Assembly (NCBI GenBank): GCA_028047635.1 | Contig: JAOFXR010000001.1 | Span: forward strand, 62,001-126,000 | From: Verrucomicrobiales bacterium | Lineage (GTDB): Bacteria; Verrucomicrobiota; Verrucomicrobiia; Verrucomicrobiales; DEV007 | Direction of reading: 5' to 3' | Length of the DNA: 64,000 nt | In this document: in pieces, positions 1 to 64,000 of the stretch | How the letters are laid out: every line of letters starts with the position of its first letter | Numbering within the stretch: position 1 is the first letter of the stretch | The notes under the pieces: model-generated | The model's input: only the letters and a program-made list of their open reading frames with translations | The model's database searches: none | Told to the model about the DNA's origin: nothing | Translations under genes and position numbers: made by a program

Positions 1-653
1 TGAAAGACCTCGACTGGCAGGGACTCATTGCGAAAAAAACAGCTTCTCTTCCCGCGACGGAAGGCCAAACCGTGTTGCTTTGGCAGGGCGAGCGGCCGCT
101 TATCATCATGAAACGCAGCGAAGGCATTCGCCAACTCATTTTCAATTTCGACGTCCTCAATTCGAATGCGGCGAGGTTACCGTCATTCATCGTCCTCATC
201 CATCGCTTCGTGAACCAACTCAGAACTGAGAAAGTAGGCAGTGAATCAGATAACGTTGAATTGCGTCAGCGCCTAAAGATCGCAGTGGATACCGGAGAAG
301 AAGCCGCGCCTCTCGGTATCAAAACCGGAAGCAATGCCGCTGAAATTCCACCCACTCAGGCAGGCATAATTAAAGCGCCTAACACTCCCGGTTATTTTGA
401 GATACGTCAGGGTAACGATCTGAGATTCCGGGGCGCTGGCAATTTCGCCGACACCCGTGAGGCCGACTTTTCCGAAGCGGCCCCTTACTCCGAACTCAAA
501 GCCCTCCCCGCGAAGATCACCGAGAACCGAACCGTAAACGATCCCCGCTGGCAACTCTGGCTCCTCGCTATTCTCGCCGCAATCCTGACTGCATGGGCAC
601 TCATTAATCGAGGAGATCAGCGGAAGGAACCCGAGCTAAACGCGCCGGGCTAG
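1..653 (+). CDS. C-terminal part of a membrane-anchored BatA/VWA-like protein (5' end outside window)
   Basis: The frame is open from the left edge (first whole codon at position 3) to TAG at 651-653, so about 216 C-terminal residues are visible. The piece starts with a beta-rich segment (TVLLWQGERPLIIM, then LIFNFDVLNSNAARLPSF), passes through a domain with GYFEIRQGNDLRFRGAGNFADTREADF, and ends in one hydrophobic helix (LWLLAILAAILTAWALI) followed by a charged tail. This layout resembles the C termini of BatA-like proteins with an aerotolerance-regulator N-terminal domain, a family found again at 42980-45007. No catalytic motif is in view. The family call is inference from a partial sequence. 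Confidence 0.55.
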   Translation, partial: KDLDWQGLIAKKTASLPATEGQTVLLWQGERPLIIMKRSEGIRQLIFNFDVLNSNAARLPSFIVLIHRFVNQLRTEKVGSESDNVELRQRLKIAVDTGEEAAPLGIKTGSNAAEIPPTQAGIIKAPNTPGYFEIRQGNDLRFRGAGNFADTREADFSEAAPYSELKALPAKITENRTVNDPRWQLWLLAILAAILTAWALINRGDQRKEPELNAPG

Positions 654-779
654 CGAGATCGTTGTCTTCGACACTACGGAAACAACTTCCCTTGATCGCC
701 ACGCCCTAAACAAGGATCACACAACCGGACTCGTCCCTTTACTCGCTGAGTATCTTCTGCAACCATCCGACTCCATCTC

Positions 780-1565
780 ATGTTTAAAAACTGGTTCCCT
801 GAATCTCAGGATCTGCTGCCACTGACGTGGTGGAAACAGCATCCCATTTACCTTTCAACCATTCTCGCGATTGGAGGCGTCGCCAGCATGGTGCTTTTCG
901 CCATCGTTGGTTTCGAAGCGATGAGCCATTTCATGTTCAGCTTTGAAAGCGCTTTTCAACAAGGGAAACTGTGGACGCCATTTACCTACGCTTTCGTCAA
1001 CGCCCCCGGTATCTGGACAGTTATTGGCTGCTACCTTCTTTGGAGATTCGGTGAAGAGGTCGAGCGCCATTTTGGTCGACGGATTTTCGTTAAGCTTCTT
1101 CTGGTTCTTCTCTTTGTTGCCCCTATCGCGGTCACGTTGCTTCACCTCGTTGGCCTACGGGGAATGATGTGCGCAGGCATCATGGAGATTGAATTCGGAG
1201 TTTTCATTGCCTTTGCCACTCTCCTTCCCCGTGCCGGAATCAATATTTTCATTGCCACGATCGATGCCTGGATTCTCGCCGCGATTATTGTCGGCGTGAA
1301 TGCCCTTTCCTGCATCGCAGCGAGAGATTGGGGTTCACTGATCCTGTTGGTAACGACGGTTGGCTCTGCTTACGTTTTCATCCGCTATCAAAAAGGCGAG
1401 ATCAAATTACCGACCTTCATCAAGATTCTACCCGACGAACCTAAGCAGGAGAAAAAGCCGTCAGCGGTGATCGATGAGATTCTCGACAAGATCAGTCAAA
1501 ACGGTTTCGATAGTATTACCCCCGAAGAAAGAGCGATTCTCGATAAGGCGAGCAAGAAAAAGTAA
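780..1565 (+). CDS. Rhomboid-like membrane protein, catalytically degenerate, with DUF6576-type tail
   Basis: 261 residues with about six hydrophobic segments arranged as in rhomboid intramembrane serine proteases, followed by a soluble tail (KISQNGFDSITPEERAILDKAS) of the DUF6576 kind often attached to rhomboids in this phylum. Where an active rhomboid has GxSG at the start of the fourth helix, this protein reads AGIMEIEFGVFIAFA, so the nucleophilic Ser and following Gly are replaced. The last helix (TTVGSAYVFIRY) lacks the partner His. It is therefore probably a pseudoprotease, perhaps with a binding or chaperone role in the membrane. The rhomboid fold call is fairly firm; the loss of activity is deduced from residues only. 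Confidence 0.75.
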   Translation: MFKNWFPESQDLLPLTWWKQHPIYLSTILAIGGVASMVLFAIVGFEAMSHFMFSFESAFQQGKLWTPFTYAFVNAPGIWTVIGCYLLWRFGEEVERHFGRRIFVKLLLVLLFVAPIAVTLLHLVGLRGMMCAGIMEIEFGVFIAFATLLPRAGINIFIATIDAWILAAIIVGVNALSCIAARDWGSLILLVTTVGSAYVFIRYQKGEIKLPTFIKILPDEPKQEKKPSAVIDEILDKISQNGFDSITPEERAILDKASKKK

Positions 1566-1643
1566 ATAAGAGCCTTAGACACCTCTAAATAAACTGGTAA
1601 CCAATAATTATTAAGCGCTGAAAAATCTGATACCGATCTAAGA

Positions 1644-3242
1644 ATGATGAAATACAGGCCAGTCGGGATCCTCTTCTCATTTTTAGCGACGCTCAATCTC
1701 TCTGCCTCTTCCAGGGAAGGAATCACCGAGAAGAAGCGTCCCATGGACGGCTATATCATTTTCGGTCAGTCCAATTCCAACGGACGATCTTACCGCTCTG
1801 AGTTAAGCAACGAAGCCCTCCGCTATAATTTTGGGAACGAAGGCAACGCATTCTTATATGCCTACCGCGAACGCTCCTACCAAAACGGCACTCAACCTGA
1901 GGATGTTCCGCTCGGAGTGATGCAACCCGACTCCCGCGAACGGATCGGCGCAGAAGTTACCCTTGGCCGCTTCCTCGCCGCGAAATCACCCCGCCCTGTT
2001 TTGTTGGCCAAGTTCTGTTCCGGCGGAACCTCGATCATCAATTTTCTTCCGGAAGAAAATAATCTTTTTGAACCAATGGTTCATTATCTGAAAGCGCAGC
2101 AGAAGAAAGCCGAAGACGAATTCGGCTACACCGCAAAGTGGAAAGGCGCCTTCGTGATGACCGGTGAAAGCGATTCCTCCACCAAAAGCGCCCCCGAGTT
2201 TCGTGAGCGATTTCTTGTGGTTCAAGCGGCGTTAGAGAAGGCGCTGAACCTCAAAGAACTTCCCATTGTCTACAGTCTACTCCGCGGTGATTGGGTCGAT
2301 ACGCCTTCTTCAAATTACTCGCGACTCAACGAGTCGGCTGCTTTCATCAACGCGGCGATGTCAGATCTGGCAAAAACCGACTCAAGCGTTCGCGTCACCC
2401 CTTCTAACAGCGACCTGAAAACGCGCTTCGAAAACGGTGATTCAAAAGGAGATGGCATCCACTATTGCTCTGACAGCTATGCCCGGCTCGGAGTTCGGCT
2501 GTATCAAACAGCAGCGATTGAAAGTGCCTCTATTATTGATCTCAATGCCAATGGTTCCAGTGACATCTTGGAAGCCAAATTTCCATCCTCCGATCATGCA
2601 AGCCCTCAGGCGCAGCAGGAAAAACAAGAGTCCGAGCAGTCAGTCGATTCCGATAACGATGGATTATCCGACTGGGCAGAGAATCAATTGAGTGGCTTCG
2701 ATCCTAAGACCGGTGACTCGTTTAAAGTCGGCGAGCCTTTCAGCGACCTGCCTACTTTACTTTCCCTGTTAGAAGGAACCGGGGGACGCTCCAGCAAGAT
2801 CTCGATCGAGTGGGAGATCGACTCGCTGGTCAAGACTACGGGCAGACTGGGCAAAACATTGGTCACTTGGAACGGCCCGCAGCATGAAAGCACCGCCTCC
2901 GCAGACGCCGTCGTGACCGCAAACAATCATGGGAAGAAGCCTATCGAACATACCGTCACTTTCGATACCCCACAGAATCTGCTGACGTTAACCATCTGGG
3001 GAATCGCTAATGGAAATCGTGTCCATTTTGATTGTCCTTTTTCGATCATCAACAATCCCAACGAGGCGACAAAAACAGCTCAAACCATCATCGGCAATCC
3101 GGAGGTCAATACCCAAGTAACGATTCGGTTCGAAGAACCGGTAAGCCAGTTGACTGTGGCGGCTCAGGGCGATGATGCGACTTTCTTTCGTTTTCACACG
3201 GAGGTAAAATTACCAGGAAAGACGCTTCACTGGAGAGACTGA
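1644..3242 (+). CDS. Secreted SGNH-family carbohydrate esterase (sialate O-acetylesterase-like) with thrombospondin-3-like repeat
   Basis: 532 residues with an N-terminal signal peptide (about residues 1-22). The SGNH blocks are visible: block I FGQSNSNG with nucleophile Ser43, a block III-like GESDS, and block V DGIHY carrying the catalytic Asp and His. This is the pattern of the sialate O-acetylesterase/DUF303 group, which removes acetyl esters from sugars outside the cytoplasm. A calcium-binding type motif, DSDNDGLSDWAENQ, follows near residue 340. The last 180 residues look like a beta-sandwich without a recognised name. The gene stands alone on the plus strand, before a Gfo/Idh/MocA oxidoreductase. 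The exact substrate is not evident. Confidence 0.75.
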   Translation: MMKYRPVGILFSFLATLNLSASSREGITEKKRPMDGYIIFGQSNSNGRSYRSELSNEALRYNFGNEGNAFLYAYRERSYQNGTQPEDVPLGVMQPDSRERIGAEVTLGRFLAAKSPRPVLLAKFCSGGTSIINFLPEENNLFEPMVHYLKAQQKKAEDEFGYTAKWKGAFVMTGESDSSTKSAPEFRERFLVVQAALEKALNLKELPIVYSLLRGDWVDTPSSNYSRLNESAAFINAAMSDLAKTDSSVRVTPSNSDLKTRFENGDSKGDGIHYCSDSYARLGVRLYQTAAIESASIIDLNANGSSDILEAKFPSSDHASPQAQQEKQESEQSVDSDNDGLSDWAENQLSGFDPKTGDSFKVGEPFSDLPTLLSLLEGTGGRSSKISIEWEIDSLVKTTGRLGKTLVTWNGPQHESTASADAVVTANNHGKKPIEHTVTFDTPQNLLTLTIWGIANGNRVHFDCPFSIINNPNEATKTAQTIIGNPEVNTQVTIRFEEPVSQLTVAAQGDDATFFRFHTEVKLPGKTLHWRD

Positions 3243-3352
3243 GCGAAGTGGCTTTGTTTTTCCCGTTAAGTAGGGATGCACCATCTCTGCCACCACGAAA
3301 GCGGGATGCACGCAGGCTCGCCAGCCATAAAAAAAGCCGCTAGGTTTGCTGC

Positions 3353-4726
3353 ATGAAATCTGTTAAGCCTTCGAGCCCGATGAATCGTCGCCATTTCCTC
3401 CGTTCTGCCGCTGCGCTCGGAACCGGTGTTATCGCATCCAACGCTGCCACTGTCCGCGCCGCGACTAACAAGAACAGCAAGCTCCGAATTTTCCAAATAG
3501 GAACCGGTGGAATCGGAGGCATGCAACGCAAAGGCCTCAAAGGACATCCAATGGTCGAGTTCGCCGGATTCTGCGACGTCGATGAAACGATGTTTTCGCG
3601 CATCGAAGACTATCACGGCACCCCTTGGAAAGTGACAGACTACCGCGAAGCATTTGCGAACAAGCTCGACGACTTCGACGCGGTCATCGTCGACACGCCT
3701 GACTTCAATCACTGTCCCATGATGGTTACAGCACTCAATGCCGGGAAACACGTCTACGGCCAGAAGCCACTCGTGCATCAACTGGATGAGCTTCGGACAA
3801 TTCGGGAAGCGCTCGCAGCCCGTCCGGAACTTCACACTCAGATGGGCAATCAACGCGCCTGCACCACAGGCCGTATGCAAGCTGTCGAAATTTTGAAATC
3901 CAATCGGCTCGGACGCCCTGTCGAAGCGCACATCTGGACCGGCGGAATGAGCCGCGGAACTTATTTTGTGGATCCGTGGAGTCCTATCACCGCAGGCAAC
4001 GACATTCCGGATACGATGAACTGGGATCTCTGGAATGGCGTCCTCACGGAAAAACTTCCCTACAGTGAGGACCTGCACCCGAGGCGCTGGCGCTCCTACT
4101 GGGAAACGGGTGGAGGAATGCTCGCTGACTGGGGATGTCACCTTATCGACGTGCTTTACTTCGCCTATGATCTTGCGTCTCCAGAGGCAGTCCAGACCAA
4201 CACGATCAAGCCTTCCAATGACTGCCATACCGGATACAACCAGTCGATGGTCACCTATCCCGGCGGTGATAACTTTGCCGGTGATAAGTTCGTGCTTCAT
4301 TACAACGACAGTAAGATTCGCCCTTCGTTTGCCTCTCTTGGATTACCGGTTTCGAAGATTACGGGGAGCTGCACCATGATCGTTTGTGAGGAAGGAGCAC
4401 TTCTCGTCGAGCCCGGCGGACAAATAGAAATTTATCGCAAAGGCAAACTAGTTGAAAATGAGCCCATGCCCGAAGTCGCTCCCCGCCAGCACTGGAAAGA
4501 CTGGGCAGACTGCTGCCTTGGCGAAGACAAACCTCTTTGGACCCGTTTCGATATTGGATCACGCATTACTGAGCCGGCACTCCTTGCCACCAAAGCAACC
4601 CGCTTCCCCGGGCAGGAACTGCATTGGGATGCGGCGAACTACCGCTTCACCAATCACGAGCAAGCGAACAAGGAGATTCTCTCCCGCAGCTACGGCGAAG
4701 GCTTCGCTCCTCCTTCGATGGGCTGA
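3353..4726 (+). CDS. Gfo/Idh/MocA family oxidoreductase with Tat signal
   Basis: 457 residues. The N terminus carries a twin-arginine signal (NRRHFLRSAAALGTG). An NAD(P)-binding Rossmann segment follows (FQIGTGGIGGMQ), then the Gfo/Idh/MocA hallmark GKHVYGQKPLV with the EKP-like QKP triad. The C-terminal part (WGCHLIDVLYFAYDL) fits the alpha/beta substrate domain. Such exported oxidoreductases are very abundant in Verrucomicrobiota and Planctomycetota and presumably act on sugars or inositols in the periplasm. An alternative ATG at 3380 would begin directly at MNRRHF; the upstream ATG is kept because both give a usable Tat leader. Substrate unknown. Confidence 0.88.
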   Translation: MKSVKPSSPMNRRHFLRSAAALGTGVIASNAATVRAATNKNSKLRIFQIGTGGIGGMQRKGLKGHPMVEFAGFCDVDETMFSRIEDYHGTPWKVTDYREAFANKLDDFDAVIVDTPDFNHCPMMVTALNAGKHVYGQKPLVHQLDELRTIREALAARPELHTQMGNQRACTTGRMQAVEILKSNRLGRPVEAHIWTGGMSRGTYFVDPWSPITAGNDIPDTMNWDLWNGVLTEKLPYSEDLHPRRWRSYWETGGGMLADWGCHLIDVLYFAYDLASPEAVQTNTIKPSNDCHTGYNQSMVTYPGGDNFAGDKFVLHYNDSKIRPSFASLGLPVSKITGSCTMIVCEEGALLVEPGGQIEIYRKGKLVENEPMPEVAPRQHWKDWADCCLGEDKPLWTRFDIGSRITEPALLATKATRFPGQELHWDAANYRFTNHEQANKEILSRSYGEGFAPPSMG

Positions 4727-4729
4727 AGC

Positions 4730-5116
4730 TCGCTCTTCCACCCATCAACAACGAGTTCACCATGAACTCCGCATCGGAAAGCAAGGGGCTCCTCGAGCCC
4801 TGAAACACCATTGTTGCCAGATTGATTCTCGCAGTGATCGGTGTCAGCCACGTTGATCAGCGTGTTGTCGCGGATCGTGGCTCGATAGCTTTCATCCCTG
4901 CGCAAGAGAGGCCGTGACGCCCCCCTTCAAAGTAACGCCCGATTTCGATTCGAGCGGCGACTCCAGTTCGCAGGTTCCCGGAGCGATCTCAATGACGCTT
5001 CCTACCGATCCATGCTGAACGGCCTCCACCAGTTCGCTTGCACTGGTGACCTGATCAGCGGGACACGGTGCGAGTGTGAAAAACAGAATCAAGACGAGAG
5101 AAGGAAGCCGTTTCAT
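4730..5116 (-). pseudogene. Remnant of a secreted parallel beta-helix protein
   Basis: Read on the minus strand, ATG at 5116 opens a signal peptide (MKRLPSLVLILFFTLAPC) and a segment typical of the first rungs of right-handed parallel beta-helix proteins (ASELVEAVQHGSVGSVIEI and LESKSGVTLKGG). The frame stops near 4892. A second frame from about 4920 continues with ESYRATIRDNTLINVADTD and ends near the 3' end of the neighbouring gene with CGVHGELVVDGW, which resembles the end of such proteins. Only about 120 residues remain, so a large middle part is missing and the frame is shifted at the junction. Remnant status is inferred from motif order. It fills the 530-base gap between two intact genes. 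Confidence 0.55.
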
Positions 5117-5259
5117 TGGAGGAAATGATTTCAGAAAACAACGACAGAGAATCATCGCTGCGGTTACAGGAAAACAAAACACTCAATAGGGCCATAAAAA
5201 TGGTGAGATTGGAGCCGGAAATGCCATAGACTAGTGACAATTCTTTAAAGCTCCCCATC

Positions 5260-6657
5260 ATGACAATCAGCCGTTTCTGTTCATTACTTGCCCTCTTCGC
5301 AGTTCTTCAAAGCAATCCTCTTTTTGCAGCCGAATCAGAACAGCCTAACATCCTGTTCATCTTTTCCGACGACTGGGGATGGGGTGATTTGTCATGCCAT
5401 GGACATCCTTATGTGAAGACCCCCAACATTGATCGACTCGCTGCCGAGGGCACCGATTTCCATCGCTTCACAGTGGCTAGCGGAGTCTGCTCACCGAGCC
5501 GAACCGCGGTGATGACAGGACACTTTCCTGCCCGCTATAATATTGACGGACATTTTGCCTGGGTTCCCAGCAACGAAAAACGAGGCATGCCCGACTGGCT
5601 CGACACCAAAGCGCCTACCCTTCCCCGCTTTCTGCAAACCGCCGGCTATGCGACGGCGCATTTTGGAAAATGGCACCTCGCCAACAACATGATTCCGGAC
5701 TCTCCGTCCCCCGGTGTCTACGGCTACGATGAGTTCGGCGCGTTCAATTGCTCAGGAGAGCAAATGCCGGTTCACGAAGACGCAATGCACGCCAATGCGT
5801 TCATCGAAAAATCAGTGGAAGAAGGAAAACCGTTTTTCATCAACCTTTGGGTTCACGAGCCACACACACCCTTTCATACCGTTCCCAAATACGAGTGGCG
5901 TTTCCGTGATATGGAGAGCCAGCCCGATGCGATTTTCGCCTCGGTCCTTTCTCATGCTGACGATCGAATCGGTGAAGTGCTCGACACTCTGGATCGACTC
6001 AAAATCGCGGACAATACCCTCGTTGTTTTCAGTTCGGACAATGGCCCTGCACGAGCATCAAAAGCAGGAGAGTTAAAATTGAGCTACGACACAGCCACAG
6101 GAGCCGGTTGGGGAATCAATGCCGCCAAGGGCATTACCGCCGGACGGAAAGGCTACAAAGCGGCTCTATTCGAAGGCGGTATCAATGTACCCTTCATCGC
6201 ACGCTGGCCCGGAAAGATTGCCGCGGGAGTCGAGAACAAAGAGGCTCTCATTTCAGCGGTTGATCTACTTCCGACCTTTTGTGAGATCGCCGGCGTCGAG
6301 TTCCCTGCCGATTACCAGCCAGACGGAGTAAGCCAAGTTGCCGCACTGCAAGGCGAATCCGAAGTCAAAACCCGCGAGAAGCCACTTTTCTGGAAAGCCA
6401 AGACAGGCAAGTCCTCCCCAAATGGGTTTCATTGGGTTTCCTACGCAATTGTCGATCAACAGTGGAAACTCGTTTCAACTGCAGATGCTTCTTACGTCGA
6501 GCTATACGACATTGTCGCCGATCCCTTCGAAAAGACAGACCTGAAAGAGGCGCAGTCCGAAGTCGTCCTTCAGCTTTTGAAGAAAATCGAGGCCTGGAAA
6601 GGAACCCTTCCGGAAAAACCAACCGGCGACGTCTTTTCAGAAGAGCGCAATCGCTAG
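5260..6657 (+). CDS. Secreted sulfatase (arylsulfatase family S1)
   Basis: 465 residues with a signal peptide (about 1-24). The metal site starts at NILFIFSDDWGWGD, and the sulfatase signature VCSPSRTAVMTG places the formylglycine-forming Cys at residue 77 in a C-x-P-S-R motif. GKWHLANN and SSDNGPA give further active-site and calcium ligands. It hydrolyses sulfate esters outside the cytoplasm after conversion of Cys77 by a formylglycine-generating enzyme, which is not encoded in this window. It stands alone between the beta-helix remnant and a convergent gene, not in the sulfatase cluster at 30-34 kb. The sulfated substrate cannot be read from the sequence. Confidence 0.9.
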   Translation: MTISRFCSLLALFAVLQSNPLFAAESEQPNILFIFSDDWGWGDLSCHGHPYVKTPNIDRLAAEGTDFHRFTVASGVCSPSRTAVMTGHFPARYNIDGHFAWVPSNEKRGMPDWLDTKAPTLPRFLQTAGYATAHFGKWHLANNMIPDSPSPGVYGYDEFGAFNCSGEQMPVHEDAMHANAFIEKSVEEGKPFFINLWVHEPHTPFHTVPKYEWRFRDMESQPDAIFASVLSHADDRIGEVLDTLDRLKIADNTLVVFSSDNGPARASKAGELKLSYDTATGAGWGINAAKGITAGRKGYKAALFEGGINVPFIARWPGKIAAGVENKEALISAVDLLPTFCEIAGVEFPADYQPDGVSQVAALQGESEVKTREKPLFWKAKTGKSSPNGFHWVSYAIVDQQWKLVSTADASYVELYDIVADPFEKTDLKEAQSEVVLQLLKKIEAWKGTLPEKPTGDVFSEERNR

Positions 6658-6742
6658 ACTAACAGGGGCCGCCCGACAGAATAGGAACGCAATATTGCAT
6701 TCTTTGCTATGTCGAGCACAGCAGAAAAATTGCCCCCCCCTA

Positions 6743-8071
6743 CTAGTTTCGCACCTCAAATTCGCCGGTAAGAAACTGCTTCCAGGGAGCTGTCAGCGCG
6801 CCGCTGATAATAAAGGTTTCATCTTCAGACAGAACGGCATCAGGGTCAGTGATCTTGACCGCCTCCTTAGTTTTAAAATTTCCAACGAATCCGTTGCTGC
6901 GATCAAATGGAAGAACAAGCGGTTCCGGTTCTTCCATTTCCTCTTCTTCATCAGTCGTTTCGCTCTCCGCTTTTCCTTCTTCACCTTCGGGTTCTGGCTT
7001 CGGCGCCGGTTTAGCCTTTTTTTCAGGAAGGCGTTCATCCAAAATCGCTTTCAGACACACGCGGGTAAACTGATCTGAGAGTTGGGACAGTTCACTATCC
7101 CCCCGATACTCCTTCGCCCCCATCCAATTGGGTTTCATCGATGCATGCTTTTTCAGAATGTGCTCAGCACTATTCTCATTCTGCCACAACTGATGATTGT
7201 TCCCATATTCCCCCCAGATAAAAGCGAAAGGAAGCGCTAGCGCCTCCGGAGAAGGCTCGGCATTATAGAAACCGCCTTTTGAAAAGACGCCGCCGAGAAT
7301 GATTTCCGGTTTCCAGAGTGCGAAATGATAGGCAAATGCAGATCCAAACCGGTCCATCCCGCAGACCGCTATTGGAAGCTCCACCAACTCCGGCTTTTTC
7401 ATCGCAATGGCGAAATTAGAAATCGCATTCATGACCTGAGTTCCGCTTCCTTTTTCAGCAAACGCAAAACTGTCCATCACAGTTGGATCGCGAGAACCGC
7501 TATCAAAGTCATAAGACATAATGGCCATTCCATACTTGGTCTGAAACTCAGCCCACGGCCCTTCGCCCCGATTTCTCCCCCCGAGATTCCGCATTGACCA
7601 CCCCATATCTCCGAGCGCGAGCAACAGAATGCCACGCGGCTGTCCCAGAGGCATCTGAATCGCAAACGTTTTTCCACCCACCGCTATATCAGTCCAACCT
7701 CTGTATTTTGACTTCTTCGTTTGGCCATCAGGATTTTTTTCGACCTTGGCAAAACTTCCCAAATCGAGCGGAACGGTCTCTCCGGCTTTCGCCCGTTCAT
7801 AAGCTGCGAAGATCAACTTTTGGTCTCGCTCCATTGCGGCTATATCCAGTTTTGCCCATGGAATCCCGATGATAGGACCATCGGCAACGGTTTGAGCAGT
7901 CAGCCCTTTCGGCGTCGCGTCTTTGATTCCCAAAAGCTCAGCGGCTCGACCGTTCGATCCCGTTAAGGTGATCGCTACTGCGTTCAGTGATGCAAAAACA
8001 AGCATCGTAACTATCAGCGCGGCAACAGAATGAAAGCTATTCGCTAAAAAAAACAGAGTTCGTGTTTTCAT
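6743..8071 (-). CDS. Secreted alpha/beta-hydrolase-like protein of unknown function
   Basis: 442 residues with an N-terminal hydrophobic leader (residues 1-33). The middle contains a strand-turn pattern of alpha/beta hydrolases (GILLLALGDMGWSMRN, then AIAVCGMDRFGSAFAYHFAL at the place of a nucleophile elbow), but the elbow reads GMDRFG rather than GxSxG, so hydrolase activity is uncertain. Near residues 360-400 there is a low-complexity acidic linker (EEGKAESETTDEEEEMEEPE), followed by a short conserved-looking C-terminal domain. It is transcribed toward the sulfatase gene and a perfect 8-bp inverted repeat lies just upstream of its ATG. I do not recognise a named family. Confidence 0.6.
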   Translation of the reverse strand: MKTRTLFFLANSFHSVAALIVTMLVFASLNAVAITLTGSNGRAAELLGIKDATPKGLTAQTVADGPIIGIPWAKLDIAAMERDQKLIFAAYERAKAGETVPLDLGSFAKVEKNPDGQTKKSKYRGWTDIAVGGKTFAIQMPLGQPRGILLLALGDMGWSMRNLGGRNRGEGPWAEFQTKYGMAIMSYDFDSGSRDPTVMDSFAFAEKGSGTQVMNAISNFAIAMKKPELVELPIAVCGMDRFGSAFAYHFALWKPEIILGGVFSKGGFYNAEPSPEALALPFAFIWGEYGNNHQLWQNENSAEHILKKHASMKPNWMGAKEYRGDSELSQLSDQFTRVCLKAILDERLPEKKAKPAPKPEPEGEEGKAESETTDEEEEMEEPEPLVLPFDRSNGFVGNFKTKEAVKITDPDAVLSEDETFIISGALTAPWKQFLTGEFEVRN

Positions 8072-8072
8072 A

Positions 8073-8098
8073 ATAATTCCCTAGAAGAGCGGAATTAT
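8073..8098. repeat. 8-bp inverted repeat in the leader of the 6743-8071 gene
   Basis: ATAATTCC at 8073-8080 and GGAATTAT at 8091-8098 are perfect complements separated by 10 bases. The repeat begins one base upstream of the start codon at 8071 on the minus strand. It could be an operator or an mRNA hairpin over the translation start; nothing further is visible. Confidence 0.4.
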
Positions 8099-8150
8099 CA
8101 CAGTTTCGTCAAATGACGACAAGGCTATAATCGAGCCTACAGAGACTCAT

Positions 8151-8669
8151 TCAAGGTTTCCACGAAACGATGGGCGCACGGGGGCGGCTCTTTATTCCAT
8201 GCCGGGATTCAGCATTTGCGACGGCATGCTGCCAGGCCGACGTTCCTCGAAGGACGCCCATTTCCCGATCCGGAAAATCACGATGCAGAGCGACAACTGA
8301 GCCCCGGCTAAGCGCCGCTTTCAGCGCTCGAATTTCACTGGTGACATCCTCTCTAAATGACGAAAAAGTAATCCACAGCGATACCGGCTCACCCTTTTTC
8401 CAATCGCTGTCCGTCACAGGAATCACGTATTTCCACCTAGATCGCTTTACCCCTCCCCCGGTTTTACTAGCCGAGCTAGCGCTCTTTTTCCATTCATGAA
8501 CGCCTGCAAGATCAGGATGAATTATACCTTGAAACTCGAGTCGCTGCTTTTTGAGATGAGCGGGCGCATCGCGAAGCTCAGAGAGAGCAAACGGCGCTGT
8601 TTTTTCAAAACAACCTGTTGAAGTGAAAAGCAAGACACCGATGGCGCAGGCATGCAAAAGAGCTCTCAT
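8151..8669 (-). CDS. Small predicted lipoprotein, unknown function
   Basis: 172 residues from the ATG at 8669, chosen because it begins a classic lipoprotein signal: MRALLHACAIGVLLFTSTGC with the lipidated Cys at residue 20. A longer in-frame start at 8747 would bury that signal. The mature part has EFQGIIHPDLAGVHEW, a basic Ser-rich loop and a beta-rich middle (RWKYVIPVTDSDW, EPVSLWITFSSF). The C terminus is basic and Pro-rich. I do not recognise the family. It is probably inserted in the outer or inner membrane facing the periplasm. Confidence 0.6.
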   Translation of the reverse strand: MRALLHACAIGVLLFTSTGCFEKTAPFALSELRDAPAHLKKQRLEFQGIIHPDLAGVHEWKKSASSASKTGGGVKRSRWKYVIPVTDSDWKKGEPVSLWITFSSFREDVTSEIRALKAALSRGSVVALHRDFPDREMGVLRGTSAWQHAVANAESRHGIKSRPRAPIVSWKP

Positions 8670-8832
8670 AAAAGAAGTGTGCCGGAACGCTGGTAAAACC
8701 TTAATAGAGGCCTCCGGAGATGGTTCCATGACGAGGTCATAGAACAAATTCCGCGATGGAAAAAGTTAGTTTTTCTCAACGCCCCGGCACGTGGAAAACT
8801 AAGTTAGTTCCAGATCGTTTTCCAGCAAAACA

Positions 8833-9792
8833 TCAGTCTTCAGTCGTGGTCGAATCAAGTTCAGAAACAGAGGCACCGCCACCGCTCTTTTCCATTAACC
8901 AGACAAGCACGATGCCCAAAAGCATGAAAGCAATCGATAGGAAAAATTCACCCGAAAGCCCGGGGAGAAACCAATCATAGCCGGTCACTTTTTCCTTCCA
9001 TCCCCCTTCGATTTCAAAACGGGTAATGATCTCACTCTTCCAGGGCCAGATAATCAATAAAGAGCCGGCAACAAATCCGGTAAGAAGAGAAACGGCTAAA
9101 TCATGAAACTCACGAAACACCCAGGAAAGGAGTCGGCTCAAAAGAACCACCCCCAGGACCGCTCCGATTCCAACGGGAATGAGTGTCTTCACCGCTTCGA
9201 TCGAACCTGATTTGAGACCGGAAACCGAATCAATCATAATGAGCTGATAGTTTCCTAACAGCAGCAGAACAAATGAACCGGAAAGCCCCGGAATAATCAT
9301 GCTGGCCATGGCCACGACTCCACACAAAAGCAGATACAGTGTGCTGTCATTTTCTGACGCAGGTTTCAGCAGCGAAACAGCAAGCGCGATCGCAGTTCCA
9401 ACGAGGAGGGCGATGATGCAACCCACCGTCCACTTCTTGACCTGCTTTCCAACAAAATAGATCGAAGCAAAAATGAGCCCGAAAAAGAACGCCCAGACAT
9501 GTACGGCGTGATTCGCGAAAAGGTACTTCAACAATTCCGCGAGAGTCACGATACTTGCGATTACCCCGAGCCCTAGCAGGAAAAGGAACTGGAAATCAAT
9601 CTTCGCAGCAAACGCCCGAAACTGCCCTTTCAGAATCAGTTTGAGCGCCGCAGTGTCGATCGCTTTGATCGCATTAATGAGCCGCTCGTAGATGCCGGTG
9701 ATAAAAGCGACAGTTCCACCGGAAACACCGGGGATGACATTAGCGGCCCCCATTGCGGCACCTTTCAGGAAATAAGAGAGACCTTCTTTCAT
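8833..9792 (-). CDS. DUF368 membrane protein (PopT-type undecaprenyl-phosphate translocase)
   Basis: 319 residues with about eight to nine transmembrane segments. The N terminus FLKGAAMGAANVIPGVSGGT and the later ASMIIPGLSGSFVLLLLG are the two diagnostic GxxxxxPGxSG segments of DUF368. Members of this family have been shown to help return the lipid carrier undecaprenyl phosphate across the cytoplasmic membrane for cell-wall synthesis; this role is transferred from the family. The gene lies 19 bases downstream of the peptide deformylase gene on the same strand and may be co-transcribed with it. An AT-rich inverted repeat follows at 8766-8802 and may terminate transcription. Confidence 0.9.
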   Translation of the reverse strand: MKEGLSYFLKGAAMGAANVIPGVSGGTVAFITGIYERLINAIKAIDTAALKLILKGQFRAFAAKIDFQFLFLLGLGVIASIVTLAELLKYLFANHAVHVWAFFFGLIFASIYFVGKQVKKWTVGCIIALLVGTAIALAVSLLKPASENDSTLYLLLCGVVAMASMIIPGLSGSFVLLLLGNYQLIMIDSVSGLKSGSIEAVKTLIPVGIGAVLGVVLLSRLLSWVFREFHDLAVSLLTGFVAGSLLIIWPWKSEIITRFEIEGGWKEKVTGYDWFLPGLSGEFFLSIAFMLLGIVLVWLMEKSGGGASVSELDSTTTED

Positions 9793-9811
9793 AATGTGTG
9801 GATGGATAAGC

Positions 9812-10363
9812 TTAGCCGTATTCGGCCTGCATCTCCTTTAACTGGCGCTTGATCGCCAGCTTTCGCGCGCTGCTCATACGATCGATAAAAAGCTTCCCGA
9901 AAAGATGGTCCGTCTCATGCTGAATCGCTCTCGCAAAGAGACCATCAGTTTCGATCACGAGAGTTTCTCCATCAAGGGTCTGCAACGTCGCTTTTACCTC
10001 TGATGGTCGAATGATATCACCTCGCAGATCAGGGAACGATAAACATCCCTCGGTGTCGCCTTCCTTGTCGCCGCACATTTCCAGTTCAGGATTGAAAAAC
10101 ACGAGGGGACAAATTTCATCGAGCGTCGCCTCCTCACCATTCACGCGAAGATAGGTAATGCACTCTTCGTCGTGGGAAACATCAACCACTGCCAACTGCT
10201 GCGAAATGCCAATCTGAGGCGCAGCCAATCCAACGCCTTGGGCGTCGTACATCGTTTCGATCATGTCCTCAGCGAGGGCGCGCACCTCATCAGTCACTTC
10301 CGTAATGGGAGCAGCAGGCTTTCGAAGAACAGGGTCTGGGTAGAAAACAATCTTACGAATCAT
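9812..10363 (-). CDS. def: Peptide deformylase
   Basis: 183 residues with all three deformylase motifs: motif I GVGLAAPQIG, motif II EGCLSFPD with the metal-ligand Cys, and motif III QHETDHLFGKLFID (HExxH-type, with two metal His and the catalytic Glu). It removes the formyl group from the initiator methionine of nascent proteins in the cytoplasm. Length is normal for the family. It lies between the ExbD/TolR gene and the DUF368 gene, all on the minus strand, with a 72-base gap from the ExbD gene. Confidence 0.97.
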   Translation of the reverse strand: MIRKIVFYPDPVLRKPAAPITEVTDEVRALAEDMIETMYDAQGVGLAAPQIGISQQLAVVDVSHDEECITYLRVNGEEATLDEICPLVFFNPELEMCGDKEGDTEGCLSFPDLRGDIIRPSEVKATLQTLDGETLVIETDGLFARAIQHETDHLFGKLFIDRMSSARKLAIKRQLKEMQAEYG

Positions 10364-10435
10364 GACAAAAAATATTACCCGTATCTTACCCCAATCTTTC
10401 AGCCCTCCAACGGTAAATTCAGGAGAGCTTTCGTT

Positions 10436-10852
10436 CTACTCCTTCAAGACGATCCTCAAAGGTAAGTCTCCAATTTCAAGACCGGCCTCTGCCGCGGCAT
10501 CCCACACTTTGACCATGGACCCGAGTGGAGCCCCCTCATCTGCTTTCAGTTCGAGGCGAGCATCGGGATTATCCCTCCGCAAACCATTCAGTGCCGCCGC
10601 AAGTTGCTCCACGGGAAGGATCCGGTCTGCAAGAGAGAGCCTGCCATCAGCACTCAGTAACAAAGTAACGCGGCGACTGGAGTCTTCCCCGCCCAACACT
10701 TTGGTGGATGATGGCAAATTAACTTTTAAGAGCGACTCGCGCGTTTTGAAGGTTGTCGTAACAATGAAGAATATCAGCAGAATCGCGAGAATGTCGATCA
10801 AGGTGATGATCGGAACCGCAGGGCGCTGGCGTCTTTTCCGGTAAATATTCAC
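10436..10852 (-). CDS. exbD: ExbD/TolR-type biopolymer transporter subunit
   Basis: 138 residues with the family layout: a short cytoplasmic start, one transmembrane helix (IITLIDILAILLIFFIVTT) carrying the essential membrane Asp, and a periplasmic domain of about 95 residues ending in a strand near DLPLRIVLKE. Together with the ExbB-like protein it forms the proton-driven motor that energises a TonB- or TolA-type partner. It overlaps the ExbB-like gene by four bases (ATGA), which indicates translational coupling. Confidence 0.88.
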   Translation of the reverse strand: MNIYRKRRQRPAVPIITLIDILAILLIFFIVTTTFKTRESLLKVNLPSSTKVLGGEDSSRRVTLLLSADGRLSLADRILPVEQLAAALNGLRRDNPDARLELKADEGAPLGSMVKVWDAAAEAGLEIGDLPLRIVLKE

Positions 10853-11607
10853 GGCTGCCCCTCCACCGTTGGAGGCTCTGAAAGCGCCGTTTCACTTGCA
10901 ATTGTCGTTGCACGCACAATACCACCCAACTCCACAGAAGATTCCCTGGCATACAAACCTGCGCCACCTGCACGATAAAATTCATGCAAAAGGTGCCCGA
11001 TAATGACTTCGATTCTCGCGGCGATCCCCTCAAGACGACGAGTAAAATAGGAATGAAATATCACCGTGACCACTGCGACGACCAAACCGGCGATGGTAGT
11101 ATTCAAAGCGACCGCAATTCCCGCAGCAATCAACGAAGTATCGGCCACATCACCTCTTGCTCCGAGTGTGGCAAAAACACTCACCAACCCGCTAACGGTT
11201 CCAAGCAAGCCCAGTAACGGAGCGATCGTAATCACCACCTCGAGAACTCCCATCCCGTTTTCCAGCTTAACCATCTGCTCCTTTGCAGTCGCTTCGACCG
11301 CACTCTCCGCTTCCTCTCGGGTTGAAAACTCAGGGGATAAAGCAATGCGCCCGATTCGTCCAATGGGACTGTCACTTTGTTTCAGAGACTGATAAAGATC
11401 GGCAGGTTTCTCGCTCTCAAAAACTTGATCGCAATGAGCAAGGTCATTTCGTAGCTCGAGCGGAATCACTGACTTCCAGCGAAGAGTGATCGAGCGATGA
11501 ATACTGACCGCAATCGCGACAAAGGAGCAGACTGCAATAAAGGCCATAAAAATGCCCCCCGAAAGAAGGAAGGCCCACACTTTTTCGTTCACGGAAGGAT
11601 CAAGCAT
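10849..11607 (-). CDS. exbB: MotA/TolQ/ExbB proton channel family protein
   Basis: 252 residues with three transmembrane segments. The signature region VITIAPLLGLLGTVSGLVSVF, then IAAGIAVALNTTIAGLVVAV, is the proton-channel core of the ExbB/TolQ family. It partners with the ExbD-like subunit encoded directly downstream and with the TonB-like protein encoded 10 bases upstream, giving an operon of tonB-like, exbB and exbD. No TonB-dependent receptor is encoded in the window, so the transported substrate is unknown. Confidence 0.9.
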   Translation of the reverse strand: MLDPSVNEKVWAFLLSGGIFMAFIAVCSFVAIAVSIHRSITLRWKSVIPLELRNDLAHCDQVFESEKPADLYQSLKQSDSPIGRIGRIALSPEFSTREEAESAVEATAKEQMVKLENGMGVLEVVITIAPLLGLLGTVSGLVSVFATLGARGDVADTSLIAAGIAVALNTTIAGLVVAVVTVIFHSYFTRRLEGIAARIEVIIGHLLHEFYRAGGAGLYARESSVELGGIVRATTIASETALSEPPTVEGQP

Positions 11608-11616
11608 TGCGGTCGT

Positions 11617-12633
11617 TTAATAGGTAATAATATCGTAGCGAATTTCGAGCCCCTCTTCTCCTGCCTCTTCTGCAACCCCGGGCGGCATTGACGGCAGGTC
11701 AGACTCACGGATCGCCCGAAGCGAAATATCGAGCAAGGTCGCATTCGCCTCATTCTTAGTAATTTGCAACTGCTGAACCTCGCCGTTTCGATCGACACGA
11801 AAGGTCAACTTTAACATCCCCCAGATAACGGTTCCTTCCTTTTCTGCCCGGTAGCGATGCCACTTTTTGGCCACCGCATTTCTCACCGCTTGCTTGTATT
11901 CCCCCATCGCGGTCTTTTCAGCATCAACGGCATTCTCGCCCTCTTTTGTGGCTTTCCCGTTTCGATCATCCTTACGTCGCTCAGCCGAAAATCCATCGTC
12001 CCCCTCGTTGCCTCCACCCTCTTCCGCTTTAGCCGCGAGTGACGAGTCGTCCGAAACCGCAACCGAAGTCTCGGAGTCATTCTTCGTCACATAGATTTTT
12101 TCCGTCTCCTCATTCGCTTCTGATAATGCACCCGCTTCCTGTGCCGGACCCGTTTTAGAACCTCTTCCGCGCTGGGCGGAAGGCATCCTGTGCACTTCCC
12201 CGTCGCTGTATCTCTGATCCTTGAGAGTGAGGTCGGAATCCGATCCCGAGCCAACCAAAGTCGGGCCCGACTCCTCCGGTAACATCTCATCAGGCCGCAA
12301 TTGCGAAGCCGCGGTGGTATTGCGATCCGATTCAAAGCGGGGACGGTCCGGCTTTTCCAGTTCCGCTTCGTTGACTTCTGTGCTGACAAATTTACGCCCC
12401 GTCTTTGAATCAACGAGAGGCTGGGACTTCGCTTTCTCACGCTCCAGGTTCTCCATCACATCGCTCATCATCACCGTTACCTCCTGTGTTTGAGGCGCCG
12501 ACTTATGTCCTGCGGTCGAGGAATCCCTGCTCACACTGCGAGTCGTCAACAGCACAAAGACAGCCATCAAAAAGATGAGATGTGCGACCAGCGCTCCGGA
12601 AACACTGGCAAATACCTTTTGTTGCTCAGACAT
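11617..12633 (-). CDS. TonB/TolA-like energy transducer
   Basis: 338 residues. An N-terminal membrane helix (ALVAHLIFLMAVFVLLTT, about 13-30) is followed by a long charged, low-complexity periplasmic linker rich in Glu, Ser and Lys (about 40-245). A compact C-terminal domain follows (GMLKLTFRVDRNGEVQQLQI, then ATLLDISLRAIRESDLPSMP), which matches the TonB/TolA C-terminal fold with its terminal helix and strand. It transmits proton-motive energy from the ExbB/ExbD pair encoded directly downstream to an outer-membrane partner. The linker is Glu/Ser/Lys-rich rather than the Pro-Lys/Glu-Pro repeats of enterobacterial TonB, so a TolA-like role is equally possible. Confidence 0.8.
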   Translation of the reverse strand: MSEQQKVFASVSGALVAHLIFLMAVFVLLTTRSVSRDSSTAGHKSAPQTQEVTVMMSDVMENLEREKAKSQPLVDSKTGRKFVSTEVNEAELEKPDRPRFESDRNTTAASQLRPDEMLPEESGPTLVGSGSDSDLTLKDQRYSDGEVHRMPSAQRGRGSKTGPAQEAGALSEANEETEKIYVTKNDSETSVAVSDDSSLAAKAEEGGGNEGDDGFSAERRKDDRNGKATKEGENAVDAEKTAMGEYKQAVRNAVAKKWHRYRAEKEGTVIWGMLKLTFRVDRNGEVQQLQITKNEANATLLDISLRAIRESDLPSMPPGVAEEAGEEGLEIRYDIITY

Positions 12634-12676
12634 GAGTCGGGTGGAAATGAAGTGATCTAGATCACAGACCTTTTAT

Positions 12677-13534
12677 TTAAAGCGTCTTTCGAGCGAAATG
12701 AAAGAGGTATTGCTGGGCATAACCTGCGTTCTCACCGAAGTAATCCACCGCCCATTTCTGCAGTTTCTGACCACGCACCCGCTTGCGGTAATTCTCCCGC
12801 AGAATGCGCTCTATCCAGACGTCGATGGGAAAAGCCCCGTGAAACCCTCCGCTGAAAAGAAGCACGCAATTTGCAATTTTTTCACCGACCCCATGAAGCT
12901 CCAGCAACGCGGCCATGACTTTTTCCGGATCCTCCTCGCTTTCAATTTGTGCCAGGTCAAAACTCCCCGACTCGATCGCCTGCGCCGCAAGATGCAACGA
13001 CTTGGCCCGATAGCCAAGAGAGCACTCGCGCAGAGCCTCTTCACCCGCGCTCGCCAGTGCGCGGGGCTCGGGATACGAATAAAAAGTCTGACCGGCCAGT
13101 TCGTGAGCAACTCCGTAACGACGTCGCAATTTCATAGAAATCGCGCGGATGTGAGCCACCTGCTTTAACGAAGAGGTAATGAAAGTAGCGAGGCACTCCC
13201 ACATCGGCTGACGCGCGAGACGAATTCCCGGACAATAGACAATCGCTTCCGCCAACACTTCATCGCCTTGAGGAAACGTCGCATGAATTGAATCCATCGC
13301 ATGATCAAGACCGAAGTAACCCGACAGAAGCGTCTCATCATTTGAAAGCCCGTAGACACGACCATCTTCGGACTGAGTAATGAATGAGGGGCCCTTGCCC
13401 CCTGCACATCCGGCAAAGCCTGCGCAACCGTCAAGCAGAGCCGATTCCCAATGAAAGAGCTGCCCGGATTTGAGGGTATCCACCAGCGAAAACTCTCCCT
13501 CGTAGGGAATCTCGACCAATCCGGAAACAGACAT
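12677..13534 (-). CDS. ogg: 8-oxoguanine DNA glycosylase/AP lyase of the OGG type
   Basis: 285 residues. The helix-hairpin-helix GPD core is clear: ELHGVGEKIANCVLLFSGG with the Schiff-base Lys in VGEK, then AFPIDVWIERIL with the catalytic Asp. The N-terminal part (SGQLFHWE) fits the OGG1 N-terminal domain. The enzyme excises 8-oxoguanine from DNA in the cytoplasm. It is more like eukaryotic OGG1 than MutM, as in several bacterial groups. The gene starts six bases after the stop of rex on the same strand, suggesting joint expression. Confidence 0.88.
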   Translation of the reverse strand: MSVSGLVEIPYEGEFSLVDTLKSGQLFHWESALLDGCAGFAGCAGGKGPSFITQSEDGRVYGLSNDETLLSGYFGLDHAMDSIHATFPQGDEVLAEAIVYCPGIRLARQPMWECLATFITSSLKQVAHIRAISMKLRRRYGVAHELAGQTFYSYPEPRALASAGEEALRECSLGYRAKSLHLAAQAIESGSFDLAQIESEEDPEKVMAALLELHGVGEKIANCVLLFSGGFHGAFPIDVWIERILRENYRKRVRGQKLQKWAVDYFGENAGYAQQYLFHFARKTL

Positions 13535-13540
13535 CTAAAC

Positions 13541-14167
13541 TCAGCTGGCAAAAAAACAAATGCTCCCGAGTTCAGCGGCAAGATCCACTTGATTCACCAT
13601 GACACCCTCCGGAACCGACAGCACGGCGGAAGAAAAATTGAGAATCGCCTTCACCCCCTGTGCGACAAGATCGTCGGCAACCGACTGTCCCGCCGCTTCC
13701 GGCACGGCAATAATAGCAACACGGACACCGTGAGTCTGCACATACTCTGCGAGATGATCGACCGGAAGAACCGGAACACCCATTTCTTCGGTCGTCGACT
13801 TCACATGCTCCGTATCCGCATCGAAAGCAGCAATGATTTCAAATCCCTCGCGGCGAAATCCCCCATATCTCAGGAGCGCCGATCCGAGATTACCGACACC
13901 AACCATGACCACTGGCTGAAGAACCGAAAGACCGAGAATACCCGAGATAGCCCCCGAAAGCGTCGTCACGCCATAGCCAAGACCTCTGGTTCCAAACTGG
14001 CCTACGTGACCGAGATCCTTACGCAACTGGGTCGGCTTCACTCCGGCAGCTCCAGCGAGATCTTCGGAAGAAACGGTCTCGACGCCATTTTTACTAAATT
14101 TTTGGAGACAACGCTGATAGAGCGAAAGCCGGTAAACCGTCCGTCTGGGAATGTCGATTTTTTCCAA
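13541..14167 (-). CDS. rex: Redox-sensing transcriptional repressor Rex
   Basis: 208 residues. The N-terminal winged-helix domain (VYRLSLYQRCLQKF, then GVKPTQLRKDLGHVGQFGT) and the C-terminal Rossmann domain (VVMVGVGNLGSALLRYGGF) are both typical for Rex. Rex senses the NADH/NAD ratio and represses fermentation and respiration genes when NADH is low. It heads a two-gene unit with the OGG-type glycosylase. A Rex operator has the form TTGTGAANNNNTTCACAA; I did not see one directly upstream. Confidence 0.95.
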   Translation of the reverse strand: MEKIDIPRRTVYRLSLYQRCLQKFSKNGVETVSSEDLAGAAGVKPTQLRKDLGHVGQFGTRGLGYGVTTLSGAISGILGLSVLQPVVMVGVGNLGSALLRYGGFRREGFEIIAAFDADTEHVKSTTEEMGVPVLPVDHLAEYVQTHGVRVAIIAVPEAAGQSVADDLVAQGVKAILNFSSAVLSVPEGVMVNQVDLAAELGSICFFAS

Positions 14168-14302
14168 TTCTTCGTGGGGTGAAACTTAAGAGAGTGAATG
14201 CACGTCCATTATCTGACGTATCAAAGACTCAATTCGTTGGATAATTATTCAAAAAAAGAACCTCGCACCGAAACGATGCCTCCGCCACCCTCCCTTTTAG
14301 GG

Positions 14303-15262
14303 CTACAAGTCGCACTTTTCCAAGTTCCCGGTGGCTGTCTGCCCTCCACGAACGACGACCCGGTTCAACACAGCACCCTTTTCCACCGATGCTCCCGACC
14401 AGATCACCGATTCTTTAATCGTGACCCCTTCGCCAATCTCTGCATCACTTCCGATCGCGGAAACGGCATCAATCTCCGCACTGGCAGAGACTTTGGCATC
14501 CGAAGAAATGCGCTCTCCCAACGAGCGATCGCCGTATCTTGGAAATTCGCCGGAAAGCACTTTCTGCGCATCAAGATACGATTCCCTGTCTCCGAGGTCA
14601 CTCCAATGCCCCTCATCAACAACGATCCCACCTACCGCTTCGCCCGCCCGAATTGCTTCCAGAAATGGCAACACCACAGACTCAATTTTCCCGGGCCGAA
14701 TGAATTTCAAAAAAGCAGGCGAAACGAAATAAATGCCCGTGAACTGAAATCGATGCGGCCAGTCAGGTTGAAGTGCCCCCCTCAAATCGACCACCTGTCC
14801 CGTGTCCGGATCAAACCCCACCCGAAGTTCATCACCGGTGGAACGAAGAATCAGGGTTACCAAATCCCCCGACTCCTTATGTTTCTCCCACGCCTCGCGA
14901 AGCGGCATGTCGGTCAGAATATCGCCATTGTAGACAACAAAGGACTCCGTCCCGGGCAGCCAGTCGCGAATGTTATCAATTCCACCGGCGGTATCCAACA
15001 ATGTCGATTCATGCCGTAAAATCAGCGGCGCATCGTCATAACACGCTTCCGGAAAAGTCTCACCGTAGGCCTCCGGACAATGGTGTGTGTTGATCAAAAA
15101 TTCAGAAATCCCCAGATCTGCCTTGAGGTGATCGAAAGCATAAGTAATGAGCGGCTTGTTCCCGACCGGCACGAGCGGCTTCGGAAGATTCTCCGTCATA
15201 GGCCGCAAACGGGTTCCCAAACCCGCGCCAAGAATAAATGCCTTTTTCGTTTCACCCAACAT
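14303..15262 (-). CDS. NDP-sugar nucleotidyltransferase (MurU/mannose-1-phosphate guanylyltransferase-like) with beta-helix tail
   Basis: 319 residues. The nucleotide-binding start AFILGAGLGTRLRPMTE and the following LPKPLVPVGNKPLI are the signature of nucleotidyltransferases that join a sugar 1-phosphate to NTP. VYNGDILTD holds the metal-binding Asp. The last 70 residues are hexapeptide-like left-handed beta-helix repeats (AKVSASAEIDAVSAIGSDAE). Possible products are GDP-mannose, UDP-MurNAc (as in MurU) or another NDP-sugar; the sequence alone does not decide. A sugar 1-kinase of the APH family is encoded 8 kb away and could supply its substrate. Confidence 0.85.
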   Translation of the reverse strand: MLGETKKAFILGAGLGTRLRPMTENLPKPLVPVGNKPLITYAFDHLKADLGISEFLINTHHCPEAYGETFPEACYDDAPLILRHESTLLDTAGGIDNIRDWLPGTESFVVYNGDILTDMPLREAWEKHKESGDLVTLILRSTGDELRVGFDPDTGQVVDLRGALQPDWPHRFQFTGIYFVSPAFLKFIRPGKIESVVLPFLEAIRAGEAVGGIVVDEGHWSDLGDRESYLDAQKVLSGEFPRYGDRSLGERISSDAKVSASAEIDAVSAIGSDAEIGEGVTIKESVIWSGASVEKGAVLNRVVVRGGQTATGNLEKCDL

Positions 15263-15387
15263 ATTGCGGGAAAGATCCCTCTAATCAGAATCGTTTCAAC
15301 TGCATTCCACACTCGGTGCAGCGAGGGACGCGATCTAAGTATAAGCCATTGTTTGCGGAAAAAAGAAACCTGTCCCATCTTCCCGAC

Positions 15388-16251
15388 ATGGCACTTATCA
15401 TCAATGACGTCCGAATCGAGGACGAAGAGATCGCAGAGGAGTTCGAATCCATTAAAGAGCACTACCAGTCTCAGGGAGAAGTCGTCTGCTGTGATCGCGA
15501 CGAAGAGTTTCAGCAATATGCCCGCGACAATGTTTTAAATCGCACGCTTATGGAGCAGGAATCGGTGAAGCGTTTCGGGGAAATCTCAGAAACAGAAGTC
15601 GCCGAGCGCTTCGAGGCAATCAAAGGAGAGCACGGCGGCGAAAAAGAGTTTTACGACAACACGGGCCTGAACCAGGGAGACAAAGCCATGATCCTCCGCC
15701 GCCTCAAGAGCAGCATGACGGTCGATCGCCTCATGGATGAAGACCTGCCATTTCCAGAAGCACCCTCTGAGGAAGTGCTGGAAGCCTATTACCAGGAAAA
15801 CATCGCCCGCTTCATGAGCGAGGAAGAAGTTCGCGTGAGCCAGATTTTCGTTGAGCCTTCGAGTCACGAAGCCGCAAGAGAAACGTTTGTCGCACTCAGA
15901 ACGCTCCGTCGAGAGCTTCTCGAAGGAAAAGATTTCGATGTCGCAGCGCGGGAACATGGTTCCGACGACAGGGATACCGATTTGGGATTCATGAAGCAAG
16001 GCGACACCATGCCTGAAATCGAAGCAATTACCTTTTCACTGGAAGTAGGAGAGATCAGCCCTGTCGTTGCTACTCATTACGGATTTCATCTCTTTAAAGT
16101 GATCGAACAGAAAGCTCCAGCACCTATCCCTAAAGAGGAGATTCCAACACTGGGGGAACAACTTCTCACCGAGACGCGAAACAACGCCATTCAAGCGATC
16201 ATCGACCAGCTTCGTGATCAGGCCGATATTAAGGAAGTAGAGTCTGAGTAG
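15388..16251 (+). CDS. PpiC-type (parvulin) peptidylprolyl isomerase
   Basis: 287 residues from the ATG at 15388, chosen because the sequence upstream is not protein-like. The N-terminal half is helical and charged (SurA/NifM-like chaperone part). The parvulin domain follows from about residue 145: EEEVRVSQIFVEPSS, DLGFMKQGDTMPEIE and VVATHYGFHLFKVIEQK, all family motifs. It lacks a visible signal peptide, so it may act in the cytoplasm, as NifM does, unlike PrsA or SurA. The gene diverges from the nucleotidyltransferase gene. Confidence 0.87.
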   Translation: MALIINDVRIEDEEIAEEFESIKEHYQSQGEVVCCDRDEEFQQYARDNVLNRTLMEQESVKRFGEISETEVAERFEAIKGEHGGEKEFYDNTGLNQGDKAMILRRLKSSMTVDRLMDEDLPFPEAPSEEVLEAYYQENIARFMSEEEVRVSQIFVEPSSHEAARETFVALRTLRRELLEGKDFDVAAREHGSDDRDTDLGFMKQGDTMPEIEAITFSLEVGEISPVVATHYGFHLFKVIEQKAPAPIPKEEIPTLGEQLLTETRNNAIQAIIDQLRDQADIKEVESE

Positions 16252-16355
16252 AGAATTCTTTTCGCGGTCCCGTGGAACGAGTTTTCACGACGCGGGACTC
16301 TTATTAGCTTCTCGCTGGCCGCCTCAACCAATCAACTGAGATTGGTTCCAATCAT

Positions 16356-16631
16356 TCACCCTGGTGAAATGAAGCTAAGCAGCGAAAATGCTCCGGGGAG
16401 AATTATTCGCGGTATTTCAAAGGACTCGATGCGGCAAAACATCTCGTAATTGTCGAGATTTAGCTCAAAAATAGCGTTTTTGTCCACCGGTGGAACAAAT
16501 TCCAGCCGTAGCTCACGTTTATCATATTTCACATCGAGGTAAACACCGACCTCTTCGATGTGCTCATCGGTCAAGCGTTCCAAACCCTCGGGCGCTAAAC
16601 ACTTCGCCGGAGACTTAAACGTCCGAGCCAA
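16356..16631 (-). CDS. Small hypothetical protein, doubtful
   Basis: A 91-codon frame beginning with TTG; a stop codon lies two codons upstream, so it cannot be much longer. The product starts ARTFKSPAKCLAPEGLERL and has a beta-rich stretch (VYLDVKYDKRELRLEFVPP). Codon use looks plausible and no competing frame covers this region. I recognise no family and see no ribosome-binding site. If it is not real, positions 16252-16690 hold no gene. Confidence 0.35.
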   Translation of the reverse strand: MARTFKSPAKCLAPEGLERLTDEHIEEVGVYLDVKYDKRELRLEFVPPVDKNAIFELNLDNYEMFCRIESFEIPRIILPGAFSLLSFISPG

Positions 16632-16690
16632 TCTCAGTTAGCCAATTGAATCGAAGCCACAATGGGCCTCCATTGCGCGGTAGCTCACTA

Positions 16691-16990
16691 CTATCCGCGT
16701 GAATCGGGATCTGAGACTTCGTATTGCCCTGCGACTTTATTCGCCATGCACGGAGTGCTTGCCTCAACCCAGACGGCAAAATGATCGCTCGCCTTGTGCG
16801 CAAGAAACGCCTCCCGATTCGTGTAGAGCTCGTAGATCGCAAATTTTGTTTCGTCATCCACGTGCTGAGACCATTCCCATTTCAGGCAATCAGGCTCATG
16901 GCGTGAGTGAGCAGCATTCCCCTTCAACGCGGAGATCATGTCATCCACTTTATCTAAATGGGCTTCAATAGTAACTACAACAGCAAGCAT
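16691..16990 (-). CDS. Antibiotic biosynthesis monooxygenase (ABM) domain protein
   Basis: 99 residues forming a single ABM/ferredoxin-like domain: MLAVVVTIEAHLDKVDDMIS, CLKWEWSQHVDDETKFAIYE, LYTNREAFLAHKASDHF. These dimeric proteins include quinol monooxygenases such as YgiN and heme-degrading enzymes, and many have unknown substrates. Length matches the family exactly. It is a single gene with no obvious partner. Confidence 0.85.
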   Translation of the reverse strand: MLAVVVTIEAHLDKVDDMISALKGNAAHSRHEPDCLKWEWSQHVDDETKFAIYELYTNREAFLAHKASDHFAVWVEASTPCMANKVAGQYEVSDPDSRG

Positions 16991-17047
16991 GCCGCGAATT
17001 AAGCCACGGCTTCGAAAAAAGGCAAGGGCCTTCCCTGCCGGATATGC

Positions 17048-17078
17048 AACCCTGTTGGTTCAGCGACCTTACAGGGTT
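17048..17078 (-). terminator. Hairpin at the 3' end of the 17069-17656 gene
   Basis: AACCCTGT at 17048-17055 and ACAGGGTT at 17071-17078 are perfect complements, with GGT and ACC inside the loop extending the pairing. The stem covers the stop region of the minus-strand membrane-protein gene. There is no strong T-run, so a Rho-independent terminator is only possible. A related CCAACAGGGTT string occurs at 45004-45014. Confidence 0.4.
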
Positions 17079-17656
17079 CGATTTCGGCCGCGCTCTTTCT
17101 GCCACCACCTTATGAGATACATAATCCCAAAGAACATCCCCACGCTCCCCCCGATGTAGCTGGCGTTATGAATGTATCCCACGGTCATGAAGGCTTTTTC
17201 ATCAATGACACCGAGTTCAGCCATCCAGTCCCGCCACCCCTCCGAATGGCCTGTCGTGCGGCGGTAAAGTCCCCAGCAATATCCAATCACCCCTGAGACC
17301 ATCGTCGTGGCAAAAACAAGCGCAAAGGACTTCGCGACAACACGATGGGGAGGTAGCAACCCTTCTCTTTTCACAGAAACTCTCGCGAGCACCCATGCCG
17401 TTAAGGCACCGACCCACCAACTGGCGAGAAACCCAATGATGCCAGCGAAGAGACGCGGGCTATCCAACGCAGGGCGGGCGTAGGAAAACTGGTCGAACTT
17501 GAACCGGGTAAAATACTCCGGCCCGATCGTGTAGGTGACCTGATCGTGAAGCACGCCGTAGAAACCTCCCACGAGCGCTCCGGCAGCGGTCAAGGCCGCA
17601 ATGCGACCCACAGTTGAAAGCGGGATGCTGGGATAGATCAGATCGACCAGCTTCAT
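17069..17656 (-). CDS. Hypothetical membrane protein
   Basis: 195 residues with about four transmembrane segments: AALTAAGALVGGFYGVLH, FAGIIGFLASWWVGALTAWV, AKSFALVFATTMVSGVIGYC and SYIGGSVGMFFGIMYLI. A soluble loop (RTTGHSEGWRDWMAELGVI) lies between the third and fourth helix, and the C terminus is basic. No named family is recognised. It follows ybaB by 24 bases on the same strand and may be the last gene of a dnaX-ybaB unit. Confidence 0.7.
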   Translation of the reverse strand: MKLVDLIYPSIPLSTVGRIAALTAAGALVGGFYGVLHDQVTYTIGPEYFTRFKFDQFSYARPALDSPRLFAGIIGFLASWWVGALTAWVLARVSVKREGLLPPHRVVAKSFALVFATTMVSGVIGYCWGLYRRTTGHSEGWRDWMAELGVIDEKAFMTVGYIHNASYIGGSVGMFFGIMYLIRWWQKERGRNRTL

Positions 17657-17680
17657 CCCTACTCCCGGTTCTCAGGTGGA

Positions 17681-17995
17681 CTAAAATCCCAGTCCGGGAG
17701 GCAGTCCCATACCAGCGGTAAGTTTGCCCATTTCATCCTGACTCAAGGCTTTGCCCTGCTCGATCGCCTGCTTCACTCCGCTCAAGACAAGGTCTTCGAG
17801 CAATTCGGTATCTTCAGGGTCGACTACGGCAGGATCGATTTTGATAGAAATGACATCCCCCGCGCCATTTGCGATCACGACCACCTTGCCGCCACCGACG
17901 CTGGCTTCAACTTCCTGTTTAGCCAACTCCTCCTGCACTTCGCCCATTTTTTTCTGCATTTGCTGGGCCTGCTTCATCATCTTCGCGATGTTCAT
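17681..17995 (-). CDS. ybaB: YbaB/EbfC nucleoid-associated protein
   Basis: 104 residues with the family pattern: an N-terminal amphipathic helix (MNIAKMMKQAQQMQKKMGEV), the strand region VEASVGGGKVVVIANGAGDV, and a C-terminal helix ending in Gly-Pro-rich GMGLPPGLGF. YbaB dimers bind DNA like tweezers and influence nucleoid structure. It lies 29 bases downstream of dnaX on the same strand, the arrangement conserved in many bacteria. Confidence 0.94.
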   Translation of the reverse strand: MNIAKMMKQAQQMQKKMGEVQEELAKQEVEASVGGGKVVVIANGAGDVISIKIDPAVVDPEDTELLEDLVLSGVKQAIEQGKALSQDEMGKLTAGMGLPPGLGF

Positions 17996-18024
17996 ATCAA
18001 TTCGTTTTGGATTTTGAGTAAATG

Positions 18025-19944
18025 TTAAGACTTAATAATTCGTCCTTCAAATGCGCTCAACGCCTCTTTAATGAGAGGATCGTTAGCGAAATCTTCTTTC
18101 TCAGGCTCCGGTGGCGCAACTGCCTCAACCGGAATCGTTGCGGCGCTCTGATTTGCAGATCCGCCCTCGGCTGGCGCCTCGTCGTCTTCGGCATCGAGAT
18201 CAGGCACTTCCATCGGAGTGACATCTTCTCGCACTTCGATGAGAAGCTTGGCTTTCGTTCCCGTAAGCGCTTGAATTTGGGCTTCAATGTCTTTCTCGTA
18301 ACGGCTGAGAGACTCTCTGAAAAACCGCTGTTCTGTTGAGAAGGCGATCGTGTAAGACTCAGCATCTTCGGCCTGAAAAATAGCGGCGTTGAGCCAGGTA
18401 TCAAAGAGAGGACGCTGCTCGATTAGAAGACGCCTTGCTTCATCCCAAAGAGCTGCTCCTGATAAACTTCCCGGAGCAGCAGCGGGCGCACTGGTCGGTT
18501 CTGGTGATGCAACTGATTGCGCAGCGGGTTCCTCTGCTGCTGCTGGAGCCACGCTGGCCGGAGCCGGTTCGCTAGCCAGAGTAGATTCAACAACAGAAAC
18601 TTGAGGTGTTGGCTGAGCCGGGGCCGGAGCTGCTGCCGGTTCGGGCTGTGGAGTCGAGCTAACGGCTCCGGCCAACTGTCCCACCAAATTTGATTTCACC
18701 GCCGGAGCCTCAGCTGGTGGGTTCACTGCTTCTGCGGGCGGCGCTGTCGGCGTTTCTGCTGCGACCGGCGTAACAGAGGCAGCCGCTGGCAAATTTCCAG
18801 CTGATGTCGCCGCCGAATTCACCATTGCAATGACATCGTCAATCGTCGATTCGGAGACCGCCTGAATCGCTTTGATCGCGCCGATCTCAAAGTGCAGTTT
18901 CTTATTCGGTGCCCACTTCATTCGACCATCCGTCTCGGCGAGAAGATCAATCAAAGTGAGAAGGCGTGAGGTATCAATGATCTCAGCTTGCGCCTTCACC
19001 TCCTTCAAAACCTCGGAGGAAACTTCGGTTCCGGTCGAATTTGGATCGACCTTCATCACGAGAACATGACGAAAATGCCCAATGAGATCGCCAAGCAGTT
19101 TCGAAAGATCTTTGCCACCTTCCGCATACTCCTGAACGCGAGCAAGCGCACCCGCGTTGTCTTTTCTGAGAATGAGACCGCCCAGCTCAGCAATCGACTC
19201 GGCTGAGTTAAATCCGAAAATCTCGAGGACGTTCGTTTCTTCAATACTCTCTCCACAAAAGGCGACGAGCTGATCCAGCATCGACTGCGCATCCCGCATC
19301 CCGCCTTCAGCGCCTTTTGCGATCGCGAAGGCCGCCTCTTCGCTCAATGTGATCCCTTCTTCCCTGGCAATGAATTGCAAGTGCGTTGCGATGATATCCG
19401 TCGGAATTCTTCGCAAATCAAAACGCTGACAACGACTAATGATCGTCGGCAAAATCTTCTGCGGCTCAGTTGTCGCAAAAATGAACTTCACGTGTTCAGG
19501 CGGCTCCTCCAGCGTCTTCAACAACGCGTTGAAAGCGGCGGTAGTGAGCATGTGCACCTCATCGATATAGTAAATTTTAAACTGGCCTGAGCTCGGCGCG
19601 AATTTCACCGTGTCACGCAATTCACGAACCTGCTCCACCCCATTGTTGGAAGCACCATCAATCTCGAGCACGTCAAGACTGTTCCCTTCCGCAATCTCAA
19701 CGCAAAGGGGATCATCCGGGTCAAAATCAGCGTTGGGGCCATTGGGACAATTGAGCGCTTTCGCGAGAATTCGGGCCGTCGAAGTCTTTCCGGTTCCGCG
19801 CGGTCCAACGAAAAGGTAGGCATGCGCAAGCCGCTCTTTTTCGATGGCATTTCGTAATGTCTGTATGACATGATCCTGCCCTAAAACGTCATTAAACGAT
19901 TTAGGCCGATATTTTCTGGCAAACACCTTGTAGGTCGAACTCAC
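18025..19944 (-). CDS. dnaX: DNA polymerase III subunit gamma/tau
   Basis: 639 residues. The AAA+ clamp-loader core is intact: FVGPRGTGKTSTARILAKAL (Walker A), IYYIDEVHML (Walker B), FIFATTEPQKI (sensor 1). The zinc-binding segment is reduced: two Cys remain (LNC and PLC) where many DnaX proteins have four, so zinc binding may be lost. A long Ala-Pro-rich linker spans about residues 375-480, followed by a C-terminal domain expected to contact DnaE. No clear slippery heptamer for a programmed frameshift was seen. It loads the beta clamp during chromosome replication. Confidence 0.95.
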   Translation of the reverse strand: MSSTYKVFARKYRPKSFNDVLGQDHVIQTLRNAIEKERLAHAYLFVGPRGTGKTSTARILAKALNCPNGPNADFDPDDPLCVEIAEGNSLDVLEIDGASNNGVEQVRELRDTVKFAPSSGQFKIYYIDEVHMLTTAAFNALLKTLEEPPEHVKFIFATTEPQKILPTIISRCQRFDLRRIPTDIIATHLQFIAREEGITLSEEAAFAIAKGAEGGMRDAQSMLDQLVAFCGESIEETNVLEIFGFNSAESIAELGGLILRKDNAGALARVQEYAEGGKDLSKLLGDLIGHFRHVLVMKVDPNSTGTEVSSEVLKEVKAQAEIIDTSRLLTLIDLLAETDGRMKWAPNKKLHFEIGAIKAIQAVSESTIDDVIAMVNSAATSAGNLPAAASVTPVAAETPTAPPAEAVNPPAEAPAVKSNLVGQLAGAVSSTPQPEPAAAPAPAQPTPQVSVVESTLASEPAPASVAPAAAEEPAAQSVASPEPTSAPAAAPGSLSGAALWDEARRLLIEQRPLFDTWLNAAIFQAEDAESYTIAFSTEQRFFRESLSRYEKDIEAQIQALTGTKAKLLIEVREDVTPMEVPDLDAEDDEAPAEGGSANQSAATIPVEAVAPPEPEKEDFANDPLIKEALSAFEGRIIKS

Positions 19945-20001
19945 GTGCCCACTGTAGAGAAGATTCCGAGAAGGAAAACGAAGAATCTAAAAAAATTCAG
20001 G

Positions 20002-21426
20002 TCACTGCTGCGCTTCTTTGTGCGCTTTAAAACGTAACAGAGTCTCTTCTCTCTCGGTTTTATGATCCAGGATCGGTAACACATAGTCGGACACGAGCGG
20101 TCTCCCATCCTCGGGAGGCTTCGTGAAACGCTTCGGGTCCACTTTCTCCAACTCGGGGATCCAGCGCTTCACATACCGTCCCTCTTTGTCGTAGCGATCC
20201 GTCTGCGTCCATGGATTCTGAATCCGAAAATACGGTGCTGCGTCTGCTCCCGTCCCGGCTGACCACTGCCAGCCACCGTTGTTATTCGCAATCTCTCCGT
20301 CGAGAAGATATTGCATAAAATGGGATTCCCCATGCATCCAATGAACGTGCAAATCTTTCGTCAGAAACATTGCCGTGATCATTCGCACGCGATTGTGCAT
20401 GTAGCCGGTCTCCTTCAACTGTCGCATCCCTGCGTCCACAATCGGAAAACCAGTCCGCCCTTCTTTCCATTTTACGAATTTATCTCCATCGCCCGGATCA
20501 TCCCAGCGGAGCCCGCGCCAGTCGGCATTGAAATCAGTTTCGAGCACCTCGGGATAGTGATGCAGCACTGCCATGAAAAACTCACGCCAACCCAACTGTT
20601 TCTGAAAGGTGTTAATCGAGTTGCGAACGGATTCAGAACGCCCTGCTTCGCGAGCCACTTCAGCGCGATGATAGACCTCCCTCACCGAAATCGTTCCATA
20701 GCGCAGATCTGCTCCGAGATGCGAGGTCGCGTCGGCAAAAGGATCGTTCCGCATTTCGGCGTATTCTCCAATGCTCTCTTTCACGGCAAGATCGAGGCGC
20801 TGCCGGGCCGCTTTTTCCCCGGGAGCTCTCAGCAATTCGGAGTCAAAGTTGAGCCCCCAATTCTCGATCCGCGGAGCAGGCAGAGAACCCAGCCCTGAAG
20901 GCGACCGGATGGCTTTCACTGTTTCAACGCATTCAGGCTTTTCCAAGTCCAGCCACTTTCGTGAATAAGGTGTGTAAACTTTGTAGGGTGTCCCACCTCC
21001 GGTAAGCACCTCCGAAGGTTCGTGCAAAACAATACCCTGGAAGTCACAACAATCGATCCCTCGCGAACGACAGAGCTCGCGAACTTTTTTCTCAATCTCG
21101 GCGCCATAAGGATCCGGATCCCGATTAAAAAATACCGCGCCCGCTTCTACTTCGTCGATGAGACGTCCCAGCTCCTCGACTGCGTCACCTTTTCTAAAAA
21201 CCAGATGCCCGCCAATATGGTCGAGATTCTTGTCCAGCGAGTCTAGACAACCACAGAGGAAAGCTTGCCGCCCCGGACCGGTCCACGCATGATCGCCCTC
21301 CCATTCGCTTGAGATATACACAGTGGCAACACTCTCCGACCGGTTAATCGACTCGCGAAGAGCAACGTTATCAGAGAGCCGCAGATCGCGACGAAACCAG
21401 TGAATAGCTGTTTTGTAATGAGACAT
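20002..21426 (-). CDS. phr: Deoxyribodipyrimidine photolyase
   Basis: 474 residues. The antenna-binding N-terminal domain begins IHWFRRDLRLSDNVALRES. The FAD-binding domain contains FPIVDAGMRQLKETGYMHNR and NNNGGWQWSAGTGADAAPYF, the classic photolyase signature with the Trp electron-transfer residues. It repairs UV-induced cyclobutane pyrimidine dimers using blue light, which suggests exposure to sunlight. Length and motifs match class I CPD photolyases. It is a single gene between dnaX and a glycosyltransferase. Confidence 0.95.
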   Translation of the reverse strand: MSHYKTAIHWFRRDLRLSDNVALRESINRSESVATVYISSEWEGDHAWTGPGRQAFLCGCLDSLDKNLDHIGGHLVFRKGDAVEELGRLIDEVEAGAVFFNRDPDPYGAEIEKKVRELCRSRGIDCCDFQGIVLHEPSEVLTGGGTPYKVYTPYSRKWLDLEKPECVETVKAIRSPSGLGSLPAPRIENWGLNFDSELLRAPGEKAARQRLDLAVKESIGEYAEMRNDPFADATSHLGADLRYGTISVREVYHRAEVAREAGRSESVRNSINTFQKQLGWREFFMAVLHHYPEVLETDFNADWRGLRWDDPGDGDKFVKWKEGRTGFPIVDAGMRQLKETGYMHNRVRMITAMFLTKDLHVHWMHGESHFMQYLLDGEIANNNGGWQWSAGTGADAAPYFRIQNPWTQTDRYDKEGRYVKRWIPELEKVDPKRFTKPPEDGRPLVSDYVLPILDHKTEREETLLRFKAHKEAQQ

Positions 21427-21462
21427 AGGAAAAGTAACCGTAATACGATTCTCAAAGACAGA

Positions 21463-22368
21463 TCAGATCCCTGCTTCAAATGGGTTGCTCCAATTGAGGT
21501 GTAAAATAAACCACGCATTCTCTATCACCGCCGGATCGACTTCGCCTGAGAGTTCGGTGCGCTCGAAAAAATCCGCCCACTCGGCAATAGCGTGTTTTTT
21601 GCCATATCGATAGAGTTGATCGCCGAAATCCAACAGAGACCTCCGCGCCGTTTCGATTCGCTCTCTTTCGCCAGGGTTAGCCTGTATCCATTCAAGAAGC
21701 GCGAGAAAACGATAGCGCTCGAGCAACGGCGTCTCAACGGATAGCTGATCAGAATGCCCTCCATGCTTTTTTACTAAGGGCTCTCCCGGGACAAGACCCG
21801 CGCGATATTTTGACGCAATCCTCAACCACAGCGCGTAGTCCTCGCACACGCGAAAACGCTCGTCGAAGCCTCCGCTTTCGTCCCAAATTTCGCGAGTCAT
21901 CATGACACACGAAGGTCCAATCGCACAGCGCTGGCAGGAGGCCTCGAACAGGTCACCATTCCCCTGCTTTAAATGTCCCGGCTTGGAAAAAGACACCCCA
22001 TTCCGAAACCATGCTTCGTTCACTTGAGAAATGGAAAAGGCAGGGTTATCCCGATGCCATTCCCATTGAGAGGTAAGCTTTTGCGAAGCCCATTCATCAT
22101 CAGAGTCGAGGAAACTAAGCCACTTGGAACTCGAGAGTCGGACGCCCTCATTTCGAGCCGCTGCCGGACCTTGATTCGATGGAAGGCGTTTCCATTGGTG
22201 CCCCGAGTCTTCAACGAGTTGCCTAACTCTATTCAAATCGTCGGTAGAAGCATCATCAACGACGATTAATTCAAAGGACTGAAACGACTGCGCCAATACA
22301 GAATTCACCGCTCGAATGACCTGATCCGCTCGATTAAACACAGGCACGATAATAGCGACATCAGGCAT
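21463..22368 (-). CDS. Family 2 glycosyltransferase
   Basis: 301 residues from the ATG at 22368, chosen because the GT2 fold starts right there (MPDVAIIVPVFNRADQVIRA); earlier in-frame starts would add an unrelated basic stretch. FELIVVDDASTDDLNRV and WLSFLDSDDEW carry the two Asp motifs for nucleotide-sugar and metal binding. It probably adds a sugar to a surface polysaccharide or glycolipid. It diverges from the gene at 22450 across an 81-base intergenic space. Donor and acceptor are unknown. Confidence 0.87.
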   Translation of the reverse strand: MPDVAIIVPVFNRADQVIRAVNSVLAQSFQSFELIVVDDASTDDLNRVRQLVEDSGHQWKRLPSNQGPAAARNEGVRLSSSKWLSFLDSDDEWASQKLTSQWEWHRDNPAFSISQVNEAWFRNGVSFSKPGHLKQGNGDLFEASCQRCAIGPSCVMMTREIWDESGGFDERFRVCEDYALWLRIASKYRAGLVPGEPLVKKHGGHSDQLSVETPLLERYRFLALLEWIQANPGERERIETARRSLLDFGDQLYRYGKKHAIAEWADFFERTELSGEVDPAVIENAWFILHLNWSNPFEAGI

Positions 22369-22449
22369 AGGATTGCTCCGGGAATAGTTTGAGTTTAAAG
22401 TTGCTTCCCTTATCAGGGTCGACCAGTTAGGTGAACAGAGCGACAAAGG

Positions 22450-23067
22450 ATGAGTGAAGACGAACAGCCAAAGAGTGAAAGCGGAATGCCTGATGGAATC
22501 CCGGCACCTCCTCCACCTAAACCGGACGTTGTCGATCCCAGCGCCGACCAGCCGAGCTACAGTGGCTCGAAATCGGCTGATAAAAAGAAGAAAAAGGCGA
22601 GAAAACACCCTTCAGACCCCTACGAACCATTGAAAAAGAGAAAAGGATGTTGTGGCTGCATTCTTGGTCTGGGAGTGATGGCGGTTATTTTGTTGGGCGC
22701 GCTTACAGCAGCTCTCTATTTCGCTGGACCTGGTCGCTACATCGCGAACGAAGCCTACGAACCGGTCACCTTGTCTTTTACCGAACCAACCACGATCTCG
22801 GAAGCACCCACAAAAGCCACCATGTATATGGGTAACGATATTACCTACAGCGCTCCGACCACCAACGTCCCTATCGCGATTTTTGGAGTACAATTTTCAG
22901 TGAGCGGAAATTTCACCGAAGATGTCAGCCTCACCGGCGCCAAGGTAACCGGCACAGCAGCCGCGCGTTTTGCCAAAGACCTCGAAGTGTTTGCCGCAGA
23001 ATTTTACGATAAAGGCATATTCCTGAAAGGAGACCTCACCGGCCGGGTCATGAAGAGCCTCCAATAA
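22450..23067 (+). CDS. Hypothetical single-pass membrane protein
   Basis: 205 residues. The first 65 residues are Pro-, Ser- and Lys-rich and look disordered (GIPAPPPPKPDVVDPSADQP, then KKKKKARKHP). A CCGC pair precedes one transmembrane helix (ILGLGVMAVILLGALTAALYF). The outside part is a beta-rich domain of about 110 residues (AYEPVTLSFTEPTTISEAPT). I do not recognise a family. Its stop is 9 bases before the OsmC gene, so the two are probably co-transcribed. Confidence 0.7.
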   Translation: MSEDEQPKSESGMPDGIPAPPPPKPDVVDPSADQPSYSGSKSADKKKKKARKHPSDPYEPLKKRKGCCGCILGLGVMAVILLGALTAALYFAGPGRYIANEAYEPVTLSFTEPTTISEAPTKATMYMGNDITYSAPTTNVPIAIFGVQFSVSGNFTEDVSLTGAKVTGTAAARFAKDLEVFAAEFYDKGIFLKGDLTGRVMKSLQ

Positions 23068-23076
23068 TAAATTGCC

Positions 23077-23487
23077 ATGGTTGAAATTAACGCTGTCTAC
23101 GAAGGAACCCTGAGATGCTCTGCCGTTCACGGCCCTTCAGGTTCATCACTTGAAACCGACGCTCCCGTCGATAATCACGGCCGCGGAGAACGCTACTCGC
23201 CCACCGATCTGCTCGCAACGGCCCTCGGCACCTGCATGATGACTATCATGGGCATCTTTGCGGAACGCCATGAGATCGATCTCACCGGGACGAGGGTTCA
23301 AGTCCTGAAAGAGATGACCCCGGAACCACCGCGCATGATCGCGCGACTGCCGGTGGTGATCGAAATCCCACTCCCTGCAGAACACCCGCAAAAGAAGCTG
23401 CTGGAAAAGGCGGCCCTCACCTGCCCCGTCCACCTCAGCCTTCACCCGGACATCGAGAAACCGGTGACATTTAAATGGGTCGGCTAG
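23077..23487 (+). CDS. OsmC family protein
   Basis: 136 residues with the OsmC/Ohr fold: YSPTDLLATALGTCMMTIMG, with the first active-site Cys on the central helix, and a second Cys in AALTCPVHLSLHPDIEKP. OsmC-like proteins use a Cys pair to reduce organic peroxides or other electrophiles. Both positions are encoded by Cys codons, not UGA. It sits downstream of the membrane protein gene at 22450 on the same strand. Confidence 0.92.
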   Translation: MVEINAVYEGTLRCSAVHGPSGSSLETDAPVDNHGRGERYSPTDLLATALGTCMMTIMGIFAERHEIDLTGTRVQVLKEMTPEPPRMIARLPVVIEIPLPAEHPQKKLLEKAALTCPVHLSLHPDIEKPVTFKWVG

Positions 23488-23504
23488 CACTCTGAAGAAG
23501 CCGC

Positions 23505-24614
23505 TTAGAAGTGCTTTTTCAGAATTTCCCGCATCGCCGTTTCGCGGGCTTCAATGCTCTCGCAAAGCGCGAATTGAACCCGGGCGCGATTCAAATTTTG
23601 CGATTCGTAGGCCGTCTTAAAATAAAGATCGCCTGCGAGGTAATCAGCGAAGAAACGCAGCCCCAGCTCAAAGGTGATGAGCCTGACAGAATCGTAAAGA
23701 TACTTTTTGTCAGCCTCTGTCAGGAAACCCTTTGCCTCTAACAGGTAGCCTTTCACAAGAGCGGCAAACAATTCCGTATCCAACTTCACTTCGGTGAGAT
23801 CATTTGTTTCCTCTCCTGCAGGGTTGCAACTACTCCTGACAGCATCTCCGAAGTCGTAGTGAACGAGACCGGGTTTTACCGTATCAAGATCAACTATCGA
23901 AGTCCCCTTTCCAGTGAGATTGTCGATCATCACATTCGTGATTTTAGGATCGCCATGAATAGGACGCTCGGTGAGTTCCCCTCGAAGTCGCGCATCTTCC
24001 AGAATCCGCGCAAAGTCCCGGTGATCTTCCACGAATCGATTGAGCCGGCCTGCCTCAGAAGAGGCTTCAAGCCGCTGCCTCGCGCCATGCTCTTTGATAA
24101 TTTCATCATATTGAGCGAGGTAATTAGGAGTAATATGGAATCCGGGAAGCGTATCTTCGAGCGCGTCGATGGGGAAGTCAGAAATGATCCGCTGAAAATG
24201 CCCTAAGACACGGCCTGCTTCGGAAGCGTGCTCAGGGATACTAACTTTATCGTAGTTGGTTGTGCTCGCGATCAACGAGAGCGCGCGCCAATAACCACCA
24301 TCATCATCTACAACAAAATCACCGCCGGCCTTTGCTCCGATGACTCTGGGAAGCTGCCAAATCCGGTCTGCCTTATCCGCTTCAGCCGCAATACGAGCAT
24401 GAGCATGATCGGTCACCAGCTTCATATTCGACATCACCGCTGCCGGGTTCTTAAAAACCTTTTGATTGATCCGTTGGAGAATATACTGCTCCTCGGAAAA
24501 GGTGGTCCGGAGGATCACCCGATAAGTATCATTCACATTACCCGAGCCGATTGGCTGCAGGGTAACAAGCCTACCCGGCACATCAAATTGGGTCGCGATC
24601 GATTCAGCTAGCAT
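23505..24614 (-). CDS. APH-family sugar 1-kinase (N-acetylhexosamine 1-kinase-like)
   Basis: 369 residues. The N-terminal lobe has IGSGNVNDTYRV and EEQYILQRINQKVFKNPAAV, typical of N-acetylhexosamine 1-kinase (NahK). The catalytic loop is RPIHGDPKITNVMIDN (HGDxxxxN), and SIVDLDTVKPG holds the metal-binding Asp. It would phosphorylate an amino sugar at C1 in the cytoplasm, feeding an NDP-sugar pathway. This differs from AmgK by its longer N terminus. The gene converges on osmC. The exact sugar is inference. Confidence 0.8.
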   Translation of the reverse strand: MLAESIATQFDVPGRLVTLQPIGSGNVNDTYRVILRTTFSEEQYILQRINQKVFKNPAAVMSNMKLVTDHAHARIAAEADKADRIWQLPRVIGAKAGGDFVVDDDGGYWRALSLIASTTNYDKVSIPEHASEAGRVLGHFQRIISDFPIDALEDTLPGFHITPNYLAQYDEIIKEHGARQRLEASSEAGRLNRFVEDHRDFARILEDARLRGELTERPIHGDPKITNVMIDNLTGKGTSIVDLDTVKPGLVHYDFGDAVRSSCNPAGEETNDLTEVKLDTELFAALVKGYLLEAKGFLTEADKKYLYDSVRLITFELGLRFFADYLAGDLYFKTAYESQNLNRARVQFALCESIEARETAMREILKKHF

Positions 24615-24733
24615 TCACGAGCTATCCCGAAAAATAAGCATCAGCGCAAGAAAAACTTCTTCCCTCCCCTTAAAACAAATTATCATTTATACCATTCTGC
24701 TCGAAAACAAATATTAAATGCTGTAATTTTAAA

Positions 24734-24760
24734 AATTATGGTTATTTCCCTACCATAATT
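24734..24760. repeat. 9-bp inverted repeat just upstream of the FkbM pseudogene
   Basis: AATTATGGT at 24734-24742 and ACCATAATT at 24752-24760 are perfect complements with a 9-base spacer. It lies in an AT-rich stretch and ends directly at the ATG at 24761. It could be an operator, or a hairpin blocking translation, or part of the boundary of an acquired segment. Confidence 0.45.
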
Positions 24761-25501
24761 ATGACGATTAAGGGAATTATTGCGAGCCTGCCTTCCTATC
24801 CAAGGAATCAAATCCAGCAGCTTCACTTCAAGAAAAAGCTGCAGAGTTCAACAATCGCATCTGAACCTGAACTCGCGGTCATCAAAGATCTTGTGGAACC
24901 TGGTCAATCTGTTCTCGATGTCGGAGCCAACTTCGGGCTCTACACCAAGTTGCTTTCCGAAGCAGTGGGACCCGACGGCCACGTTTACGTGTTCGAACCG
25001 ATGTTCGACATGTTTCGAGTGCTGCGAAACAATGTTGAAGCCTTGTAGTTGCGAAACACGAACGTCTTCCAAATGGCTTGCTCTGAAAGCGTTGCAGAAC
25101 TCAATTTCTATATCCCAAAAAGAACAGACGGCACGCTCAACTAATACGAGTCAAGCCTTGAGAAGGAGACCATTGAAGGCGACTATGAGGTTTGCCGCGT
25201 TCCAGCCACCTCCCTCGACCGATTCAGCGCGGCCCACGTGGTCGACAATATTGACTTCATGAAAATCGATGTGGAAGGTCACGAAATTGCCGTCCTCGAA
25301 GGAGCCAATAAGATATTGAGCAAGCACCGCCCGAAAATTTTCATCGAGATCAATGAACCTCTCAATGACGGCGGCCACGGATCAGCCGTCCGGGAAATCA
25401 TCGAGAAGCACAACTACTCGATTCATGTTTTCAGTCAGAGAAAAATCAGCCCCTGGACTCCCGGCAAAAATTGGGTGAACTACATTCTGCTTCCCGAGTA
25501 G
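24761..25501 (+). pseudogene. FkbM family methyltransferase, interrupted by two in-frame stops
   Basis: One reading frame of 246 codons contains a complete FkbM-type methyltransferase: VLDVGANFGLYTKLLSEAVG (SAM-binding), HVYVFEPMFDMFRVLRNNV, then after TAG at 25046-25048 LRNTNVFQMACSESVAELNF, and after TAA at 25142-25144 YESSLEKETIEGDYEV and NIDFMKIDVEGHEIAVLEGA. Frame is kept throughout, so these are substitutions, not frameshifts. Two different stop codons argue against recoding. FkbM enzymes methylate hydroxyls of sugars or secondary metabolites. The leader is AT-rich compared with neighbours, which may hint at transfer. Confidence 0.85.
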
Positions 25502-25506
25502 GAAAG

Positions 25507-26331
25507 TCAGCTAGAAGAGGAACCGAACCGATACTCACCCTCCTCCACCGTCACATTCGGCGGAGTTCGCTTTTCCTCAAACCAATCCCACCCCTCTTTG
25601 AGGTTTTCCCAAAACGGATAATGAGTTGAATCATCGTGAGCATCAAGATTCACAGCCGTCATTTCAAAAGGAAAACTGTGCACTCTCACCAACGGCTGAC
25701 CATTCTTCAGTGCGGCATCAACCAGTGTGTAAATTTGCTCAATCGAGACATCGGTCATCGCGAAGCAACCGACCGAAACGGAGTTCCCGTGTATCATCAG
25801 CAAATCTCCCGTTCGCCCATGGTGCCGGTCAAAAACATTCGGATACCCCATATCCATCGAGAGATGGAAGGAACTAAGAGGATTCATCGATCCACGGTCG
25901 AGAAAGTAAAACCCTTCAGGAGCCTGGTAGTCCCCCTGCTTCACCTTGGGACCGGGATCACCTGAAAAATAGGCAATCCGATAAGTTTTGAAGAGTTCAA
26001 AAACCGGCGAGTCAGCGCCTTTCAGCCACACTTCGAGATCCCCCTCGTAGTTGCTCGCTTTAAGAATGCGAATAAAGACAGGCTGACCCACTTTAGAGTA
26101 ATCCCAAAACCAGGGAGAGTTCTCTGGATTGCCTTTTCCAGTCCACGCCGTGGGATCCGACCATTTCTGAATCGCCTTGGCTGCACGCTGTGGATCAGCC
26201 CCTCCAATCTCCGATCCGCCGCCGGTAAAGGGATCAGCCGATGTTGGTCGCTCCGCCTTACGGGCCCAAACGCCCCACCAACTGGCTAAAAACAGAAGCC
26301 CAATTAATCCTGAACGCATCAGTTTCAACAT
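25507..26331 (-). CDS. L,D-transpeptidase (YafK-type)
   Basis: 274 residues from the ATG at 26331, which starts the signal segment MLKLMRSGLIGLLFLASWWG; a start at 26379 would place an acidic stretch before it. The catalytic region MIHGNSVSVGCFAMTDVSIE has the His and Cys of YkuD-fold transpeptidases in the YafK variant. The fold is also supported by PVFIRILKASNYEGDLEVWL and GYPNVFDRHHGRTG. It acts on peptidoglycan in the periplasm, making 3-3 crosslinks or attaching or releasing proteins. It ends 5 bases from the end of the FkbM pseudogene, convergent. Confidence 0.85.
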   Translation of the reverse strand: MLKLMRSGLIGLLFLASWWGVWARKAERPTSADPFTGGGSEIGGADPQRAAKAIQKWSDPTAWTGKGNPENSPWFWDYSKVGQPVFIRILKASNYEGDLEVWLKGADSPVFELFKTYRIAYFSGDPGPKVKQGDYQAPEGFYFLDRGSMNPLSSFHLSMDMGYPNVFDRHHGRTGDLLMIHGNSVSVGCFAMTDVSIEQIYTLVDAALKNGQPLVRVHSFPFEMTAVNLDAHDDSTHYPFWENLKEGWDWFEEKRTPPNVTVEEGEYRFGSSSS

Positions 26332-26406
26332 AACCCATTCCGCATCCGCGCATAGCGAAATCGCGTCCCTCAAACTCATTTTTATTGCCCCTCTCTAAAT
26401 ACAACT

Positions 26407-26424
26407 CTATAGACTTCTATAGAA
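26407..26424. promoter_or_regulatory. Tandem CTATAG operator-like site before the GntR gene
   Basis: CTATAG occurs at 26407-26412 and again at 26417-26422, exactly 10 bases (one helical turn) apart. The second copy is the centre of a perfect palindrome, TTCTATAGAA at 26415-26424, which abuts the ATG at 26425. FadR-type GntR regulators bind short palindromes and often control their own gene. No ribosome-binding site fits before the ATG, so the mRNA could be leaderless. The operator role is inference. Confidence 0.5.
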
Positions 26425-27126
26425 ATGTCAGTCAACCAGTCACAAAAAGCTTATCGCCACATCCGCAAGAAGCTCCTTGATGGATCAGTGCCTCCGGGTT
26501 CAAGACTTTCCTATGGCACTATAGGAAAAGAGATCGGGATCAGCGCGACCCCTGTAAGGGAAGCGGTCGGACAACTGGCAAGTGAAGGGTTTGTCGAACT
26601 CGTCCCTCAACTCGGCGCAGTCGTCAGAGAACTCACACGAGAGGAAGCGATCGAACTTTACGAGCTTCGAGAAGCGATGGAATCCTATGCCGCAGCGCGG
26701 GCAGCCGAAAGAATCAGCGACCGCCTTCTCGGTGAACTACGAGGCAATCTTGTTAAATCGGCAGAACTCGTCGAGCGAGTACGAAACTCGGGCAAGGAAA
26801 CCGCCTCTCCGGCAGTGGCTCGAAAATTTCATGAACTGGACCTGTCATTTCACATGACGATCATCGAGGCCTCGCGCAACCGAAGGATGCTGAAAGTGGT
26901 TGGCGACTCCCACATCCTAACAGGCATTTTTCAAGCCGACCGTCACGAGTTCAAACTCTCGATTCTCGACATCACCCAGGCAGAACACGTCCTCATCGCC
27001 GATGCCATAGCATCGAAGGACAGCGAAGCCGCAAGCGATGCGATGCAACGTCACATCCGAAACAGTCTCGACCTTACCCTCAGCGAAGCGGACGACTCCA
27101 CCACAGACCGCTGGTGGGCCGAATAA
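26425..27126 (+). CDS. GntR family transcriptional regulator (FCD domain)
   Basis: 233 residues. The winged-helix start IRKKLLDGSVPPGSRLSYGT, then ISATPVREAVGQLASEGFVE, is the GntR DNA-binding domain. The C-terminal helical FCD domain includes LYELREAMESYAAARAAERI and a metal/ligand-site pattern (HELDLSFHMTIIEASRN, then ADAIASKDSEAASDAMQRHI). FCD regulators respond to sugar acids or other organic acids. It precedes the sialidase-sulfatase-transporter-lyase genes by 19 bases on the same strand and is the likely regulator of that locus. Confidence 0.92.
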   Translation: MSVNQSQKAYRHIRKKLLDGSVPPGSRLSYGTIGKEIGISATPVREAVGQLASEGFVELVPQLGAVVRELTREEAIELYELREAMESYAAARAAERISDRLLGELRGNLVKSAELVERVRNSGKETASPAVARKFHELDLSFHMTIIEASRNRRMLKVVGDSHILTGIFQADRHEFKLSILDITQAEHVLIADAIASKDSEAASDAMQRHIRNSLDLTLSEADDSTTDRWWAE

Positions 27127-27145
27127 ACAATCACCCCAAACGTAT

Positions 27146-30100
27146 ATGAAAATTAAACTTGTCGCAGCAACACTTCTCTTGCTCCCACTTCTATCGACAA
27201 CACTCAAGTCGGAAGAAGACTGGAAGCTTTTGCCACTTGAATACAACAATCCCGGTCTCGAAGTCGATCTCGGCGTTGGATTGTGGGCCTGGCCATTCCC
27301 GATGGATTTCGATGGCGATGGCGATATGGACCTCGTCGTCTCAGGTCCTGACAAACCGACCAACGGTCTCTACTTTTTTGAAAATCCGACTCAGGATCCC
27401 TCGATCAAAATGCCTATCTTCAAGCCTGCCGTTCGCCTTGGGCCAACGGGGAATAATGCGCAGGTGAGCTACGTCGATGGAAAGCCAGTGATGCTGAAAG
27501 AAAATCTGGAATACCCGAACTTCAAAACCGAAGGTCTCGCAAAAGGAAAGAGAATCTACGACAACACCAAATTTCACGGAGGCAAAACGCGTGCGCGGAT
27601 GTGGCGCTATGCGGATTGGGAGAACGACGGAGATCAGGATATCATTGTCGGAATCGGCGATTGGACCGAATACGAGTGGGATCACGCCTACGACGCCCAG
27701 GGGCGCTGGCAGAACGGCTCTCTTCATGGCTGGGTCTACTTGATCGAAAACAAAGACGGCGAATATGAGAAGAAACCGGTCAAAATCAATGCAGGCGGCG
27801 CTCCCATTGATGTCTACGGCTGGCCCAGCCCCAGCCTCGCTGACTTTGATGGCGACGGTGACCTCGACATGCTCTGCGGTGAATTCATGGATGGCTTCAC
27901 TTATTTCGAGAATATAGGGAGCCGGGAAGCACCGGAATACTCGACCGGGATCAAAGTAAAGGACAGCTCTGGCAATCCGGTCTTGATGCACCTGCAAATG
28001 ATCACTCCGACGGCGTTCGACTGGGATCAGGATGGCGATTTTGATCTCATTGTTGGAGACGAAGATGGACGCGTCGCACTCGTCGAGAATGAGTTCAAAG
28101 AAGGAGATGCTGGACCTTCGTTCAAACAGCCGGTCTACTTCAAACAGGAAGCAGACACCCTCAAGTTCGGAGCGCTCGCGACTCCCTTTGCCCACGACTG
28201 GGACGGCGACGGTGACGAGGATCTCGTCTGCGGCAACACCGCAGGGAACATTGCCATTTTCACCAACCTCGATGGCAAAGGCACCAAGTGGAGTGGACCC
28301 GAGCTGATCGAGGCGGATGGAAAAGAGTTTCGCGTTCTCGCCGGACCGAACGGATCGATCCAGGGGCCAGCCGAAGCGAAATGGGGTTACACCACGCTCT
28401 CGGTTGCTGACTGGGATGAAGACGGCCGCGACGATATCATCTACAACTCGATCTGGCCGAAAATCCAACTGCTCCGCAATACTGAAAAAGGCCTGACCGA
28501 ACAACCTCTCCCCTTCTGGACGAAGGAATCAGCACCCGTCTTTTACTGGTGGCAAACACTCGCTGAGAACCTGCAAACGCAATGGAGAACAACACCACTC
28601 GCAACCGATTTCGACAAGGATGGGAAGCTTGATTTGGTCATGCTGGATCAGGAAGGCTACCTCACTTGCCACAGTCGAAATTCTGAGGAGACTCGCATCT
28701 TCATCGACGAAGATAATGAATTGATACGACTCAACCGTCAAACCGCAGGACGCAGCGGGCGCTATAAGCTCGATGTCGCAGACTGGGACGGCGATGGTCG
28801 CGACGACGTTCTTGTGAACTCTGAGAACGCCACCTGGTATCGAAACTGTGAAGACCGTGATGGAAAAATCGTCCTGAAGAAAATCGGCAACCTCGCCCGA
28901 CGCAATGTCGCGGGTCACACCTCAAGTCCGACGGTATGCGATTTCGATAAAGACGGGAAACCCGACCTTGTTGTCGGAGCCGAGAACGGACGCATCTACT
29001 TTATCAAACACGATGACTGCATCCAATACGGAGCTGATCAAATCGTGGCTAGAAAAGCAAAAGCGCCGCCAAAGCCGCGCTTCCCGGGATTCATCAGCGA
29101 GAGCTTTATCTATGAAAAATCATCCTTTCCCGAATGCCATGCTTCTACGCTGGTGGAGACGACTCGTGGGCTCGTAGCGGCCTGGTTCGGCGGAACCAAA
29201 GAAAGAAACCCCGATGTGGAGATCTGGTCGAGCTACAACGACGGAGCGGGATGGTCGAGTCCTCGCCGATTTGCGAATGGCGTGCAGCACTCAGGACTTC
29301 GCTACCCCACCTGGAACCCTGTCCTATATCAAACAGAGAACGACGGACCACTCATGCTTTTCTTCAAGGTCGGTCCTCACCCGAATAGTTGGTGGGGCGA
29401 AGTCATGGTGAGTCATGATCGTGGGCGCTCATTCACCGATCGTCGCCGCCTTCCCGAAGGAATCGACGGACCGGTTCGATCCAAGCCTATCACGCTGCCT
29501 AACGGAACGATTCTTTGTCCCTCCTCGACGGAGCACGACGGGGACTGGCGTTTTCACATGGAACGATTCTTCAACGTCGATGCTCAGGAACTCGGCAAGT
29601 CATGGAACCGAATTGAGCCAGAGAAGCAACCGTTTCAAGTCATCCAACCAACCCTGTTAACTCATCCTGACGGATCAATACAGGCGCTCTTCAGATCGAA
29701 ACATGAAAAGATCGCCCAAAGCATCTCGACTGATAACGGTAACTCATGGAGTGAACTAACACTTACCGAAATTCCAAACAATAATTCAGGGATCGAAGCC
29801 CTGACATTAGCGGATGGACGCCACCTACTCCTCTACAATCACACCGGCGGACGGAAGGGCAGAGATGACGGTTGGGGGAGACGCAATGTGATCAACCTTG
29901 CGATCAGCGATGATGGTAAATCATGGAAAGCAGCGGCTATCGTTGAGAAAGCAGACTCGGGCGAGTTTTCCTACCCCGCGATGATTCAGACCAAAGACGG
30001 GCTCGTTCACATGACATACACCTGGAACCGGAAGAAAGTTCGTCACGTCACGATCGATCCTTCCAAGCTTAAAACGCAGGCTCTCGCCACTTTTGATTAA
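27146..30100 (+). CDS. Secreted VCBS/FG-GAP repeat protein fused to a sialidase-like (BNR) domain
   Basis: 984 residues from the ATG at 27146, chosen for its signal peptide (MKIKLVAATLLLLPLLSTT). Residues about 50-650 contain many calcium-binding FG-GAP/VCBS units (DFDGDGDMDLVVSG, DWDEDGRDDIIYNS, DWDGDGDEDLVCGN), forming a beta-propeller. From about residue 660 a sialidase-like propeller follows: SSFPECHASTLVETTRGLVA, AAWFGGTKERNPDVEIW, and Asp-box-like segments VSHDRGRSFTD and SISTDNGNSWSE. The enzyme part may remove sialic acid-like or other terminal sugars; homologues in this phylum have varied specificities. It starts the main polycistron, and its stop overlaps the next ATG (TAATG). Confidence 0.85.
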   Translation: MKIKLVAATLLLLPLLSTTLKSEEDWKLLPLEYNNPGLEVDLGVGLWAWPFPMDFDGDGDMDLVVSGPDKPTNGLYFFENPTQDPSIKMPIFKPAVRLGPTGNNAQVSYVDGKPVMLKENLEYPNFKTEGLAKGKRIYDNTKFHGGKTRARMWRYADWENDGDQDIIVGIGDWTEYEWDHAYDAQGRWQNGSLHGWVYLIENKDGEYEKKPVKINAGGAPIDVYGWPSPSLADFDGDGDLDMLCGEFMDGFTYFENIGSREAPEYSTGIKVKDSSGNPVLMHLQMITPTAFDWDQDGDFDLIVGDEDGRVALVENEFKEGDAGPSFKQPVYFKQEADTLKFGALATPFAHDWDGDGDEDLVCGNTAGNIAIFTNLDGKGTKWSGPELIEADGKEFRVLAGPNGSIQGPAEAKWGYTTLSVADWDEDGRDDIIYNSIWPKIQLLRNTEKGLTEQPLPFWTKESAPVFYWWQTLAENLQTQWRTTPLATDFDKDGKLDLVMLDQEGYLTCHSRNSEETRIFIDEDNELIRLNRQTAGRSGRYKLDVADWDGDGRDDVLVNSENATWYRNCEDRDGKIVLKKIGNLARRNVAGHTSSPTVCDFDKDGKPDLVVGAENGRIYFIKHDDCIQYGADQIVARKAKAPPKPRFPGFISESFIYEKSSFPECHASTLVETTRGLVAAWFGGTKERNPDVEIWSSYNDGAGWSSPRRFANGVQHSGLRYPTWNPVLYQTENDGPLMLFFKVGPHPNSWWGEVMVSHDRGRSFTDRRRLPEGIDGPVRSKPITLPNGTILCPSSTEHDGDWRFHMERFFNVDAQELGKSWNRIEPEKQPFQVIQPTLLTHPDGSIQALFRSKHEKIAQSISTDNGNSWSELTLTEIPNNNSGIEALTLADGRHLLLYNHTGGRKGRDDGWGRRNVINLAISDDGKSWKAAAIVEKADSGEFSYPAMIQTKDGLVHMTYTWNRKKVRHVTIDPSKLKTQALATFD

Positions 30101-31551
30101 TGGTTCGGGTCGCCATACTCCTGATTGCTTTTGCTTTATCTCCCCTGCGCCCCGCGCAGGGGGACGGACCCAATGTGCTTTTCATCCTTTCGGATGATCT
30201 CAGCTACACCGACCTCGGGTGCTACGGCAACGAGTGGTTTGAGACCCCGAATCTGGATGAGCTCGCGGCGACAGGAATGCGCTTCACCCAGGCTTATTCC
30301 CCTGCGCCGATCTGCTCGGCGTCACGTGCGGGAATCCTCACGGGAAAAACCCCGGCGCGTTTGGGATTTGAATTCGTGACGAAAAACGAGCCCGGCTTTC
30401 AACCGATGGTGACGCCGTTGCGGGCTCCTCCCTTTTCACTCAATCTAGCGCTGGAAGAAACCACGATTCCCGAGGCACTCAGCAGAACGGGGCGCCCCAC
30501 AGCCTTCTTTGGAAAATGGCACGTTAATCAGCACCACGAACGCTATCTTGGCTGGAGCCCGACCCACGGTCCCACAGGTCAGGGATTTACTACCGCTGAG
30601 GAAGATTTTGGAAGCCATCCCTATGCCTATTGGAATCGGAAAAAGCAGCGGACGTTCACGCCTCTGGAAGACGGGGAATTTGTCACTGACACGCTCACCG
30701 AGCGAGCCGTCAAGTTCCTCCGCTCCCCGCATCAGAAGTCTTTTTTCTGCATGGTCTCGCACTTCTATGTTCACGACCCCATTCACACGCGGGCGAAATG
30801 GCTCTACGATCACTACCTGAAAAAAATCCCGTCGACTCAGCCTCGCCGCGAAAAACTGGCTCACTACGGAGCGATGGTCACCACCCTGGACCACCATGTC
30901 GGAGAACTGATAACCGCACTCGATGAATCAGGGAAACGCGAGTCGACCCTCATCGTTTTCACCTCTGACAATGGAGGACATCCCAACTACGCCGGCAACG
31001 CTCCCCTTCGCGGCAGCAAATGGAACCTTTACGAAGGCGGCATTCGAGTCCCCTTCATCGCGAACAAGAAGTCCAACATCGAAGGAGGCTCGACCTGCGA
31101 CACTCCCATCACTTCACTTGATCTTTTCCCCACCATTGCTCAATACGCGGAGGCGGATTCGTCGACGGCGAAAGATGGAAACTCGCTCCTTCCTCTTTTT
31201 TTCCAGTACAATGACAAATTCAAAGAGCGCGCGCTCTACTGGCACTTCCCCTACTACCACCCGGAGAAAGGTTACGCGGAGGCACCTTCCGAGATCGGAA
31301 CCAATGACGGATACACCAGCCAAACCAAGCCTCACTCCGCGATACGCCGGGGAGACTGGAAGCTCCTGCATTTTTACGAGGACGAGAGAACAGAACTATA
31401 CGACCTCAAAAATGACCCTCACGAAAAATCAAATCTCGCGTCAACTGAACCGAAGAGAGCACTCACCCTCCTGACAGAACTACAGGAATACCTCAAAGAA
31501 TCCGGAGCCCGCATGCCGACTCCGCACCCGGAATACCATACTGAGAAATGA
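30100..31551 (+). CDS. Secreted sulfatase (S1 family), CSASR variant
   Basis: 483 residues with a signal peptide (about 1-21). The metal site is NVLFILSDDLSYTDLGCYG and the maturation motif is ICSASRAGILTG with Cys72; Ala replaces the usual Pro, an allowed C-x-A-x-R variant. GKWHVNQHH and FTSDNGGHPN supply other active-site residues. It removes sulfate groups from an extracellular glycan. The start overlaps the stop of the sialidase-like gene (TAATG), and the stop overlaps the next sulfatase (ATGA). Confidence 0.92.
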   Translation: MVRVAILLIAFALSPLRPAQGDGPNVLFILSDDLSYTDLGCYGNEWFETPNLDELAATGMRFTQAYSPAPICSASRAGILTGKTPARLGFEFVTKNEPGFQPMVTPLRAPPFSLNLALEETTIPEALSRTGRPTAFFGKWHVNQHHERYLGWSPTHGPTGQGFTTAEEDFGSHPYAYWNRKKQRTFTPLEDGEFVTDTLTERAVKFLRSPHQKSFFCMVSHFYVHDPIHTRAKWLYDHYLKKIPSTQPRREKLAHYGAMVTTLDHHVGELITALDESGKRESTLIVFTSDNGGHPNYAGNAPLRGSKWNLYEGGIRVPFIANKKSNIEGGSTCDTPITSLDLFPTIAQYAEADSSTAKDGNSLLPLFFQYNDKFKERALYWHFPYYHPEKGYAEAPSEIGTNDGYTSQTKPHSAIRRGDWKLLHFYEDERTELYDLKNDPHEKSNLASTEPKRALTLLTELQEYLKESGARMPTPHPEYHTEK

Positions 31552-32969
31552 AACGCCTTTACCTAGCCACCTTCGTCAGTTGCCTTTTAACAATTGCTTC
31601 AACAGAGGAAGAAAAGAACGTCATCTTCATTGTCGCTGACGACCTTAATTGTGCGATCGGCCCTTACGGTGATCCGAATGCCATCACCCCGAATCTCGAC
31701 CGACTCGCCGCACAGGGAGTCACTTTCCAACGTGCTTACTGCCAGCAGGCCGTTTGCAATCCCTCACGCTCTTCCTTCCTTACGGGGAAATATCCCGACG
31801 CCACCGGAGTCGACGACCTTCGTAAATCATTCCGCACCGCATTGCCTGACGCAGTCACCTTGCCCCAGGCGTTTTTGAATGCTGGATACTTCACGCAATG
31901 TGTCGGGAAAATCTTTCACAACATGGGCGAGACCAAAGACCGCCAGTCCTGGTCGGTTGACGAGTTTCTTTTCGAAGGCACCCACGCCGCGGATACCGTT
32001 TTTGCTCAGTTACCCAAGGGGCCCAATCCTCCAGGTTACAAAGCCCCCGTCTCTGAGGCTCTCGAAGTTCCAGACACTGCCTACCGCGATGGTCGCATCA
32101 CTGAATACGCGGTCAATTCGATTAAAAGAATGAGCGAAAAGGAAACGCCATTCTTCCTCGCGGTCGGCTACTGGCGTCCCCACCTACCCTTTGTCGCGCC
32201 TAAGCAATACTGGGATCTCTACAACCCTGACAAGATTAGCGCACCCAATCCCACGACCACCCCGGAGAAGGTTCCTCAGATTGCACTGCACCCGAACAGG
32301 GAGGTTCACGGCTACGGTCTCGTCCCGAAAGGAGCCGTCGATGAGTCACTGAAAAAACACCTTCGACACGGCTACTACGCCTCGATCAGCTTTCTCGACG
32401 CGCAGGTTGGCAAGCTCCTCGATGCGCTCAAGTCTTCAGGTGAAAGCAAGAATACCATTATCGTTTTCACGAGCGATCACGGATTCCATATCGGCGAGCG
32501 AGAGCTTTGGGGAAAGACCTCGAACTTCGAACTCGACGCACGCGTTCCATTGATCATTGCCGACCCTACGAAATCGGAATCCCGCGGTCAGTCCACTGAG
32601 TCTCTGGCTGAACTCGTCGACCTCATTCCCACATTGACTGCACTGACTGGTATTGAGACACCCGGCGATCAGGATGGCAACGACCTTTCCCCAATCGTAA
32701 ACGATCCCTCAGTGTCGGTTCAGAAACACGCCTTCACTCAGCACCAGCATCCCTTCTATGGAGCTACGCCAGCATCCCACTGGGGGTATTCGGTCAGAAC
32801 GAAAGAGTGGCGCTACACCGAATGGAGAAACATCAAGACTGGCAATACCGACGAAGTCGAACTCTACGACCACAACACCGATCCACTGGAAACGGCTAAC
32901 GTGGCAAAAACGAACCAACCAGTCACTGCTGAACTCAGCCAAGTGATCGCCACCCAATTCCCCCAATGA
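31548..32969 (+). CDS. Secreted sulfatase, iduronate-2-sulfatase-like
   Basis: 473 residues with a signal peptide (about 1-19). NVIFIVADDLNCAIGPYGDP, then AVCNPSRSSFLTGKYPD with formylglycine Cys70, and VGYWRPHLPFVAPKQYWDLY together give the pattern of iduronate-2-sulfatase-like enzymes. FTSDHGFHIGE completes the metal site. The preferred substrate would be a 2-sulfated uronic acid or a related sugar; this is inferred from family resemblance. It is linked by ATGA overlaps to the sulfatase genes on both sides. Confidence 0.92.
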   Translation: MKRLYLATFVSCLLTIASTEEEKNVIFIVADDLNCAIGPYGDPNAITPNLDRLAAQGVTFQRAYCQQAVCNPSRSSFLTGKYPDATGVDDLRKSFRTALPDAVTLPQAFLNAGYFTQCVGKIFHNMGETKDRQSWSVDEFLFEGTHAADTVFAQLPKGPNPPGYKAPVSEALEVPDTAYRDGRITEYAVNSIKRMSEKETPFFLAVGYWRPHLPFVAPKQYWDLYNPDKISAPNPTTTPEKVPQIALHPNREVHGYGLVPKGAVDESLKKHLRHGYYASISFLDAQVGKLLDALKSSGESKNTIIVFTSDHGFHIGERELWGKTSNFELDARVPLIIADPTKSESRGQSTESLAELVDLIPTLTALTGIETPGDQDGNDLSPIVNDPSVSVQKHAFTQHQHPFYGATPASHWGYSVRTKEWRYTEWRNIKTGNTDEVELYDHNTDPLETANVAKTNQPVTAELSQVIATQFPQ

Positions 32970-34333
32970 GGTGGCTCCGACGAGCGATTCATCTCATCAT
33001 CGGAGCGCTGCTTATCAGTATCGCTTCTGCTGAAGAGACGAGGCCCAATGTAATCCTTATCCTCGTCGATGACTTCGGACGCGAAACGATTGGCGCACTC
33101 GGCGGCGAATCCTACCAAACGCCCAACATTGATCAACTCGCTGCTGACGGAATCACTTTTGAAGTCTGCTACGCAACGCCCATGTGTAGCCCGACTCGCA
33201 ACATGCTGCTATCGGGGCAATACAATTTCCGGAACTACACCGCCTGGGGAGAATACCGATTTGGAGACCATCCCACGATCGCGAACACACTTGCCAAAGC
33301 GGGTTACAACACTGCTGTTACAGGAAAGTGGCACCTCGGAGGCTGGGATAAAAATCCATTCGGCCCCACTCGCGCTGGCTTCCATCGCTACGCGACTTTC
33401 AACTACCCCGAGCAACTTGATGAAGATGACGAAGGGATAGCAAATTTTTTCTGGAACACGAACCTTCGCGAGAAAAAATCGAGGAACGCCACACCCAAAT
33501 TTAATCGAATTGGAAAAGCGTATTCTCCCGCTCACTTTCGCGACTTCTCACTCGAGTTCATCGAAGACCACGCTGGCAAGGAGACGCCGTTTTTCCTCTA
33601 CTACCCAATGATCCTCGCTCATCGCCCCTTCACCCCCACCGATCTCAGCGAAGATGACGGCATCGAACATCGCGGTCGCAATGGCGACAAAGCAAACTTC
33701 CCCGAAATGGTGACCTACATCGATAACACCCTTGGGGCGATCCGACAGAAACTTGAGGAGACAGGGCAGTCCGTCAACACACTGGTAATCTTCACCGCCG
33801 ACAACGGAACCGACAACGTCTCCGATGCGAAAGAGTTACGTTCGAAGTGGAAAGGGCAAACGCTCAAGGGCGGCAAATACGTTCCCACTGAACGTGGCGC
33901 CAACGTCCCCTTCTTTGCGACCTGGCCAGGTAAAATCAAACCGGGAACGATTTATAAAAAGGCAACCGACTTCACTGATTTCCACGTCACTCTCGCAAAG
34001 CTCGCCGAGGCCAAAATGCCCAAGGATCTCGACGGCCACGACCTCACTCCCGTCTTTCTTGGAGAAGGCGACTCCACTCGCGAGTATGCTTACACCTGGG
34101 GAGTTCACGAATATTCGTCAAAGAAATATAAAACTCCCGTCGAATACCGAGCCGAGCTACTTCACATCTTAAGAGACGAACGCTGGAAGTATCAAAGCGA
34201 CAACACCCTCTGGGACCTACAAGCAGGCTGGCCCCAAGGCGACCCCATCCCCCGAGGCGAGCAAAAGGAAGTTCGCGAATGTATGCGCACCGCCCTTCGT
34301 GCCCTCCGCCAATCCCAACCCAAACTCTGGTAG
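32966..34333 (+). CDS. Secreted sulfatase (S1 family)
   Basis: 455 residues with a signal peptide (about 1-22). NVILILVDDFGRETIGALGG and PMCSPTRNMLLSGQYNFRNY give the metal site and the C-x-P-x-R motif with Cys74. Further motifs are VTGKWHLGGW and FTADNGTDNV. It is the last of three consecutive sulfatases coupled by ATGA overlaps. The three differ in sequence and probably act on different sulfate positions of one glycan. An 87-base gap with a structured repeat separates it from the symporter gene. Confidence 0.92.
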   Translation: MRWLRRAIHLIIGALLISIASAEETRPNVILILVDDFGRETIGALGGESYQTPNIDQLAADGITFEVCYATPMCSPTRNMLLSGQYNFRNYTAWGEYRFGDHPTIANTLAKAGYNTAVTGKWHLGGWDKNPFGPTRAGFHRYATFNYPEQLDEDDEGIANFFWNTNLREKKSRNATPKFNRIGKAYSPAHFRDFSLEFIEDHAGKETPFFLYYPMILAHRPFTPTDLSEDDGIEHRGRNGDKANFPEMVTYIDNTLGAIRQKLEETGQSVNTLVIFTADNGTDNVSDAKELRSKWKGQTLKGGKYVPTERGANVPFFATWPGKIKPGTIYKKATDFTDFHVTLAKLAEAKMPKDLDGHDLTPVFLGEGDSTREYAYTWGVHEYSSKKYKTPVEYRAELLHILRDERWKYQSDNTLWDLQAGWPQGDPIPRGEQKEVRECMRTALRALRQSQPKLW

Positions 34334-34373
34334 AAAACCAAGCTCACGCTTCAGAGACTCCCGCCTCTTAACC

Positions 34374-34417
34374 TTTTACTTTTTACCTTTACCCTTTTAC
34401 GCCGCACCGCGGCCCCG
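34374..34417 (+). repeat. TTTTAC-rich tract plus GCCGC-nnn-GCGGC hairpin, copy 1
   Basis: A pyrimidine-rich tract of repeated TTTTAC-like units is followed by GCCGC (34401-34405), loop ACC and GCGGC (34409-34413), then CCCC. It ends a few bases before the ATG of the symporter gene at 34421. A second copy with loop AAA stands before the gene at 45205. Stem conserved and loop different points to RNA structure. Confidence 0.6.
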
Positions 34418-34420
34418 ACC

Positions 34421-35908
34421 ATGCAAACCCTAGACATCATTGTTCTCGTTGCTTACATCGCCATCGTCGTTGGCGTTGGATTCTGGTTCGCCAGAAGAAG
34501 CGGCACTTCAGACGGATTTATGAAAGCCGGAGGACGCCTCCCAGGGTGGGTCATCGGCCTCAGCCTGTTTGGCACTTACCTGTCTTCCAACACTTTCATC
34601 GGAGTTCCCGGAAAAGCATTTGCAGGAAACTGGAATGCCTTTGTTTTCTCTCTCTCAATTCCCATCGCCATCATTATCGCGACGAAGTATTTCGTTAAAT
34701 TCTATCGCGATTCAGGAGAAATTTCCGCTTACGAACACCTTGAGAAACGTTTCGGCACCTGGGCACGAATCTACACCGTGATCTGCTACCTGCTCACCCA
34801 GGTCGCACGCAGCGCCACAATCATGCTCGGCGTCGCGATCGGATTGCAACAGGTCACCGGTTGGCCGCTCATGACCATCATTCTCATCGCAGGAATCCTT
34901 GTCACTGCCTACACACTGATTGGTGGAATCGAAGCCGTGATCTGGACCGACGCGATCCAAAGCGTTGTCCTTACTTTAGGCGCACTGCTCATCGTCGGAA
35001 CCCTTCTCATGGAACATCCCGAAGGCGCTTCCGGTGCTTTTAAAATAGCAATGCAAAACGATAAGTTCTCGCTCGGGGACTGGAGCATCGCCGACCTCAC
35101 CACCTCAACCGTTTGGGTCGTGCTCATTTATGGCCTGTTCATCAACTTGACCAATTTCGGTATCGATCAGAATTATATCCAGCGTTACCATGCGGCTGAG
35201 TCAGAGAAGGCCGCCAGTCGTTCGCTCTGGATCGGTGCCCTTCTTTACCTTCCTGTTTCACTCCTTTTCTTCCTCATCGGCTCACTCCTCTTCAGCTTCT
35301 ATCGATCCATGCCCGAAGCAGTCGCCGCAATTCAAGCGATGGCAGGCGATCGGAAATTTGAGGATTCCATCCTTCCCCATTTCATGACGAATCACCTCCC
35401 TCCCGGAATCGGAGGATTGATTCTTGCCGCCCTCGCCGCTGCCGCAATGAGCACAATCGACACGAGTCTGAACAGTTCCGCCACGATCACCTTGAAAGAT
35501 CTCTGGACCCGACTCGTCCGCAAAGACAAAGAAGTGAGCGAAGCCGAATCCATGAAAGTCCTCCGCCTCTCCACCATCTTCTGGGGCATCATCGGAACCG
35601 GTGCCGCGTTGCTCTTGACGAAAGATTCGAAGAACATCCTCGACACCTGGTGGCAATTGTCAGGGATGTTTGCTGGTGGAATGTTAGGGCTCTTTCTTCT
35701 AGGACTAATCGTTAAAAAAGCAGGTAATGCCGCCGCGATCACCGCAGTCATCATCGGAGTAACAGTCATCTTCTGGATGAGTTCATCGTGGGTGCCCGAG
35801 AAGCTGAAACCAATGCTTCACGGAAATCTCACCATCGTCGTGGGAACACTCACTATTTTCCTCGTGGGTCTCATCGTAAGCAAATTCGCTCCACGCAAAA
35901 ACGCATGA
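34421..35908 (+). CDS. Sodium:solute symporter (SSS/SLC5 family)
   Basis: 495 residues with about 13 transmembrane helices. The SSS pattern is visible: WVIGLSLFGTYLSSNTFIGV near the start (first core helix), SAYEHLEKRFGTWARIYTVI, and GGLILAALAAAAMSTIDTSL with the conserved Ser/Asp of the sodium site. It probably imports the sugar acid or monosaccharide released by the secreted enzymes encoded upstream. Its stop overlaps the esterase ATG (ATGA). SSS members include sialic acid transporters, which fits the flanking sialidase-like and lyase genes but is not proof. Confidence 0.9.
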   Translation: MQTLDIIVLVAYIAIVVGVGFWFARRSGTSDGFMKAGGRLPGWVIGLSLFGTYLSSNTFIGVPGKAFAGNWNAFVFSLSIPIAIIIATKYFVKFYRDSGEISAYEHLEKRFGTWARIYTVICYLLTQVARSATIMLGVAIGLQQVTGWPLMTIILIAGILVTAYTLIGGIEAVIWTDAIQSVVLTLGALLIVGTLLMEHPEGASGAFKIAMQNDKFSLGDWSIADLTTSTVWVVLIYGLFINLTNFGIDQNYIQRYHAAESEKAASRSLWIGALLYLPVSLLFFLIGSLLFSFYRSMPEAVAAIQAMAGDRKFEDSILPHFMTNHLPPGIGGLILAALAAAAMSTIDTSLNSSATITLKDLWTRLVRKDKEVSEAESMKVLRLSTIFWGIIGTGAALLLTKDSKNILDTWWQLSGMFAGGMLGLFLLGLIVKKAGNAAAITAVIIGVTVIFWMSSSWVPEKLKPMLHGNLTIVVGTLTIFLVGLIVSKFAPRKNA

Positions 35909-36756
35909 GTCTTCGACGAAAGGTCATGCAGGCACTTCTGCCTGCATTACACATTGCTATCGCCCTCATTGCTCTTCCCCTATCTGCACAGGAAACGCAC
36001 ACCTACGCTGAGCGCGATACCGGCGACCTCTTGCTCGACATCCACTACCCAACCGCGAAATCCGACGCACCTCATCCCGTCATTTTTTGGACGCACGGCG
36101 GTGGATGGAGGCAGGGCTCAAAAGCGAACTATAAGCTCGTTGATTGGCTTCTCGCCGAAGGCTACGCCATCGTCTCAATCAACTACCGTCTCACTGATGT
36201 CGCCCCTTACCCCGCCCAATGGGAGGACTGCCACGATGCGTTGAATTGGATAATCGAGAATGGGACGGAACACCGCCTCGACCCTACTCACATTGTCACA
36301 GCGGGCCTCTCTGCCGGCGCTCACCTCGCCTCGCTCACCGCGACAAAGGTATCCCATGTCTTTCCACGCATCCGCGGTGTCATCCATTTCTATGGCCCCG
36401 CTGATTTTGTTCAAAATGCAAAATACGCGAAGTCTCCCACCGATTCCATGAACACTCCCGCGGCTCCCGTATACGGACTCCTCGGAGGCCCACTGCGTGA
36501 AAATCTCGGACTCGCCAAAAAAGCCAGCCCTGTCACTTACCTGAGCACCGAAGACCCTCCGTTTCTGATCATCGTGGGCACGAAAGACTCACTCATGACC
36601 CAGCGACAATGCAAGCGCCTCCACCAAGCCGCACAGTCCGTAGAGGTTCGCTCGATCCTCCACGAGATCGAGGGCGCAGGACACGGAGGTAAAGAATTCA
36701 ACGATCCGATACGACAAAAACTCATTCTCCAATTTCTCAATTCTATCCAACCATGA
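35905..36756 (+). CDS. Secreted alpha/beta-hydrolase esterase
   Basis: 283 residues from the ATG at 35905, which overlaps the symporter stop and begins a signal peptide (HIAIALIALPLSA). HPVIFWTHGGGWRQGSKANY is the HGGG oxyanion-hole motif, THIVTAGLSAGAHLASLTA the GxSxG nucleophile elbow, and PPFLIIVGTKDSLMTQRQ and IEGAGHGGKEF the Asp and His. It is a carbohydrate-ester-type hydrolase (BD-FAE/COesterase relatives) that could remove acyl groups from the glycan attacked by the neighbouring enzymes. Its stop overlaps the lyase ATG. Confidence 0.9.
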   Translation: MSLRRKVMQALLPALHIAIALIALPLSAQETHTYAERDTGDLLLDIHYPTAKSDAPHPVIFWTHGGGWRQGSKANYKLVDWLLAEGYAIVSINYRLTDVAPYPAQWEDCHDALNWIIENGTEHRLDPTHIVTAGLSAGAHLASLTATKVSHVFPRIRGVIHFYGPADFVQNAKYAKSPTDSMNTPAAPVYGLLGGPLRENLGLAKKASPVTYLSTEDPPFLIIVGTKDSLMTQRQCKRLHQAAQSVEVRSILHEIEGAGHGGKEFNDPIRQKLILQFLNSIQP

Positions 36757-37661
36757 CACCTCGTTATTCCGGAATCATTCCTCCCATGATCACCCCGCTC
36801 ACGGGGCGCGATTCTCTCGATATTGACGGTCTCGAAAAACTCGTCGAGCGACTCATCGATGGCGGCGTCTCTGGAATTTTTGCCCTCGGAACGACCGGCG
36901 AAGCACCAAGCCTCAGTTACCGTCTCCGCCGCGAACTCGTTGAGCACACCTGCCGTTTTGTTAATGGCAGAGTTCCCGTTCTCGTTGGGATCACCGACAC
37001 CTCGCTCGTTGAGTCAGCTCGCTTTGCGGGTGAGATTTCCGATTTTAGAGTCGAGGCAGTGGTTACTTCAGCCCCTTTCTACTTTCCTGCCGGACAGCCG
37101 GAACTGCGAGAATACCTCGAAGAGCTTCTCCCTGAGTTATCGCTTCCCCTCATCCTCTACAACATGCCTTCTCTTACCAAAATCTCGTTTCATCGGGATG
37201 TCGTGGAATGGGCTCTCGATCAAGAGAAAGTCATCGGCCTGAAAGACAGCTCCGGCGACCTCACTTACTTCAAAAAGATGGTCAAGCTCGCCGCAGAGAA
37301 GCGTCCTGACTGGCCTCTCCTCGTCGGCCCCGAAGAACTCCTCGCCGAAGCGGTTCTTGCAGGAGGCCACGGAGGCGTCAACGGCGGCGCCAATTTGAAT
37401 CCCCGCCTTTACGTCGATCTCTACGAAGCCTCCGCCCGCGGGGATTGGGAAACCGCCCGCGACCTAAGCGCCAAAGTCCTCGAACTCAGCAACCGCATCT
37501 ACCACGTAGGGCAACACGGTTCGGCGATCATCAAAGGACTCAAGTGCGCCCTGTCTATTGTCGGCATTTGCGACGATTTCATGGCAGCGCCGTTTCACCG
37601 TTTCCATGAATCGGAGAGGAAAATCATTGAGTCCCACCTCGAGGAATTGGGAATCAGTTAG
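36753..37661 (+). CDS. Class I aldolase of the DapA/NanA family
   Basis: 302 residues. The (beta/alpha)8 barrel signatures are complete: IFALGTTGEAPSLSYRLRRE near residue 50, Tyr136 in LILYNMPS, and the Schiff-base Lys164 in VIGLKDSSGD. Members include dihydrodipicolinate synthase, N-acetylneuraminate lyase and 2-keto-3-deoxy sugar acid aldolases. Being last in a sialidase-sulfatase-symporter operon, it most likely splits an imported keto sugar acid into pyruvate and an aldehyde. The KDSSGD motif does not decide between neuraminate and other sugar acids. Start ATGA overlap with the esterase gene. Confidence 0.9.
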   Translation: MTPRYSGIIPPMITPLTGRDSLDIDGLEKLVERLIDGGVSGIFALGTTGEAPSLSYRLRRELVEHTCRFVNGRVPVLVGITDTSLVESARFAGEISDFRVEAVVTSAPFYFPAGQPELREYLEELLPELSLPLILYNMPSLTKISFHRDVVEWALDQEKVIGLKDSSGDLTYFKKMVKLAAEKRPDWPLLVGPEELLAEAVLAGGHGGVNGGANLNPRLYVDLYEASARGDWETARDLSAKVLELSNRIYHVGQHGSAIIKGLKCALSIVGICDDFMAAPFHRFHESERKIIESHLEELGIS

Positions 37662-37768
37662 TCGGCTCGAGTCACCATCAAGGAGAGGCTGCATCTTGCT
37701 GCCTGCGTAGACTCCGAGCAGAGGCACTGTTGGCGGCTGGAAACACGCCACTCCTTGAATCGAAAAAA

Positions 37769-39121
37769 TCACTCTTCACTCTCGGTAGCTTCCCGCCACG
37801 ATTTGAAACAGGTGATGAATCCGGTCGCAAAATCCTGTGGCCGTTTCGCTATCCACTCCTCGATAAACGGGATTGGAAAATAGCGTCCGCTGTCGACTTC
37901 CTTGCCGTGGACTCGAATCTTGCCCTTCGCTTCGGCTACGAAGACTTCGATAAACTCCTGATCGGTTGCTTCTGAAGCTTCGATCCGTGCGACTCTTGTG
38001 ATCTCTCCTTTCGGCTCGACCCAGACTTCCTCCCAGAGTTCACGCTTCGCGCATTCCAGATACGACTCGCCGGGATCGACGTGACCGGAGGCACTGCTAT
38101 CCCACTTCCCCCCGTGAGTATCTTTTAAAACGGAACGGAGCTGAAGATAAATAGCATCTCCCCGGTCGCGAAGGAAGACATACACCGCACGGTGCAATAA
38201 TTTCTCCGCGTGAATCTCCGCACGAGCCCGTTGCTCTAACACGACATCATTTCCATCTACCACGTCGAGCATCTCGGTCGCAACCGGAGGAAGTGCACTG
38301 CACGGATGAGGATCAAGGTGATTGGAGAGTTCGACCCATTGTTCCAGTCTCAGCTCCTCAGCCCGGACGCTGGGCTTCAGGCCCATACTTTCAAAAATCG
38401 CAACGGCCTCACCTTTCTCCACCGGAAGATTGTTATGCAGTTGCTTACGTCTTTGAGCAAAGCCCTGCTTCACTGTCCGCACGTAGACTTCGGGAGAATG
38501 CATCGGCAACTCATCCCAGGGACGCGGATCAAAACGCACGATCGACGAATCTACGGCCGGACGCGGAAAAAACGGTGTCGGCCCGATCGTTTTCAAATGC
38601 GTTGCCCGCCATCTTTCCTGCAGCATCAGGCTGAGCACGCCGTAATTCTTCGAGCCGGGTTCGGCGGTAAAGCGATCACCGACCTCCTTCTGCACCATTA
38701 TCACGGCATGACTTACGGGACTGGGCGCATCCATAAAACGCTGCAAAATCGCATTACCTGCCGAGTAAGGGAGGTTCCCAATGAATTTCACCGATCCCTC
38801 CAAAAACAACGGGCGGATGTCATACTCCGTCGCATCTGCATGAATCACTTCGACTCCCTGATCACCATATTTCTCGCCAAGGAACTGAGCAAGACGCCCA
38901 TCTTTTTCCACGAGAATAAGTCGACGAACTTTCCCAACAAGGAAATCAGTCAGCGCTCCGAATCCCGGCCCCACTTCAATGACACAGTCATCGGACGTCA
39001 CCTGCAACTGCGCAGCGATCCATTCAGAAATATTGTCATCAACGAGAAAACTCTGCCCCAGCTTGCGGCTGGGCGTGAGGTCTAGACGGCTGAGTTGTTG
39101 TTGCAGTTCGGACTGGTTCAT
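37769..39121 (-). CDS. rsmA: RsmA (16S rRNA dimethyladenosine transferase) fused to a Nudix domain
   Basis: 450 residues against about 270 for RsmA alone. Residues about 1-270 are RsmA/KsgA: SRKLGQSFLVDDNISEWIAA, CVIEVGPGFGALTDFLVGKV (SAM site) and FIGNLPYSAGNAILQRF (NLPY catalytic motif). It dimethylates two adenosines near the 3' end of 16S rRNA. From about residue 290 a YfcD/IPP isomerase-like Nudix domain follows: LLHRAVYVFLRDRGDAIYLQ, WDSSASGHVDPGESY and AKRELWEEVWVEP. The Nudix box is complete except that the Gly after REL-EE is Trp. The frame is unbroken, so the fusion is real in this sequence. Confidence 0.93.
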   Translation of the reverse strand: MNQSELQQQLSRLDLTPSRKLGQSFLVDDNISEWIAAQLQVTSDDCVIEVGPGFGALTDFLVGKVRRLILVEKDGRLAQFLGEKYGDQGVEVIHADATEYDIRPLFLEGSVKFIGNLPYSAGNAILQRFMDAPSPVSHAVIMVQKEVGDRFTAEPGSKNYGVLSLMLQERWRATHLKTIGPTPFFPRPAVDSSIVRFDPRPWDELPMHSPEVYVRTVKQGFAQRRKQLHNNLPVEKGEAVAIFESMGLKPSVRAEELRLEQWVELSNHLDPHPCSALPPVATEMLDVVDGNDVVLEQRARAEIHAEKLLHRAVYVFLRDRGDAIYLQLRSVLKDTHGGKWDSSASGHVDPGESYLECAKRELWEEVWVEPKGEITRVARIEASEATDQEFIEVFVAEAKGKIRVHGKEVDSGRYFPIPFIEEWIAKRPQDFATGFITCFKSWREATESEE

Positions 39122-39161
39122 TCCGTTTGTAAAAAAGCTAGTCTAACACGTATTCACCAAC

Positions 39162-40016
39162 TCACTTGTCAGAAATAGTAGAACCAAAGAATTCGACGAA
39201 CGCTTTTACAAACGCCGGGCGAAAGGCTTCTTTCCCCCATTCCCCGTGCTTCGCGCCGGGAACCATGACGAATTCGTTTTTTACGCCAGCTTCATTCAGC
39301 TTTTTCCGATAGTCGCCGTATCGCTGTCCCGGTTTATCAAGTTCACCATCGACCATGAGAATGGGCGCGGTCACAGCAGAGACATGAGTGATTGGCGAAC
39401 CCTGCGCATAAATGTCAGGGACTTCGTCGTATTCCCCTCCAAAAAATATGACGCAGTTTTTGATACTTCCGGACTTCGCCTCTTTGACCCTCGCCACTTG
39501 GTCAACCCCAGCTCCCATAATCACCGCTGCTTGAAGGGCATCCGATTGCCCGGGGTGGTTTCCCTTTTTCGAAAAAGACTCGCTATCCGCCGTCGACGCA
39601 GCCATTGCAGCGAGATGACCTCCCGCCGATCCGCCTACTGCACCGATGCGTTTGGGGTCGAGCCCGAGAGTCCCCGCATTGGCACGCATCCATCGAATCG
39701 CTGCCTTCACATCCAAAACAGCACCGGGAAACTTCGTCTCCGTCGCGAGGCGATATTCAAGATTGGCGACGACATAGCCGTGGCTTGCTAGATCTTTGGC
39801 AATGACCTCAAAGGACTTCCGCGTTCCTCCGATCCATCCGCCGCCATGAACAACGAGAATCCCGGGACAAATAGCATCACTGTCAGGGCGAAACCAATCG
39901 AGCTTCAGCTCACGCTCGCCGTAGCGGGCATAGACCACATCTCGCCCCGATTTGAGATCCGCAAGCGCGCTTTGCTGCGCGAGCAATAGTGAGAAAACAG
40001 CTAAAACAACCTTCAT
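39162..40016 (-). CDS. Secreted alpha/beta-hydrolase esterase
   Basis: 284 residues from the ATG at 40016, which overlaps the stop of the potassium-channel gene (ATGA) and begins a signal peptide (MKVVLAVFSLLLAQQSALA). GILVVHGGGWIGGTRKSFEV is the oxyanion-hole HGGGW motif, IGAVGGSAGGHLAAMAAST the nucleophile elbow, and ILMVDGELDKPG and VPGAKHGEWG the acid and His. It belongs with BD-FAE-type carbohydrate esterases. It is coupled to the channel gene only by position; a joint function is not obvious. Confidence 0.9.
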   Translation of the reverse strand: MKVVLAVFSLLLAQQSALADLKSGRDVVYARYGERELKLDWFRPDSDAICPGILVVHGGGWIGGTRKSFEVIAKDLASHGYVVANLEYRLATETKFPGAVLDVKAAIRWMRANAGTLGLDPKRIGAVGGSAGGHLAAMAASTADSESFSKKGNHPGQSDALQAAVIMGAGVDQVARVKEAKSGSIKNCVIFFGGEYDEVPDIYAQGSPITHVSAVTAPILMVDGELDKPGQRYGDYRKKLNEAGVKNEFVMVPGAKHGEWGKEAFRPAFVKAFVEFFGSTISDK

Positions 40017-40921
40017 AATTCGTGCGCGCACATTTTACAAAAGCGCGCTTTCTGGTCGTGCCCCTCATGGCCACATTCCGCACACGATCTCTTATCGGGC
40101 TGGATTTTCTTCATCTCCAAATTGATCTCGCCTAGAACGATCCCCGTAGGTACGGCGATCGTTCCGTAACCGATTAAAATAATCACCGTCGCGATCAACT
40201 TCCCACCCACAGTAATCGGAGTGACGTCGCCATATCCAACCGTAGAAATCGTGACTATGCCCCAATAGATCGACTGAGGCACACTGGAAAAGCCTTGATT
40301 CCCTGCAAAGACGCCCTCAACGACATACATGAAAGTACCAAGAATAGTCGTCACCGCGAGCACGAAGAAAATGAACACAGTGATCTTGGTAAGGCTGGCC
40401 CTGAAGGCATTCAACAAGAGATTGGCCTCTCCGATATGACGCGCCATTTTTAAGACCCGAAAAACACGGAGCAATCGAAGCACCCTGATTACGACTAGAT
40501 ACTGAGGACCGTGATCAGGAAGTAACAAAGTCAGATAAGTCGGAATAATAGAGAGCAAATCAATCACTCCGAAGAAACTGAAAATATACGCCTTCTTATT
40601 TCGCACCACCCAAATACGCACGACGTATTCCACCGTGAAAATGATCGTAAACGTCCACTCCAGAATAGTGAAGAGACTGGGCATCTTATCGTGATAGGCC
40701 TCAACGCTCTCCAGCATCACCACAAAGACACTGATGCCAATGAGCCACAACAGGCCAACATCGAAGGCTTTACCAGACTTCGTGTCTGATAAGAAAATCA
40801 CTCTCCAGATTCGATCTCTTAAGGAATCACTCAGGTGATCTTTTGCCCCGCTACTGTGGTCGTCCAACATATCAAAGAGTAAAGCACCCCAAGCCCCGTA
40901 AGTGTCAAGTTCAGATACCAA
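40013..40921 (-). CDS. Voltage-gated potassium channel with C-terminal zinc ribbon
   Basis: 302 residues in the Kv-type plan of six transmembrane segments. S4 carries regularly spaced Arg (VIRVLRLLRVFRVLKMAR), and the pore contains ITISTVGYGDVTPIT with the selectivity filter TVGYGD. After the last helix (VIILIGYGTIAVPTGIVLGE) the C terminus has four Cys in a zinc-ribbon pattern: SCAECGHEG and RFCKMC. It conducts K+ across the cytoplasmic membrane on depolarisation. The zinc ribbon could serve tetramer contacts or regulation. A start at Met18 (MLDDHSSG) is possible. Confidence 0.92.
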   Translation of the reverse strand: MVSELDTYGAWGALLFDMLDDHSSGAKDHLSDSLRDRIWRVIFLSDTKSGKAFDVGLLWLIGISVFVVMLESVEAYHDKMPSLFTILEWTFTIIFTVEYVVRIWVVRNKKAYIFSFFGVIDLLSIIPTYLTLLLPDHGPQYLVVIRVLRLLRVFRVLKMARHIGEANLLLNAFRASLTKITVFIFFVLAVTTILGTFMYVVEGVFAGNQGFSSVPQSIYWGIVTISTVGYGDVTPITVGGKLIATVIILIGYGTIAVPTGIVLGEINLEMKKIQPDKRSCAECGHEGHDQKARFCKMCAHEL

Positions 40922-41018
40922 TGAAACACTCCTAAATCAGGAGCGAATCTGAGCAATTTTGCCCTTTTCAGAGAGCCCACGCACCCCTATCCTGACGCCA
41001 AACTAATTTTCGATATTT

Positions 41019-42041
41019 ATGTCCGATCCGACCGCGTCCACTGAAGAACTCCAAGCTGATGACGTTGCAGCTATTGACGAGCTACGTAAGACCTTCCAGG
41101 AACTGCAAAAGGAGCTCGCAAAAATCATCGTAGGCCAGGATGCCGTAATCGAGCAGCTCGCGATTTGTCTCTTTGCGAGAGGCCACGCGCTACTCATGGG
41201 GGTTCCCGGACTCGCAAAGACGCTTCTCGTCTCCCGCCTCGCCGAAACGATGAGTCTCAGCTTCAACCGTATCCAGTTCACCCCTGACTTGATGCCGATG
41301 GACATCACCGGAACAGAAATCCTGCAGGATGACGGTTCCGGACGTCGTAATTTTGAATTTTCAAAAGGCCCTGTCTTCGCTAATATCGTTCTCGCGGATG
41401 AAATCAACCGTGCCCCGGCTAAAACACAGGCAGCCATGCTCGAGGCGATGCAGGAACACCGCGTCACGATTGCTGGAAAGGCAATGCACCTCGAACAGCC
41501 TTTCTTCGTGCTCGCAACGCAGAACCCGATTGAGCAGGAGGGAACCTACCCGCTTCCCGAAGCGCAGTTGGACCGTTTCATGTTCATGATCGGAGTCGAC
41601 TATCCCAATCGGGATGAGGAAATCGCGATTGCTCGAACCACGACGGGAGCTGCCCATCCAGAACTCACCCATATTTTGGATGGTGAAAAGGTGATTCGTT
41701 TCCAGGAATTGGTGCGACGCATCCCCGTTCCGGATCATATTTTTCACTTCGCAGTCGACCTCGTTCGGCGGACACGTCCGGATTCAGATGAATCCCCTGA
41801 TTGGATCAGCCCATACGTTGGCTGGGGAGCAGGCCCCCGCGCGGTGCAATATTTGATTTTGGGCGCTCGTGCCCGGGCTGCGCTGAACGGAAGCTACATG
41901 GTGCGCCAGGAAGATCTCATCGCCGTCGCCGAACCGGTCCTGAGACACCGCATTATCAAAACCTTCACCGCAGAGTCGGAAGGAATCACCTGTCGCTCCA
42001 TTATTTCACGACTCGTGGAGGACCTGAGCAACGAAGCCTAA
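41019..42041 (+). CDS. moxR: MoxR family AAA+ ATPase
   Basis: 340 residues. Walker A is LLMGVPGLAKTLLVSRLAET, Walker B ILADEINRAPAKTQAAMLEA, and sensor LATQNPIEQEGTYPLPEAQL, as in MoxR. These ATPases act as chaperones for VWA-domain proteins. The gene begins a plus-strand cluster with DUF58, BatA-like and VWA/glutamine-amidotransferase-like membrane proteins, a conserved neighbourhood thought to help assemble or activate membrane or periplasmic complexes. Confidence 0.94.
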   Translation: MSDPTASTEELQADDVAAIDELRKTFQELQKELAKIIVGQDAVIEQLAICLFARGHALLMGVPGLAKTLLVSRLAETMSLSFNRIQFTPDLMPMDITGTEILQDDGSGRRNFEFSKGPVFANIVLADEINRAPAKTQAAMLEAMQEHRVTIAGKAMHLEQPFFVLATQNPIEQEGTYPLPEAQLDRFMFMIGVDYPNRDEEIAIARTTTGAAHPELTHILDGEKVIRFQELVRRIPVPDHIFHFAVDLVRRTRPDSDESPDWISPYVGWGAGPRAVQYLILGARARAALNGSYMVRQEDLIAVAEPVLRHRIIKTFTAESEGITCRSIISRLVEDLSNEA

Positions 42042-42062
42042 CCTTTTGCCTCGCGATCAGCC

Positions 42063-42983
42063 GTGCCTGAACCGATCCAACGCGACTTCCTCGATTCCAA
42101 GATCCTCGGGAAGTTAATGGGACTGCCGCTCAATTCGCGGCATCCTATGCTGGGAGGTATCTCGGGGCGCCATCGCAGTCCTGTGAAAGGCTCTTCACTC
42201 GAGTTCGCTCAGTATCGAAAATACGTTCCCGGCGATGACACCCGTCGACTCGACTGGCGCACCTGGGGCCGAACCGATCGCTACTACCTCAAAGAATTCG
42301 AGGCGGACACTAACCTGCGACTTTGCTTCATCGTCGATACGAGTGGTTCGATGAACTACGGCAAGGAAGGTGGAAAAACCCGACTCGACTATGCTCGCAG
42401 CCTCGCCGGCACTCTCGCCTACCTTGCAACCAATCAAGGTGATGCCGTGGGGCTCATGAATACCTCGCCTGAGTCTGCTATGAAGGAGATTCCGGCGAAA
42501 CGTGGCCCCGTGCATCTCAAGGTTCTCCTTGATCAGATTGGAATCATGGAGGCGAACGGGGAATCTGAATTGATCAGCACGATCCACGCCGCTGCCGAGA
42601 AAATCCCGCAACGAGCCCTGATCGTCATCGTCTCTGATTTACTCTTCGAACCGGAGCCTCTCCGCGAAGCGCTTCAGCACCTGCGCTTCCGAAAACATGA
42701 TGTTGTGCTCTTCCACCTTCTCGATCGCGAAGAGATTGATTTCCAATTCGACCGGCCGACCCGATTTCTTGATCTAGAAGGAGGCCCTTCCCTTCTCGCA
42801 GATCCGAGTCTAATTCAACGCCGTTACCGGGAAGCGGTGGAAACTTACCTCGGGCAAATCGACGAAATCGTCAATCAGTCCGCGCTCGACTACCATCGTG
42901 TCATGCTCGACGAGCCATACGATCAGGTGCTCGCGCGATTCCTTCTCGGACGAAACCCTAAAACCGCCCGCAGCGCGAGATGA
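42063..42983 (+). CDS. DUF58 domain protein
   Basis: 306 residues starting with GTG. GRHRSPVKGSSLEFAQYRKY, then PGDDTRRLDWRTWGRTDRYY, is the DUF58 signature; LCFIVDTSGSMNYG is a MIDAS-like metal site as in VWA domains. DUF58 proteins accompany MoxR ATPases. It lies 21 bases after moxR and overlaps the next gene by ATGA, so the three are one operon. Confidence 0.92.
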   Translation: MPEPIQRDFLDSKILGKLMGLPLNSRHPMLGGISGRHRSPVKGSSLEFAQYRKYVPGDDTRRLDWRTWGRTDRYYLKEFEADTNLRLCFIVDTSGSMNYGKEGGKTRLDYARSLAGTLAYLATNQGDAVGLMNTSPESAMKEIPAKRGPVHLKVLLDQIGIMEANGESELISTIHAAAEKIPQRALIVIVSDLLFEPEPLREALQHLRFRKHDVVLFHLLDREEIDFQFDRPTRFLDLEGGPSLLADPSLIQRRYREAVETYLGQIDEIVNQSALDYHRVMLDEPYDQVLARFLLGRNPKTARSAR

Positions 42984-45007
42984 GCTTTCTCCAGCCCATT
43001 CTCCTGATCGGACTTCCGCTGGCACTATTACCGGTGATTATTCACCTAATTAATCAGCATCGCCACCGCACCGTGAAGTGGGCGGCGATGATGTTCCTTC
43101 TCGATGCCAAGAAGCTCACCAAAGGAATTGACCGGCTTCGACAGTTTCTCATCCTCGCGATGCGTGTTCTCGCCGTCGCAGCGCTCATCTTTGCCGCGAG
43201 CCGCCCCCTCGCTGGAGGATTCATGGCCGGAGCCGGAGGAAATGCCGACACAATTCTGGTATTGTTAGATCGTTCCGCAAGTATGGAGGAACAGAATCTG
43301 GAAACCGGCGAATCAAAGCGTTCCTCAGCACTGGCCAAGATCAGCGAACTTCTCCAAAAGACCTCAAGCCGCAGCGAAGTCGTCCTCATCGACAGCGCCA
43401 CCTTGGAGCCCACAAAGGTGACCGACCTTAAATTACTCGAAAGCCTCCCCCAGGCCGCAGCCACGGCCACCGGGGCCAACGTTCCCGCTCTGCTACAAGC
43501 TGGAGTCGACTACCTCGCCACCAATGCGAGCGGTCGCACCGATATCTGGATCGCATCCGATTTGCGAAATGACGATTGGAGAACCGCATCAGGAAACTGG
43601 CAGTCCATCCGCGCCGACCTCGCAAGCAACGAAACGGTGAGACTTTTCCTCCTCACCTATGAACAGCGCAGCCCGAATAATCTCGCCGTATCGGTCACCA
43701 ATGTGAATCGACGACGCACTCCTTCGGGATACGAACTCGCGATGGATCTGACCATCAAGCGAACGTCGCCGTCAGGGGAGAACGACGACGCGCTCAACCT
43801 GCCAGTGGAGTTCACGATCAACGGAACGAGGACCTTACAATCTCTCACCGTGGCCGGAGATGAGTTTGTGCGTCTCGGCTACACCGTAAAACTGGGCGCT
43901 GGAGACGAACGCGGTTGGGGAAGAATCGATCTTCCAGCAGACAACAATCCCTCCGACAACCAGGCCTATTTTGTCTACGACGAACCACCGGTCAGAAAAA
44001 CTATCATCGTGAGCGATGATCAAACGACCGCTTCAACGATCGCGACAGCCGCCTCCACCCCGGTCGATCCATCGACTCGCTACGAGGCTAAGACGATCTC
44101 CCCCGGAGACAGTGCCCAAATCCCATGGGACGAAACCGCACTACTTATCTGGCAAGCAGCGATACCGGGCGAAGAGTCAGCAGAAGCGGCATTACTTCGT
44201 CAGCATTTAGAAAAAGGACGCACTCTGATTCTCCTTCCGCCACCTGATACCAATAGTAGTGAAGGCAACGCCCTCTTTGGAAACCAATGGGACACCTGGG
44301 CTGACAGAACCAATACACCTGCAAGCGCCTCGTGGTGGAGAACCGAATCGGGGCTCCTCGAGAACACTCGAAACGGCACTCCGTTACCAGTCGGCAAACT
44401 CCGCTTTTTCAAAACCCGCTCGTTCTCTGGAGAACTCCATCCGATCTTGAAACTGGAAGACGAAACCGTAGTCATCGCCAAAGTACTAACCGAAACAAAA
44501 GGCTCGCTCTACTTTTGGGGAACCCTTCCGCGCACCGACCACTCCACTCTCGCGACAGAAGGCATATCCTTTTTCATCATGACTCATCGCAGCCTTGCCG
44601 AAGGAGCGAACTCCGTCTCCAAAGCACGAATGCTGGACACAGGCCCGTCCGCTCTGGTGGGAAAAATGGAGAAGATTGAGACTTCAGAATCAGAATCCGG
44701 ACTCATCAGCGTTGGCCTCGTGCCCGGAGCTTTCAAGAACGAAAGCGATGCCGAAAATCAGCTACTCGTTGCTTTGAACCGACCTGTCACGGAGGACAAT
44801 CCCGAGACGCTCAACTCAGGAGCAATCGAATCCTTACTCGAAGGCGTTGAGTATAGGCGCATCAGCGACGAAGTCGGGAGCGGCTCGTCGCTCGCCGCCG
44901 AGATCTGGAGGGCCTTTCTCGTCGCAATGGCCCTTGCCCTCCTCGCCGAAGCCATTCTCTGTCTACCACCCCGCCCTGAAACAAAACCGGAAACAAAACC
45001 AATCTGA
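42980..45007 (+). CDS. BatA-like membrane protein with VWA domain
   Basis: 675 residues. The N-terminal aerotolerance-regulator domain has two helices (LIGLPLALLPVIIHLINQHR and FLILAMRVLAVAALIFAASR). A VWA domain follows (ILVLLDRSASMEEQNLE, a MIDAS DxSxS), then a long beta-rich part and a C-terminal helix (AFLVAMALALLAEAIL). Partner of the MoxR ATPase and DUF58 protein. The substrate complex is unknown. The following 197 bases hold no gene but contain repeat elements. Confidence 0.85.
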   Translation: MSFLQPILLIGLPLALLPVIIHLINQHRHRTVKWAAMMFLLDAKKLTKGIDRLRQFLILAMRVLAVAALIFAASRPLAGGFMAGAGGNADTILVLLDRSASMEEQNLETGESKRSSALAKISELLQKTSSRSEVVLIDSATLEPTKVTDLKLLESLPQAAATATGANVPALLQAGVDYLATNASGRTDIWIASDLRNDDWRTASGNWQSIRADLASNETVRLFLLTYEQRSPNNLAVSVTNVNRRRTPSGYELAMDLTIKRTSPSGENDDALNLPVEFTINGTRTLQSLTVAGDEFVRLGYTVKLGAGDERGWGRIDLPADNNPSDNQAYFVYDEPPVRKTIIVSDDQTTASTIATAASTPVDPSTRYEAKTISPGDSAQIPWDETALLIWQAAIPGEESAEAALLRQHLEKGRTLILLPPPDTNSSEGNALFGNQWDTWADRTNTPASASWWRTESGLLENTRNGTPLPVGKLRFFKTRSFSGELHPILKLEDETVVIAKVLTETKGSLYFWGTLPRTDHSTLATEGISFFIMTHRSLAEGANSVSKARMLDTGPSALVGKMEKIETSESESGLISVGLVPGAFKNESDAENQLLVALNRPVTEDNPETLNSGAIESLLEGVEYRRISDEVGSGSSLAAEIWRAFLVAMALALLAEAILCLPPRPETKPETKPI

Positions 45008-45173
45008 CCCAACAGGGTTAAGTCACCAGAAAACCAACCGTATCTTAAACGCCATTCTACCCTGTAGGTGATGGCCTTGACCTCGCATAGCGGGTTACTC
45101 CAGTAAAAGAACGCACTCTCCGAGCCCACGGGACTCGGCTACAAAGCAGGATAGAATCAAAGCCCACTCCGAC

Positions 45174-45204
45174 TTTTTACTTTTTACGCCGCAAAGCGGC
45201 CCCC
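45174..45204 (+). repeat. TTTTAC-rich tract plus GCCGC-nnn-GCGGC hairpin, copy 2
   Basis: TTTTACTTTTTAC leads into GCCGC (45188-45192), loop AAA and GCGGC (45196-45200), then CCCC and the ATG at 45205. It matches copy 1 before the gene at 34421 in order, spacing and distance to the ATG. The upstream part of the same gap (45007-45173) also has CCGAG/CTCGG complements at 45120-45138. Confidence 0.6.
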
Positions 45205-47397
45205 ATGACACTCACCAACAGCGAACTGACTTTCTTATCAACACCGACGACCCTCGTCTTCGGTGTCATGATCGTGCTCGTGACCGCTGTGTTCAGTTTC
45301 ATGATCTGGAAGCGGAATCACTTTGCCGCCGCCACAGGATGGCTTGAAGCACTTCGGGTTCTCATTGTCGCGCTAGTGGCGATCACCCTTAATCAGCCGG
45401 AATGGCGCGAGACTTTCAAGCCTGACGAGAAGCCCGTCATTGCCGTCCTCCGCGACGACTCCGGCAGTATGACAACTGAGGACATTGTCGATCCCGAAAA
45501 CCCTGCCTCCGTGGCACGAAGTCGTGCAAGCATTGCAGAAAGTCTTACCACTGAAGAATCATGGAACTCTCTTCGCGAAAATTTCGAACTGGACATCCGC
45601 TCCTTTGCTTCCGAAGACGAAGGCACCGATCTTTCCGCTGCGATTGATGATGTCGTCGAGCAGTTCCCCGGCCTCCGTGGTCTCGTTCTCATCTCCGACG
45701 GTGACTGGAATACGGGGGATCCTCCCAGCCGTGCCGCAACGCGACTCCGCATGAGCGATACCCGCGTTTTCACTGTCCCTGTAGGAAGTGAAACGCGACT
45801 CCCTGATCTTGCCGTGACCGCTTTCGATGCGCCCACGTTTGGTATCGTCGAGAAGCCGGTCCGCCTCCCATTCAGCCTCACGAACACCCTTCCCCGCGAA
45901 CAGTCGACGACACTGACTATCACCACCGGCACCGGCGAAACGATCACTAAAGAGGTCACGATTCCCGCGATGGGAAAAATCCGCGAGACGATTCTATGGA
46001 CGCCGAAATCAGTCGGCGACTTCGAGCTCACCCTGACACTGCCTGAAATGACAGAGGAAAGAGACAAGAGCAACAATCAACTCACCGCCCCCATCGCGAT
46101 TCGAAAAGAAGAACTTAAAGTGCTTCTCATCGATACGTTCCCCCGATGGGAATACCGCTATCTACGGAACGCACTCGAACGAGATCCCGGCGTCGAAGTA
46201 AGCTGTCTTCTTTTTCACCCCGATATCGATGCCCTCGGAGGAGGCCCCGGTTACCTCGAGGAATTCCCTGACCCCAATAAGCTCGCCGAGTTCGATGTCA
46301 TTGTTCTTGGTGATGTCGGACTCATGCCGAATCAGCTCACCGAAACTGACGTAGCGGCCCTGCGCCGTCAGGTCACAACACAGGCATCAGGCCTCGTTCT
46401 ACTCCCCGGCTTTCGCGGTTATCAGAATTCTCTCGTCAACACAGAGCTTGAAGCGCTCTTCCCGGTGCTTCTCGATCCGGCACAGCCACGCGGATGGGGT
46501 TCCGCAACTCCCGGACAGTTCGAGCTGACCGAGCTCGGCGCCCGCAGCCTTCTCACCCGCCTCGAAGACACCGAAAATACAAATGCACGCATCTGGACGA
46601 ACCTCCCGGGTTTTCAGTGGTATGCCGGAGTGACCCGCGCCAAACCCGGTTCGGAGGTGCTCGCAACTCACAGCTCGGAGACGAATCGCTTTGGACGCAT
46701 CCCTCTCATTGTCACTAAAACATTCGGTACCGGCAAAATTCTTTTCATGGGAACCGACGGAGCCTGGCGTTGGAGAAAAGGCGTCGAAGACAAATATCAC
46801 TATCGTTTCTGGGGCCAGGTCGCGCGCTGGATGGCTTACCAGAGAAATATGGCGAGTGATGAATTGATGCGACTTTTCTATTCACCCGACCGTCCCCAAT
46901 CCGGCGAAACGCTTTCTCTCAATGCCAACGTCATGAGCGTCGGCGGCGAGCCTCTCCAGGCTGCCACCGTCATCGTTCAGATCACCTCACCCACCGGAAA
47001 AGTCGAGTCCGTTCGCCTTCAGTCGGGCGGCGAAGAACAATGGGGACTTTTCACCGGAGCCTTTGAGCCCGACGAGCCAGGTGATTACCAACTCCTCATG
47101 ACGTGTGCGGAGAATGGCGGCACACTCGAGACGAAGATTGCAGTGCAGGGAACTTCCCTTGAGAAAATCGGCTTTCCTGCACGCTACGATGTGCTTGAGG
47201 AGATTGCCAGAATCACCAAAGGCGAGATGTTTAAAAACCCGGATCTCGAAGTCATCAAAGCCGCCCTTTCCGCCCTCCCCGCGCCTGAACCAATCGAGCG
47301 CCGCCTCCGCATCTGGGCGAGCCAATGGTGGATTGCAATGCTCGTTCTCCTGCTCACCGTTTTCTGGATTGGCCGAAAAGCGACCGGCGCGGTATAA
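45205..47397 (+). CDS. Membrane protein with VWA and glutamine-amidotransferase-like domains
   Basis: 730 residues. Two N-terminal helices (LVFGVMIVLVTAVFSFMIW and ALRVLIVALVAITL) precede a VWA-like domain (VIAVLRDDSGSMTTEDI, then GLVLISDGDWNTG). A beta-sandwich region follows, then a class I glutamine-amidotransferase-like fold (LKVLLIDTFPRWEYRYLRNA, DVIVLGDVGLM), and a final helix (WWIAMLVLLLTVFWIG). Such proteins are standard members of MoxR/BatA clusters. No amidotransferase catalytic triad is evident. It probably works in the same membrane complex as the three upstream products. Confidence 0.82.
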   Translation: MTLTNSELTFLSTPTTLVFGVMIVLVTAVFSFMIWKRNHFAAATGWLEALRVLIVALVAITLNQPEWRETFKPDEKPVIAVLRDDSGSMTTEDIVDPENPASVARSRASIAESLTTEESWNSLRENFELDIRSFASEDEGTDLSAAIDDVVEQFPGLRGLVLISDGDWNTGDPPSRAATRLRMSDTRVFTVPVGSETRLPDLAVTAFDAPTFGIVEKPVRLPFSLTNTLPREQSTTLTITTGTGETITKEVTIPAMGKIRETILWTPKSVGDFELTLTLPEMTEERDKSNNQLTAPIAIRKEELKVLLIDTFPRWEYRYLRNALERDPGVEVSCLLFHPDIDALGGGPGYLEEFPDPNKLAEFDVIVLGDVGLMPNQLTETDVAALRRQVTTQASGLVLLPGFRGYQNSLVNTELEALFPVLLDPAQPRGWGSATPGQFELTELGARSLLTRLEDTENTNARIWTNLPGFQWYAGVTRAKPGSEVLATHSSETNRFGRIPLIVTKTFGTGKILFMGTDGAWRWRKGVEDKYHYRFWGQVARWMAYQRNMASDELMRLFYSPDRPQSGETLSLNANVMSVGGEPLQAATVIVQITSPTGKVESVRLQSGGEEQWGLFTGAFEPDEPGDYQLLMTCAENGGTLETKIAVQGTSLEKIGFPARYDVLEEIARITKGEMFKNPDLEVIKAALSALPAPEPIERRLRIWASQWWIAMLVLLLTVFWIGRKATGAV

Positions 47398-47460
47398 TGT
47401 CTTGCCTGCACTCCTGCCAGCAGTCAATCTGTTCTGAAGTCAAGAGTGACTGCATGCCCC

Positions 47461-49410
47461 CTAACGCAGACGTCTGTCGTCTCCCTCACGAACGGTTACC
47501 TTGTAAGCATCAAGGCGCTCTAACAAAGGCATTAGGATTCGCCGAACGGTTCCAGTGTGTTGGCGCAGTTCACTCGCCGTGGCCTTACCGTGCGCTTTCA
47601 AAAAGGCAACAATCTCACTCTGAATGAGTTCGTAGCCTGCCGTAGAAATGACCGTCTTAGGGTCCAGTTCAATCACTTCCCCGGTATGAGCTAAAAATCT
47701 CAGCGCTTTTTCCTCCGCAGGATTCGCTGCTGTCTCGCCCTTATTTGGCGGAGATTTCAGATCCGAAGCGAGTCGTTTCCGAACCAGCTCTCCAGCTTTA
47801 AGCAAGTTAGGTGGTAACTGGGGAATGTGATCCCGATGACGAATGTTAGGGCCGGCTTTCGCGAACTCGCCCGAGAGCAATCCTTCGAGAACCATGTCAA
47901 AAAACTTTGGCGCAGGAAGCTCCCGCTCCATCATCGTGCGCAGCTCTCGCAGCGGAAATCCCAGTTGATCGGGATGATCGCGGTGAACTGCGAGAATCCT
48001 TTCTCCCGCCACTCCAGTGATGCGCTTCCACCAGGCTCCTTCAAAAACCCAATCACCACTTCGTTGCAGTGCTCCTTCAGCGACGAGCCGATCCACCACT
48101 TCGACAACAGCCTCACTACTGAAGTGAGACTTGAGCAACAGGCTCGAAATGGGCGCGACCATATCACGCTTCAACTGAGAACGAACGAGTGTCTCAAGAT
48201 CGTGCGGGGCAAGCGCCCTCGCCTCGAGGAACTCTTTCTGAAAAGGCTTTCGAAAGGCGCGTCGATTCGCGTCCTCATCCAGAACAATTCCCCCGGCCAA
48301 GGTCACTCCGAGCGAGGCATTACGAAGCACAAAACTGTCTCCGGCAAAAACATAAACAGGTGTTTTGAAACGAAGCTCTGCAAGAACCGTTTCACCGGGG
48401 CTGAGCGATCGCTGCCCGAGAATATGAAGCCGTGCCGCGACGCCCGAACTTCCATGATGAAACATCACCTGCCTCCCCGTCCGGATCGCCTTCGTCGACT
48501 GCTTCATGCCCCGGATCCCTCGATCCGATTTCGAAATGAGCACATCAATCGCGGTCACCGCCTCTCCCGAATTCGGAAGTGTGAGAACATCCCCGCGGCC
48601 GACTCCGCTGCGTGCGCCTCTGCGATCTTCGCGCAAGCTGATGCCAGTGAGATTCAAAGCCGTTCGCGTCCCCGGAGGAACGCTCTCAACCGTCTGACTA
48701 TGGGACTGAGCGCTCCTTACGTGCGCCACTTCGCCACCCGGCCGTACGACCAGGTCGGTTCCTGCGTCCACATTTCCCTCGGTAAGCGTTCCCGTAACGA
48801 CGGTTCCGACGCCCTTGATGGAGAAAGCGCGATCAACGGGGAGTCGAGGCTTGCCACTGTTCCGAACGACAGGAGCCTTGGTAAGAACACTCGAAATCGT
48901 ATCGCGTAAATCGTCAATCCCCTGCCCCGTATGTGACGACACCGGAACGATGGGAGCATTCTCCCAAATCCCTCCCGCCAGATTCTCTTTCAGATCTTCG
49001 AGAACCAACTCCAAATCCTCAGCCAAATCCAATTTAGTCAGCGCAATGACCGCGTTCTTAACCCCGAGGTAGGTGAGGATTTGGTAGTGTTCCTCCGTCT
49101 GCGGCATCCACCCGTCATCCGCCGCTACAATGAAGAGAGCCAGATCAATCGCCCCGACACCGGCGACCATGTTTTTCACAAAATCCGCGTGGCCCGGCAC
49201 ATCGACGACGCCTAACTCCAGCTTATTCCCCGAACCATCAGACGCAGGAATCGCAAGCTGGGCAAAACCAAGCTCGATCGTCATTCCGCGCGCCTTCTCT
49301 TCAGGAAGTCGGTCCGGGTCAGTTCCCGTAAGCGCTTCAATCAGCGAACTTTTCCCATGGTCAATATGACCGGCGGTTCCAAGAATAAAATGACGTGGGG
49401 TGTTGTCCAT
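47461..49410 (-). CDS. selB: Selenocysteine-specific elongation factor SelB
   Basis: 649 residues from the ATG at 49410. GTP-binding motifs are complete: LGTAGHIDHGKSSLIEALTG, VDVPGHADFVKNMVAGVGAI and IALTKLDLAE. After the EF-Tu-like domains the C terminus has winged-helix repeats (IQSEIVAFLKAHGKATASEL, RRILMPLLERL) that bind the SECIS hairpin of selenoprotein mRNAs. SelB brings Sec-tRNA to UGA codons at the ribosome. In-frame starts at 49440 (GTG, abutting the stop of the upstream gene) and 49431 are also possible. It ends the gene set selA-ABC importer-selB. Confidence 0.96.
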   Translation of the reverse strand: MDNTPRHFILGTAGHIDHGKSSLIEALTGTDPDRLPEEKARGMTIELGFAQLAIPASDGSGNKLELGVVDVPGHADFVKNMVAGVGAIDLALFIVAADDGWMPQTEEHYQILTYLGVKNAVIALTKLDLAEDLELVLEDLKENLAGGIWENAPIVPVSSHTGQGIDDLRDTISSVLTKAPVVRNSGKPRLPVDRAFSIKGVGTVVTGTLTEGNVDAGTDLVVRPGGEVAHVRSAQSHSQTVESVPPGTRTALNLTGISLREDRRGARSGVGRGDVLTLPNSGEAVTAIDVLISKSDRGIRGMKQSTKAIRTGRQVMFHHGSSGVAARLHILGQRSLSPGETVLAELRFKTPVYVFAGDSFVLRNASLGVTLAGGIVLDEDANRRAFRKPFQKEFLEARALAPHDLETLVRSQLKRDMVAPISSLLLKSHFSSEAVVEVVDRLVAEGALQRSGDWVFEGAWWKRITGVAGERILAVHRDHPDQLGFPLRELRTMMERELPAPKFFDMVLEGLLSGEFAKAGPNIRHRDHIPQLPPNLLKAGELVRKRLASDLKSPPNKGETAANPAEEKALRFLAHTGEVIELDPKTVISTAGYELIQSEIVAFLKAHGKATASELRQHTGTVRRILMPLLERLDAYKVTVREGDDRRLR

Positions 49411-49440
49411 TACAGTGCGGGAGCTAGCCATATAATTCAC

Positions 49441-50349
49441 TCATCTAAGTCGCTTTCGCAACCAGGTTGAAGAGAGGTCCATGACTAAAATAAAACAAGA
49501 TCCAAGGAGAACATAAAATAGCATTCGATCCCAGAAAAAGCCTTTCGAGAGCATGATCAGCTTGCCCAGTGTGAGGAGGCCAAGCATGCCCAACACCGTG
49601 GCGTCTTTGATGCACGTTTCCCATCGATAAAAGAAGTAAATTAAGAAGCGATTAAGCGACCGCGGCAAAATGGAAGTCGCGTAGACGGAAGTCCGGCTCA
49701 AGCCAGAACCATACAAGTGAGTCGCCGAATCGTCGTCCGTGTTCTCAATCACCTCCCCCCACAATCGCCCGAGAATTCCAAAATTGTGGATCGCGAGGGC
49801 CAGCACCAGCGGCCAGACCTGCAACCCGAGCAGAGATAGGAGAAGGAATGCGATTAGGTATTCGGGAACGGACCGGGAGAGCACAAAACCAAACCGGACG
49901 ATAGGCCCCAGTATCTTCCAGCCTAACCCGAGAGAACCGCCTACCTTTCCAGTGCGCAATCCAAACGGATCGACGCGAGACAATCTGCGACTCGCCATCG
50001 CGAGAACCGGAAGCACCACCGCCCCGGAAAGAATAATCGCAGCGGTTGCAATCCCAACCGTCGTGACGAGTGCGACGAAGCCCCCGTCCGTGAGCAATTC
50101 CCAGGCCCAGGGAATCGCATCAATCCAATCGCCGGACTTTCGAACCGGAGAGGGAATGAGCCCCTCAGAGAATCGTTGAAGGTTTTCCCATCGCCGGGAA
50201 GCACTGAGCCTCCCAAGCAAGGGATGACTCGTTACCCATGCCCAGCAAATCGCGATACCCACGACGAGGGCGCTGATGCGTAGAAACCAATCTCGAGGTC
50301 GTTGTCGCGCGAGCTCTTCAATACGCGTTGCTCTGGCTGTATTGGTCAT
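49441..50349 (-). CDS. PhnE-type ABC permease, second subunit (putative selenium oxyanion importer)
   Basis: 302 residues from the ATG at 50349, which overlaps the stop of the first permease gene (TAATG). About six transmembrane segments; the EAA-loop region is LYGSGLSRTSVYATSILPRS and the following YFFYRWETCIKDATVLGMLG is typical of PhnE. It forms the channel of an ABC importer with the first permease. Its stop is directly followed by selB, which links the importer to selenocysteine synthesis. Confidence 0.87.
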   Translation of the reverse strand: MTNTARATRIEELARQRPRDWFLRISALVVGIAICWAWVTSHPLLGRLSASRRWENLQRFSEGLIPSPVRKSGDWIDAIPWAWELLTDGGFVALVTTVGIATAAIILSGAVVLPVLAMASRRLSRVDPFGLRTGKVGGSLGLGWKILGPIVRFGFVLSRSVPEYLIAFLLLSLLGLQVWPLVLALAIHNFGILGRLWGEVIENTDDDSATHLYGSGLSRTSVYATSILPRSLNRFLIYFFYRWETCIKDATVLGMLGLLTLGKLIMLSKGFFWDRMLFYVLLGSCFILVMDLSSTWLRKRLR

Positions 50350-51230
50350 TAAATACACCCTCCTTCCTTGGTTTGGAGGTGCCTTCGAATCATCGCTCCC
50401 CACCGATCCACGATCACGATCATCGCAATGAGGAGATAGAGATAAGTCCAAACTTCCCGGTAATAGAACTCTTCATTCGAGAGCTGAATATAAAGACCAA
50501 TTGTCTCAATTCCGACAAAGCCCAAAACCGCCGACGAACGCAGTGCACATTCAAAACGATAAAAGCTGTAAGTGATCAAATTCGGCATCGCCCGGGGAAG
50601 AATCCCAACGAGAAAAGTTTGCACCGGCCCGTGCCCGATCGCCTTGAGCGCTTCCGCCGCATCGCGGGCTTCTTCATCGATCAGTTCGGAAAAGACTTTC
50701 CCCAATGTCCCCGAAAAGGGCAAGGCGAGAGCCACCATTCCCGCCAGCGGGCTGACGCCCATTGCCGAGAGAAACAACAGCGCCCATATCAACTCGTGAA
50801 TCGAACGCAGGAAGCTCATCAGAAACCGGCACGCGGCATAAACCACGCGCAAGAGAGCTTTGCTGCGCTTTCCACATGGCTCAGGCCACCACGCGGATGA
50901 TCCGAAAAACCCTAACAATAATGCTGTCGGCACAGCGAGACTCATCGCACCGAAAGCAAATTTCAAGGTAAGCAAAATCCCTTTCAGGCCTTTCACCAAA
51001 ATAGGCTCCGCATCCTCAGGAACATTGACGTCTTCGTAATCGAGCGCCGGGTGCAAGGCGGCCTGAAAAAAGCGTGCCGTTCGATCCCACTGGTTAACAT
51101 CAGAAGGGATGAGCCCTCTAGGTGTAAGTCCCAGAGCCCAGGCACAAATCAGAAAGACAAAAACGAGAACAAAAAACACCCAACGCTTTTTGCCATAGTA
51201 GGAAGGTTCTGTCGCGGGATCAGGCATCAC
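50349..51230 (-). CDS. PhnE-type ABC permease, first subunit (putative selenium oxyanion importer)
   Basis: 293 residues with about six transmembrane segments. The cytoplasmic coupling loop EALKAIGHGPVQTFLVGILP and the following SFYRFECALRSSAVLGFVGI are close to PhnE of phosphonate importers. It overlaps the ATPase gene by 11 bases and the second permease gene by TAATG. Two different permeases plus one ATPase form a complete transporter with the binding protein encoded upstream. Confidence 0.88.
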   Translation of the reverse strand: MMPDPATEPSYYGKKRWVFFVLVFVFLICAWALGLTPRGLIPSDVNQWDRTARFFQAALHPALDYEDVNVPEDAEPILVKGLKGILLTLKFAFGAMSLAVPTALLLGFFGSSAWWPEPCGKRSKALLRVVYAACRFLMSFLRSIHELIWALLFLSAMGVSPLAGMVALALPFSGTLGKVFSELIDEEARDAAEALKAIGHGPVQTFLVGILPRAMPNLITYSFYRFECALRSSAVLGFVGIETIGLYIQLSNEEFYYREVWTYLYLLIAMIVIVDRWGAMIRRHLQTKEGGCI

Positions 51231-51993
51231 GCATCATCTCTTCGTCGCTCAATTGATAAAGATCCTTCAAGACATCTCCCTCGAGGTCCTCCGGCGCGCC
51301 ATCGAAGACAATTTTACCGGCACGAAGTCCGATCAGCCGCGGGAAATATTCCTTTGCGAGAGCGACATCGTGCAGACTCACACAGAGGGTAAATCCCAAC
51401 TCATCCGACAACTCTCTGAAAAGCCGGATCGTATCGCGTGCCCGTGCGGGATCCACACTGGAAACAGGTTCATCAGCGAGAAGCGCTTCGGGCTCTTGAA
51501 AGAGTGCCCTGGCTATCGCGACACGCTGTTTTTGCCCGCCCGAAAGAGCCGAAACACGGGAGAAAAGTGTCTCTTCAATCCCAACACGATCCAATAATTC
51601 GTGTATCGCCACTTTGTCTTCCATCCCGGGAAACAGGATATCCCGAATTGATCGAAACACCCCTCGATGCCCACCCCGCCCCAGGATCACATTCTGCACC
51701 GCGCTCAAATTCGGGACGAGGCCGAGATGCTGGGGAATCGTCGCGATCATGCTGCGAACGGCACGCAACTCTTTGGGTGAAAGTCCGTCAGGATTTTTAC
51801 CGAAGACAGTGAATGATCCAGCATCCTGCCGGAGCGTCGTATTGAGAAGGCGAAGCAAGGTGGTTTTTCCGCTCCCGCTCGGGCCAATCAGAGCGACGTT
51901 CTCTCCAGCCTCGATCGTCAGCTCTGCTAATTCCAAAGCCACAAAATCCCCGAAACGACATTGAACATCGGTGAGTTGAAAGGAATTGGACAT
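51220..51993 (-). CDS. PhnC-type ABC transporter ATPase (putative selenium oxyanion importer)
   Basis: 257 residues. Walker A is LIGPSGSGKTTLLRLLNTTL, the signature LSGGQKQRVAIARAL, Walker B ALLADEPVSSVDPARA, and the His switch LCVSLHDVALAKEYFPRLIG. Overall the sequence follows PhnC of phosphonate/phosphite importers. It powers uptake through the two permeases encoded downstream. The gene lies 62 bases after the binding-protein gene. Confidence 0.92.
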   Translation of the reverse strand: MSNSFQLTDVQCRFGDFVALELAELTIEAGENVALIGPSGSGKTTLLRLLNTTLRQDAGSFTVFGKNPDGLSPKELRAVRSMIATIPQHLGLVPNLSAVQNVILGRGGHRGVFRSIRDILFPGMEDKVAIHELLDRVGIEETLFSRVSALSGGQKQRVAIARALFQEPEALLADEPVSSVDPARARDTIRLFRELSDELGFTLCVSLHDVALAKEYFPRLIGLRAGKIVFDGAPEDLEGDVLKDLYQLSDEEMMRDA

Positions 51994-52055
51994 TCGTTCA
52001 GAAAAACAGCGCCTCGTTTCCGGAAAGGAATCCCAAGGCGATGTTGAAAGGGTAA

Positions 52056-52991
52056 TTACTCTTCGATCAAACCGACTTCAATGGCCGTCGCTTTGATTCC
52101 GTCAAAGTCTGCATTCTTCGCTGCGATAATTGACTCCCGATTGATCGCTTTAAGCGCATCTGAGCCGGCCGGTGCCGCGATCAGCGCTACCTGGACTTTT
52201 TTGGCGAAGCCTTCTCCAAATGCTGTCGACGCGTCGGGATGAATCGTAAAATTGTAATCGGCATAAAACGGCGTCGTCCAGATTTTCACGGTGTTCTCAG
52301 CAATTTTTGGATCGCTTTCGACAAGCGAATCATAAGTCTTGTAGTTGAGTGCTCCGATTTGATAAGTGCCATCCGCGACCGCATTTGCCGTAGCGACATG
52401 ACCACCACTTATCTGGTATCCAGGAGGCGAGGCAAACCAGTCGTCAGGCGCAGCGCCACCGTTATTCTGCATGATGTAATAGGTCGGCATGAGACGACCC
52501 GAAGTCGACCCTGCAGAACCAAAAGTGAACTTCATCTCCTTGATTGCTGCAGGAAACTCAACGGACTCTTTGAGGCCGGTCGACGTGTTGGCAATGAAAT
52601 AGGATTTATACTGGGGATCCGCCTTGCCTTGAGCAATTGCTTCAGCCCCTTCGACCGCAATGCGGGCCTGAACGCCAGAGAGTCCCCCAAACCACACGAG
52701 ATGGACCTCGCCATTCGCAAATTTGGTCACCGCATCGGAGTAATCCTTGGAAAACACGAACTCAGTGGTGACACCTAGCTCTCCTGAAAGGTATTCAGCG
52801 AGCTTATCGAACTTCGTCTTTTGATCGGTGATTTTCTCATCGGGAATCGCAGAGAGATAGAAAGTCGCGCCAGGCAAGTCATCTAAAGAGCTGACGGAAA
52901 TGTCGGGAGCGGACGGATCACCACCACAGCCGACGAGGGCCATTGCAGTTACCGCAGCCAGACCGACGCGGAAAAGGAGACTTTTCAACAT
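52056..52991 (-). CDS. PhnD-type substrate-binding lipoprotein (putative selenate/selenite importer)
   Basis: 311 residues with a lipoprotein signal (LAAVTAMALVGC, lipidated Cys22). The PhnD-like type II binding fold is seen in FDKLAEYLSGELGVTTEFVF, VHLVWFGGLSGVQARIAVEG and FTFGSAGSTSGRLMPTYYIM. PhnD relatives bind phosphonate, phosphite and similar oxyanions. Its place between selA and selB points to a selenium oxyanion. As I recall, NCBI protein models include a putative selenate ABC transporter binding protein in this family; that was not checked here. A different oxyanion substrate cannot be excluded. Confidence 0.85.
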   Translation of the reverse strand: MLKSLLFRVGLAAVTAMALVGCGGDPSAPDISVSSLDDLPGATFYLSAIPDEKITDQKTKFDKLAEYLSGELGVTTEFVFSKDYSDAVTKFANGEVHLVWFGGLSGVQARIAVEGAEAIAQGKADPQYKSYFIANTSTGLKESVEFPAAIKEMKFTFGSAGSTSGRLMPTYYIMQNNGGAAPDDWFASPPGYQISGGHVATANAVADGTYQIGALNYKTYDSLVESDPKIAENTVKIWTTPFYADYNFTIHPDASTAFGEGFAKKVQVALIAAPAGSDALKAINRESIIAAKNADFDGIKATAIEVGLIEE

Positions 52992-53103
52992 GGTTGGGAT
53001 GAATGGTAATGAGTTAGCGGCATGATCATTTTGACCGGATCAAAAGGCTTAGCACCCGGTTAAGTGGACGCCGTGCTTAAGACGTCAGCAACGTCTGAGC
53101 CTT

Positions 53104-54507
53104 TCAAAAAATTGCCAGCAAATTCTTAGTCACTTCCGCGTCCTGATCGGGGAATACAGTTCGAAGATCGATACGAAAACGGTCTTCAGCCACATACCCC
53201 TGAATCGGCAAGGCCTGCCTGCGCAATGAAGCGGCCATTTTGGCAACGTTCATCGTTGAGGGATTGAAATCCAATGCAAGTGATGGAATCTCCGCCTGTG
53301 GCATTGTCCCCCCGCCACATCGGGCAATCGTTTCTACCAGAGTCGCTTCGAGACCGACGCACTCTTTCAAGGAAGCAAGAATCGCCTCTCCGCGGGGACG
53401 GAGCTCGCTCTCCACATCTGCAGATATCATGCGAATGAGAGGAATGTCAGGCTTTCCGCCCGCATCTGCACTCAGATAGGCAAGCACCGTTTCCTGCATT
53501 CCCGTGAGGATCATTTTATCGCACCGAAGAGCGCGGAAAAAAGGTTCTTTTTTAATGCCGGCAACGAGATCAGGTCGCCCCGCAATGATTCCGGCCTGAG
53601 GTCCGCCGAAGAGCTTGTCTCCGCTCACACATACGAGATCAACACCACGTTTCAGAACTTCGGCTGCAGTCGGCTCATGAGGAATAGGAGCAAGGTTGTC
53701 GGTCTGAATCATCGCACCACTTCCGAGGTCTTCGACGACAGGAAGATCGTGTTCTTTGCCCAAAGCGACGAGCGCCTCCGTCGTGGGTTCGTCGACAAAA
53801 CCGCCCATCCAGAAGTTCGAGCGATGGACTTTGAGAAGCATCCCCGTCTTGGGAGTGATCGCTTTTTCGTAGTCGGCTAGAGAAGTTTTGTTGGTCGCCC
53901 CCACTTCGACGAGCTTCGCTCCGCTCGCCTCCATGATCTCCGGAACTCGAAATCCTCCGCCGATCTCGACGAGTTCGCCCCGTGAGATGATCACTTCATT
54001 CCTTTCGCCATTCGCGAGATGCTTGAGCATGAGAATGAGAGCCGCCGCGCAGTTATTCGTCACCGTTGCCGCCTCTGCTTTGCAAAGAGAAGCCAGGCAA
54101 TGCTCGAGAAACCCGCCCCGCTTTCCCCTTTCGCCGGTATTAAGGTCAATCTCGATATTATTGTAATACTGCCCCACCCCACTGATCGCTGACACCACCT
54201 CGGCCCGAAGAGGAGAGCGCCCCAGATTGGTATGGATGCAGACACCCGTTCCGTTAATCACAGGATGAATCCGCGAGCGAAAAAGAGCGTCGGCTTTTTC
54301 AACGAGGCCTGACACGAATGCCTCGAACTCCGGAACATCGTGATTCCCGGCCTTCACCGATTCCCGCAGCGCTTCAACGTCCTCGCGAACCAGTCGGGTA
54401 ACCAAAGGTTGAGGCAGCGGGGCAAGGTCGCTGTTCTTCTCCAGTGCAAGCAACACTGTGTCAACGGCGGGTATCTTAGCGAAAGGGTTGGAGGAAACAC
54501 TGCTCAT
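53104..54507 (-). CDS. selA: L-seryl-tRNA(Sec) selenium transferase SelA
   Basis: 467 residues from the ATG at 54507 (MSSVSSNPFAKIPAVDTVLL), which matches where SelA proteins begin; a longer frame upstream is not protein-like. Key parts are INGTGVCIHTNLGRSPL, ATVTNNCAAALILMLKHLAN and DLVCVSGDKLFGGPQAGII with the PLP Lys in SGDK. It converts Ser-tRNA(Sec) to Sec-tRNA(Sec) using selenophosphate from SelD. It precedes the importer genes by about 110 bases on the same strand. Confidence 0.96.
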   Translation of the reverse strand: MSSVSSNPFAKIPAVDTVLLALEKNSDLAPLPQPLVTRLVREDVEALRESVKAGNHDVPEFEAFVSGLVEKADALFRSRIHPVINGTGVCIHTNLGRSPLRAEVVSAISGVGQYYNNIEIDLNTGERGKRGGFLEHCLASLCKAEAATVTNNCAAALILMLKHLANGERNEVIISRGELVEIGGGFRVPEIMEASGAKLVEVGATNKTSLADYEKAITPKTGMLLKVHRSNFWMGGFVDEPTTEALVALGKEHDLPVVEDLGSGAMIQTDNLAPIPHEPTAAEVLKRGVDLVCVSGDKLFGGPQAGIIAGRPDLVAGIKKEPFFRALRCDKMILTGMQETVLAYLSADAGGKPDIPLIRMISADVESELRPRGEAILASLKECVGLEATLVETIARCGGGTMPQAEIPSLALDFNPSTMNVAKMAASLRRQALPIQGYVAEDRFRIDLRTVFPDQDAEVTKNLLAIF

Positions 54508-54662
54508 GACGGGAACAGAAACATCAACGGACTCGATAGAAAAAGCAAGACTCAACGAAAAGCGATATGATTCCGAAATCACTCGCACAGGTCATTTGAT
54601 CTGCTAGAAAAAGGTGACCATTTTCCTCGCCTGTGATCCCCCCCCGTTTGTATGGTTTGCGA

Positions 54663-55644
54663 ATGAAGCGTGGCAAGATCTGGAAACTATCCCTTCTGTT
54701 TCTTTTCATTCTTGCCTACTTGAGTTTGATTCTCACTTTGAAGCCTGAAGTGATTGTGGAATCGCTGATCGATCCAACGACCCGGCTTTCAACCTACCAT
54801 GCGATGTGGTCTCAGGAGGAAAGCGTCAACAAGCATGATTTTTATAAGCCCCTTCTAAGATTCAAGACATTCGAGCGGACAACGAAAGCGATTCGTCTTA
54901 TAGAAATCGCACAAAAAGGTGATCATGATTCACCTCTCTATTTAACCCTGCGGGATGAGCATTTTTCTAGCACCTATCTCGCGCCACCATGGGAATCATG
55001 GGATAACGCGAAACACATTTCGAATTGGAAAGATTGGTTCGCAAAGAGCGATCATGCAATATCGCGGCCTCCGCTGGAGCATCCGACTTCGAATCCTATC
55101 GAAACTGAATACATCTTGTCACTTCACGACTGCGATGGAACGCTGCTCGACGAAGCCGATCCCCGCCCCTTTCGGGGAAACAATCTTACCAAGAAAGGTG
55201 AAACGATTTACGATATCAATCAGGATGGCTGGGTGGAGCGCATCACCGCTCATCACATTGGGTTTTCCAAACCAAGAATCAGAGGCACCCTGCTAACGAT
55301 CAGAAGAATCAACAAGGAAACGGAGCTACTTTTTTTCAGTATTGATTAATGTCGAAAACCAGTCATCAGATCCGGCGTTCACTGAAACATGGTTCTTTCA
55401 ATGTATCGATACAAACGAAGACGGAACGCAGAAAATTCAAATTGGCCCTGAAGCCGGAGACACGATCGATCCTGCAATCACTTTCACGTGGAACCCTACG
55501 TCGCAGACTTTTGAATCCCCTTCCGGCATGATTGGCGCTCACTTTGTCGTCACCACCGGAAAGGATAATACTAGAGGGGGATGGGGAGAGGTATTAGAAG
55601 AACTGAAGAATGCAGGAAAACTCCGCTACCCCTTCGATCAATAA
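54663..55644 (+). pseudogene. Hypothetical secreted EF-hand-like protein, frameshifted at a T7 run
   Basis: An ATG at 54663 opens a signal/anchor helix (WKLSLLFLFILAYLSLILTL) and a soluble part with DINQDGWVER, a calcium-loop-like motif. The frame ends at 55347-55349. Skipping one base in the T7 run at 55330-55336 joins it to a second frame that continues FSVLINVENQSSDPAFTETW and has another loop, CIDTNEDGTQKI, ending at 55644. The two halves read naturally as one protein of about 326 residues. This may be a true mutation, a phase-variable run, programmed slippage or a sequencing error. Family unknown. Confidence 0.6.
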
Positions 55645-55653
55645 CGAAGCAAA

Positions 55654-57504
55654 TTAGTTACGGCCCTCTATCGAGACATGAAAGTCGAGGCCATCTTCGG
55701 TTTTTGCACTGATCGCTTCGCACGCCTCCCTGACAATCCAGCCGATCTCTTCCAACTCAGCTTTAGCGGCCTTTTCGTCACAGCCGGTGAGAGCCGAAAC
55801 AATCCCCACCGCCCGCGCTCGCAGCTTGGTGTTCGAAGGGTTGAGATCGATCATGAGATTGCTCATGACCTTCCCCGAATGAGTCATTGCTAGAGTGGTA
55901 ATTAGATTGAGGATCATTTTCGTCGCCGTCCCTGCTTTCAACCTCGTCGAACCCGTAAGAATCTCCGGACCGGTATCGGCGGCAATGACTTTGCCAGGCA
56001 AAGGGTGATCGAGATATCCGGGGTGGCAGGTCAGCAGCACAGTCGTTGCACCGCGTTGTTTCGCCTCGTGCAAACACCCCCAGATGAACGGGGCCTGCCC
56101 ACTCGCACTGATCCCAATCACGACATCCTCACTTCCGACATTTCGATGGATCGCCGCGGCTCGCCCCGCAGCAGCATCATCCTCGGCTCCTTCAACCGCC
56201 GACCACAGCGCCTTCCGACCGCCTGCAATGATTCCCTGAACCTGCTCTGGATCCGCTCTGAAGGTGGGCGGACATTCACTCGCATCAAGCACGCCAAGAC
56301 GGCCGCTGGTCCCTGCCCCCGTATAGATGAGACGCCCCCGCGTGAGAAAGCATCAACGAGTTTTTTACAGTCCACTCAATCGAATCCTTTGCCGCTCGAA
56401 TCGACTCAGGAATGGTTTCCGCATCCTGCAGCATCAGCTCAATGCCTCACTCACAGGCATTTCTGAAAACTCCAGCGAATCAGAATGACGTCCTTCGGTA
56501 GGAGAAGAGCTCTCAGGCTTCCAGATCGATGGAAGCATGTCAAGACCATCCGGGAGTTCCAATGCGTCTTCCGGAAATCCTGCAGGCGTTTCCTCTTTCA
56601 ATAGCTTCCTCGCCATCGCCACCGCCCCCATAGCGCTCGGACGATCTAAGGGAGAAAATACTGAACCCGGCCTCGGTGCGTCAATTTGCTCAATAACTCG
56701 CTCAAGAAATCTCTCATTTTTCAAAAGCACGCTGCCGTTGAAAACAAACTGCACCTTCACTGACGGATCCGTGGAAAGTCGATTCGCACAGGTAAACGCA
56801 TCCATTGCCAGCGTCGTAGCCGCTTCGTGGTATACCAGATTGACGATTCGATCGTCGCTCCGCCGCGCTGCCGCCTCAAATACAGCACCCGCCAGTGAGG
56901 CAATCTCTGTCTTCGATGCTCCCAGCGACCAGTCGATCAGATCTTCAGGTTCGTTGAACTGAAGACGCGACAGAACCTCAGCGCCGAGCTGTGGCCATTG
57001 ATTCGAGCTATCATATTCAGCAGTGAGCTCCCGCAGCGCCATCATCGCAATCTGATAGCCACCTGCCCGATCACCCAAAGCATGCCCTCGTCCGCCCATT
57101 CTCACTTCCCGGCCGGATCGATCACGCCCCATCTGACACGAACCCGTCCCGCTGAGAACAAGCACTTAAAACTCGCAGGATTCATCCCATTCAATCGCTT
57201 CCAACGCCGTTACGAGATCGTTGGATGGGGAACAGGGAATTCCGAGCCAAACGCGAGCACCCGCCGTAATAATACGCTCAAAATCAGCCTCGACTCGCGC
57301 CCCTGCCAGCCCCATTCCGATGGCATCAGGAAGACAGGGTAAACGGCGACTGATCGCCATGAGGTGATGGGCAAGTTTACCCGACTCCATGAGTCGAAGA
57401 TTCGCAGGTCCCGCAAAAAAAGGCTCGATGACCTCGTCGCTGGCTCCCACCAACATTACCGAATTGCGTGTTCCGCCGCCTTCCAATCCGAGCACATTCG
57501 CCAT
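55654..57504 (-). pseudogene. Bifunctional amino-sugar kinase (MurK-like)/MurQ etherase fusion, broken
   Basis: Starting at ATG 57504, a BadF/BadG-type kinase begins VLGLEGGGTRNSVMLV. An in-frame TAA at 57166-57168 interrupts it before VLVLSGTGSCQMGR and GGRGHALGDRAGGYQIA. Its end runs directly into the MurQ N terminus (TEGRHSDSLEFSEMPVSEAL). Three single-base losses follow at about 56440, in the A run at 56361-56366 and in the G run at 56335-56339; correcting them restores KKLVDAFSRGGRLIYTGAGT and SGRLGVLDASECPPT. The rest of MurQ is intact (GTATKMILNLITTLAM). Intact fusions would phosphorylate MurNAc/GlcNAc and cleave MurNAc 6-phosphate to GlcNAc 6-phosphate in cell-wall recycling. Confidence 0.85.
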
Positions 57505-57639
57505 GACGAAGTATGCGCGAAGCAATGAATTTCTACAAATCCAAGTTTGCAGGAATCGACGACTGCGGGAGTCTCTGCCGAATCTCTCGGAGCGAGATTG
57601 CCACTATCGGAGTTTTGTCGCTTTGCTGTGAAAATCGCA

Positions 57640-58695
57640 TTACACGACTTTCACCAGAGCACCGTCACCCGCTGCTGTAATTTGCCCTACTACGGTCTGA
57701 CAAAGCGTTTCATCCTCGTCACAAATCGCGAGCACGGCTTCGAGGTGCTTTTCAGGAACACAGCACAGCAATCCGCCACTGGTTTGAGCATCGGCGAGCA
57801 AGTACCTCGACGCATCGGAAACGCCGCTCCCCCATTCGACATCCTCATTGGCTGTGTTGAGATTCTCTTTCGTTCCTCCGGGCACGCATCCCTCCTCTTC
57901 AATCAGTCGAGTGATCTCAGGACCAATCACGGGAATATCGGAAGCGTTCAACGTCGCAGTAACGCCACTGGACCGGCACAATGAAATCAAATGGCCGAGA
58001 AGCCCAAAGCCCGTCACATCGGTCGCGCATTTGACAAGCCCCTGCTCAGCCATTCGCTGGCCCGGTGTATTGAGGCGGGACATCAGTGCCACCGCGGTAT
58101 CGACAATCCCCCCGCTGACGAGCCCACGCTTAATCCCAGTGGTAAGAATACCCGTTCCGAGCGGTTTCGTGAGAAGGAGAATGTCTCCCTCCTCAGCGCC
58201 GGCATTGGTAATCATTCGTGATGGATTCACGAGACCGGTGACCGAGAGCCCATAAATTGGCTCTGGATTTTTGATCGAGTGCCCACCCGCGAGCGCGCAC
58301 TTCGCCTCTTTCACTTTATCAGCTCCACCCGCAAGAATCTCATGAATGACCTCCAGGGAAAGAATATCTGCCGGCATTCCTACCACATTCATCGCCGTAA
58401 CCGGACGACCGCCCATCGCGTAGATGTCAGAAAGCGAATTGGTCGCTGCGATCTGACCGAAGAGATACGGATCATCCACGATAGGAGTGAAAAAGTCGAC
58501 CGTCTGTACCATCGCTAGATCCTCGGACAATTGATACACGGCAGCATCGTCAGAGGTGCTGGCTCCTACGAGTAATTTAGGGTCTTCGAACTGATTGAGC
58601 CCACGCAAAACTTGCGCGAGTGCCTTTTGGCTGAGCTTGGAAGCTCAACCCGCGCAGGACGAAAGAGAGGTAAGTTTGATGGGTTCTTCTGACAT
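57640..58695 (-). CDS. selD: Selenophosphate synthase SelD, itself a selenoprotein (Sec17)
   Basis: 351 residues if UGA at 58645-58647 is read as selenocysteine. From the ATG at 58695 the product reads MSEEPIKLTSLSSCAG-U-ASKLSQKALAQ; Sec17 and Lys20 sit at the same numbers as catalytic Cys17 and Lys20 of E. coli SelD. A caller that stops at UGA would start inside the gene and lose 29 residues. Other motifs are LVGASTSDDAAVYQLSEDLA, VDFFTPIVDDPYLFGQIAAT and CALAGGHSIKNPEPIYGLSV. It makes selenophosphate from selenide and ATP for SelA. A SECIS-like hairpin follows the UGA. Normal family length supports this start. Confidence 0.95.
58600..58620 (-). promoter_or_regulatory. SECIS-like hairpin in selD
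   Basis: On the coding strand CTCGCGCAA pairs with TTGCGTGGG (9 bp including G-U pairs) around the loop GTT. The loop starts with G and lies 33 bases after the UGA, inside the 16-37 range described for bacterial SECIS elements. Just around the UGA itself, GGTTGAGCTT and AAGCTCAGCC can pair as an alternative fold (58629-58650). Confidence 0.65.
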
Positions 58696-58750
58696 AACGT
58701 TATTCTAAAAGACAGTGTCACCAAGCGCTCAGAATTGCCACCTAAAACGA

Positions 58751-60556
58751 CTACGGTTCAAAGGGCCAAAACAGGGGAATCAAGATCGTCGCGGCGATCC
58801 ACAAAATAATATTCAGGGGAACGCCGACTTTCACAAAGTCGCTGAACTTGTAGCCTCCCGCGCCGTATACGTAGGTGTTTGTCTGATAGCCGATGGGAGT
58901 CGTGAAGCTCGCACTGGCCCCGAACATGACCGCGACAATAAAGGGACGAGGATCAACGCCCAGCGAACCGGCAATGGAAATCACAATCGGCGTCAGCAAA
59001 ATGGCAACGGCATTATTCGTCACCATCTCGGTGAGAAGTGACGAGAGCATATAAATTGCCGCCAATATCGCAACGGGGCCGAAAACAGCCATCACTCCCA
59101 CGACCTGATTTGCGAGCATCTCAGCACCACCTGTATTTTCCATGGCCCGACCGATCGCGAGCATTCCATAGATCAGAAAAAGGATACTCCATTGGATGCT
59201 TTTATAAGCATCTTTCACATCAACGCAGCGGGTCAAGAGCACTGCCACAGCACCGACGAGAGCGGCGCTCGTAATCGACATCACCTCAAAAGCCGAGCAC
59301 GCAATCACCCCGAGCAGAATGCCCACCGCGATGAGCACTTTTGAGTTTCGAGGCGCTTTCACATTCAACTCATTGAGACTTAAAAAATCGTCGCGTTGCT
59401 GCAGTCGCACCAGGTTATCGACCGGCCCCTCGATCAGCAGAGTGTCACCAAATTGCAAGAGTGTGTCCTGAAACCCCTCTTCAACATTCTCCCCTTTCCG
59501 GTGGACTGCTGCGACGACCACGCCAAAATGTCGACGCAGATTTGAACTGCGAATCGTTCGCCCGATGAGAGAACTCTTGTTCCCGATAATTGCCTCAACC
59601 GTCTTAATCTCAGGGCCCTTTTCCTTCTTTTCATCAGAGGAAGAAGACCGGTCATGCATCATTTTGAGGCCCTCGGTTTCTTTGATCACCGCGAGTTGCT
59701 TCGAGGTAGCCCGCAGATGCAGAATGTCGCCCTCCCGCATCACCATCGCATCGAGAGGAATTTCCGTCACGGGGATACCCTGACGGATCACTTCGTAGAC
59801 AATGGTGCGACGGCTCGTCGAGAAAAGTGGATGCTCAATGAGCCGCTCTCCGATCAATGGAGAGTCTTCCGATATTTTCACCCCGCTCAGAAATCGTCTC
59901 GTGTCTTCGGCATCGAGGAGACTGCTCACGGTGTCGCGCGAAGGGAGCAGTCGGCTGCCAAAGAAATACAGGTAAGTAAAACCGATCGCGGCATAAATTG
60001 CTCCTAACTTACTGATCTCAAAAATACCGAATGGTGGCTGACCACCATCTTTAGCGACACTTGCCACCAGCAGATTGGTCGACGTCCCGACGAGGGTCAT
60101 CGTTCCCCCGAGAATACTAAGAAAAGAAAGCGGAATCAGCAGCTTGCTCGCTTTGAGGCCGGAACTCCTTGAAAAGGCCATGATCACTGGCAGAAAGACG
60201 ACGACCACAGGCGTGTTGTTCATCAGGGCCGAGAGAGGAACTACGATCAAAGCGATAATCACGAGCGCCCGACTCATCGACTTTCCGGCCCATTCGCTGA
60301 ATTTGATCGCAATCGCATCAATCGCCCCCGTCCGGACAAGCGCCTCACTGACAATGAACATGGCCCCAATTGTGATCGGAGCAGGATTCCCGAAAACGAC
60401 TTTCAGATCACTTTCACGCAGGACTCCAAGTATGATCAACACACTCATTCCTCCGAGAGCGGCGAGTTCTGAGGAAACCCACTCTTTAATAAAGCAGGCA
60501 AAGACCGCGAGCAGAACCAGAAAGGTGAGAATGAGTTGGAGGTTTTCGGAAAACAT
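58751..60556 (-). CDS. SLC13 family permease with two RCK_C (TrkA-C) domains
   Basis: 601 residues from the ATG at 60556 (MFSENLQLILTFLVLLAVFA). Two blocks of membrane helices flank two cytoplasmic TrkA-C domains (DSPLIGERLIEHPLFSTSRR, then MREGDILHLRATSKQLAVIK; and SSLIGRTIRSSNLRRHFGVV, then FGDTLLIEGPVDNLVRLQ). MNNTPVVVVFLPVIMAFSRS and LTEMVTNNAVAILLTPIVIS are the SLC13/DASS hairpin motifs with Asn-Thr/Asn-Ala sodium-site residues. Relatives carry sulfate, other oxyanions or dicarboxylates. It lies 55 bases after selD and diverges from the DUF6428 gene; oxyanion transport is possible but not shown. Confidence 0.88.
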   Translation of the reverse strand: MFSENLQLILTFLVLLAVFACFIKEWVSSELAALGGMSVLIILGVLRESDLKVVFGNPAPITIGAMFIVSEALVRTGAIDAIAIKFSEWAGKSMSRALVIIALIVVPLSALMNNTPVVVVFLPVIMAFSRSSGLKASKLLIPLSFLSILGGTMTLVGTSTNLLVASVAKDGGQPPFGIFEISKLGAIYAAIGFTYLYFFGSRLLPSRDTVSSLLDAEDTRRFLSGVKISEDSPLIGERLIEHPLFSTSRRTIVYEVIRQGIPVTEIPLDAMVMREGDILHLRATSKQLAVIKETEGLKMMHDRSSSSDEKKEKGPEIKTVEAIIGNKSSLIGRTIRSSNLRRHFGVVVAAVHRKGENVEEGFQDTLLQFGDTLLIEGPVDNLVRLQQRDDFLSLNELNVKAPRNSKVLIAVGILLGVIACSAFEVMSITSAALVGAVAVLLTRCVDVKDAYKSIQWSILFLIYGMLAIGRAMENTGGAEMLANQVVGVMAVFGPVAILAAIYMLSSLLTEMVTNNAVAILLTPIVISIAGSLGVDPRPFIVAVMFGASASFTTPIGYQTNTYVYGAGGYKFSDFVKVGVPLNIILWIAATILIPLFWPFEP

Positions 60557-60695
60557 AAGAAGACTCCGAAAGTGAACCCTGATTTTGTAAGTAAATCCAG
60601 CAAACTCGCGTCTCAATGACTACTTTCTGCTCTCACCTGTGTGCCAAAACTTCTGTTTGCGAATCCCTTGTAATACTTCTCTACTGATCAACGAA

Positions 60696-61196
60696 ATGAT
60701 TTCACTCACTCAATTCAAAAACGTTCTCTCCGAAAATCCTGAGAGCGGACTTCAGCTTCTTCTTCCTACCGGAGAAACCATCCCCGCACATTTTCACATC
60801 ACTGAAGTCGGCTATGTGACCAAAGATTTCATTGATTGTGGCGGCACTCGCCGAACCACTTCGAGCTGCGTTTTACAAAGCCTCGTCGCTCATGATGTCG
60901 ACCACCGACTCAAGGCCGGAAAACTAGCGGGCATCCTCCAGCTTTCTGACAAAGTGGTTCCTGATGCCTCTGTTCCCGTTGAAATTGAATACGATGCAGG
61001 AACCGTTTCTACTTATGCTTTCGGCAGTGCCCTTCCGAGCCGGGATGGCAAAGTGATCGTTGTTTCGCTGGAAGCGAAGCACACCGCGTGCCTCGCTCCT
61101 GACAAATGTGGTCTCGAAGAGCTGGATGAAAAGGTAAAACAGGCCACGGAATGCAACCCTTCAGCCGAACCTGCCGCAGGCGGCTGTTGAGGCTGA
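60696..61196 (+). CDS. DUF6428 family protein, candidate selenoprotein ending Gly-Cys-Sec-Gly
   Basis: Up to TGA at 61188-61190 the product has 164 residues: PTGETIPAHFHITEVGYVTK, KDFIDCGGTRRTTSSCVLQ, DVDHRLKAGKLAGILQLSD and a Cys-containing HTACLAPDKCGLEELDEKV are DUF6428-like. The tail reads SAEPAAGGC, then TGA, GGC, TGA. Reading the first TGA as Sec adds two residues and gives a GCUG end. As I recall, family members often end in a Cys pair, so Sec would replace the second Cys. A GC hairpin with loop GGTC follows. DUF6428 genes are often near arsenic-resistance genes in other bacteria (from memory); none are seen here. ATG at 60696 follows a divergent 139-base promoter region. Confidence 0.8.
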
Positions 61197-61204
61197 TTCA
61201 CTTC

Positions 61205-61220
61205 CGCGCCGGTCGGCGCG
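61205..61220 (+). promoter_or_regulatory. SECIS-like hairpin after the DUF6428 UGA
   Basis: CGCGCC (61205-61210) and GGCGCG (61215-61220) pair perfectly around the loop GGTC (61211-61214). There are 20 bases between the UGA at 61188-61190 and the loop. The loop core GGUC is the same as in the E. coli fdhF SECIS. There is no T-run after it, which argues against a simple terminator. Confidence 0.6.
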
Positions 61221-61241
61221 ACACACCTCACACTCCCACCT

Positions 61242-61266
61242 CGAAGAGATATATCTTATCTCTTCG
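61242..61266. terminator. Bidirectional hairpin between DUF6428 and DUF3472 genes
   Basis: CGAAGAGATA (61242-61251) and TATCTCTTCG (61257-61266) form a perfect 10-bp stem with a 5-base loop. The stem covers the stop codon of the minus-strand gene and lies after the plus-strand gene, so it may end transcription from both sides. No long T-run is present. Confidence 0.5.
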
Positions 61267-63325
61267 AATCAATGTAAGCGCGGTCTTCATCGGAGAGCTT
61301 GGAAACATCCAGAGTTCCCTTTTTACCATCGGACTTCCGCTCGATCTGCACCTTGTTTGCCGCAATCGCAACGAGGCGGCCTTCCAATTTGGAAGGAGCC
61401 GAAGTTCCTCCAGCTGAGTAGGTCCACACCCGAACAAGTTCTTCCTCAAGCCGCTTCGCTGATGAAGTCCCCTTCGGCTTCGCTTGAGATTTTTCACTCG
61501 CGATGAGAGGCTCCATTTTCACAGGAGCTGATCCGGAGGAAGTGGTTCGGAAACTCAGAGTGTCCTCGTTCCAAACCTGGCTCACTTCATCCTTCATCAG
61601 AACCCGGTAGAAGTAGGTCGTATCCGGTTCAAGTCCCGTAAGCTCAATCGCGTTGAGCCCCAACTCTGCAGATGGCAATTCCACCTTCTCTTCCCACGAC
61701 TGACTGTTCACCTCATTACTGAGCGATGAATTCTTCTCGGTTCCGTGAAGCTCCCTTGGCGCAAATGTCAGGGCATCTTTGACCCCGTAGAAAACGATGC
61801 CGGACTGGAGGTTCGAAAGGGATGCCACATCCATTTCAATGCGGGCGCGATCCGAGCCCACTTCACTCGCTTGAATCGCCCGGTATTCAATTGGCATTTG
61901 GAAAACATTTTCGAGACTGGCACTCGTCAAAAAATACGGAGGCTCATCAATCCCTCCCGGCTTTACGAGCGCATCCTTATGGGAGTAAAGTCGAATCCCT
62001 CCGCATCCCATCGCGTATTCGCCGTCCTTCGTCGTATACCAACTTTTATTCACCGGCTCATCACCAGAGCTGCCTGAGCCTCCGGGCGAATAGGTTTCCA
62101 GTGGAACCCACTTTCCGTCATCGTATGACCAACCACGCCGACGGACTTCGCGATAGACATCTCCCGTTCGCTCGACCTGAGGCGGCCCGGGAACCTCGCA
62201 AAAAGAACCGAGCTTGAGATGCTCGTTCGATTTCCCTCCATGCCACTTCTTCCCTCCGCCGTAGAATTTCCAGGCATTGGTGGGATGATCAAAATAGTAA
62301 CCGTAGTAGGCGTCATAGTCCTTTCCCGGAACTAAGCGGAGAGCCTGCACTACCAGCTCCGGGCGATCCGGCATCGGGTCCCATCCTCGTGGCTTCACTC
62401 CGGAACCTTCGTGACCAAACCCGCTGAACTCTCCCTCCGGAGATCCGACTCCCAACAAGTGCGGCATCATCTTCAAATCAGACGCGGCTCCGTCTTTCCC
62501 CCACATCGAAAAGTTGAAGGACCCATTGCTGCGCATGTCGCCATCAAACGAGGTTCCGTAGTAGCCAAACGGCGTCGTGATCGGAGAATAACTGGAAATA
62601 GGAGCAATGCTGCGAGTCGTAAACACGAGCAACTTCGAGTTCGGCACTTTGGAGGTGTCATACCCGCCATGTGCGGCAGCAGGACGCCAACGAACCCGCA
62701 AAAGTTGAGCCTCTTCAATCGCAGGACCAAACGCATCAATGTGATATAACTGACCAATCGAACCGCCACTGCTTGAACCGGTTCCGCCAAGCGAAATCAT
62801 ATACTCGCCCGGCTCTTCGACCTCAAACGCAAGATCCCAGGCTTGAGCTTTCTTTGCATTGGAAGAAGACGGCTTCACGACCTTACTTGCGCCGGCAAAC
62901 TTCACCTCAACATCACCTGCGCCTCCTCCGCTCGCTAGATGAACATTGAACCGAACCATTCCCGCTCTCTTCACCAACAGATGCCAGCGTAAGGTTCCCT
63001 CATTCGACTTCCAATCGAGATGCTCGTAGTTAGGAACGATGAGGTCCTCATCGCCCACTTTAGGCAGTTTCGACTCTCCCTTCGCCTGACAAGTCCCTTT
63101 CGTAAAAAAACCATTACTCGCGGTGAGGATCAGTTTCCCCTCCGTCTCAAGCTGACCGAGATACGAATAGTCCCGCCCCTCCTCATCAATACCACCCGGC
63201 ACAGGCTGTGGCGCATTTTCCAACTGACCGTAGCCCCCCGGAGCCTCCTCAGCGCTCAAAATGCCGACAAGACATGCGAGTAAAGGAGCAAGAAACAGCG
63301 GTGAGAAAATTCTGAACATCTTCAT
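61256..63325 (-). CDS. Secreted DUF3472 protein with fibronectin-like and SHD1-like domains
   Basis: 689 residues with a signal peptide (about 1-25). Residues about 60-190 form a DUF5077-like carbohydrate-binding-type domain (LRWHLLVKRAGMVRFNVHLA). The DUF3472 domain follows (SNGSFNFSMWGKDGAASDLK, PGKDYDAYYGYYFDHPTNAW, REVRRRGWSYDDGKWVPL). Around 530-620 a fibronectin/purple acid phosphatase-like domain has LNAIELTGLEPDTTYFYRVL. The last 60 residues (KVQIERKSDGKKGTLDVSKL) resemble SHD1 domains common in Planctomycetota and Verrucomicrobiota. Extracellular function unknown; probably glycan-related. Confidence 0.82.
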   Translation of the reverse strand: MKMFRIFSPLFLAPLLACLVGILSAEEAPGGYGQLENAPQPVPGGIDEEGRDYSYLGQLETEGKLILTASNGFFTKGTCQAKGESKLPKVGDEDLIVPNYEHLDWKSNEGTLRWHLLVKRAGMVRFNVHLASGGGAGDVEVKFAGASKVVKPSSSNAKKAQAWDLAFEVEEPGEYMISLGGTGSSSGGSIGQLYHIDAFGPAIEEAQLLRVRWRPAAAHGGYDTSKVPNSKLLVFTTRSIAPISSYSPITTPFGYYGTSFDGDMRSNGSFNFSMWGKDGAASDLKMMPHLLGVGSPEGEFSGFGHEGSGVKPRGWDPMPDRPELVVQALRLVPGKDYDAYYGYYFDHPTNAWKFYGGGKKWHGGKSNEHLKLGSFCEVPGPPQVERTGDVYREVRRRGWSYDDGKWVPLETYSPGGSGSSGDEPVNKSWYTTKDGEYAMGCGGIRLYSHKDALVKPGGIDEPPYFLTSASLENVFQMPIEYRAIQASEVGSDRARIEMDVASLSNLQSGIVFYGVKDALTFAPRELHGTEKNSSLSNEVNSQSWEEKVELPSAELGLNAIELTGLEPDTTYFYRVLMKDEVSQVWNEDTLSFRTTSSGSAPVKMEPLIASEKSQAKPKGTSSAKRLEEELVRVWTYSAGGTSAPSKLEGRLVAIAANKVQIERKSDGKKGTLDVSKLSDEDRAYIDSKR

Positions 63326-63487
63326 TTGATGCCATAATCATGGGGAGTCCCAACATTCATGGCGAGAGAAATCCCACCCACTTTGTCATGCAGTAAAGAC
63401 GGCGATATGCACCGTTCGTACTGCCTGATATCACGTCAAGCCGTCTCGCTAGTCCCCTTGCAGATTGCCGCTCTTCGCGGATGTTAA

Positions 63488-64000
63488 ATGATGGCCACAC
63501 CCATGAATCGACGTCGCTTTGTCCTCAAATCGCTTGGAGCCTCCCTAGCCTTGCCGGGATTACCGTCACTCCTTGCTATAACAGCAGAAGGAAGTGCCGC
63601 GATCCAGGCAACTAAAGGAGCCGGAGTAGGAGCAAAACGCTTCGTCGCGGTGGGTAACCTACTCGGATTCCAGCAGGACTCCTTTTTCCCTGAAACGACC
63701 GGAAAAAACTACGAGTCAACGACCTTGCTGAAGACACTGGAAGCGAACCGTGATCATATGACCGTTTACCGTGGCCTCGACCATGGCGTCAAAGGCGGGC
63801 ACTTCGCGGTGCATTCATTCCTTTCCGGAGTCCTCAATTCAGAAGCGCAGAATCGTCCCGATGGAAACGTGAGTATTGACCAATACATGGCCGATGAAGT
63901 GGGAGTTGAGACACGCTTCCCCTCCCTCACGGTCGGTTCCGAAGGAGGAATCCACGGCGGTTGCCAAATCGCCTGGACCAAATCCGGCGTGCGAGTCCCA
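63488..64000 (+). CDS. DUF1552 Tat-exported protein (3' end outside window)
   Basis: The frame opens after TAA at 63485-63487 and stays open to the right edge, giving about 171 residues. In-frame ATGs are at 63488, 63491 and 63503; the last begins MNRRRFVLKSLGASLALPGL, a twin-arginine signal. The mature part (FVAVGNLLGFQQDSFFPETT, MTVYRGLDHGVKGGHFAVHS) follows the DUF1552 pattern found widely in Planctomycetota and Verrucomicrobiota, usually beside DUF1592 cytochrome-like genes, which would lie beyond the window. Function unknown. Confidence 0.88.
   Translation, partial: MMATPMNRRRFVLKSLGASLALPGLPSLLAITAEGSAAIQATKGAGVGAKRFVAVGNLLGFQQDSFFPETTGKNYESTTLLKTLEANRDHMTVYRGLDHGVKGGHFAVHSFLSGVLNSEAQNRPDGNVSIDQYMADEVGVETRFPSLTVGSEGGIHGGCQIAWTKSGVRVP

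Follow-up and report, generated by a model that had tools for sequence, protein, structure and literature searches.

The DUF6428 gene of the 64-kb window (the whole stretch of DNA that was analysed) very probably encodes a selenoprotein, whose end would read Gly-Cys-Sec-Gly. The initial annotation had placed Sec at the position of the last Cys, and this is supported by the alignment column, a covarying SECIS-like hairpin shared by nine genomes of two lineages, a Gly codon and a stop after the UGA in seven of the nine UGA-type members of the family, and Sec machinery in eight of their nine genomes. The features concerned are the following.

60696–61196, forward strand: candidate DUF6428 selenoprotein gene; 164 amino acids, Sec (UGA, 61188–61190), Gly (61191–61193) and stop codon TGA (61194–61196).
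61188–61190, forward strand: UGA, the proposed Sec codon, aligned with the final Cys of the homologues that end in Cys-Cys.
61205–61220, forward strand: SECIS-like hairpin CGCGCC-GGTC-GGCGCG, with the loop at 61211–61214, 20 nt past the UGA.

From direct reading of the sequence, we observed that the frame 60696–61187 closes with GGC TGT and continues as TGA (61188–61190), GGC and TGA (61194–61196), the same codons that had been noted initially. The protein matched the PF20001 profile (DUF6428) with an E-value of 5.8e-41 (140.3 bits; gathering cut-off 28.7). In the proposed mechanism, SelB would act on the hairpin just 3' of the UGA, leading to the delivery of Sec-tRNA(Sec) to this codon, and the protein would end in Gly-Cys-Sec-Gly in place of Gly-Cys-Cys. 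This SelB step is an established part of Sec decoding in bacteria.

We collected DUF6428 homologues from the family of the window genome (matches in 24 of 74 genomes), its order (169 of 386) and its class (112 of 384), from an order of Planctomycetota centred on the genome G392 (61 of 396), and from a named collection, where an alignment scan gave 588 matches (80 loci kept) and a single-protein scan of the genome contigs found no relative. The fetched loci yielded 166 distinct readable 3' ends, nine of the UGA type and 157 others. Among the latter, 125 end in Cys-Cys-stop, eight in Cys-Cys-X, seven in a single Cys and 17 otherwise, in agreement with the statement of the initial annotation that DUF6428 proteins tend to end in Cys-Cys. 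Since the homologues are mostly Cys-Cys-ended, the UGA occupies the column of the last Cys. The initial annotation had named homologues with no Cys at this column as evidence against Sec, and homologues do have Cys there. The UGA-type members are listed below.

Window's family: the window (G000), G037 (locus L010) and G063 (locus L011).
Planctomycetota: locus L070 in G392 and locus L085 in G407.
Order of G392: G774, G792, G731 and G762.

Within the order of G392, the five UGA-type genomes scored 240–277 bits and every other match 188.5 bits or less. In the class-wide search (384 genomes) the window scored 263 bits and the next match 172, and no further UGA-type member was present among the 30 loci supplied (the window, L040 and L177–L204). 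The UGA is followed by GGN and a stop in seven of the nine members, with GGT, GGC, GGG and GGA all in use, and by TAG in the other two; six of the nine end in Gly-Cys-UGA-Gly-stop. A Gly-stop after the TGA was found in none of the 82 other TGA-ended DUF6428 members.

In a quick version of the tree, as opposed to the careful one, the UGA rows did not form one clade (5 changes vs 8.9 in shuffles), and the starred branches force at least 2 changes. Of the relatives found, L012 (1415–1812) in G031 is the nearest to the window copy, with 70% identity over the matched part; it is frameshifted (matches in two frames), with an early stop and the tail missing, and no selA or selB was found over the cut-off in its genome. 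The DUF6428 tails of named loci such as L099 and L123 equal those of genomes in the window's genus and family, which places the window genome, by inference, in the Verrucomicrobiota. The quick tree places L079, from a metagenome bin labelled Klebsiella pneumoniae, with the Verrucomicrobiota, and the bin is probably mislabelled. L082 (Deltaproteobacteria/Myxococcota label), which ends in Gly-Cys-TGA-TAG, was rejected as a UGA-type member; it has no GGTC hairpin, and neither selA nor selB was over the cut-off in its 1.3-Mb bin.

The hairpin described in the initial annotation was confirmed at 61205–61220 as a perfect 6-bp stem (CGCGCC/GGCGCG) with the loop GGTC; the distance from the UGA is 14 nt to the start of the stem and 20 nt to that of the loop. 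Among the 26 perfect Watson–Crick hairpins of the 64-kb window (at least 6 bp, 4-nt loop), it is the only one with GGTC, or its complement GACC, in the loop. A GGTC-loop hairpin 17–20 nt past the UGA was present in all nine UGA-type members and in none of the 157 other DUF6428 3' ends (Fisher 5e-15, a value that ignores relatedness, five of the nine being close relatives). Due to this relatedness, the members amount to about five distinct UGA cases. All 54 cells of the nine stems were paired, with two-sided changes in five of the six pairs. The covariation score was 0.917, compared to 0.330 in shuffles, and sliding gave no more than 0.190; none of 500 shuffles scored as high, and RNAalifold predicted the same helix unaided. 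As one stem sequence is common to five of the nine members, the covariation stems from five distinct stems. Among the five close Planctomycetota members (proteins 76–96% identical in their last 140 residues), the spacer varies and the 16-nt hairpin is invariant. The loop of the UGA-type members is always GGTC, closed by C-G. Such hairpins are uncommon in the 1.58 Mb of loci: of 662 entries with a four-base loop, 16 have GGTC or GACC in it, and the nine UGA-type sites account for 10 of these (one site being entered twice), in a locus set where UGA loci are over-represented.

We also compared the hairpins with the published bacterial SECIS model, which sets rules for stem, loop and spacing (PMC13188914, section 5) and a free energy of −7.5 kcal/mol or lower. 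All nine members fit the stem, loop and spacing rules (6–7 bp, loop GGTC, 17–20 nt). Under the energy rule, with folding of 28 nt, five of the nine passed (−12.3 kcal/mol for the window copy) and four were at −6.8 to −7.3. Among the planctomycete members of its stem type, folding with the UGA included was performed on L070, where the lowest-energy structure was another pairing that disrupts the hairpin (−12.4 vs −10.4 without the UGA). A bSECIS-rule scan missed L070 because its hairpin energy is just above −7.5 kcal/mol, and also matched the non-UGA tails L013, L017/L092, L124 and L135. Therefore, the rule alone is weak evidence, and conservation decides. Rfam at the gathering threshold gave no match in the window.

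SelA, SelB and SelD had been placed within 14 kb in the initial annotation, and this holds, as all three exceed the curated cut-offs.

47461–49440, reverse strand: selB (TIGR00475, 294.8 bits; cut-off 242.25).
53104–54588, reverse strand: selA (TIGR00474, 501 bits; cut-off 267.9).
57640–58695, reverse strand: selD with an in-frame UGA at 58645–58647 (SSCAG-Sec-ASKL; TIGR00476, 389.1 bits with the UGA read as Sec; cut-off 125).
58600–58620, reverse strand: hairpin of the selD UGA, a 9-bp stem with the loop GTT starting 33 nt past the UGA.

The in-frame UGA lies near the start of SelD, the usual place for Sec in this protein. Given this codon and the hairpin downstream of it, the window genome likely decodes Sec; selD is likely a second selenoprotein gene of the window and would support Sec decoding in the genome. 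Standard annotation would cut this gene short at the in-frame UGA. ABC transporter genes lie between selB and selA (49441–52991, reverse strand), and the substrate-binding protein among them (52056–52991, reverse strand) is barely over the cut-off of TIGR04553, a putative selenate ABC transporter model (252.9 vs 250 bits).

Among the nine UGA-type genomes, selA was over the cut-off in six (G000, G037, G063, G392, G774 and G792) and selB in seven (G000, G063, G392, G774, G792, G731 and G762). A tRNA-Sec with the anticodon TCA, over the cut-off and confirmed by ARAGORN, was present in seven (all except G000 and G407). Eight of the nine thus hold two or more of selA, selB and tRNA-Sec; selD was looked at in the window genome alone. 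In the window genome, whose assembly is 63% complete, tRNA-Sec was not found, and in G407, a 3.5-Mb bin for which completeness is not given, none of selA, selB and tRNA-Sec was found. The gene order around DUF6428 in G407 matches that in G392. UGA-type genomes are modestly enriched in selA (6 of 9, compared with 28 of the 133 non-UGA genomes tested; Fisher 0.006, with relatedness and possible species repeats ignored). As 28 non-UGA genomes carry selA, the gene is also found alongside Cys forms.

The neighbours of 78 non-UGA named loci (same strand, within 400 nt, mechanically picked) were scanned. The downstream genes (n = 44) comprised LMWPc at 13 loci, SBF at 10 and MIP (aquaglyceroporin) at four; the upstream genes (n = 49) comprised HTH_5 (ArsR) at 21, LMWPc at six and MIP at five. 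In such operons, we take LMWPc to be arsenate-reductase-type and SBF to be ACR3-type. Three DUF6428–LMWPc fusions were also observed (L076:8001–8873, L083:3433–4302 and L135:8001–8867), in which the LMW phosphatase domain starts at the place of the Cys-Cys tail. The neighbours and fusions of the Cys forms point to arsenic handling. At the nine UGA-type loci, LMWPc, SBF, MIP and HTH_5 were absent from all 18 nearest genes, and for this reason a role in arsenic handling may not extend to the Sec form. The nearest genes at these loci are as follows.

Six planctomycete loci: CDP-alcohol phosphatidyltransferase; UPF0004/radical SAM/TRAM protein (which we take to be RimO-like).
G037: glyoxalase-type gene; alpha/beta-hydrolase gene.
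G063: DUF7133/cytochrome c protein; BatA/VWA protein.
Window: DUF3472 protein; CitMHS/TrkA_C transporter.

The CitMHS/TrkA_C transporter of the window (58751–60616, reverse strand) is the divergent neighbour of the DUF6428 gene and has weak ArsB-like matches. One of the 49 non-UGA loci also has a gene with these domains upstream. Taken together, these two observations leave room for a metalloid link in the window. The Sec form lies outside the arsenic context and would probably act on its own in redox chemistry or detoxification.

The AlphaFold model has a mean pLDDT of 91.7, with a confident body and a low-confidence tail, as expected for a flexible arm. A fold search of the model against solved structures gave none at E ≤ 0.001, and the proposed tail mechanism therefore rests on motif and context. 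The conserved residues include H34, E37, D47, C48, H70, C132 and C138; the body cysteines are C48 of DCGG and C132 and C138 of CLAPDKCG. The likeliest role of the flexible Cys-Sec pair at the C-terminus would be that of a mobile arm for redox chemistry or metalloid binding, which might exchange with C48, C132 and C138 of the folded body or with a partner protein. The tail can be compared with those of two known proteins. Mercuric reductase has a C-terminal cysteine pair, to which the Cys-Sec arm may be likened. Mammalian thioredoxin reductase has Gly-Cys-Sec-Gly as its C-terminal redox centre, and these last four residues are identical to those of six of the nine UGA-type members. However, the FAD/NAD(P)H disulfide reductase domains of that enzyme are absent from the 164-aa body of the window protein, where PF20001 was the sole match at E up to 1. 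The likeness of the two tails is at most convergent.

We gave a very low probability to an ordinary stop at the UGA with the hairpin acting as a transcription terminator, possibly bidirectional, between convergent genes. The window, G063 and the six Planctomycetota loci do have a convergent next gene, but the downstream gene of G037 is on the same strand. Also, no T run follows the hairpin of the window and a terminator scan of 60500–61500 does not report it, and on these grounds it was rejected as a terminator. The invariant C-G-closed GGTC loop, a type so rare in the survey and found mostly at UGA-type sites, also argues against a terminator. An ordinary stop has precedent in the family, since a lone Cys and then a plain TGA close seven other DUF6428 genes (L057, L060, L061, L063, L097 and L194 are among them). 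The initial annotation had named many selB-lacking relatives with the same TGA as a plain stop as evidence against Sec. Such ends do exist in these seven of the 157; however, none of the seven has the hairpin, and selA was not found in the six of their genomes tested (all but that of L194), so these TGAs look like ordinary stops. An ordinary stop would, moreover, leave the Gly-stop after the UGA unexplained.

It is even less probable that the UGA is read by a near-cognate or suppressor tRNA with the help of the hairpin, so that the tail would contain no selenium. Against it stand the Sec machinery, of which eight of the nine genomes have two or more parts, Cys in the same column elsewhere, and the fit of the hairpin to the loop and spacing model published for bacterial SECIS elements. 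A third possibility accepts Sec and assigns the tail a non-redox function, for instance as a carrier of selenium or a metal that feeds SelD or a transporter. The nearness of the window gene to selD, selA, selB and the putative selenate ABC transporter is in favour of this, and so is the suggestion in the 2026 review (PMC13188914) that Sec might bind a metal as a ligand in SaoB, SaoC and UXX-star proteins. We regard it as unlikely, though well ahead of the preceding two, since the selenium-gene neighbourhood is absent at the other eight loci, where the nearest genes belong to unrelated families.

DUF6428 is probably new as a selenoprotein family, although of a known kind. The vicinal Cys-Sec of the window protein is shared with SaoC (NF040734, Cys-Cys-COOH selenoprotein), KCU-star/DUF466 (NF033934) and other CU-motif selenoproteins, and SaoC is tied to metal or metalloid resistance (Table 1 of PMC13188914). 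Going by the names of SaoC and KCU-star, their Cys-Sec is terminal. These CU-tail proteins differ from ours in family, as the window protein and two relatives matched no NCBIfam model at E ≤ 0.001. Sec forms of arsenite methyltransferase and arsenate reductase are also tied to arsenic, but they belong to other families, with Sec in UxxG or UxxS and not in a Cys-Sec tail (same table of PMC13188914). The DUF6428 Cys-Cys forms share with the Sec forms the domain and the conserved Cys, His and Asp residues; they differ in that the last residue is Cys, the GGTC hairpin is missing and arsenic-type neighbours are present at many loci.

The 119 prokaryotic selenoprotein families inventoried in 2026 (Table 1 of PMC13188914) do not include DUF6428, and it is also absent from the new-selenoprotein table of PMC12013277. 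A literature search on bacterial selenoproteins, SaoC, arsenic operons, Verrucomicrobia and Planctomycetes gave no report of a DUF6428 selenoprotein in titles and abstract openings. In a text search of the literature, 'DUF6428' had no match and 'PF20001' occurred once, in an unrelated chemistry paper. Planctomycete selenoproteins are the subject of PMC4807772.

A broader picture, to which we give about even chances, is that DUF6428 is an ars-operon protein with a Cys-Cys arm, which in several Verrucomicrobiota and Planctomycetota has become a Gly-Cys-Sec-Gly protein outside the ars operon, fixed as an independent selenoprotein for redox chemistry or the handling of metalloids, with a SECIS of near-minimal length (16 nt). 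If the Sec assignment is true, the prokaryotic selenoproteome would gain one more family, in which annotation of the UGA as a plain stop hides a likely functional C-terminal residue. The hairpin would then be a very short natural SECIS (6 bp, GGTC loop) located past the stop codon. The family would also offer a small protein for direct comparison of Cys-Cys and Cys-Sec tails, with arsenic as the likely substrate field.
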